From Candidatus Omnitrophica bacterium CG08_land_8_20_14_0_20_41_16 (GTDB lineage: Bacteria; Omnitrophota; Gorgyraeia; Gygaellales; Profunditerraquicolaceae), in NCBI GenBank assembly GCA_002774445.1, contig PEYI01000086.1, forward strand, positions 1-33,279: DNA of 33,279 bases. Reading direction: 5' to 3'. A program made the position numbers and the translations under genes. This document shows positions 1-33,279 of this stretch, piece by piece; position 1 is the stretch's first letter, and every line of letters starts with the position of its first letter. The notes under the pieces were generated by a model. That model was not told the DNA's origin. It searched no databases and was given only the letters and a program-made list of their open reading frames with translations.

Positions 1-1
1 G

Positions 2-124
2 ACAGCTGCCGTTGATCTTGATGTGTTGCTCAATACTTATACTTCTTTTGTGACTCAGGGGGGTAAGAATGTATTGACCGATCCCTTATCTCATTTTGGC
101 GCCAAATTCCCCGGTCAGCATTGA
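2..124 (+). CDS. Possible C-terminal fragment of an unidentified protein
   Basis: An open plus-strand frame enters from the left edge and runs 40 codons to a TGA at 122-124. The peptide reads roughly TAAVDLDVLLNTYTSFV and ends in FGAKFPGQH. It overlaps the 3' end of convergent pheT by 39 bases. I do not recognise a family. It may be a chance open frame, because the last third is antisense to pheT. Confidence 0.22.
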   Translation, partial: TAAVDLDVLLNTYTSFVTQGGKNVLTDPLSHFGAKFPGQH

Positions 125-2215
125 ACAAATCAGATTATGTATTGGCTGAACTTCTTCTTCGGTTAAGGTGCGTTCGCTAGAACCATAAAGACAGGATAAA
201 GTCAGGCCGCGGTATCCGGCAGGTATCTGTTTGCCTTTATAATAATCCACGATTTTTAAGCTGCACAATAAAGGCCGGCCTTTTTCTCTTAATTCACTAA
301 GCATCTCTTTAACGGAATTCTCCGTTTTAAGAATAAAACTTATATCTCGGGTAATACCCGGGTATTTTGGCGCGGGCGCATATTTCTTATCCAACGCGGC
401 ATAAGATAAAATTTTCTCTAGAGATACTTCTAACGTAAAAACATCCTTATTCTTTATGCCGCATTTATCCAATAACGCAGAGCTCAACATTGACATTAAG
501 CCCACTTTTTCCTTATTGATATAAACAGCTGCTTGAGATCCTTGAAGACTATTAACAAATACGTAGTCCTTGATGCCAAGCCTGCCAAAGAGCGCCTCGA
601 TTATGCCTTTTAGATTAAGTAACCCTAACTCATCTTTAACCGCGCCTTCATTAAGCAGTATTGTTTTTGTCCCGCTTAAGGCTATGCCTAATTTAAGTTC
701 CTCGCAAGGCGCATTACCTTCTTTTAAAAAAACGTTGGCGGCCTCAAAGAGGGCAACGTAATCCTGCTTCTGATTTAAATTATACGCGATCGCGCGGATA
801 AGCCCCGGAAGAAGAGTGGTCCTTAAAACTTCCTGTTCTTGGCTTAAAGGATTCATTAGCCCTATGGCGCTTAAAGAAGAGGCGTTAAAATCATTGAGTA
901 TTTTAGAATCCATAAGGCTATAAGTAATCGCTTCATTTAACCCTAAACTAACCAGCATATTCTTTATATTAGAAACCAAATCCCTTCTCTCTCTTATGGT
1001 TACGGAAGGCGAGACCTTGGGTATGCTCTGGGGTATTTTTTCGTAGCCATAGCTGCGCGCTATCTCTTCAATTAAATCTACGCCTAAATTTACATCCTGG
1101 CGGAAAGATGGAACGCCTATGCTAAAGCTATTCTTAACCTTGGCTTTTACTTTAAACCCGAGTGAGCTTAGGATCGTTTTTATTTTTACCGGCGGTATAT
1201 TTTCTCCTAAGAGGTTATTAACATTTTCTGTTTCTAGGGTTATATTTTTAGGCTTAAGCTTGCTTACGCCATTAATTTCAAAGGCGGCCTCTTCTCCTCC
1301 GGCAATCTCCTCTATTAACTCTCGAGCCCGAGAAGAGGCCTTTTCTACTATCCCTAAATCTATCCCCCGCTCAAACCTATAACTTGACTCGCTCTGTAAT
1401 CCTAAGGCCTGCCTGCCGCGGCGCACCACAATAGGATTAAATACCGCTGCCTCTAACAGGATATTTTTTGTGCCTTCGGTAACCTCAGTATCTCGGCCGC
1501 CCATTATACCGGCGATAGCTATTGGCGTGTTCGCGTGTTCACATGTTCGCGTGTTCACATGTTCACCAACTTCGGATGCAATAACTAAAATCTTTTCATT
1601 TAGAACTCTTTTTATACCATCTATGGTAACTATTTCTTCTCCATTCTTTGCTCTTTTTACAATTATTTTGAACGGAAGAACTTGCGAACTTGCGAACTTG
1701 CGCACCAATCTATCCAAGTCAAATGTGTGCAAAGGCTCGCCTAATTCAAATAATACATAATTAGTAATATCAACTATGTTATTCACGCTGCGGCAACCCA
1801 CCAGCTCTAACCTTTTCCTTAACCATTCAGGAGAGGGGCCTGCTTTGACACCCCTAATTATTCTGGCGGTGTATAGAGGGCAATCTTTTTTGTTTTCAAT
1901 CTGAATTGAAAACAGCCGCGAATTATTAGCGTGTAGCGGATAGCGGATAGCGGATAGATTTTTGCTATACGCTCTACGCTCTACGCTATACGCTCTAAGT
2001 TTCGAACCCGTAATCGCCGCCACTTCCCGGGCAATCCCATAAACGCTTAGCCAATCCGGGCGGTTAGAAGTAACCTCGATCTCCAAGACAAAATCCCCTG
2101 CCTTCCCTTCTAAAGAAACTACCTCTAGCCCCGCCATAGTGAGCTTATCCGCCAACTCTCGGGGAGGAATCTTAATAGCGACAAAGTCTTTTAGCCAATT
2201 ATAGGTAATCTTCAT
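86..2215 (-). CDS. pheT: Phenylalanyl-tRNA synthetase beta subunit, without N-terminal OB domain
   Basis: This is the beta chain of the alpha2-beta2 enzyme that charges tRNA-Phe in the cytoplasm. The N-terminus (MKITYNWLKDFV, then LADKLTMAGLEV) matches the start of bacterial PheT. It then jumps at about residue 45 straight to EIEVTSNRPDWLSVYGIAREVA, so the roughly 100-residue tRNA-binding OB (EMAP-like) domain of E. coli PheT is absent. At 709 residues it is correspondingly shorter than the usual 790-800. The B3/B4 editing-domain region (about 110-300), B5 domain (about 310-400), catalytic-like core and C-terminal anticodon-binding FDX domain (about 615-709) follow in order. The start lies one base after the pheS stop, so the two are surely co-translated. 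Three blocks of 7-8-nt tandem repeats sit in frame in the first 240 codons (separate entries). Confidence 0.95.
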   Translation of the reverse strand: MKITYNWLKDFVAIKIPPRELADKLTMAGLEVVSLEGKAGDFVLEIEVTSNRPDWLSVYGIAREVAAITGSKLRAYSVERRAYSKNLSAIRYPLHANNSRLFSIQIENKKDCPLYTARIIRGVKAGPSPEWLRKRLELVGCRSVNNIVDITNYVLFELGEPLHTFDLDRLVRKFASSQVLPFKIIVKRAKNGEEIVTIDGIKRVLNEKILVIASEVGEHVNTRTCEHANTPIAIAGIMGGRDTEVTEGTKNILLEAAVFNPIVVRRGRQALGLQSESSYRFERGIDLGIVEKASSRARELIEEIAGGEEAAFEINGVSKLKPKNITLETENVNNLLGENIPPVKIKTILSSLGFKVKAKVKNSFSIGVPSFRQDVNLGVDLIEEIARSYGYEKIPQSIPKVSPSVTIRERRDLVSNIKNMLVSLGLNEAITYSLMDSKILNDFNASSLSAIGLMNPLSQEQEVLRTTLLPGLIRAIAYNLNQKQDYVALFEAANVFLKEGNAPCEELKLGIALSGTKTILLNEGAVKDELGLLNLKGIIEALFGRLGIKDYVFVNSLQGSQAAVYINKEKVGLMSMLSSALLDKCGIKNKDVFTLEVSLEKILSYAALDKKYAPAPKYPGITRDISFILKTENSVKEMLSELREKGRPLLCSLKIVDYYKGKQIPAGYRGLTLSCLYGSSERTLTEEEVQPIHNLICSMLTGEFGAKMR
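1524..1563. repeat. 8-nt tandem repeat inside pheT
   Basis: Five 8-base units (ggcgtgtt, cgcgtgtt, cacatgtt, cgcgtgtt, cacatgtt) lie head to tail. The last four are two identical 16-mers. They encode part of the stretch EHVNTRTCEHANTP, which looks like inserted low-complexity sequence within PheT. Confidence 0.85.
1679..1702. repeat. 8-nt tandem repeat (aacttgcg x3) inside pheT
   Basis: Three exact copies of aacttgcg occur in a row and are translated as part of VRKFASSQVLP. This is the second of three such arrays in pheT. Confidence 0.85.
1935..1998. repeat. Paired 7-nt tandem repeats inside pheT
   Basis: Three copies of agcggat (1935-1955) are followed after nine bases by five copies of gctNtac-type units (1964-1998: gctatac, gctctac, gctctac, gctatac, gctctaa). 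The two arrays are imperfect inverted complements of one another and could fold into a hairpin. They encode the region around RAYSVERRAYSKNLSAIRYP. Confidence 0.8.
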
Positions 2216-2216
2216 T

Positions 2217-3230
2217 TTAAAACTGTTTTAAAAATCTTAAATCATTCTCATAAAACAACCGGATGTCATTTATCCCATATTTAAGCATGGCGATTCTTTC
2301 CACGCCCATGCCAAAGGCAAACCCGGTATATTTCTTAAAATCAATATTTACGTGTTTAAAAACATTGGGATGAATCATCCCTGAGCCCAAAATCTCAAGC
2401 CAGCCTTTCCTCCCGCAGACTGAACATCCCTTGCCTTTACAAATTATGCAGGATATATCCACTTCTGCCGAAGGCTCGGTAAAAGGAAAGAAGTGCGGCC
2501 GGAAACGCATCTTAATATTTTTCCCAAAAATAGTTTTAGCAAAAACCTCCAATATCCCTTTTAAATCCGAAAACTTAATCCCTTCATCTACCATAAAACC
2601 TTCTACCTGATGGAACATAAACGAATGCGAGGCATCCACTGCGTCCGGGCGATATACCCGGCCCGGCACCACCACGGCTAAAGGGGGCTTGCGCGATTGC
2701 ATCACGCGTATTTGCACCGGCGAGGTATGGCTGCGTAAAAGCATCTTAGGATAATCTTTTAAATAAAATGTATCAAATGCCTCACGAGAAGGATGTTCTA
2801 AGGGAATATTTAAGCCGGTAAAATTATTGTATTCAGTCTCTATCTCCGGGCCTTCAACGACAGAAAAACCCATACGCTTAAATATTGAGCAGATCTCATC
2901 AGTAACCTGGGTCAAAGGATGGAGCCGCCCCAACTCCTGAGCAATCCCCGGCATACCAATATCCCAAGGTTCCAGCTTCTGTTGTTTTGAGCTTACGCTA
3001 ATAGCTTTTTGTTTTTCTTCAATCAGAGAGAGAAGCTTATTTTTCAGGGAATTAACCTGCTGGCCAAAAACAGGCCTCTCTTCTTTCGCTATCCCGGATA
3101 TAGTGCTGGTTAATTGGGTTAGGAGCCCTTTTCTCCCTAAATATTTCAGGCGGAAATGCTCTAAGCTTTCCGGAGAATTTACATTACTTATTTCTGTGTC
3201 TATTTGCGCAAGAATAGCGTTAATATCCAT
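2217..3230 (-). CDS. pheS: Phenylalanyl-tRNA synthetase alpha subunit
   Basis: This is the catalytic alpha chain of phenylalanyl-tRNA synthetase. Visible features are an N-terminal coiled coil (about 1-85), then the class II core with motif 2 near FRPHFFPFTEPSAEVDISC, a Cys cluster (CIICKGKGCSVCG) typical of many bacterial PheS proteins, and motif 3 in FGMGVERIAMLKYGI near the end. The length of 337 is normal. The chosen ATG gives the standard N-terminus MDINAILAQIDTEI and makes the gene overlap the preceding exported-protein gene by 31 bases. pheT follows after a single base. The pair is the tail of the thrS-infC-rpmI-rplT translation cluster, from which it is separated by the trk block. Confidence 0.97.
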   Translation of the reverse strand: MDINAILAQIDTEISNVNSPESLEHFRLKYLGRKGLLTQLTSTISGIAKEERPVFGQQVNSLKNKLLSLIEEKQKAISVSSKQQKLEPWDIGMPGIAQELGRLHPLTQVTDEICSIFKRMGFSVVEGPEIETEYNNFTGLNIPLEHPSREAFDTFYLKDYPKMLLRSHTSPVQIRVMQSRKPPLAVVVPGRVYRPDAVDASHSFMFHQVEGFMVDEGIKFSDLKGILEVFAKTIFGKNIKMRFRPHFFPFTEPSAEVDISCIICKGKGCSVCGRKGWLEILGSGMIHPNVFKHVNIDFKKYTGFAFGMGVERIAMLKYGINDIRLFYENDLRFLKQF

Positions 3231-3670
3231 ACTAAGAATAACACCCCCAATAATATCAATGCCTGATTTCTTTTTGCCGGATTCAATCTTTCCCGGGTAA
3301 ATCTCCCGGAATCTATCTTGCGTAAAGTTTGCGCGTGTATATCCAAGTCTCCGCCATGTTCAGGGCAGGCACGGTGAAAGACCCCGGAAACCTCAATAAT
3401 ATCTCCTTTTGCCTTATAACTCCCGGTATAAGTAATTTCTCTGGCTAAAGAGAAGGGAATCCATATACCGACGGCGTTTATCCCGTCATTAACATTCACC
3501 CAAGCGAAATCAGCGCGCTTCATCACCTCGCCTATAACTTCGCCTTTATAGGTAATTATTTTACCGTCTAATTGCTTAGCGTTATTAATAAGTTCCGTGC
3601 TGGATAAAGGCTGCGCATAACAAACAGAGAACAGAGAACAGAAAACAGAGAACAGAGTAAAAATCCTCAT
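3200..3670 (-). CDS. Small exported OB-fold-like protein with C-terminal membrane anchor
   Basis: The frame is open back to 3892, but the plausible start is the ATG at 3670. It gives a signal peptide (MRIFTLFSVFCSLFSVCYAQ) on a 156-residue protein, and everything upstream is palindromic repeat and the end of trkH. The mature part has a beta-rich segment (KIITYKGEVIGEV, WVNVNDG, KGDIIEVSGVFHRACPEHGGDLDIHA) that resembles small OB-fold tRNA_anti-like domains. It ends with one hydrophobic helix (ILLGVLFLVWILTLF) and LRK, so it should sit on the outer face of the inner membrane. The signal peptide is encoded by a five-unit 7-nt tandem repeat. Function is unknown. It lies between trkH and pheS and overlaps pheS by 31 bases. 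Confidence 0.7.
   Translation of the reverse strand: MRIFTLFSVFCSLFSVCYAQPLSSTELINNAKQLDGKIITYKGEVIGEVMKRADFAWVNVNDGINAVGIWIPFSLAREITYTGSYKAKGDIIEVSGVFHRACPEHGGDLDIHAQTLRKIDSGRFTRERLNPAKRNQALILLGVLFLVWILTLFLRK
3623..3657. repeat. 7-nt tandem repeat (aacagag x5) in a signal-peptide coding region
   Basis: Five units of aacagag (the third is aacagaa) run without interruption and encode the hydrophobic LFSVFCSLFSV part of the signal peptide on the minus strand. A change of one unit would shift the frame just after the start codon. Confidence 0.85.
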
Positions 3671-3680
3671 CTGTAATCTG

Positions 3681-3752
3681 TCCCGACGCGCTATTTTTAT
3701 ATTCGGTCGGGATCCCGACTTTACGCCGGGATAATCTGTAATCTGTAATCTA
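3681..3752. repeat. TCCCGAC/GTCGGGA palindromic element with 7-nt repeats
   Basis: TCCCGAC (3681-3687) pairs with GTCGGGA (3706-3712), and a second TCCCGAC starts at once (3713-3719), partly answered by CCGGGA (3726-3731). Copies of taatctg flank it (3732-3745, and one just upstream). It fills the space between trkH and the start of the exported protein. The same 7-base core occurs near 10080 and 11071. Confidence 0.7.
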
Positions 3753-3756
3753 ATCA

Positions 3757-5259
3757 TTATTTTCCTTTTATTGCTGCCACAAAAAACCCAATCAAGGTAA
3801 ATACCGACATAAACTCTAAGCGGCCCGCCCACATCTGAAATATATAAGTCATCTTCAATACTGCCGGCATAGAGGGCGCGGTTATCCCGCAAGACAACCC
3901 TACATTCGCCGCGGCTGATGTAGATTCAAACAAGGATTCTAAAAACGGGTAGCCGTAAAACATCCCCACACAAGAACCTAACCCATATAAAACCAAATAC
4001 GCCAAGGTAATTAATAGCGCACCCCTAACCTGCTTATCCTCCAAGAAAATTTCTTTTATATGATGAAACTTCTGGACCACAATTGCCCTCTCAGGAAGAA
4101 TTATCCTTTTGATATCCTCTACCAGCGCTTTAAAGATTATGCCTATCCTGAGCATTTTAATCGCTCCGGTAGTAGAGCATACAGCGCCGCCTAAACCCAT
4201 AGCCAAGATTACCCCCACCAGTGCCAGATGGCTCCATTCATTCACAAACTGCCGGGCATATATGGTCTGGAAACCTGTTCCGGTATGCCCGGAAATAAGC
4301 TGGTAGAAGCCTTTGCGAAAAAGCATGACCGCCTTAGGATAAATACCTGCTTGAGTCAATCCTGTAGCGGTAATAGAAAATGTGATTATAACCGTTATAA
4401 ATAGGGTAATGGTCTCTATATTTTTAAAGATTTCTTTGCGATTACCCATCCAGATATGGTAGTGCAGTTTAAAATTAAGCGCGCCCAAGATCATAATGGC
4501 AATAGTTACAATTTCGAAGACAAAGGAGTGATAATAAAGAATGTTTTGTGACTGTGGGGCAAAACCGCCGGTATCAAAGGCAGCCATGAATACGCAGGCG
4601 CCATGGAAAAAAGCATTGGATGGCTTCATCCCGCCCAAGGCCCCGACTATACCTAAAATAAGGGTCCCTAAAATCAAATAGACGATACTTACTAACCATA
4701 TGAATCTTGAAGTATGCATCACATTCGGCATTATCTTTTCGTCGCGCGCCTCGCCTACATACATCTTAAATGCCCCGGAGGCCCCTTTAACGAAAAACGA
4801 AAGGGCAATAATTACGATCCCCTGTCCGCCGATAAACATAATCAAATGGCGCCAGAGATTATGCGCCAGAGATATATGGTCTAAATTTTGAACTAAGGTC
4901 AATCCGGTAGTAGCAAACCCGGACATAGAATCAAAACAGGTATCTAAGTAGGATCCCCAATGGCCGCTTAGATACATCGGTATCGCGCCTAAAAGCATAG
5001 CTGCCAGCCAGGAAAGAGAGACAACGATCATCCCTTGCATCCAATTAAGATCGCGCTCGGTATAACATATTTTAGTGAGAATAAGGCCAAAGATTAAGCC
5101 TATTTCCAGGCCAATTAAAAAATCTAATGCAGGATTTATTTCTCCTGCGCCTAAACCTATTAATATAGGTATAATCATAGTGCAGGCGAGGCCTAAGATG
5201 ATCTTACCTAAATAATAACCTACAATCTTAATATCGTGGATGGTGGGCTTTAAAATCAT
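3757..5259 (-). CDS. trkH: Trk-type potassium uptake protein, membrane subunit TrkH
   Basis: This is the potassium-translocating membrane subunit of a Trk/Ktr system. The 500-residue protein shows about ten hydrophobic segments and four P-loop repeats with the filter glycines visible: SGFATTGLTL (about 113), FDTGGFAP (about 229), SGHTGTGF (about 323) and AAANVGLSCG near the C-terminus. The start codon overlaps the stop of a 37-residue membrane peptide (ATGA), and two TrkA-type subunits lie just upstream. The three Trk genes and the small peptide form one unit that is likely co-transcribed with the ribosomal-protein genes before it. Confidence 0.95.
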   Translation of the reverse strand: MILKPTIHDIKIVGYYLGKIILGLACTMIIPILIGLGAGEINPALDFLIGLEIGLIFGLILTKICYTERDLNWMQGMIVVSLSWLAAMLLGAIPMYLSGHWGSYLDTCFDSMSGFATTGLTLVQNLDHISLAHNLWRHLIMFIGGQGIVIIALSFFVKGASGAFKMYVGEARDEKIMPNVMHTSRFIWLVSIVYLILGTLILGIVGALGGMKPSNAFFHGACVFMAAFDTGGFAPQSQNILYYHSFVFEIVTIAIMILGALNFKLHYHIWMGNRKEIFKNIETITLFITVIITFSITATGLTQAGIYPKAVMLFRKGFYQLISGHTGTGFQTIYARQFVNEWSHLALVGVILAMGLGGAVCSTTGAIKMLRIGIIFKALVEDIKRIILPERAIVVQKFHHIKEIFLEDKQVRGALLITLAYLVLYGLGSCVGMFYGYPFLESLFESTSAAANVGLSCGITAPSMPAVLKMTYIFQMWAGRLEFMSVFTLIGFFVAAIKGK

Positions 5260-5369
5260 GGTTTAAGCAAAAGGCAGATAAGAAACGCCGCAAGCATTAT
5301 AAAGAAAGCGTATAATATCTCCGTAGATATGCCTAATATGATATTTAACGGAAGTTTTATCTTAATCAT
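5256..5369 (-). CDS. 37-residue single-span membrane peptide of the Trk operon
   Basis: A short frame fills the gap between the second trkA and trkH exactly. Its ATG (5369-5367) overlaps the trkA stop as ATGA, and its TGA (5258-5256) overlaps the trkH start as ATGA. The product begins MIKIKLPLNIILGI and is one hydrophobic helix (about residues 7-34) ending LLLKP. Position, double overlap and topology suggest a small accessory subunit of the potassium transporter, comparable in size to KdpF of the Kdp system, although I see no sequence relation to KdpF. Translational coupling to trkH is likely. The gene is short enough to be missed by default gene callers. Confidence 0.72.
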   Translation of the reverse strand: MIKIKLPLNIILGISTEILYAFFIMLAAFLICLLLKP

Positions 5370-6028
5370 AATTTACCTACCAGTAAATTCAAAAGTTGCG
5401 GCTCATTACCTACAAGTGTTAAAGCGACCACATCATCCCCGGATTTAAGTATGGTATCCCCCTTAGGCACAATAACCTCTTCGCCCCGCAAGATAGAGAC
5501 CAAAACCGAATCTTTGGGAAGGACAATGTCTTTAATCTTTTTATTAATTACCGGCGAATCTTTCGGCAGGTCCACGCGCACGATAGCAAGCTTGCCGCGC
5601 TTAAAACTCATCAGGTTTACAAAATCCGAGAAGGACACTTCTTCCTCAATAATCTTGGCGATTATCTTGGTGGAATCAACCGGGACGTCAATACCTAATT
5701 CACTAAAGGTATGCTCGTTGTCGGGGTTATTCACCCTGCCGACTGTGCGCTGGATATTAAACCGCTCTTTGGCTAACTGACAAACAATCAGATTATCCTC
5801 ATCATCCCCGGTAACCGCAGCCACTATGTCTGCCCGGGCTATGCCCGCCTCTTCTAAAATCCTCGGGTCGCAGCCATCGCCATTAATCACTAAGGCGTCC
5901 ATACCCTTAGCCGCCTCCTCGCAGATAAGTTTATTCTTATCCACGATACTGACGGTATGTTTGTTTCTTATGAGCCTTTTAGCTAAGAAATACCCTATCT
6001 TACCTGCGCCGACTATTATAATATACAT
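5366..6028 (-). CDS. trkA: TrkA-family potassium channel regulatory subunit (second copy)
   Basis: This is a cytoplasmic nucleotide-binding regulator of the Trk channel. An N-terminal RCK Rossmann domain (MYIIIVGAGKIGYFLAKRL, with GxGxxG) is followed by the acidic strand end IVDKNK and a C-terminal RCK_C domain (about 135-220). The open frame extends six codons upstream (MEVCNG), but those codons are the end of a palindromic repeat that supplies GGAGG 10 bases before the ATG at 6028, so I take that ATG as the start (220 residues). It follows another trkA by about 70 bases and overlaps the small membrane peptide by four bases. Two single-unit TrkA proteins may form a hetero-octameric ring in place of one tandem TrkA. 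Confidence 0.92.
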   Translation of the reverse strand: MYIIIVGAGKIGYFLAKRLIRNKHTVSIVDKNKLICEEAAKGMDALVINGDGCDPRILEEAGIARADIVAAVTGDDEDNLIVCQLAKERFNIQRTVGRVNNPDNEHTFSELGIDVPVDSTKIIAKIIEEEVSFSDFVNLMSFKRGKLAIVRVDLPKDSPVINKKIKDIVLPKDSVLVSILRGEEVIVPKGDTILKSGDDVVALTLVGNEPQLLNLLVGKL

Positions 6029-6083
6029 ACCGTTACAGACCTCCAATTATCCCCGCTACAAAATAGTTTGTAATGGGATACAT
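6023..6083 (-). repeat. Palindromic element carrying a Shine-Dalgarno, at the trkA start codon
   Basis: Direct repeats ATACAT (6023-6028 and 6078-6083; ATGTAT on the coding strand, which is the start codon plus the next codon) flank a 49-base segment. On the coding strand the segment runs from CCCATTACAAAC through ATAATTGGAGG to TCTGTAACGG directly before the ATG. Its ends are imperfect inverted repeats. A longer relative lies at 14017-14104 before ndk. Confidence 0.7.
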
Positions 6084-6099
6084 TATGGCCTCTTAAATT

Positions 6100-6747
6100 T
6101 TAGAGCAGCTTAAACTTTTCTTTTACCTTATCAAGGCTGACGACCTTGATTACCGCCATTAATACATCTTTGGCCTTAAAGATAGTATCTGCTTCCGGAA
6201 TAATAACTCCGGAGAGCCTCCTAATAGCCACTACCATGAATTCCTGGGGGATATTTATAGCTGCGGGAGTCTTGCCGATAAGATCATCCTTAACTTCAAT
6301 CTCAAAAACTCCGAGATCCTTGGTTTCAATAAGATAGCTGGAAAAACGGCTTTCAATAATTTTATCTCTTAACATGGCGGCAAAAAGCGTTGTCCCGCTT
6401 ATAATATCTAAACCCAATGCCGCGTAGATATGCGCGCGCTGCGGATCATACACGCGGGCGATAACCTTAGGCACTTTAAATATTTTCTTAGCCACTTGCG
6501 CTGAAATTAAATTAGTGTTGTCGCCGTTGGTAACGGTGCAAAAGGCATCTGCTTTTTCAATTCCCACCTGTTTTAATAACTCAAGGTCAAAACCATTTCC
6601 GGCCATGGTTAAGCCGTTAAAGGTACTACCCAACCGCTCAAAGGAATCCCGAGACTTGTCAATTACAACGACATTGTGGCCTTCGTTAGAAAGAAGCTTT
6701 GCCAGCTCCGCTCCGACCCTTCCGCAACCAACTATTATAACATACAT
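6100..6747 (-). CDS. trkA: TrkA-family potassium channel regulatory subunit (first copy)
   Basis: This is a cytoplasmic RCK protein with an N-terminal NAD-binding fold (MYVIIVGCGRVGAELAKLL, GxGxxG, VVVIDKS) and a C-terminal RCK_C domain (about 130-215, including VFEIEVKDDLIGKTPAAI). Its 215 residues equal half of the duplicated E. coli TrkA, and a second half-size copy follows, so the pair replaces the tandem protein. It starts 28 bases after the rplT stop with AAAGGG upstream, so it is probably read from the ribosomal-protein transcript. Confidence 0.93.
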   Translation of the reverse strand: MYVIIVGCGRVGAELAKLLSNEGHNVVVIDKSRDSFERLGSTFNGLTMAGNGFDLELLKQVGIEKADAFCTVTNGDNTNLISAQVAKKIFKVPKVIARVYDPQRAHIYAALGLDIISGTTLFAAMLRDKIIESRFSSYLIETKDLGVFEIEVKDDLIGKTPAAINIPQEFMVVAIRRLSGVIIPEADTIFKAKDVLMAVIKVVSLDKVKEKFKLL

Positions 6748-6775
6748 GATATGCCCTTTCGTTCGTAAGTGAGGA

Positions 6776-7123
6776 CTAACCCTTGGCTGTGGTAACCAAC
6801 TTTTTAAATGCCTGACTATCCTTTACCGCCAAGTCCGCAAGAATCTTACGGTCTAAAGCAATCTTGGACTTTTTTAAGCCATTCATAAATACGCTGTAGG
6901 TAATGCCCTGCGCCCGGCAAGCGGCATTAATACGCGCGATCCATAAAGCGCGGAATTCTCTCTTCTTGTTGCGCCTGTCGCGATAGGCATACTTTAAGGC
7001 ATGCATAAGCGCTCTGCTCGCCTGTTGGTATTGCTTGCTCCTATCCCCGAAAAAACCCTTAGCCTTTTTTAATAATCTCTTTTTCCGCCTGCGCGTAGCA
7101 GGGCTATGCTTAATCTTAGCCAT
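6776..7123 (-). CDS. rplT: 50S ribosomal protein L20
   Basis: L20 is a primary rRNA-binding protein needed for assembly of the large subunit. The sequence from [15 protein letters not shown] through [25 protein letters not shown] and [11 protein letters not shown] is diagnostic. I start at the ATG at 7123 (115 residues), which has AAGGAG upstream. The frame remains open for 13 further codons with no family support. It is separated from rpmI by 145 bases that hold a nested hairpin. In many bacteria L20 autoregulates the infC-rpmI-rplT operon, but I could not identify an L20-binding leader here. Confidence 0.97.
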
Positions 7124-7199
7124 AACAACTACTCTCCTTAATGAGCCCTTAACATTTTTCATCCCCGTAGATACTCAAGAAAATGTCAAGGGCGAATTA

Positions 7200-7257
7200 T
7201 CCCGGCGAATATACCAAAATTATCGAAGAGAATTTTAGTACATCTTATAAGCCGGGA
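7200..7257 (-). repeat. Nested hairpin in the rpmI-rplT spacer
   Basis: The outer arms TCCCGGC (7200-7206) and GCCGGGA (7251-7257) enclose an inner hairpin at 7216-7236 made of AAAATT, the loop ATCGAAGAG and AATTTT. The same 21-base inner hairpin occurs exactly at 18008-18028 in the rpmH leader. It could limit read-through or translation into rplT, or it could be a dispersed repeat. Confidence 0.7.
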
Positions 7258-7268
7258 CATACACCTTT

Positions 7269-7469
7269 CTACCCATACGGCAGCATCCTCTTTAGATACT
7301 TTGTCTCTTTTTTATTATCCAAGATGCCCCGCTTCCTTAAAGACCTTAATCTTTTGGCCTTCTTGTTTGAGGCAAGATGGCTTTTACCGCCGGGAGAATA
7401 TTTGATCCTCCCCTTTTTGGTTAGCTTAAACCTTTTAGCCACTCCTCGCTTAGTCTTTAACTTTACCAT
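7269..7469 (-). CDS. rpmI: 50S ribosomal protein L35
   Basis: This is a 66-residue basic protein of the large subunit. MVKLKTKRGVAKRFKLTKKG, the central SHLASNKKAKRLRSLRK and the C-terminal Y-L-K-R-M-LPYG tail are typical of L35. It lies 12 bases after infC, as in most bacteria. Confidence 0.97.
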   Translation of the reverse strand: MVKLKTKRGVAKRFKLTKKGRIKYSPGGKSHLASNKKAKRLRSLRKRGILDNKKETKYLKRMLPYG

Positions 7470-7481
7470 TTTTACCTTTCC

Positions 7482-7997
7482 TTATTTAGGCGCAATTACA
7501 AAATACATAATCCTGCCATCTAATGAAGGCAGTTTTTCTACTTGTCCATCATTGGCTAAATCCAAAATAAACCTATCTAAGACCTTCCTTCCTAAATCCA
7601 GATGCTCCATCTGCCTGCCGCGGAAGAAAAGGTTAATCTTAACTTTGTCTTTCTTCTTTAAAAAACTTATCACCTGTTTTAGTTTAGTTTCGTAGTCATG
7701 GTCGTCAATATTAGGCTTGAGGCGAATCTCCTTAAGCTTGCCCTGCTTCTGGTGCTTCTTGGCTTCGCGCTCTTTCTTTTCTTCATCGTATTTAAATTTG
7801 CTAAAGTCGATGATGCGGCAAACAGGAGGATCGGCATTAGGAACTACTTCCACCAAGTCTAGTTCATATTGATCAGCTAATTCCAACGCTTTCTGTATGG
7901 CTACTACCCCTAACTGATTAGCGTCCGGGCCAATAAGCCTGACTTGCGGGGTATGAATCCTTTCATTAACACGGATAAACCTTCTTATCACAATCAC
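7482..7997 (-). CDS. infC: Translation initiation factor IF-3
   Basis: IF-3 binds the 30S subunit, prevents subunit joining and proofreads the start codon. The N-domain (VNERIHTPQVRLIGPDANQLGVV) and C-domain (KEIRLKPNIDDHDYETKLKQV, FLKKKDKVKINLFFRGRQM) are complete. No ATG is available at the 5' end. The frame opens with GTG (7997), ATT (7994) and GTG (7991). An AGGA lies seven bases before the ATT and only four before the first GTG, so the ATT may be the true start, which would match the known AUU-based autoregulation of infC. The coordinates use the outermost GTG. It follows thrS by 60 bases. Confidence 0.95.
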   Translation of the reverse strand: MIVIRRFIRVNERIHTPQVRLIGPDANQLGVVAIQKALELADQYELDLVEVVPNADPPVCRIIDFSKFKYDEEKKEREAKKHQKQGKLKEIRLKPNIDDHDYETKLKQVISFLKKKDKVKINLFFRGRQMEHLDLGRKVLDRFILDLANDGQVEKLPSLDGRIMYFVIAPK

Positions 7998-8017
7998 CTA
8001 TTCCTTTCTTGTCTTGG

Positions 8018-8046
8018 TTCGCTAGTTCGCTAGTTCTAAAGTTAGT
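8018..8046. repeat. 8-nt tandem repeat before infC
   Basis: Units gttcgcta, gttcgcta, gttctaaa and a decayed fourth lie in the 60-base thrS-infC spacer. The word belongs to the same family as the arrays at 28512 and 28984. Confidence 0.6.
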
Positions 8047-8057
8047 TGAATAGCGAC

Positions 8058-9866
8058 TCAGCAAATTCTGTTTTCTATCTCTTTATTTATTTGGCCAATA
8101 AACTCCCCCAATGCTTTACTACCTAAATCACCTTGGCCTTTTTTTCTTACCGCAACTGTCCCTGCCTTGGCCTCGCGCTCTCCCACCACCAGACAATACG
8201 GAATTTTGTTTATTTCGGCATTGCGGATTCTTTTGTCCAGCGTTTCATTACGGTCATCAATACCCGCGCGGATTCCGTTTGTATCAAGTTCTTGCTTTAC
8301 TTTCCGGGCGTACTCCAAAACACTCTCTCTAATCGGAATCACTAAAACCTGCTGCGGGGCAAGCCAAAGAGGAAAATCCGCATTGTAATGTTCTATTAAG
8401 GCGCCGATAAAACGCTCTATACTCCCCAATAAAACCCTATGCAGCATTATCGGCTGCCTCTGTTTACCCTCATTATCAATATAAGACAGATTAAACCTTT
8501 TGGGAAGGGCAAAATCGCATTGTATGGTAGCACACTGCCACTTTCTTTTTAAGGCATCTTTTAATTTTATGTCAATTTTCGGGCCATAAAAAGCTCCATC
8601 ACCCTCGTTGATGTCATAAGCTAATCCCTTTTCTTTTAAGGCATCCTCTAACGCCTCAGTCGCCTTCTGCCAATCTTCGTCGGAACCGATCGATTTCTTA
8701 GGCCGCGTGCTTAATTCTATTGCCAGGTCATCAAACCCAAAAACCCTCATTGTATCAAATGCAAAATCTATAATCCCCTCAATCTCGGCGCAAAGCTGTT
8801 GGGGCAAACAAAATATATGCGCATCGTCTTGAGTAAACCCGCGCACGCGCAATAGGCCATGCAAAACCCCCGCCTTTTCACGACGATAGACTGTCCCCAA
8901 TTCAAAGAAACGTATGGGCAAGTCTTTGTAGCTTCTTGTTTTTGATTTGTAAATCAAAATGTGCCCGGGGCAATTCATCGGCTTTAAAACATATTCTCCG
9001 CCGCTATTTTCGGCGGGCCCACCTCCGCCACAAGAATTGGCGGATGCGCCAATATTTATGGCGCAAATGTTTTTGGCGGATTTGTCATCCTCTATTTTAA
9101 AGGTATACATATTCTCTTTATAATAATCGTAGTGCCCGCTGGTTTTCCAAAGGCCAGACTGCATAATATGCGGGGTAATTACCATTTGATATCCGCGCTT
9201 TAAATGCTCTTTCTTTTCATAATCTTCAATAATGCCGCGTAAGATTGCCCCATTAGGATGATAAAAGACTAAACCCGCCCCTGCCTCTTGATGATATATG
9301 TTAAATAGCTCCAAGGCTGGGCCTAACTTACGATGGTCGCGCAACTTCGCTTCTTCCAAATTCTTTAAATGCTCATCCAACTCCTTTTGATTCAGAAAGG
9401 CTGTGCCATAAATTCTCTGCAGCATAGGGTTAGTCTCTATCCCATGCCAGTATGCCCCGGCGACAGAAAGTAATTTAAAGGCCTTAATTTCTCCGGTAGA
9501 TTTAATATGCGGGCCGCGGCATAAATCTGTAAAACTCTTGCCGGTTCTATATATTGAAACTGTTTCTCCGGGAATTTCGTGAATTAATTCTAATTTATAA
9601 TCCTCTTTTAATTTGTTAAACAGAGCCATAGCGTCTTTTTTGGAGAGCTCTTCGCGGGTAAACGGCTCATCCTTTTTAATAATCTCAAACATCTCTTTCT
9701 CTATCTTGGCTAAATCCTCGTCGGTAAACGGACTTTCCTTGTCAAAATCATAATAAAATCCGTCCTCTATGGAGGGGCCGATAGCTAATTTTACCTCCGG
9801 CCAGAGCTCCTTCACCGCCTCTGCCATTACATGCGAACAAGAATGTCTTAAGGTATCTAAATCCAT
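8058..9866 (-). CDS. thrS: Threonyl-tRNA synthetase without TGS domain
   Basis: This enzyme charges tRNA-Thr in the cytoplasm. The protein begins directly in the N2 editing domain (LRHSCSHVMAEAVKELWPEVK, IGPSIEDGFYYDF) and lacks the roughly 60-residue N-terminal TGS domain. The editing motif, catalytic core (YVLKPMNCPGH with the zinc Cys, and TVYRREKAG), LHRVLLGSIERFIGALIEHY and a C-terminal anticodon-binding domain (about 500-600) are all present. Before MNCPGH there is an unusual Gly/Ser/Asn-rich insert (AKNICAINIGASANSCGGGG) that is encoded by three adjacent palindromes (separate entry). The gene heads the infC-rpmI-rplT cluster. Confidence 0.96.
   Translation of the reverse strand: MDLDTLRHSCSHVMAEAVKELWPEVKLAIGPSIEDGFYYDFDKESPFTDEDLAKIEKEMFEIIKKDEPFTREELSKKDAMALFNKLKEDYKLELIHEIPGETVSIYRTGKSFTDLCRGPHIKSTGEIKAFKLLSVAGAYWHGIETNPMLQRIYGTAFLNQKELDEHLKNLEEAKLRDHRKLGPALELFNIYHQEAGAGLVFYHPNGAILRGIIEDYEKKEHLKRGYQMVITPHIMQSGLWKTSGHYDYYKENMYTFKIEDDKSAKNICAINIGASANSCGGGGPAENSGGEYVLKPMNCPGHILIYKSKTRSYKDLPIRFFELGTVYRREKAGVLHGLLRVRGFTQDDAHIFCLPQQLCAEIEGIIDFAFDTMRVFGFDDLAIELSTRPKKSIGSDEDWQKATEALEDALKEKGLAYDINEGDGAFYGPKIDIKLKDALKRKWQCATIQCDFALPKRFNLSYIDNEGKQRQPIMLHRVLLGSIERFIGALIEHYNADFPLWLAPQQVLVIPIRESVLEYARKVKQELDTNGIRAGIDDRNETLDKRIRNAEINKIPYCLVVGEREAKAGTVAVRKKGQGDLGSKALGEFIGQINKEIENRIC
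8998..9065. repeat. In-frame triple-palindrome insert within thrS
   Basis: Three hairpins follow one another: CCGCCG/CGGCGG (8998-9003, 9011-9016), TCCGCC/GGCGGA (9024-9029, 9039-9044) and TGCGCC/GGCGCA (9045-9050, 9060-9065). A further GGCGGA follows at 9075. They encode a Gly/Ala/Asn-rich stretch with no counterpart in ordinary ThrRS, just before the conserved zinc-site motif. Confidence 0.75.
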
Positions 9867-9880
9867 AGTTTTTCTGGTAA

Positions 9881-9965
9881 GGCACTCCGCTCGCTAAACC
9901 GCTTGTCGCGGTTTTTAACGCTCGCTTGAGTGCCATTTGAATTTTTCTTGTCGAAAAATTCAAAT
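9881..9965. repeat. Cruciform-like hairpins between tRNA-Val and thrS
   Basis: GGCACTC (9881-9887) and GAGTGCC (9928-9934) enclose the hairpin AAACCGC-TTGTC-GCGGTTT (9896-9914). Immediately after is a perfect 13-base stem (9935-9947 with 9953-9965) that also has the loop TTGTC and ends on the discriminator base of tRNA-Val. No T-run follows, so neither hairpin looks like a simple terminator. Confidence 0.7.
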
Positions 9966-10038
9966 GGGCCCAAGAGGATTTGAACCTCTGGCCTTTGCGA
10001 TGTCAACGCAACGCTCTAACCAACTGAGCTATGAGCCC
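9965..10038 (-). tRNA. tRNA-Val (anticodon GAC)
   Basis: The acceptor strands GGGCTCA and TGGGCCC pair with one G-U. The D arm (GCTCAGTTGGTTAGAGC), the anticodon arm TTGCG-TTGACAT-CGCAA and a standard T arm (AGAGGTTCAAATCCTCT) are present. The discriminator is A and CCA is not encoded. Confidence 0.93.
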
Positions 10039-10079
10039 GCATTATCTCTTCGTATTCGCTCATAGCGACTGTCAACCAA

Positions 10080-10163
10080 TCCCGACGACCTCGCTTTTGC
10101 TCGGTGTCGGGACCCCGACCTCCGACGTTTTTGGTCGGAGCGTCGGGGCTGAGCTATGAGCCC
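10080..10163 (-). repeat. tRNA 5' fragment joined to tandem GTCGGG palindromes
   Basis: Bases 10149-10163 repeat exactly the first 15 bases of the neighbouring tRNA-Val. Where the tRNA should continue there are two abutting palindromes instead: CCCCGAC...GTCGGGG (10113-10119, 10142-10148), with an inner TCCGAC/GTCGGA, and TCCCGAC...GTCGGGA (10080-10086, 10106-10112). No other part of a tRNA can be recognised. Confidence 0.75.
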
Positions 10164-10172
10164 AAATTTTTT

Positions 10173-10274
10173 GTTCGCTTTGCTCATAGCGAACACCTTT
10201 TGCCAACGACGAGCAGCGCAAACGCGCTGCGAGGAATCTCACCGCTTTTTTTGGCGGGACTGAGCTAAGCGCCC
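10173..10274 (-). repeat. Second tRNA 5' fragment with hairpins
   Basis: Bases 10260-10274 give, on the minus strand, GGGCGCTTAGCTCAG, a variant of the same 15-base tRNA 5' end. It is again followed directly by hairpins: CCGC/GCGG (10242-10257), GCAGCGC/GCGCTGC (10213-10230) and GTTCGCT/AGCGAAC (10173-10194). The rest of a tRNA is absent. Confidence 0.65.
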
Positions 10275-10287
10275 GCTTATTTTAAAG

Positions 10288-10370
10288 TGGGCAAGGAGGG
10301 AGTCGGACCCTCATGACCTTGCGGCCAATAGATTTTAAGTCTATCGTGTAAACCATTCCACCACTTGCCC
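10288..10370 (-). tRNA. tRNA-Leu (anticodon UAA)
   Basis: This class II tRNA has acceptor GGGCAAG/CTTGCCC, anticodon arm ATAGA-CTTAAAA-TCTAT and a long variable arm (TGGCCGCAAGGTCA). The T arm is GAGGGTCCGACTCCCTC. The gene is uninterrupted, with no intron in the UAA anticodon loop. CCA is not encoded. Confidence 0.94.
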
Positions 10371-10383
10371 AATATTTTTACAA

Positions 10384-11043
10384 TTACCCGTAAACCGTTT
10401 TACTTTGATTCCAACCCTGATACGAAACTAAACATTCCTGAGCCAATTTTATTTTCCTATTCAACCCAAGGCAATCCTTATAGTAGCATCGCCTAGCAAT
10501 TTCTCTTGCTGCCATCTTGCCATATTTTAATATCCACTGGCTTTTACTCTGCTTGTAAAGCTTTCCTCTAATTTTCAATAAAGACTCGATTATGTTTTTA
10601 AGCCACCTAATAAATTTTGGAGAACCGGAATAAATTCTGATACTCCACTGCTCTCCATCATTAGATGGATGAATCCACTTTCGTATACATCCATCCCCAT
10701 CAATTAAACCTCGTAAAAAATCACTAAAAAATTGGCTTGGCACTTTAATATCTTTTAAAATTAATGATTTGTTCGGCATAAGTCCAATCAATAAAAGAAA
10801 ATCGTAAAATCCTTTATTCGCAATTTGAATACGATACGCTTGCTTAGGGGTGTTTTTGTTCTTGGCGCACACTCGACTTGCAAGCCCCATACGATCTTTT
10901 ATTAGCTGCAAAAAGTCTTGATCTTTGGCGGTTATATCTACATGCCTACCGTCCTTACATAAGCACCCATCGCTGGTAATCAATCCTACCAAATACCAAA
11001 GATTTACTCCGGCAATATTTAAATCTTTTCTTATATTCGGCAT
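10384..11043 (-). CDS. Free-standing LAGLIDADG homing endonuclease
   Basis: This 219-residue protein has the two motifs of a double-motif LAGLIDADG endonuclease: LVGLITSDGCL (about residue 18) and FLRGLIDGDGCI (about 108). Both keep the acidic residue of the metal site. The spacing of about 90 residues and the C-terminal helical region are normal for the family, so the gene looks intact. It lies between tRNA-Cys and tRNA-Leu on the same strand and starts 12 bases after a strongly structured segment. It is neither inside an intein nor in a recognisable intron. It may be an invader of the tRNA spacer or the surviving gene of a lost group I intron. I see no clear ribosome-binding site. Confidence 0.88.
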   Translation of the reverse strand: MPNIRKDLNIAGVNLWYLVGLITSDGCLCKDGRHVDITAKDQDFLQLIKDRMGLASRVCAKNKNTPKQAYRIQIANKGFYDFLLLIGLMPNKSLILKDIKVPSQFFSDFLRGLIDGDGCIRKWIHPSNDGEQWSIRIYSGSPKFIRWLKNIIESLLKIRGKLYKQSKSQWILKYGKMAAREIARRCYYKDCLGLNRKIKLAQECLVSYQGWNQSKTVYG

Positions 11044-11055
11044 TTAATTTTCAAG

Positions 11056-11164
11056 GCGTGGACCGGACTCTCCCGACGTTCGCCTCCGTCTCAGTCGGGA
11101 CCGGTATATAACTGTTTTATCCCGCATCGCCTTCGTAAGTAGCTGGATGCGAGACAGACCACGC
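11056..11164 (-). repeat. Structured multi-branch element before the LAGLIDADG gene
   Basis: A closing stem GCGTGG/CCACGC (11056-11061, 11159-11164) contains two long hairpins: TCCCGAC/GTCGGGA (11071-11077, 11094-11100) and a 9-base stem TCCCGCATC/GATGCGAGA with one G-U (11120-11128, 11146-11154). On the minus strand it follows tRNA-Cys and ends just before the endonuclease start. The nature is unknown. It shares the GTCGGGA core with other repeats here. Confidence 0.6.
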
Positions 11165-11176
11165 TTATTTTATCAA

Positions 11177-11248
11177 AGGCGCGGGTGGGATTTGCACCCA
11201 CGCATAATGGTTTTGCAGACCACTGCCTTTCTACTTGGCTACCGCGCC
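11177..11248 (-). tRNA. tRNA-Cys (anticodon GCA)
   Basis: The acceptor is GGCGCGG/CCGCGCC with discriminator U, as expected for tRNA-Cys. The anticodon loop is CTGCAAA, and the T arm is GTGGGTGCAAATCCCAC. It begins only five bases after the coaC stop codon. Confidence 0.93.
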
Positions 11249-11253
11249 ATTTG

Positions 11254-11790
11254 TCAAATATTCTTCTTTACCTCTTTGATTATCTCCTCAACTTCAGCCA
11301 AACAGCCAATACCCATATCGCCACAAGCAAGCCTGCCCTCTTTAGGCCCGATAAACCTATAACCCAATCTTTTAAGCTTGGCAATATTCTCTTGGGTAAT
11401 TTTATTTTTATACATATTCTCGTTCATCGCCGGAGCAATCAAAACTGGCGCCTTGGTTGCAAGGATAATGCAGGTCAATAAATCATCACAGGTGCCTGCG
11501 GCTATTTTAGCGATTATATTCGCTGTTGCCGGGGCAATTAAAATCAAATTTGCCTCCTTGGCTAAGGATATATGCTCTATCCCCCAGGCCCGCGGAGTAT
11601 CAAAAAGGCCGCGGTAGACCTTATCTCCGGAAAGACTCTGAAAAACTATTGGCCTGATAAGCTCCTCTGCCTCCTTAGTCATCACGACAGAGACAGAAAA
11701 CCCCCGTTCTTTTAAACGGCGCAGGATATCGCAAGATTTATAAATAGCGATACTCGCGGTTACCCCTAAAATAATATTTTTCTTTGCCAT
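11254..11790 (-). CDS. coaC: Phosphopantothenoylcysteine decarboxylase (single-domain CoaC)
   Basis: This flavoprotein decarboxylates 4'-phosphopantothenoylcysteine in coenzyme A synthesis. The start MAKKNIILGVTASIAIYKSC, the FMN-binding APATANIIAKIAAG, the substrate clamp PAMNENMY and the closing loop GRLACGDMGIGC are all present. At 178 residues it is only the CoaC half. Most bacteria fuse it to the CoaB synthetase in a protein of about 400 residues. No CoaB follows: tRNA-Cys begins five bases after the stop. CoaB may be a separate gene elsewhere, as in streptococci. It sits after gmk and rpoZ, the common gmk-rpoZ-coaBC order. Confidence 0.92.
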   Translation of the reverse strand: MAKKNIILGVTASIAIYKSCDILRRLKERGFSVSVVMTKEAEELIRPIVFQSLSGDKVYRGLFDTPRAWGIEHISLAKEANLILIAPATANIIAKIAAGTCDDLLTCIILATKAPVLIAPAMNENMYKNKITQENIAKLKRLGYRFIGPKEGRLACGDMGIGCLAEVEEIIKEVKKNI

Positions 11791-11816
11791 GTTCGATTCT
11801 TTATTCCGTAGGGCAA

Positions 11817-11849
11817 CCCCGTGGTCCGCCGCAGGCGGATTTTACGGGG
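11817..11849. repeat. Nested palindrome between rpoZ and coaC
   Basis: CCCCGT (11817-11822) and ACGGGG (11844-11849) enclose TCCGCC-gca-GGCGGA (11825-11839). The adjoining ccgtagggca matches sequence at the end of the palindrome at 18166-18255. There is no T-run. Confidence 0.65.
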
Positions 11850-11860
11850 CGCAACTTCAT

Positions 11861-12070
11861 TTATTTTTTCTGCTTGATCTTCTTCGCCTGGATTCTCCCG
11901 GCGGCAATTTCATACAAGGCTACCGTAGAAGGCTTAATATCAGCACTAACATCCACAAGCCTTGGCTGGCCTTCGGCAATCTCAAGCGCTCTTTTTGCCG
12001 CCAGATTTACCAATTTATAAATTGAACTTTCGCTCTGCCGCAACAACTTTTCTCTCTCTACATAACCCAT
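11861..12070 (-). CDS. rpoZ: RNA polymerase omega subunit
   Basis: This is the small assembly subunit of RNA polymerase. The conserved IYKLVNLAAKRALEIAEGQP segment, followed by KPSTVALYEIAAGRI and a Lys-rich tail, identifies it. I start at the ATG at 12070 (69 residues). A GTG three codons upstream (12079) is in frame but lies on top of the likely ribosome-binding site. It follows gmk after 16 bases. Confidence 0.9.
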   Translation of the reverse strand: MGYVEREKLLRQSESSIYKLVNLAAKRALEIAEGQPRLVDVSADIKPSTVALYEIAAGRIQAKKIKQKK

Positions 12071-12086
12071 AAATCGCACCCCGCTC

Positions 12087-12683
12087 TTATCTATTGGAGC
12101 CCCGCCGGGCTAAAACCCAAGGCCCCTTCTCCCTTAATATAATATCCTTCAACTTTTTTACCGCCCGGCCTAAATTTATGTTTCTTAAGGTATAGTCGCA
12201 TTGGGATGAATTCTTAAGCTCTTCCCTCGCGAGTTTTAAGCGCCTTAAAATTTCTTCCTGATTAGTGCTGAGAGAACGGCCTTCTATCCTCTTGCGCAAC
12301 TCTTTTACCGACGGAGGAATAATAAGAATGACTACTGTATCCTTAGGGTAAAGTTTTTTTATCCTCAGCGCGCCCTTAAAATCCAAACACAATATTATAT
12401 TCTTACCCTTAAAAAGGTTAGCCTCAAAAGAATCCTTTTTAGTGCCATAATAATAACCTAAGTACTTTGTCCATTCAAGGATTTTCTTGGCTCTTTTAAG
12501 CCTGAGAAATTCCTTTTCGCTTATAAAAAAGTAGTCCTTCCCCTGCCGCTCGCCCAATCGCTTAGGGCGGGTAGACAAAGAAATAGATTTGACAAATTTC
12601 TTTTTAAGCAATCCATCTTTAAGAACCAGTTCGCGTAAGGTTGTTTTACCGGAACCCGAAGGCCCGGAGAGGACAAAAATCAT
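12087..12683 (-). CDS. gmk: Guanylate kinase
   Basis: This enzyme phosphorylates GMP to GDP with ATP. The P-loop is at the N-terminus (MIFVLSGPSGSGKTTLREL), followed by the GMP-binding SLSTRPKRLGERQGKDYFFIS and the lid segment with LIIPPSVKELRKRI. The 198 residues are normal. The ATG overlaps the yicC stop by four bases, and the same gene pair is found in many bacteria. Confidence 0.96.
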   Translation of the reverse strand: MIFVLSGPSGSGKTTLRELVLKDGLLKKKFVKSISLSTRPKRLGERQGKDYFFISEKEFLRLKRAKKILEWTKYLGYYYGTKKDSFEANLFKGKNIILCLDFKGALRIKKLYPKDTVVILIIPPSVKELRKRIEGRSLSTNQEEILRRLKLAREELKNSSQCDYTLRNINLGRAVKKLKDIILREKGPWVLARRGSNR

Positions 12684-13507
12684 TCTATATTCAGCGCCTG
12701 TTCCCGAATCTTTTCAATTAAGCTTTTAATCTTAAGCACTTGAGCAGATACCATCACATCAAACGTCTTGGCTGCCAGAGTATTCGCCTCGCGCTGCATC
12801 TCTTGAGCGATAAAATCAAGTTCTTTGCCTATGGAACCGTCCGCATTAATTTTATTCTTAAAATTACGCAGATGAAAGACTAACCTATCTATCTCTTCGG
12901 TTGTGTCCGTGTCTTTTAAAAATACCGCGCGTTCTTCATCATTATCAAATGCCTTCAATTTATTTTTAATTGCTATTTTAAGCCGCAACTTTATATTTAA
13001 TAACCTCTCTTTAAGTTCATCTGCCTGTTTCTTTAAATAACCCTTCAGGGCGATCCCTTCTTTTCCGCGCGCCTTGACCAGGTTGTTAACGGCAGTATCC
13101 AAAGCTGTCTTTAACTTCGGCCAGAGGCCTTCCGGGGAAACCCTCTCTTCTTGGAGCGTCAACACCCCTGGCAAGTTTATCAGGGTATTAAAATCCAGGC
13201 TATCCTTAAGCTTGAGTTCGTTTTTAACGCTATTTATTTTCTCTATATATTTCTTGAGGAGTGTTTTATTTATAAAGGCCTCCCCTGCCCTTTTGCCGCT
13301 TATATTCACCGCGCAGGTAACTCTGCCCCTTTTAATCTTAGACTCAATGGTTTTCTTAACTTTATCTTCGAGAGAGAGTAAACCATTAGGCAGATGCAGA
13401 GCCGTGTCTAAAAATTTGTGATTTGTGCTTCTTAACTCTACTGATATTTTGCCCTGCTCAAAAGCCCCTACTTCACAACTACCAAAACCAGTCATACTTT
13501 TAATCAT
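12680..13507 (-). CDS. yicC: YicC/YloC-family endoribonuclease
   Basis: MIKSMTGFGSCEV at the N-terminus, SVELRSTNHKFLD and the C-terminal GKELDFIAQEMQREANTLAAK are signatures of the YicC family, whose members act as RNases. The Lys-rich middle is helical. The length is 275. AAAGGA lies upstream of the start. It overlaps gmk by four bases and follows ndk by 12 bases, so ndk-yicC-gmk-rpoZ-coaC is probably one operon. Confidence 0.93.
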   Translation of the reverse strand: MIKSMTGFGSCEVGAFEQGKISVELRSTNHKFLDTALHLPNGLLSLEDKVKKTIESKIKRGRVTCAVNISGKRAGEAFINKTLLKKYIEKINSVKNELKLKDSLDFNTLINLPGVLTLQEERVSPEGLWPKLKTALDTAVNNLVKARGKEGIALKGYLKKQADELKERLLNIKLRLKIAIKNKLKAFDNDEERAVFLKDTDTTEEIDRLVFHLRNFKNKINADGSIGKELDFIAQEMQREANTLAAKTFDVMVSAQVLKIKSLIEKIREQALNIE

Positions 13508-13519
13508 TAGTTATCCTTT

Positions 13520-14023
13520 CTAAGCCCAAACCTTTCTCTTTTTTTCTTTATCTATAACCTCTTTGCAAGGATATAATTCAACGATTATCTCATCAGGCTG
13601 AAACCATAGCTTAATTTCCCTTTCTGCGTCGGGCCCGTCCGACGATACATGAATAACATTTTCATAGACTCCGGACGTAGTGATACGCCCGTAAGACCCG
13701 CGTATGGAAGTCGGGTCTGCCTCTTCGGGGTTTGTCGCTCCGGCGAGTTGGCGGCATTTCTTAATCGCTTCCTCACCCCAATAAATCAAAGCCATAACTT
13801 TTTTGCGGTTATGCAATTCACCCCGAAGGTATTTAATGATTTCGCCGAAAAAAGGCCTATCCTTAAGATGACGGTAGTGCTCCTCGGCCAGCTCTTTGGA
13901 TACACGCACCATCTTAGCCGCAACGATTTCAAGCTTAGTTTCAGATAGGCGCGTAAGAATATTGCCGGTTAATGACTTTTTAAGCCCGTCAGGTTTAATA
14001 AGAATTAACGCTGCCTGATTCAT
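13520..14023 (-). CDS. ndk: Nucleoside diphosphate kinase
   Basis: This enzyme transfers the terminal phosphate between nucleoside triphosphates and diphosphates through a phospho-histidine. The start MNQAALILIKPDGLKKSL and the active-site NVIHVSSDGPDAEREI, with the catalytic His, are clear. SYGRITTSGVYENV replaces the usual RGD/F region. At 167 residues it is slightly long because of a Lys-rich tail (EVIDKEKKRKVWA). The frame stays open six codons upstream (MEVSNG), but those are the end of an inserted palindromic repeat that supplies GGAGG before the ATG at 14023. The same artefact precedes the second trkA. Confidence 0.94.
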   Translation of the reverse strand: MNQAALILIKPDGLKKSLTGNILTRLSETKLEIVAAKMVRVSKELAEEHYRHLKDRPFFGEIIKYLRGELHNRKKVMALIYWGEEAIKKCRQLAGATNPEEADPTSIRGSYGRITTSGVYENVIHVSSDGPDAEREIKLWFQPDEIIVELYPCKEVIDKEKKRKVWA

Positions 14024-14104
14024 CCCGTTAGAAACCTCCAATCATTCCCGCTATGAATCTCTAAATATTCCCGTTACACAATAGTTTCTAACGGGATTCA
14101 TCCC
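14017..14104 (-). repeat. Palindromic element carrying a Shine-Dalgarno, at the ndk start codon
   Basis: Direct repeats GATTCATCCC (14017-14026 and 14095-14104) contain the ndk start codon on the coding strand (GGGATGAATC). Between them are the perfect inverted repeats CCCGTTAGAAAC and GTTTCTAACGGG, 46 bases apart on the coding strand, and two tandem units of about 24 bases. The second unit ends in ATTGGAGG, the ribosome-binding site of ndk. The copy at 6023-6083 has one unit and a matching swapped base pair in the stem. Confidence 0.75.
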
Positions 14105-14160
14105 GCACCTTCCTTCATTTATTATCCCACTCCCTTAAAGATGTTAAATCATGATCCTAA

Positions 14161-15012
14161 TTATTTAGTTCCCCTGATTGTGTTTACAATCCTCTCTAAG
14201 TCTTCCTGAGAATAGAATTCAATAAAAATGTGCCCGCGCTTTTTCATCTTGTTGATTCTGACCTTGGTGGAAAGCAAATGCTCTAGCTCTTCTTCTAAGG
14301 CTGCGATAAAAGGCTCGCGGGCTACTTGGCTGCTCTTACGCCTTTCGCCTTTCGGCCGATGTGTTTTTATTAAATTCTCCAATTCCCTTACAGATAAGCC
14401 CTTGGATATTGCTTCTTGAGTTAGCCGGCGTTGCTGGTTTTCATCTTCTACCTCTAATAGCGCCCGGCCGTGAGCAAAAGATATACGGCCCTTCTTCATC
14501 TCCTCCTGAATTTCATATGGAAGTTTAAGCAGCCTCAAAGTATTGGCAATAGTAGAACGTGCCTTGCCTAATGTCTCGCTGATTTTTTCCTGAGTTACCT
14601 GAAATTTGTCAATAAGATGCCGATAAGCATGCGCCTCTTCAATGGGATTAAGACCTTCTCTCTGTATATTTTCTATTAATGCGTATTCCAATGAATCGCG
14701 GTCATCAACATCCTTGACAATTATTGGTATCTCCTTGAGCCCCAATGAGTTACAAACACGCAGTCTTCTCTCTCCGGCTATCAACTCATAATAATCTCCC
14801 TTGCGCCTGGCTAAGAGTGGTTGGATAACTCCTTTTTCCTTAATTGACTGGGCTAGCTCTTCAGTAGAATTAAGATTAAAATCTTCTCGTGGCTGAAAAG
14901 GATTTGGCCGTATTTGTCCAGACTGGACATAAATAATCTCGCTTCTTGCTCCTGCTTCCTTCTCTGGAATTAAGGCGCTAATCCCTTTTCCTAAAGCTTT
15001 CCTTTCCATCAA
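14161..15012 (-). CDS. parB: Chromosome partitioning protein ParB
   Basis: ParB is the CTP-dependent, parS-binding clamp of the chromosome segregation system. The N-terminus LGKGISALIPE is typical. The ParB/Srx core holds NPFQPREDFN, the CTP-binding GERRLRVCNSLGLKEIP and ENIQREGLNPIEEA. The helix-turn-helix KISETLGKARSTIANTLRLL follows, and the C-terminal dimerisation region ends near IVNTIRG. The length is 283. The ATG overlaps the parA stop by four bases. I found no consensus parS (TGTTTCACGTGAAACA) in the window. Confidence 0.96.
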   Translation of the reverse strand: MMERKALGKGISALIPEKEAGARSEIIYVQSGQIRPNPFQPREDFNLNSTEELAQSIKEKGVIQPLLARRKGDYYELIAGERRLRVCNSLGLKEIPIIVKDVDDRDSLEYALIENIQREGLNPIEEAHAYRHLIDKFQVTQEKISETLGKARSTIANTLRLLKLPYEIQEEMKKGRISFAHGRALLEVEDENQQRRLTQEAISKGLSVRELENLIKTHRPKGERRKSSQVAREPFIAALEEELEHLLSTKVRINKMKKRGHIFIEFYSQEDLERIVNTIRGTK

Positions 15013-15806
15013 GCTCCTCCTCTTGATTCAACTATGGTATTTTTTAGGGGCAGGCCGAGAATCTCCTGACATAAATCTTCATATTTCTGCGCACCTAGAG
15101 AGTTTTTGTCATAAAGATAAATGGGCTTCCCAAAACTCGGTGCCTCACTAAGGCGGATATTGCGCGGAATCACTGTCTGATAAACCTTATCCTTAAAATG
15201 ATTCCTCGCTTCCTCAATAACTTCCTTGGTAAGATTAGTCCTGTAATCTGCCATAGTAAGAAGCACGCCTTCAATGGTAAGGTTCTGATTAATATTATCT
15301 TTCACAAGTCTAATGGTATTATTGAGTTGCGTTAATCCCTCTAAGGCATAATATTCGCATTGGACGGGAATAATTACCGAGTCAGCCGCGCATAAGCAAT
15401 TTATGGTTAAAAGCCCTAAAGATGGCGGAGAATCAATAATGATAAAATCAAATTCAGTCTTTACTTTTTCCAGCGCTTTTTTTAATCTATATTCCCTGCC
15501 CAGCGAACCTACCAGCTCTACCTCAGCCCCGGTTAAATCTAAGTTAGAAGGCGCGAGTATAAGATTAGGGATTGCGGTAGGCTCAAGCACGTTTTTAATG
15601 TCCACTTCTTCCAAAAGCACGTGGTAGGTGCTTTTTTGTATACTATGCTTATTGATCCCTAAGCCGCTGGTAGCATTTGCTTGGGGATCTAAGTCTATAA
15701 GCATAACCTTCTTGCCGGCAACAGCAAGAAATACAGCAATATTAATTGCTGAAGTAGTTTTGCCTACTCCACCCTTCTGATTACATATCGCAATTATCTT
15801 ACCCAT
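15009..15806 (-). CDS. parA: Chromosome partitioning ATPase ParA/Soj
   Basis: This Walker-type ATPase moves ParB-parS complexes over the nucleoid. The deviant Walker A KGGVGKTTSAINIA with its signature Lys, DLDPQANATSGLG, the Walker B-region DFIIIDSPPSLGLLT and the VIPVQCEYYALEGL segment are present. The 265 residues are standard. A good sigma70-type promoter lies about 60 bases upstream. Confidence 0.97.
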   Translation of the reverse strand: MGKIIAICNQKGGVGKTTSAINIAVFLAVAGKKVMLIDLDPQANATSGLGINKHSIQKSTYHVLLEEVDIKNVLEPTAIPNLILAPSNLDLTGAEVELVGSLGREYRLKKALEKVKTEFDFIIIDSPPSLGLLTINCLCAADSVIIPVQCEYYALEGLTQLNNTIRLVKDNINQNLTIEGVLLTMADYRTNLTKEVIEEARNHFKDKVYQTVIPRNIRLSEAPSFGKPIYLYDKNSLGAQKYEDLCQEILGLPLKNTIVESRGGA

Positions 15807-15864
15807 TGCAATTCATATAGTTACAAATTGTTGCCCACGGAACGCCCTTAAGCCTACTACAATT

Positions 15865-15892
15865 ATTATCTTAAATTTAAGGAAATTGTCAA
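15865..15892 (-). promoter_or_regulatory. Sigma70-type promoter for parAB
   Basis: On the minus strand TTGACA (15892-15887) is separated by 16 bases from GATAAT (15870-15865). It overlaps the last codons of the upstream Jag_N gene and faces parA. Confidence 0.65.
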
Positions 15893-16086
15893 GTGTTTTT
15901 TGCATCCTTAATACTTACCCGCACTTTGGCTGGCTTAGCTCCCGACATACCAAAAAGCCCTTTTGCCTCATCAGAAACAATCTCTATCTTAACTCTATTA
16001 CGAGGTAATTGTAGCTGTTCCAGGGCCTTCTTAATCGCCTCCTCTACCGTCTTACCCTCTATCTCAATAATCTTATCTGGTTTCAT
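15889..16086 (-). CDS. Stand-alone Jag_N domain protein (truncated EloR/KhpB)
   Basis: The 65 residues are essentially one Jag_N domain: IIEIEGKTVEEAIKKALEQL, KIEIVSDEAKGLFGMSGAKPAKVRV. The KH and R3H RNA-binding domains that make up most of Jag/EloR are missing, because the frame ends at a clean TGA 20 residues after the domain motif. The ATG overlaps the yidC stop by four bases, so the yidC-jag order is kept. It cannot bind RNA in the usual Jag way. Confidence 0.85.
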   Translation of the reverse strand: MKPDKIIEIEGKTVEEAIKKALEQLQLPRNRVKIEIVSDEAKGLFGMSGAKPAKVRVSIKDAKNT

Positions 16087-17603
16087 TTTGTCCTATTCAT
16101 ACGTAGTTGGAATATTAACATAAGCGTGCTATTTACAAACCAATATAAGACTAAGCCTGATGGCATACGGTAGAAAATTAAACCAAATATAACCGGCATA
16201 ACAATAATCATTATTTTTTGCTGCTCAGCTGAGGCGCCACTGGCAGATGCCGAGGATATTTTCTGTTGCACAAACATACCTATGGCCATAATTATAGGCA
16301 AGATATTTAATTCATTGCCTAATATCGGTATGGATTGAGGTAAAACTATCAGCCGATCCGGCTCAGACAAATCTTTAATCCAAAGGAATTTTGCCCCTTT
16401 TAAGACTACGGAACGCATAAGCGCGTTATAAAGAGCAAAGAATACGGGTATCTGGAGTATCAACGGCAGGCAGCCCCCTAAAGGATTAACCTTATGTTCC
16501 CGATATAATTCCATTATCTCTTTATTTAACTTTTGCGGATTATCCTTGTTTGCCTTACGCAGCTCTTCTATTTTAGGTTGAAGCACCTGCATTTCTTTCA
16601 TTGAACGCATCTGCTTAAGAGACAAAGGATATAAGACTAAATAAACTAATAAACTCAATAAAATAATCGCCCAGCCCCAGTTATGCACTATTTTATAGAG
16701 AAACTCTAAGGTTTGCAAAAGTATTTGCGAGATAAAATCAAAGGTGCCATAGTGAATAATCGCCGACCAATTTGGATTAATGTTATTCAAAATACCCAAG
16801 TCTTGCGGGCCTATATAGATACGATATGAATGTCCAATCTGACCATTAGGAGGGATAATTTCTGTTTGGACATTTAATCCAATCTCTGATTCCTGGTTAT
16901 TCAGTCTATTGATAACTCCGGTAGTGTTATCTAGCTTGGGCTCAATAATAGCAGCAAAGTACTGGTCACGTAATCCTAAGAATTTAATCCCTGGCCGCTG
17001 TATGCTTTTCCGCGCGCTCATGTGTGAAACTTTATCTTGCGTGGCTATAGTTATATCCTGATAGCGCGCCTTAGGGTTCCTTGCTGAAATATCCATAAAT
17101 CCTAATATAAGAGGAATATTAAATTTAAGAGACGCTGAAGATAAGTTTTGTACTTTTATTTCTAACTCTATGGTATAATTTGAGTTATGGAATTTAAACC
17201 TTTTAGTAATCTTCTTATCCGAGCTAATAGCTATGAAACTTACACTATCTGAAGTCATGCTATCTTTCTTAAAAACAAGCGTCGGATCATTTAATAAAAA
17301 CCCATATCGTAGAGAAAATAAATAATTGTTGTAATTTTTAAAAGTTACTTCTTTAAGCGTTGCTAATTGCTCATTAAAGGCAGCCTTTAAATTACCCTGT
17401 TCATATTCAATCAGATTTTCAGATACGGGCTTAACTGGTTGGCTTACGTTACCAACCGAAACAGAAGCGCCAAAGTTATTCGGTTCTGTGCCTTTAGTTA
17501 TAACCCCTTGACTACCAATGGGTTGTGGTTTGGGCATTAACGCTGACCAACTTAATAAAACTATTAAAGATAGACCTATCGCTAAAATCAAACGTTTTTC
17601 CAT
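16083..17603 (-). CDS. yidC: Membrane protein insertase YidC
   Basis: YidC inserts proteins into the inner membrane, alone or with SecYEG. It has an N-terminal membrane anchor (LILAIGLSLIVLLSWSALM) and a large periplasmic beta-domain (about 40-310), as in Gram-negative bacteria. The conserved insertase core begins near NWGWAIILLSLLVYLVLYPL, with KQMRSMKEMQVLQPKI, NPLGGCLPLILQIPVFFALY and a C-terminal hairpin ending FQLRMNRTK. The length is 506. It follows yidD after five bases. Confidence 0.96.
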   Translation of the reverse strand: MEKRLILAIGLSLIVLLSWSALMPKPQPIGSQGVITKGTEPNNFGASVSVGNVSQPVKPVSENLIEYEQGNLKAAFNEQLATLKEVTFKNYNNYLFSLRYGFLLNDPTLVFKKDSMTSDSVSFIAISSDKKITKRFKFHNSNYTIELEIKVQNLSSASLKFNIPLILGFMDISARNPKARYQDITIATQDKVSHMSARKSIQRPGIKFLGLRDQYFAAIIEPKLDNTTGVINRLNNQESEIGLNVQTEIIPPNGQIGHSYRIYIGPQDLGILNNINPNWSAIIHYGTFDFISQILLQTLEFLYKIVHNWGWAIILLSLLVYLVLYPLSLKQMRSMKEMQVLQPKIEELRKANKDNPQKLNKEIMELYREHKVNPLGGCLPLILQIPVFFALYNALMRSVVLKGAKFLWIKDLSEPDRLIVLPQSIPILGNELNILPIIMAIGMFVQQKISSASASGASAEQQKIMIIVMPVIFGLIFYRMPSGLVLYWFVNSTLMLIFQLRMNRTK

Positions 17604-17608
17604 ATTAA

Positions 17609-17824
17609 TTAATCCAAGGGATCATACCCGGCCTTCCCGGAGAAAGGATGACAAGAAGATATTCTAATTAACCCCTTAAATCCTCCTTTAATTAATCCGT
17701 ATTTTACAATCGCCTGTTTTGTATACTCAGAACAACTTGGTATAAAACGACAGGCCGGAGGCAAGGCCCATCTAAAATATGTTTGATATGCCTCAATTAA
17801 AAATAGTGATATTCTTTTAAACAT
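17609..17824 (-). CDS. yidD: Membrane protein insertion efficiency factor YidD
   Basis: This 71-residue protein has the YidD pattern: an amphipathic N-terminus (FKRISLFLIEAYQTYF), CRFIPSCSEYTKQAI, GLIKGGFKGLIRISSCHPF and DPLD at the end. The start codon overlaps the rpmH stop (TAATG). That leaves no room for rnpA, which normally separates the two. Confidence 0.95.
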   Translation of the reverse strand: MFKRISLFLIEAYQTYFRWALPPACRFIPSCSEYTKQAIVKYGLIKGGFKGLIRISSCHPFSGKAGYDPLD

Positions 17825-17961
17825 TAAATGCAGAGCCTTTTTCTGCCTTTATGCCTGCGCCGGGCCAACAGTTTACGGCCTCTGCGGTTAACCATCTTAC
17901 TGCGGAATCCGTGTCTCTTCTTCCCGACGATATTTGTTGGCGTTTTTAGATTTTTTTTCAT
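17824..17961 (-). CDS. rpmH: 50S ribosomal protein L34
   Basis: The 45 residues (MKKNLKTPTNIVGKKRHGFR, then SKMVNRRGRKLLARRRHKGR) are a clear L34. The start has AAGGAGCTC upstream. A hairpin and a strong promoter precede it. Confidence 0.95.
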   Translation of the reverse strand: MKKNLKTPTNIVGKKRHGFRSKMVNRRGRKLLARRRHKGRKRLCI

Positions 17962-17991
17962 CTTGAGCTCCTTAAGTTTTTATCTAGCGAA

Positions 17992-18049
17992 ATCCTGCGA
18001 GTGCCACAAAATTATCGAAGAGAATTTTGTGGCGGTTACGAAGCAGGAT
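17992..18049 (-). repeat. Nested hairpin in the rpmH leader
   Basis: The outer arms ATCCTGC (17992-17998) and GCAGGAT (18043-18049) enclose an 11-base stem (GCCACAAAATT at 18003-18013 with its complement at 18023-18033). Its inner 21 bases are identical to those at 7216-7236. It lies in the 5' untranslated region between the promoter and the ribosome-binding site. Confidence 0.7.
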
Positions 18050-18088
18050 CTTGTGCTCCTGAAGTATGGTTTTTTAGAATAGTTGTTA

Positions 18089-18116
18089 ATTATAACATAA
18101 AAGTATACCCCGTCAA
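18089..18116 (-). promoter_or_regulatory. Sigma70-type promoter for the rpmH operon
   Basis: TTGACG (18116-18111) is separated by 16 bases from a perfect TATAAT (18094-18089) on the minus strand. The transcript would have a leader of about 120 bases containing the nested hairpin. Confidence 0.75.
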
Positions 18117-18165
18117 TGGGTAATTTCCCAAGAGTTTCCTCATTTTTCCTGACGCAATCCATGAT

Positions 18166-18255
18166 CCGTCGGGCAGGTTTTCCCGCCAAGCTATTTCATA
18201 GCAGGCGGGATCCCGACAATTTTTATATAGCAATGCGGGAAAACCTGCCCTACGG
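18166..18255. repeat. 90-bp palindromic element between rpmH and dnaA
   Basis: Two 21-base inverted arms (18166-18186 and 18235-18255; cores GGGCAGGTTTTCCCGC and GCGGGAAAACCTGCCC) differ at one base. They enclose a second hairpin, TCCCGCC/GGCGGGA (18180-18211 region), and a TCCCGAC. The end ccctacgga recurs near 11808. Confidence 0.75.
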
Positions 18256-18305
18256 AAATAAATCTTGGGGAAACTACTCGTAATTCCAAATTAATCTATT
18301 TTCTA

Positions 18306-18333
18306 TTGACGCCGTTAGAAATTATGCTATACT
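18306..18333 (+). promoter_or_regulatory. Sigma70-type promoter for dnaA
   Basis: TTGACG (18306-18311), a 16-base spacer and TATACT (18328-18333) are oriented toward dnaA, giving a leader of about 170 bases. The spacer holds the sequence CCGTTAGAAAT, which is part of a repeat family. Confidence 0.65.
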
Positions 18334-18422
18334 TTTTTTGTTTAAGGCATCTCTAACAGGGCTTAACTTTTTGTTTGCCTTGTTAGAAATTTTATGATAA
18401 TCTACAAACGTATTTCTAACGG
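18312..18422. repeat. CCGTTAGAAAT inverted repeats in the dnaA leader
   Basis: CCGTTAGAAAT (18312-18322) is answered by ATTTCTAACGG (18412-18422), with an extra GTTAGAAAT at 18382-18390. The arms resemble those of the ndk and trkA elements, but the interior is different and carries no GGAGG. Confidence 0.5.
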
Positions 18423-18459
18423 AATAAGTAATATTTTAATCCGGATTTTTCTCTTTCGA

Positions 18460-18501
18460 TTTTCCACAGACTTATTCAAGGTGTGGATAAACTGTTGATA
18501 A
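18460..18501 (+). other. DnaA-box cluster (candidate oriC)
   Basis: TTTTCCACA (18460-18468), a perfect box TGTGGATAA (18482-18490, reverse of TTATCCACA) and TGTTGATAA (18493-18501) lie just before the dnaA start. The cluster fits an origin or DnaA autoregulatory site. No Shine-Dalgarno is visible before dnaA, because the boxes occupy that space. Confidence 0.7.
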
Positions 18502-18508
18502 CATTAAA

Positions 18509-19846
18509 ATGGCCGATATAACCTTAGTTTGGAACCAAGCGCAAAAATATTTAAAAGAGCACCTTGAGGCGGCAGTATTTGAAGCTTGGATTTTACCGCT
18601 TAAATCAAGGGTTAAAAACCAGGAATGCATAATGCTTGAAGCCCCGGATGCATTTTTTAGGGACTGGATTAAGAAAAATTACAGTCTGGCTATAGAAGAG
18701 GCCATTAACCATTCTGGTTCATCTAAAATTAACGTGGAAGTAGAAGTCGGCGCCCAACCCATGAAGACGGCGAAAGAAAAACCATCTAAAAATCAATATA
18801 CACCGGTTAGGGATAGCCAATGCGACTTAAAATTAAATAGCCGCTACACTTTTGAAAATTTTGTGGTTGGCCCGTCAAACCGGCACGCGCATGCCTATTC
18901 TATAGCAGTAGCGGAATCGCCGGCTAAAAATTATAACCCTTTGTTTATCTATGGCGGAATAGGCTTAGGCAAAACCCATTTAATCCAAGCTATCTGCCAT
19001 GCCATTAAACTTAAAGACAACGGAAATTTAAAAATAACCTACCTGCCCTCGGAACAATTTACCAATGAACTAATCAACGCCATACAACACCACTCTACGT
19101 CCGACTTTAGGCAGAAATACAGGAATACCGACGTTCTAGTTATAGATGATGTGCATTTCTTTGGAGGTAAAGATTCTACGCAAGAAGAGTTTTTCCATAC
19201 CTTTAACGCCCTCTATGACGCGCATAAACAGATAGTTTTATCGTCGGATAAGCCGCCAAGAGAGATTGCCGAGCTTCAAGAGAGACTCGTGTCACGTTTT
19301 GGATGGGGTTTGGCTACCGACATACAACCGCCTGATTTAGAAACGCGCGTAGCTATCTTAAAAAAGAAGATTGAGAGAGAACCGGTTTCCGTTCCGAACG
19401 AAGTACTTTTTTTTATCGCTCAATTAATCAAAACTAATATTAGAGAATTAGAGGGGGCGTTAGTAAGAACTATGGCCTATTCATTGATGGAAGAAAAACC
19501 CATAACATTGGATTTGACCAAAGAAGTTTTAAAAGACCTCTTAAAAGAACCCAAGAAATTAATTACCGCGGACTTTATCCAGCGCTGCGTAGCAGAAGAA
19601 TTTGGGGTTTCTTTAGGAGACTTAAAAACCCGGCGGCGTAATAAAAACATAGTTTTGCCTCGGCAGATAGCCATGTATTTAAGCAGGGAGTTAACCGACT
19701 TTTCTCTGCCTGAAATAGGCCAATTTTTTGGAGGCAAAGACCACACAACGGTATTACATTCATATAATAAAATAAAAAGGGAAATGACCAATAACCCATC
19801 TTTATACGAAAAAATAGAAAGAATTATACAAATCATTAAACACTAA
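18509..19846 (+). CDS. dnaA: Chromosomal replication initiator DnaA
   Basis: DnaA binds DnaA boxes and opens the origin. The protein has domain I (about 1-85), a short linker, AAA+ domain III with Walker A GGIGLGKTHL and Walker B VLVIDDVHFF, and DNA-binding domain IV with the signature DHTTVLHSYNKIK near the C-terminus. The 445 residues are normal. The start codon follows the DnaA-box cluster directly with no obvious ribosome-binding site, so DnaA bound there could repress its own gene. Confidence 0.97.
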   Translation: MADITLVWNQAQKYLKEHLEAAVFEAWILPLKSRVKNQECIMLEAPDAFFRDWIKKNYSLAIEEAINHSGSSKINVEVEVGAQPMKTAKEKPSKNQYTPVRDSQCDLKLNSRYTFENFVVGPSNRHAHAYSIAVAESPAKNYNPLFIYGGIGLGKTHLIQAICHAIKLKDNGNLKITYLPSEQFTNELINAIQHHSTSDFRQKYRNTDVLVIDDVHFFGGKDSTQEEFFHTFNALYDAHKQIVLSSDKPPREIAELQERLVSRFGWGLATDIQPPDLETRVAILKKKIEREPVSVPNEVLFFIAQLIKTNIRELEGALVRTMAYSLMEEKPITLDLTKEVLKDLLKEPKKLITADFIQRCVAEEFGVSLGDLKTRRRNKNIVLPRQIAMYLSRELTDFSLPEIGQFFGGKDHTTVLHSYNKIKREMTNNPSLYEKIERIIQIIKH

Positions 19847-19989
19847 ACACCCAGGTTATCCAAGGTTGTTTTTGGCGCTAACTATATAATTTTAAGGTAT
19901 GTTATATGGTTTTCAACAGAAACATAAACCATTATTACTTCTATTACTTTTTTAATATATTAAATAATAAATAATAGGGAGAAGAAAAA
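19847..19989 (+). other. dnaA-dnaN spacer, possible origin unwinding region
   Basis: The 143 bases hold two weak DnaA-box matches (TTATCCAAG at 19856-19864 and TTTTCAACA at 19910-19918). They are followed by a very AT-rich stretch (about 19930-19978) that ends in the dnaN ribosome-binding site AGGGAG. This layout is compatible with a DNA unwinding element, which would make the origin bipartite around dnaA. Confidence 0.4.
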
Positions 19990-21081
19990 ATGAAATTAAA
20001 AGTAGAAAAAAACACCTTATTGAACGGTATCCAGATTGTGCAAAATGTTATTATCGCCAAGGCTACTTTACCCATACTTTCAAATATTTTAATAGAGACA
20101 CAACAGGATAGTTTACGGCTCACCGCCACCGATCTAGATATTGGTATAACCTGTTTAGTACCTGTGGATATTCAGGAGGCGGGTGCAGTTACTGTGCCAG
20201 CTAAAAGATTTAGCGATATTGTCAAGGAATTACCCGAAGGGGAAATTAACATAACCACTAAAAAAAATAATCAAGTTAATATTGAAACAGGATTATGCCA
20301 GTTTAAAATTATGGGTTTAGCGCGCGAAGAGTTTCCTAAACTTCCGGAGTTTAAAGACAAAGAAGTTATAAAATTAGAACAGGCGGCCCTAAAAGAGGCA
20401 TTAAACCTCACATCATTCTCTGTCTCCATGGATGAAACGCGCTATATTTTAAACGGGATACTCTTTAGGCTTAGTAAAAATAACCTTACCTTGGTGGCTA
20501 CGGATGGGAAGAGGTTGGCGATAGCAGAGAAAAAGTTAAATTATAATGTGAATAAAGACATTAATATTATTGTGCCCATTAAAACCATTCATGAGTTAAA
20601 CCGTAACTTGAAAGATGACGGCGAGTTATCTTTGATTTTAGGGAGTAATCAAGTGTTGTTTGATTTAGGGGGCGTAATGGTGATTTCGCGTTTAATTGAG
20701 GGTGAATTTCCCGACTATAAACAGGTAATACCGCCGGCAACAGAAAATAAAATGCGCGTTAATAGGGGAGAGTTTTTACTAGCGGTAAAGAGGGCCGCGT
20801 TATTATCTACCCCTGATTATCAGGCGATAAAATTAGAGGTATTTAAAAACAAATTGGTTGTTTCCAAATCTACTCCTGATGTGGGAGAGTCGCGGGAGGA
20901 AGCAGTGGTTGAGTATCAAGGCAAAGAGTTGGCTATCGGCTTTAACCCGAATTACCTGGTAGATGTTTTAAAAAATTTAAGTGAAGAGTTTGTGAATTTA
21001 GAACTGGTTGATAGTGAGAAACCCGGGGTTATCCGCATTAATGGCTATATCTATATCGTGTTGCCTATGCGTTTAAGTTAA
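19990..21081 (+). CDS. dnaN: DNA polymerase III beta clamp
   Basis: This is the sliding clamp for replication. Three clamp domains of about 120 residues are visible (starting MKLKVEKNTLLNGIQIV; the second near LKEALNLTSFSVSMDETRYI; the third near MRVNRGEFLLAVKRAALLS). It ends in YIYIVLPMRLS, typical of the clamp C-terminus. The length is 363. AGGGAG lies upstream of the ATG. Confidence 0.97.
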   Translation: MKLKVEKNTLLNGIQIVQNVIIAKATLPILSNILIETQQDSLRLTATDLDIGITCLVPVDIQEAGAVTVPAKRFSDIVKELPEGEINITTKKNNQVNIETGLCQFKIMGLAREEFPKLPEFKDKEVIKLEQAALKEALNLTSFSVSMDETRYILNGILFRLSKNNLTLVATDGKRLAIAEKKLNYNVNKDINIIVPIKTIHELNRNLKDDGELSLILGSNQVLFDLGGVMVISRLIEGEFPDYKQVIPPATENKMRVNRGEFLLAVKRAALLSTPDYQAIKLEVFKNKLVVSKSTPDVGESREEAVVEYQGKELAIGFNPNYLVDVLKNLSEEFVNLELVDSEKPGVIRINGYIYIVLPMRLS

Positions 21082-21085
21082 AAAT

Positions 21086-24501
<3,416 letters not shown>

Positions 24502-24503
24502 TT

Positions 24504-27500
24504 ATGTATACGCGTAACGAAAAGATTGTTCCGGTTTGTATTGAAGGAGAAGTAAAAGACTCGTATCTTAATTACGCGATGAGCGTAATTGTCGGCCGCG
24601 CCCTCCCCGATGTCCGCGACGGATTGAAACCGGTGCACCGCCGGATACTTTATGCTATGCAGGATTTGAATCTTGATCACTCCAAGCCCTACAAGAAATG
24701 CGCGCGTATCGTCGGAGAATGTCTCGGGAAATATCACCCGCACGGAGATGCCGCGGTTTACGATTCCTTAGTAAGAATGGCCCAGGATTTTTCCTTACGC
24801 TATCCGCTCGTGGATGGTCAAGGCAATTTCGGATGCTTTACCAAAGATACCAAAATCCGCCTTACCGATGACAGATCTGTTAGTTTTGAGGATCTGATCA
24901 AGGAAGCCGGGCAGGGCAAGAAGAATTATGCCTTTACTTTTAATCCCAAATCACAAAAGATTGAAATAGCTGAAATTAAAAATCCCAGAAAGACACGCAA
25001 GAACGCCGGGTTAATAAAAGTTATTTTGGATAACGGTGAAGAGATCAAATGTACACCTGACCATCTTTTTATGCTTAGAGACGGTAGTTATAAAAAAGCA
25101 AAAGAACTGAAACCAAATGATTCATTAATGCCTTTGTATACTTGTGGTTATAGTGGTAAAGAGGATTTAGATTTAAAAGGTTATAAAACAATTTATCAAC
25201 CCATGTACAACGATTGGGAATTTGTTCATCGTTTAGCCGACAATTGGAATCTAAAAAAGAAAGTTTATAAAAAAAGTGCGGGTAGGATAAGGCACCACAA
25301 GGATTTTAATAAATTAAACAATAATCCTGATAACATCCAGAGAATTCAGTGGGGTGAGCATTGGGGGCTGCATAAAGAAATTGCTGCTTGGCGGCACAAG
25401 AATGACCCGGTATATGTAAAAAACCTTGCGGAAGGCAGAAAGAAATTTTTGACAGATCCCAAAAACCTTCAAAAGATTGGCCTGCGCCTAAAAGAATGGA
25501 ATTTGAAAAAATGGCAGGACCCGAATTATCGCAAGAAGATGAGTGAGCTTATTCGTCAGGCTTGGCAAAGGCCCGAATATCGGCAGAGAGTAATTGATGG
25601 CTCGAGTAGGAACCTTAAGAATTTATGGAAAAAGAAAGAGTTTCGGGAATTGTTAAGTAAATTAAAATCAGAAGAACTCAAAAAAAGATGGCAAGATCAA
25701 GGCTATAGAGATTTTATTGCTGAGATTACCCGCCAAACATCGCTGCGAATTTGGTCGAATCCAAAACACCGTGAATTTATCTCCAAAATAAATAAAGAAC
25801 GTTGGGATAATCTGGAATATCGGCAGAAAATGGTTGAGCAATCAAAAAGGTTATGGCAAGACCCCATATTCCGTAGCCATTATTCCAAAAATCATTTTAA
25901 GCTAATGGCGGAAAAGCTTTGGCAAGACCCCTCAATAAAAGAGTTCCATCGGGAAAAAGCCAAGAAGCAGTGGGAAAACGAAGGATTTCGAAGCAAAATG
26001 ATAAAAAGTATAATTGCGAGAAATCAGAAACGCCTGCAAGACGATCCTGATTTGATGCACAAATTGGCTCAGAAGGCGGCAGTTTCTTTAAGGGGAAAAT
26101 GGCAGGACCCTTCTTATAGAGAAAGAGTGGCTAAAAGCAGGATTTTGGGATTTGTGAGTAGTTTAATAGAAAAGAAACAAACCATTACGGCTGAGGACTA
26201 TGAGCGATTAAGGCAGCCAGGACTGCCACGCCTAAATAATACCTTAAAATATTTTTCCAATTTTGAAGATATGTTGGCGCAGGCCGAACACCACCTTAAT
26301 CATAAAGTCAGGGAAGTTAAACGTCTTAATATGAAAGAAGATGTTTATGATTTAACTATAGGGCCTTGGCATAATTTCGCTTTAGCCAGCGGGATTTTTG
26401 TTCACAATTCGGTTGACGGCGATACCGCAGCAGCTATGCGTTATACCGAGGCGCGCCTGGCTGCAATTTCCGATGATATGCTCGGCGACATTGATAAGGG
26501 CACGGTTAATTTCGGGCCGAACTTCGATGCTTCGCTTACAGAGCCGTTATTATTACCTGCTGCCTTACCTAATCTTTTAGTCAACGGCTCAAGCGGTATT
26601 GCCGTGGGTATGGCGACTAATATCCCGCCGCATAATTTAAACGAAGTAGCGGAGGCAATTATTTATCTTTTGGATACTCCCGGCGCCGAGATCAAAGACC
26701 TGATGCGTTATATTAAAGGCCCGGATTTTCCAACGGGTGGAGTGATTTGCGGCAAAGGCGGAATTAAAGAAGCTTATGCTACAGGCCGCGGCAAGCTTAT
26801 TGTTCGCGCCAAGGCTACGGTAGAGCATCAGAAGAATGGTAAAGGCTTAATTATTATTACCGAGATTCCTTACCAGGTGCAGAAGTCCGGCCTTATTGAA
26901 GCAATTGCCAACCTTGTTGATGATAAGAAAATCGAAGGTATTTCTGATATCCGCGATGAGTCAGATAAAGACGGTATGCGTATTGTGGTGGAATTAAAGC
27001 GCGATATTGAGCCGCAGCTTATTTTAAACCAGTTCTTTAAACATACACAACTGGAAGTTACCTTTGGTATTATTATGCTGGCCTTGGTAGAAAACCGGCC
27101 GCGTGTTTTAAATTTAAGGCAGGTTTTGGATTGCTATATTGAACACCGCAAGGTAATTATCCGGCGCAGGACGCAATTTGAGTTAGATAAGGCTTTAAAA
27201 CGTGCGCATATCTTGGAAGGGTTAAAAATCGCGCTCAAGTTTATTGACCGGGTTATCAAAGTAATAAAAACATCCAAGACTATTGAGATTGCCAAAGTAA
27301 ACTTGATGAAGGAATTTGAGCTTTCCGAGGTTCAATCTCAGGCAATCTTAGAGATGCAGCTACAACGTTTGACTGCCCTTGAACGGGATAAGCTTGACGC
27401 GGAGTACGCCGAGCTTTTAAAGAAGATTGAGTTGTGCCGGGCAATTTTGGCATCCGAGAAGAAAATAGAGGGGATTATCAAGGATGAGTTGGAGAGGCTT

Positions 27501-28508
27501 AAGAAAGAATACGGGGATGAACGCCGAACCGATATCGTCGGCGAGGTAGAGGAATTAGAAGTAGAAGATTTTATCGCCGAAGAAGATGTGGTTGTAACTA
27601 TAAGCCATAGTGGTTATATAAAACGGTTACCTGTAAGTGGATACCGTAAACAGAGGCGCGGAGGCAAAGGTGTAACCGGAGCAGAACTTAAAGAAGAGGA
27701 TTTTATTGAACACCTCTTTGTTGCTTCTACCAAAGACTATCTTTTGATTTTTACAGACAAAGGCCAAGCGCACTGGCTTAAGGTTTATGAAATACCGGAG
27801 GCAAGCCGCACGTCCAAGGGCAAGGCGATAGTTAACCTGACGCAGCTGGAAGCAGGCTCAAAAATTAGTTCCACCATACCGGTGAAAGAGTTTGTCGGCG
27901 ATAAGTATCTGGTGATGGCTACTAAGTTAGGCCAGATTAAGAAGACCAGGCTTGATGCCTATGGTAATCCCAGGAAGGGCGGGATTATCGGAATTACCTT
28001 AGATAAGGATGATGAATTAATCGGGGTAGAAATGACCGACGGTAAACAGGAATTACTAATCGGCACGCGCCAGGGTAAGGCGATAAGATTTTCCGAGGAA
28101 AAAGTGCGCGATATGGGCAGGGGCGCGCGCGGAGTCAAAGGGATTTCCTTAGCCAAAAAAGATGAAGTTATCGATATGGTAGTTCCGCAGAAAGGTTCCA
28201 CCATACTCACCGTAACTGAGCTGGGCTTTGCCAAGCGTACCACTATTGAGGAATATCGTTTGACTTCCCGCGGAGGTAAAGGTGTAATCAATATTAAAGT
28301 AACCGATAAAAACGGCGAAGCGGTAAATTTAAAGACCGTAAATGATAAGGATGGGTTGATGGTTATTACTCAGAATGGAATTTTTCTGCGCTGCGCCATA
28401 AAAGATATCCGCGAGACCGGCCGTTCATCTCAAGGCGTGCGGTTGATAAAATTGCAGGATAAAGATCATGTTTCTTGTGTTGCCCCGGTAATTGCCGAGG
28501 AAGAATAA
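24504..28508 (+). CDS. gyrA: DNA gyrase subunit A with intein
   Basis: This is the DNA breakage-reunion subunit. The N-terminus (SYLNYAMSVIVGRALPDVRDGLKPV) is standard. At Gly110 a 525-residue intein interrupts the protein, which resumes with SVDGDTAAAMRYTEARL. The catalytic tyrosine is residue 122 after splicing, as in E. coli. The C-terminal pinwheel domain carries the GyrA box (QRRGGKG), which identifies gyrase rather than topoisomerase IV. The spliced length is 809. It lies two bases after gyrB. Confidence 0.97.
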   Translation: MYTRNEKIVPVCIEGEVKDSYLNYAMSVIVGRALPDVRDGLKPVHRRILYAMQDLNLDHSKPYKKCARIVGECLGKYHPHGDAAVYDSLVRMAQDFSLRYPLVDGQGNFGCFTKDTKIRLTDDRSVSFEDLIKEAGQGKKNYAFTFNPKSQKIEIAEIKNPRKTRKNAGLIKVILDNGEEIKCTPDHLFMLRDGSYKKAKELKPNDSLMPLYTCGYSGKEDLDLKGYKTIYQPMYNDWEFVHRLADNWNLKKKVYKKSAGRIRHHKDFNKLNNNPDNIQRIQWGEHWGLHKEIAAWRHKNDPVYVKNLAEGRKKFLTDPKNLQKIGLRLKEWNLKKWQDPNYRKKMSELIRQAWQRPEYRQRVIDGSSRNLKNLWKKKEFRELLSKLKSEELKKRWQDQGYRDFIAEITRQTSLRIWSNPKHREFISKINKERWDNLEYRQKMVEQSKRLWQDPIFRSHYSKNHFKLMAEKLWQDPSIKEFHREKAKKQWENEGFRSKMIKSIIARNQKRLQDDPDLMHKLAQKAAVSLRGKWQDPSYRERVAKSRILGFVSSLIEKKQTITAEDYERLRQPGLPRLNNTLKYFSNFEDMLAQAEHHLNHKVREVKRLNMKEDVYDLTIGPWHNFALASGIFVHNSVDGDTAAAMRYTEARLAAISDDMLGDIDKGTVNFGPNFDASLTEPLLLPAALPNLLVNGSSGIAVGMATNIPPHNLNEVAEAIIYLLDTPGAEIKDLMRYIKGPDFPTGGVICGKGGIKEAYATGRGKLIVRAKATVEHQKNGKGLIIITEIPYQVQKSGLIEAIANLVDDKKIEGISDIRDESDKDGMRIVVELKRDIEPQLILNQFFKHTQLEVTFGIIMLALVENRPRVLNLRQVLDCYIEHRKVIIRRRTQFELDKALKRAHILEGLKIALKFIDRVIKVIKTSKTIEIAKVNLMKEFELSEVQSQAILEMQLQRLTALERDKLDAEYAELLKKIELCRAILASEKKIEGIIKDELERLKKEYGDERRTDIVGEVEELEVEDFIAEEDVVVTISHSGYIKRLPVSGYRKQRRGGKGVTGAELKEEDFIEHLFVASTKDYLLIFTDKGQAHWLKVYEIPEASRTSKGKAIVNLTQLEAGSKISSTIPVKEFVGDKYLVMATKLGQIKKTRLDAYGNPRKGGIIGITLDKDDELIGVEMTDGKQELLIGTRQGKAIRFSEEKVRDMGRGARGVKGISLAKKDEVIDMVVPQKGSTILTVTELGFAKRTTIEEYRLTSRGGKGVINIKVTDKNGEAVNLKTVNDKDGLMVITQNGIFLRCAIKDIRETGRSSQGVRLIKLQDKDHVSCVAPVIAEEE
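24834..26408 (+). other. GyrA intein (525 aa) with HNH and W-x-D-P repeat array
   Basis: The intein covers residues 111-635. Splicing blocks are CFTKDTKIRLTDD, KCTPDHLFMLRDG (T-x-x-H), [18 protein letters not shown] and IFVHN, with Ser as +1. It closely resembles the GyrB intein in blocks A, B, F and G. An HNH core is present ([19 protein letters not shown]) and here keeps the distal His residues (GEHWGLH), so the nuclease may be active. From about residue 337 to 545 there is a helical repeat array (separate entry). The site, Gly110/Ser111, is 11 residues before the catalytic Tyr. Known mycobacterial GyrA inteins insert right after the Tyr instead. Confidence 0.95.
25512..26144 (+). repeat. 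Eleven W-x-D-P-x-Y/F-R helical repeats in the GyrA intein
   Basis: Units of the form W-(Q/K/S/D)-(D/N)-P-x-(Y/F)-R-x-x followed by a basic helix begin at precursor residues 337, 354, 375, 396, 417, 434, 451, 473, 490, 511 (L instead of W) and 533. The spacing is 17 or 21-22 residues, a difference of about one helical turn. One or two decayed units may precede them (near FLTDPKNLQKIG). The pattern recalls short DNA-binding modules such as NUMOD3 attached to homing endonucleases. Confidence 0.8.
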
Positions 28509-28511
28509 AAA

Positions 28512-28563
28512 AGTTCATAGTTCATAGTTGGTAGTTCGTAGTTAGAGTGTATAGTTTAAAGTT
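28512..28563. repeat. 7-nt tandem repeat after gyrA
   Basis: Degenerate units agttcat, agttcat, agttggt, agttcgt and agttaga follow the gyrA stop. The same word family is found near 8018, and its complement near 28984. Confidence 0.65.
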
Positions 28564-28627
28564 AAAAAAGGCCGTTAGATTCCGCTCCTTCTTTCGTCTA
28601 CTAAGGTAGAGAAGAAAGGAGGAGATT

Positions 28628-28971
28628 ATGGCTATAATAGAATTTAACTTTGAAAATTTAGAGGTTTGGAAAAAGGGAATTGGCTTTGCCAGCGAACGCA
28701 AACACTTTAAGATAATTGAGCAGCTGGAAGCGGCGGCAGTGTCCGTGCCTTCAAATATCGCCGAAGGCGCAGGCCGATTTTCTAAAAAGAATTTATAAAT
28801 TTTCTCTATATTGCCCGGGGTTCTTTATACGAAACAGTTACAATATTGACTGTGTGCTCTGGGGAAGGCTGGGTAAGACCGGATGATTTTAATAAATTAA
28901 AGCTGGAGGCAGGCGAAATCAGCCGCATGCTCTCTGGGTTGATTAATTCTCTAAAGCGAGCACAGCTTTAA
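28628..28971 (+). pseudogene. Broken four-helix-bundle (23S rRNA IVS-type) protein gene
   Basis: The frame starts well (ribosome-binding site GGAGG, then MAIIEFNFENLEVWKKGIGFA) and keeps AAAVSVPSNIAEGAGRFSKK, but stops after 56 codons. A shift of one base just before the stop restores FINFLYIARGSLYETV and the rest of the family (DDFNKLKLEAGEISRMLSGL) to a TAA at 28971. The loss of one G in AAG-GAA-TTT would explain it. About 15 residues also seem missing between the first two helices. Members are about 120 residues and are found as free genes or in rRNA intervening sequences. The leader at 28575-28615 is an imperfect inverted repeat. Confidence 0.8.
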
Positions 28972-28983
28972 CTATAGACTATT

Positions 28984-29026
28984 AACTCTAACTCTGAACT
29001 AATCGCTACGAACTTTGAACTAAATA
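28984..29026. repeat. 7-nt degenerate tandem repeat before tRNA-Glu
   Basis: Words such as aactcta, actctga, actaatc, gctacga, actttga and acta run up to the tRNA. They are the complement of the agttcat-type repeats at 28512. Confidence 0.45.
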
Positions 29027-29101
29027 GACCCCATCGTCTAGCCTGGTCTAGGACAAGAGCTTTTCAAGCTCTCGACACCGGTTCAAATCCGGTTGGGGTC
29101 A
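29027..29101 (+). tRNA. tRNA-Glu (anticodon UUC)
   Basis: The acceptor is GACCCCA/TGGGGTC. The D arm is GTC-TAGCCTGGTCTAG-GAC, the anticodon arm AGAGC-TTTTCAA-GCTCT and the T arm ACCGGTTCAAATCCGGT. The discriminator is A and CCA is not encoded. Confidence 0.94.
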
Positions 29102-29107
29102 TAAAAA

Positions 29108-29171
29108 TAGCGCTGGTCTAGGACACCCCGCCGTAGGCGGGGCGACACCGGTTCAAATCCGGTTGGGGTCA
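29108..29171 (+). pseudogene. tRNA-Glu pseudogene with replaced anticodon arm
   Basis: From CTGGTCTAGGACA on, this is a second copy of tRNA-Glu, with an identical T arm and acceptor 3' strand. The 17-base anticodon arm is replaced by the 17-base palindrome CCCCGCCGTAGGCGGGG. The 5' acceptor strand and half of the D stem are missing, replaced by ataaaaatag, so it cannot form a normal tRNA. Confidence 0.82.
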
Positions 29172-29178
29172 CTTAATT

Positions 29179-29240
29179 GCATATGGCTTGTAGCATATGG
29201 CTTATCGTAAACCATATGCCATAAGCGATATGCCATAAGC
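29179..29240. repeat. Inverted repeats just before glmS
   Basis: Two copies of GCATATGGCTT (29179, 29193) are followed by two inverted copies of ATATGCCATAAGC (29214-29226, 29228-29240). The transcript could fold into a long hairpin that ends five bases before the glmS ATG. No ribosome-binding site is visible, and nothing resembles the glmS ribozyme. Confidence 0.65.
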
Positions 29241-29245
29241 AAACT

Positions 29246-32200
29246 ATGTGTGGAATAATCGGATATATAGGCTCAAAAGAAGCGCAGCCCATATTATTGG
29301 CCGGACTTAAGCGCCTTGAATACCGCGGCTATGATTCTGCTGGGATATGCACGCTTTCAGAAGACAAACAACGGCTGTGTATACGTAAACTTCCCGGCAA
29401 GGTTAAGGACTTAGAGCGGGTTCTTAAAAGCAAACCTCTCCCTGGTTCCTTAGGCATAGGACATTGTTTAACAGCAGATACCCTTGTCCTCTTAGCTGAC
29501 GGTAGAATCCTTCCAATTTCTAAGATAGAGGATGGACAAAAAGTATTCGTATTTAATTTTAGCTCTAGCAGATTAGAGCCCGCCAAGGTAAGAGTTGCTA
29601 AACATAAATCGCCCACATATTTATATAATATCCGTACATCCTTTTCTTCGTTAAAGTGCACTGCGCAACATAAACTTTTTGTTATCTCTGGGGGGGAAAT
29701 TTTAGAGAAAAAAGCCGGAGATATCACAAGAAACGATATGTTAATTCTTCCTAAGGATATACCGATACAGGGGGATAAGATAAAATTTAAACCGATTTTT
29801 GTAAAAAGATATTTTAGGGCAACTCAAGAAGCAGCCTGCTTAATTAAAAACAGGCTCAAAGAATTACAGTTAACTAAAGTAGCATGCGCTTCATTGGCAA
29901 ACATAAGCCAATCCTATGTGGACCATGTTTTTAGAAATGACCGAAATTTTAGAGAAGATGAATTGCAAAAATTACTACCGGCACTCTCTATTGCATTTGA
30001 CCAAGGTTATTTTATTCCTCAAAATACAATACATGGTAAATTTATCTCCCTGCCGGAAGAGAGCTCTCCGGAATTGATGCAAATCATAGGTTATTTGCTG
30101 GGGGATGGCACAGTAAAAGAGAGATGTATTAGATTTAAAGATCTTGATAGAGAGCTTTTAGAGGTTTATCTAGGCCTCATTGAGAAAGTATTTAATATTC
30201 AGAGTAGAATAGCCTCTATGAATGACACTCGGGCTTGGCTTTTAGAGGTTAATAGTTTTTATCTTTGCCAATGGTTAAAAGAAAATATAATTTCGCGCAA
30301 GGACGAGTTTCTAAGTGAATTAGGTCAATTGCCTGAAGACGAAATGGCAGCATTTTTAAGAGGTATTTTTGATGCTGAGGGATGTGTGAATATAAAATCT
30401 GGCCAGCTAAGCTTGAGAATAACGGATAAGCGCCTTGCGAAAATATCTCAACTCTTGCTTCTAAAATGTGGGATAGTCACCTCTTTTTATACAGAAAATA
30501 AACATGTTAAAAACTGGAATGATTGCTACGGAGTATTCTTGAATAATCTTTATTCTTTTGAGCAATTTATTTCCATAGTAGGTCTTGCCTCAAAAATAAA
30601 ATTAAAACAACTCAATATATTAATTTCAAAGAGAAAGATTACTATTAAAAATAAACCTAAGAGTCCAGGCATATTCAATCTCGTACCTCAATCTATTTTA
30701 GGAATTGAAAAAATCAAACCACAAGATGAGCTTCTTTTCGATTTAGAAGTAGAACACCCGGATGCCAATTTTATTGCAAATGGATTGCTTTCGCACAACA
30801 GCCGTTGGAGCACCCATGGCATGCCCAATCAAGTCAACGCCCATCCCCACCTGGACTGCAAAGGCGAAATCGCCCTCGTGCATAATGGCATCATTGAAAA
30901 TTACGCCTCGTTAAAAGCCAATCTCATTAAGGAAGGGCATCGTTTTCTTAGCCAGACTGATACCGAAGTAATTGTGCATCTGATTGAAAAATTCTATAAA
31001 GATATTCCGCTTGAAGAAGCAGTGCGTAAAACTCTTAAGCTTCTGGTTGGCTCTTTTGCCGTTGGAGTTATTTCCAAAAAAGAGCCCCAAAAGTTAGTGG
31101 GCGGCCGTTCGGGGAGCCCTTTAATTGTCGGCTTAGGTAAAAATGAAAATTTTCTTGCCTCAGATATCCCGGCAGTTTTAGAATACACCAAAGATATTAT
31201 TTTTTTAGAGGAAAATGAAGTAGTGGTTTTAACTAAGGACAGCTATAAGATAACCGATCTTAATGGGAAAGAGATTTCTCGAGGCCCTACCCGCATTAAT
31301 TGGGATATCAGCCAAGCCCAGAAACAGGGCTATAAACATTTTATGCTTAAAGAAATTAATGAGCAATCCAGAATTTGCGGGAATCTCTTAAATATAAGAA
31401 TCCAAAAAGGAACCCATAAAATTATCTTTGAGGAATTAGAGATTCCTGAAGAAAAATTCAAAAGCATAAAAAATATCTCCATTGTGGCCTGCGGCACCGC
31501 CTATCATGCCGGCATGGTGGGAAAGTATATTATTGAATCTATTTGTGGCCTCTCCGTGTCAATTGATGTCTCAAGCGAATTTCGTTATCGTGACCTCTTG
31601 CTTGGGGTTGATACTTTAGTCATCGCCATAAGTCAATCCGGCGAGACCGCAGATACCTTGGCCGGGGTAAGGGAGGCAAGGAAGCGCGGCGCATCCGTGA
31701 TTTCAATTTGTAATGTTTTAGGTTCTACTTTGACGCGTGAATCTGATGGTGTGATTTATACCTATGCCGGGCCTGAAATAGGGGTTGCCTCTACTAAGGC
31801 ATATACCGCGCAGTTAGCCGCGTTATATTTATTCGTATTTTACCTGGCTAAGATACGCGCGGTTCTTCCAGCCCTTAAAGTTAATAAATACCTTGATGAG
31901 TTGCGTAAAATACCCGGGCAGATGGAGGCTATCTTAAAAGAACAGGGCTCCATAGCGAGGCTTAGCCGTAAATATTCGCATCTGGGTTCTTTTTTATATT
32001 TAGGCAGGAATATCAATTATCCTTCGGCTTTAGAGGGGGCGCTTAAACTAAAAGAAATTTCTTATATTCCGGCCGAAGGTTATGCTGCCGGAGAGATGAA
32101 ACACGGGCCAATCGCTTTAATTGATGAATATCGGGCAGTAGTCTGCATTGCGGTTGAATCTAAAATTTACGGGAAGATGATTTCTAATATCCAGGAGATT

Positions 32201-32419
32201 AAAAGCCGCAGGGGAAAAATCATTGCCATAGCAACCGAAGGCGATGCCAAAATTGAAGAATTGACTTCCGAGGTTATCTATATCCCTAAGTGTGATGAAC
32301 TATTTTCCCCGCTTTTAGTTGCTCTGCCGCTGCAGCTTTTAGCATACCATATCTCAGTAAAGCGCGGATGCGATGTTGACCAACCCCGAAATTTAGCCAA
32401 GTCAGTAACCGTCGAATAA
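29246..32419 (+). CDS. glmS: Glucosamine-6-phosphate synthase with intein
   Basis: GlmS makes glucosamine-6-phosphate from fructose-6-phosphate and glutamine, the first step toward UDP-GlcNAc. The N-terminal nucleophile Cys2 (MCGIIGYIG) and RLEYRGYDSAG are present. At His73 a 445-residue intein interrupts the glutaminase domain, which resumes with SRWSTHGMPNQVNAHPH. The two SIS sugar-binding domains (ACGTAYHAGMVGK, ISQSGETADTLAG, NYPSALEGALKLKEISYI) and the C-terminal NLAKSVTVE follow. The spliced length is 612. The stop overlaps the rsmI start (TAATG). Confidence 0.97.
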   Translation: MCGIIGYIGSKEAQPILLAGLKRLEYRGYDSAGICTLSEDKQRLCIRKLPGKVKDLERVLKSKPLPGSLGIGHCLTADTLVLLADGRILPISKIEDGQKVFVFNFSSSRLEPAKVRVAKHKSPTYLYNIRTSFSSLKCTAQHKLFVISGGEILEKKAGDITRNDMLILPKDIPIQGDKIKFKPIFVKRYFRATQEAACLIKNRLKELQLTKVACASLANISQSYVDHVFRNDRNFREDELQKLLPALSIAFDQGYFIPQNTIHGKFISLPEESSPELMQIIGYLLGDGTVKERCIRFKDLDRELLEVYLGLIEKVFNIQSRIASMNDTRAWLLEVNSFYLCQWLKENIISRKDEFLSELGQLPEDEMAAFLRGIFDAEGCVNIKSGQLSLRITDKRLAKISQLLLLKCGIVTSFYTENKHVKNWNDCYGVFLNNLYSFEQFISIVGLASKIKLKQLNILISKRKITIKNKPKSPGIFNLVPQSILGIEKIKPQDELLFDLEVEHPDANFIANGLLSHNSRWSTHGMPNQVNAHPHLDCKGEIALVHNGIIENYASLKANLIKEGHRFLSQTDTEVIVHLIEKFYKDIPLEEAVRKTLKLLVGSFAVGVISKKEPQKLVGGRSGSPLIVGLGKNENFLASDIPAVLEYTKDIIFLEENEVVVLTKDSYKITDLNGKEISRGPTRINWDISQAQKQGYKHFMLKEINEQSRICGNLLNIRIQKGTHKIIFEELEIPEEKFKSIKNISIVACGTAYHAGMVGKYIIESICGLSVSIDVSSEFRYRDLLLGVDTLVIAISQSGETADTLAGVREARKRGASVISICNVLGSTLTRESDGVIYTYAGPEIGVASTKAYTAQLAALYLFVFYLAKIRAVLPALKVNKYLDELRKIPGQMEAILKEQGSIARLSRKYSHLGSFLYLGRNINYPSALEGALKLKEISYIPAEGYAAGEMKHGPIALIDEYRAVVCIAVESKIYGKMISNIQEIKSRRGKIIAIATEGDAKIEELTSEVIYIPKCDELFSPLLVALPLQLLAYHISVKRGCDVDQPRNLAKSVTVE
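29465..30799 (+). other. GlmS intein (445 aa) with LAGLIDADG endonuclease
   Basis: The intein covers residues 74-518. Block A is CLTADTLVLLADG. Block B is SLKCTAQHKLFV with T-x-x-H. Block F is LLFDLEVEHPDANFIANG and block G is LLSHN, with Ser as +1. Endonuclease motifs IIGYLLGDGTV and FLRGIFDAEGCV, spaced about 90 residues, retain their acidic residues. It is inserted in GIGH/SRWSTHG of the glutaminase active-site loop. It is not closely related to the HNH inteins of gyrB and gyrA. Confidence 0.95.
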
Positions 32420-33072
32420 TGTTGTATATCGTTGCTACTCCCATAGGTAATCTTAAAGATATAACTTTCCGCGCCGTTGAAATTCTAAAATCCGTAGATT
32501 TGATTGCCTGCGAGGACACGCGGCATACTAAAATTCTGCTTGAGTATTACGGAATTAGCAAGCCCACCACTAGCTTTTTTCAGCACAATAGGTTTATCAA
32601 AGGCGAATACCTGCTTAATCTTTTAAAAGAGGGCAAGAATATTGCCTTGGTTTCAGACGCCGGCACTCCCGGCATTCTTGACCCGGGATACAACCTTATT
32701 AATTTAGCAATCAGAAATAATATTGAGTTAACTTTTATTCCCGGCCCGACGGCATTTGTGAATGCCTTAGTGCTTTCAGGTAAACCCACTCATGAATTTA
32801 TCTTTGCGGGATTTCTTCCTAACCGTTCCTTAGCCCGGCAGAATCGGCTAAAAAAACTTGCCAATTTAAAGCAAACCATAGTTTTTTATGAATCTTGTCA
32901 CCGAATTTTGGCTACCTTGGAAGATATTTTGGCAGTTTTTGGCGATAAGGAGATAGTAACAGCCAGGGAGCTGACCAAGAAATTTGAGGAAGTAAAGCGC
33001 GGCCCGGTAAAAGATATATTAGAGGAGCTAAGGCGGCAAAAACCGCGCGGCGAGTTCGTAGTAGTGATATAA
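32419..33072 (+). CDS. rsmI: 16S rRNA (cytidine-1402-2'-O)-methyltransferase RsmI
   Basis: This enzyme methylates C1402 at the ribosomal decoding site using S-adenosylmethionine. The tetrapyrrole-methylase fold is clear: LYIVATPIGNLKDIT, ACEDTRHTKILL, ALVSDAGTPGILDPG, FIPGPTAFVNALVLSG and VFYESCHRI. At 217 residues it lacks the C-terminal extension of the E. coli enzyme (286), as many homologues do. The start overlaps the glmS stop. Confidence 0.95.
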   Translation: MLYIVATPIGNLKDITFRAVEILKSVDLIACEDTRHTKILLEYYGISKPTTSFFQHNRFIKGEYLLNLLKEGKNIALVSDAGTPGILDPGYNLINLAIRNNIELTFIPGPTAFVNALVLSGKPTHEFIFAGFLPNRSLARQNRLKKLANLKQTIVFYESCHRILATLEDILAVFGDKEIVTARELTKKFEEVKRGPVKDILEELRRQKPRGEFVVVI

Positions 33073-33074
33073 AA

Positions 33075-33146
33075 ATATCAAGCGAAGGGCAGAGAGATTG
33101 CTGAAATATTCCTAAACAATGCAGCAATCTCTGAGAGCGCTGATAT
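33075..33146. repeat. Long hairpin after rsmI
   Basis: A perfect 11-base stem AGAGATTGCTG/CAGCAATCTCT (33093-33103, 33122-33132) sits inside a weaker outer stem ATATCA/TGATAT (33075-33080, 33141-33146). No T-run follows on either strand, so it is not a standard terminator. Confidence 0.6.
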
Positions 33147-33184
33147 GATATTTAAGAATTTTTCAGCCCGTTGACTTATAATAA

Positions 33185-33212
33185 AACCTAACCATACGGG
33201 TAGAGTTAGGTT
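33185..33212 (-). terminator. Weak terminator for the gene entering from the right
   Basis: AACCTAAC/GTTAGGTT (33185-33192, 33205-33212) form an 8-base stem. In the minus direction it is followed by TTTTATTATAA. It overlaps the stop codon of the partial gene. It might also act on the rsmI side, where TTACTTGTTTTT follows. Confidence 0.5.
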
Positions 33213-33279
33213 ACTTGTTTTTAAGGGCGAAAATTTTCTTAAGTTTAGCATCAATGGCCTTTCGTAACTGAAAAGGGTT
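33211..33279 (-). CDS. C-terminal end of an unidentified gene (partial)
   Basis: A minus-strand frame enters from the right edge and ends at TAA (33213-33211). The visible 22 residues start NPFQLRKAIDAKLKKIF and end ALKNK. The tail is basic and helical. It loosely resembles the ends of some integrase-core transposases, but too little is present to name it. A hairpin with a T-rich tail follows, supporting a real gene end. Confidence 0.45.
   Translation of the reverse strand, partial: NPFQLRKAIDAKLKKIFALKNK

Follow-up and report, generated by a model that had tools for sequence, protein, structure and literature searches.

A conserved single-helix peptide encoded before a divergent TrkH clade in Omnitrophota, probably an accessory subunit of the channel

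Introduction

Studies of the potassium channel TrkH and its regulator TrkA have treated them as a two-protein system. Here we ask whether a short open reading frame (ORF) that lies between the genes of the two proteins in an Omnitrophota bacterium encodes a protein of its own and, if so, which partner this protein serves. The window, i.e., the whole stretch of DNA that was analysed, comprises 33,279 bp (contig PEYI01000086.1, assembly GCA_002774445.1) and stems from a bacterial genome of 1.18 Mb that is 90% complete. Its nearest named relatives are metagenome-assembled genomes (MAGs) of Candidatus Omnitrophota (e.g., JAGVER010000014, with 88% TrkH identity). Loci from relatives are identified by numbers with the prefix L. 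Searches of the open-access literature turned up no description of a small subunit for TrkH. A third, tightly linked helix that occurs throughout a phylum would show that the K+ transporter superfamily has small subunits of the KdpF type in more than one of its branches.

Results

The small ORF is located on the minus strand at positions 5256–5369, where it fills the gap between a trkA-like gene (5366–6028, minus strand) and trkH (3757–5259, minus strand), as the initial annotation had proposed. The stop codon of trkA and the start codon of the ORF share an ATGA at 5366–5369, and the stop codon of the ORF and the start codon of trkH share another at 5256–5259 (both minus strand). Translation from 5369 to 5256 yields MIKIKLPLNIILGISTEILYAFFIMLAAFLICLLLKP*, a peptide of 37 residues with N-terminal positive charges, one predicted membrane helix and the motif G13-I14-S-T-E17 (residue numbers are those of the window peptide). 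The trkH gene encodes 500 amino acids (PF02386, E = 1.9e-39) and belongs to a divergent TrkH clade with Lys or Arg at residue 19, within helix 1 of domain 0. The adjoining trkA-like gene encodes a single RCK unit with TrkA_N and TrkA_C domains (PF02254/PF02080, E = 1.5e-30 and 5e-13); its start was taken as the ATG at 6028, and the ORF list has a TTG at 6046. A second trkA-like gene, also single-unit with TrkA_N/TrkA_C by Pfam, lies in tandem with it (6100–6747, minus strand).

The double ATGA, which the initial annotation had emphasized, holds in the window but not as a general rule. An overlap of −4 with trkH was present in 94 of the 158 loci with a motif-bearing ORF, and an overlap of −4 with trkA in only 21 of the 78 family loci that have an adjacent trkA; gene starts in these counts were set at the nearest ATG and may deviate by a few codons. 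Gaps of 40–270 nt occur on one side of the ORF at some loci, so that an exact fit is not an essential feature. Promoter matches near the ORF were no more frequent than expected by chance.

The ORF itself is retained throughout the relatives. Within the family of the window, trkH was found in 86 of 108 genomes, and a profile search located the small ORF upstream of trkH in 83 of 85 loci; one exception is a contig edge (L065), and the other a real absence at a second paralogue (L076). G13 and E17 are invariant in the 81 aligned peptides. A profile of the peptide alone, searched with no use of trkH, had matches in 100 of 384 Omnitrophota genomes. Outside the family but within its order and class, 47 matches were retrieved, none of them away from trkH: 45 directly precede a trkH that belongs to the divergent clade (46–76% identical to that of the window), and the other two come right after trkA on contigs that end there. 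When the search was reversed and started from clade trkH genes with no profile match in their genome or contig (L247–L280), the gap in most of them still contained a short ORF for a hydrophobic peptide with the G...E pattern. Two loci labelled Planctomycetales/Planctomycetota (L201 and L235) carry the same trkH clade (75–76% identity) and are probably mislabelled Omnitrophota MAGs.

An automatic rule recognized the motif ORF at 158 of 170 distinct trkH genes, to which L119, with GA for GI, can be added. The remaining 11 consist of contig ends (L065, L262, L279), degenerate ORFs (L261, L273, L274), loci with no ORF (L076, L248, L250) and TrkH of another clade with 30% identity (L282, L283). Counting only clade trkH with readable upstream DNA, the G-I-x-x-E ORF is present at 159 of 165 loci, with three degenerate and three lacking. 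As the automatic rule picked ORFs by G...E, the invariance of both residues in that count is partly by construction; their conservation is also seen in the family upstream search, the phylum-wide profile search and the reverse scan of the gaps, none of which used the rule. The frame, its hydrophobicity and the GI..E motif are thus kept phylum-wide, which is the kind of conservation between trkA and trkH that the initial annotation had asked to be looked for. Clade TrkH with no peptide occurs in genus g63 (L248, L250) and at paralogue L076, and the peptide is therefore not indispensable. A natural fusion of peptide and TrkH was not encountered among the 158 motif-ORF loci, where each ORF has its own stop codon. 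Plasmid-borne TrkH proteins served as the sole sample from outside Omnitrophota, and the best 40 were all less than 32% identical.

The pattern of substitution indicates selection on the encoded amino acids. Over 27 disjoint pairs of sequences, dN/dS was 0.25 in frame (bootstrap 0.19–0.32) versus 0.88 and 1.16 when the same bases were read in the two alternative frames. Pooling of all usable pairs gave 0.11–0.17 for the peptide and about 0.06–0.08 for TrkH; the peptide is thus less constrained than the channel yet clearly selected. Between the window and its nearest relative (L002), 67% of the synonymous and 9% of the nonsynonymous sites in the peptide have changed. Judged by these rates, the small ORF is a genuine protein-coding gene, with purifying selection confined to its own reading frame. 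This selection, together with an ORF in the same place at nearly every relative's trkH, also bears out the earlier opinion that the arrangement is hard to obtain by chance.

The 158 motif-bearing ORFs encode peptides of 28–52 amino acids (median 38), all of which contain a 19-residue stretch that exceeds the usual hydropathy cut; each has a single hydrophobic stretch, in agreement with the one membrane helix originally assigned to the window peptide. Positive charge prevails on the N-terminal side in 110 peptides and on the C-terminal side in 15, and is equal in 33, from which an N-in/C-out topology is predicted. Counted from the Gly, conservation peaks at positions 0, 4, 7/8, 11/12, 15/16 and 19, a helical repeat (p = 0.003, or 0.005 when G and E are left out) that places the conserved residues all on one face of the predicted helix. 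An alignment that combined short and long peptides split the helix and was set aside. Periodic conservation of this kind resembles that of a helix that packs lengthwise against one side of a partner.

One conserved face would suit any helix-helix contact, and the peptide may also be an insertion or assembly factor that is needed only during the synthesis of TrkH and is not a lasting subunit. The position of its gene just upstream of trkH and coupled translation would fit this role as well, but we consider it unlikely. Assembly factors usually act in trans and need not adjoin every paralogue of the protein they serve, although this argument does not cleanly separate such a factor from a stable subunit.

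The constant neighbour of the peptide is clade trkH, whereas trkA and kdpDE-like genes replace each other. Second trkH paralogues (62–65% identical) have their own peptide and no adjacent trkA in L072, L074, L075, L077, L084 and L123, and in L133 the pair of peptide and trkH is accompanied neither by an adjacent trkA nor by a DUF4118 kinase or an OmpR-type regulator. The ORF hence follows trkH in gain, loss and duplication (159 of 165 loci, and also at a paralogue that lacks trkA). Evolutionary distances of the peptide have a partial correlation of 0.29 with those of TrkH versus 0.11 with those of TrkA, a weak but consistent sign that they track TrkH beyond TrkA. Taken together, gene neighbourhood and distances tie the peptide to TrkH rather than TrkA. 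A small subunit of the potassium transporter, as first suggested for the window, is supported as the best reading of a frame whose hydrophobicity is conserved in relatives with the same gene order.

In L123 (1000–5056), the peptide and the trkH paralogue are preceded by a DUF4118 histidine kinase and an OmpR-type regulator that resemble KdpD and KdpE; kdpFABC was absent from the stretch of L123 that was read. Sequence that resembles a KdpDE-like regulator is also present at the upstream ends of L076 and L077.

It is improbable that the peptide binds TrkA or a KdpD-like sensor kinase instead of TrkH, or that it is a free regulatory membrane peptide. Such a role would agree with its usual position beside trkA and with the binding of KdpF to KdpD of Mycobacterium in a two-hybrid test (PMC3618439), but clade trkH is the only neighbour that is always present, and the only domains matched by the TrkA-like proteins are TrkA_N and TrkA_C, which are soluble. 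Moreover, L281–L283, which encode Omnitrophota TrkH proteins of other clades (32% identity in the case of L281), have trkA 15–56 nt before trkH and yet lack the ORF.

That the ORF is only a leader or translational coupler that carries ribosomes from trkA to trkH, and its peptide has no role, accords with the frequent overlap with trkH and with the two overlapping junctions in the window, but is largely refuted by dN/dS and spacing and hardly credible, since selection acts at the amino-acid level and preserves a motif, the ORF persists at loci with a distance of 40–121 nt to trkH, at which coupling is unlikely, and at loci with no preceding trkA, and trkA overlaps trkH directly in L248 and L250, so that no coupler is needed.

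Returning to the peptide as a subunit of TrkH, we infer that domain 0, which consists of two extra N-terminal helices, is the likeliest docking site. In the TrkH of the peptide-less genus (L248, L250), 39% of the conserved positions are broken in residues 1–88 and 4–5% elsewhere, the most skewed pair of 157. Correlation with the peptide amounts to 0.70 for domain 0 of TrkH, barely more than for other segments of the channel (0.65–0.68). An AlphaFold2 model of L116, in which the stop codon was read through as Gly, gave a TrkH part that matches 6V4K and 3PJZ and a peptide helix with a pLDDT of 49–59, whose placement is not confident.

A possible contact within domain 0 is Lys/Arg19, one of the positions that are conserved and charged in this clade but not in the TrkH of E. 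coli and Vibrio; it is present in 155 of 157 clade TrkH proteins, and both references have Leu. It lies 8 residues past the preceding charge, and the Glu of the peptide lies 8–12 residues past the last basic residue; because of this similar spacing, the two could share the same depth if both helices start inside. A pairing of the two residues is a guess: two TrkH proteins that lack Lys/Arg19 are still accompanied by a Glu-bearing peptide, and the peptide-less genus retains Lys19.

Genus g63 (L248, L250) is unusual in that trkA directly overlaps trkH, Met28 is replaced by Glu, and exceptional divergence is confined to domain 0. Glu28 as a compensation for the lost peptide was considered and rejected, as L254 carries Glu28 alongside the peptide and the peptide was lost only once.

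On the other side of trkH, at positions 3200–3670 (minus strand), a gene encodes a protein of 156 amino acids with a predicted signal peptide, an OB-fold domain and a C-terminal membrane helix. Of 119 related loci, 118 have this gene after trkH, and the stable unit is therefore peptide, trkH and OB-fold protein, with trkA genes present or absent. The AlphaFold model of the protein has a pLDDT of 95 and many OB-fold matches in the PDB, and its Pfam matches (tRNA_anti-codon, DUF4131) are weak only. This undescribed membrane protein is likely to be a further part of the Trk system.

Between trkH and the OB-fold gene, the window contains a short repetitive intergenic stretch (3620–3760; AACAGAGAACAGA, TAATCTGTAATCTGTAATCT) that overlaps the start region of the latter. 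Repeated or palindromic intergenic sequence is also inserted beside the small ORF in L279 (1–204, reverse strand), L262, L004, L015 and L025. Contigs break at L279 and L262, and L279 has a tandem repeat of about 44 bases.

Discussion

The small ORF probably encodes a single-pass membrane protein of about 28–52 residues that is an accessory subunit of one divergent TrkH clade of Omnitrophota. The peptide would be made together with TrkH through coupled translation, inserted with its N terminus inside and its C terminus outside, and packed lengthwise on TrkH, most likely at domain 0. Its invariant Glu, which would be buried, may pair with the clade-specific Lys/Arg19 of TrkH, and by analogy with KdpF beside KdpA the peptide could stabilise the channel or tune its gating. 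The TrkH of this clade would then be a system of at least three parts (a TrkA pair, TrkH and the peptide), and possibly of four if the OB-fold membrane protein is included. A more far-reaching version, which we regard as speculative, would have peptide, TrkH and OB-fold protein form a fixed cassette in which an intramembrane charge pair of Glu and Lys/Arg19 sets the gating, and which is combined with either a TrkA pair or a sensor pair of the KdpDE type, the latter then controlling a channel and not a pump.

If the peptide is a subunit, structural or transport work on TrkH of this clade that omits it would deal with an incomplete complex. It would also offer a testable model for the modulation of an RCK-gated channel by a single helix.

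Searches of Pfam, NCBIfam and the PDB assigned the peptide to no family. The window peptide had no match in Pfam or NCBIfam, and its 81 aligned relatives yielded no convincing family in either database even at an E value of 10. Matches to rhodopsin in a profile search of the PDB were attributed to chance. Membership in KdpF (PF09604) was rejected, as none of the 81 peptides matched a KdpF model of Pfam or NCBIfam at E ≤ 10; the only match to a KdpF model in the genome of the window is weak (E = 0.22) and lies elsewhere than the small ORF. KdpA was not found in this genome (90% complete), and the peptide adjoins trkA and trkH instead of kdpA, kdpB or kdpC. Hydropathy and charge bias agree with a single helix of about 30 amino acids with a predicted N-in topology, as expected of a KdpF.

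Among characterized systems, TrkH–TrkA of Vibrio parahaemolyticus (3PJZ, 4J9U, 6V4J–L) has the same channel fold and an RCK regulator (E = 8e-55), but it has Leu at residue 19 of domain 0, where the Omnitrophota clade has Lys or Arg. A paper on its structure mentions no small subunit (PMC6987127). CydX, named as a small subunit of cytochrome bd (PMC10903887), is likewise a very short one-helix protein with a large membrane partner that is easily overlooked in annotation; its partner and sequence are different, and no relation is implied.

The closest parallel is KdpF. KdpA and TrkH belong to the same K+ transporter superfamily, and kdpF is the first gene of kdpFABC, ahead of kdpA. Both KdpF and the Omnitrophota peptide have about 30 residues and one membrane helix, and both are encoded directly upstream of a subunit of this superfamily (KdpA for KdpF, TrkH for the Omnitrophota peptide). 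An N-in/C-out orientation is reported for KdpF, with two-hybrid data placing its N terminus inside (PMC3618439), and is predicted for the Omnitrophota peptide; in the KdpFABC pump, KdpF contributes one helix that stabilises the complex (PMC8385062). The Omnitrophota peptide differs in having no match to KdpF models, a conserved G...E motif on one face, and TrkH instead of KdpA as its partner. By analogy, it is best read as a small-helix subunit of a K+ transporter that is not KdpF by sequence but resembles it in kind and serves TrkH.
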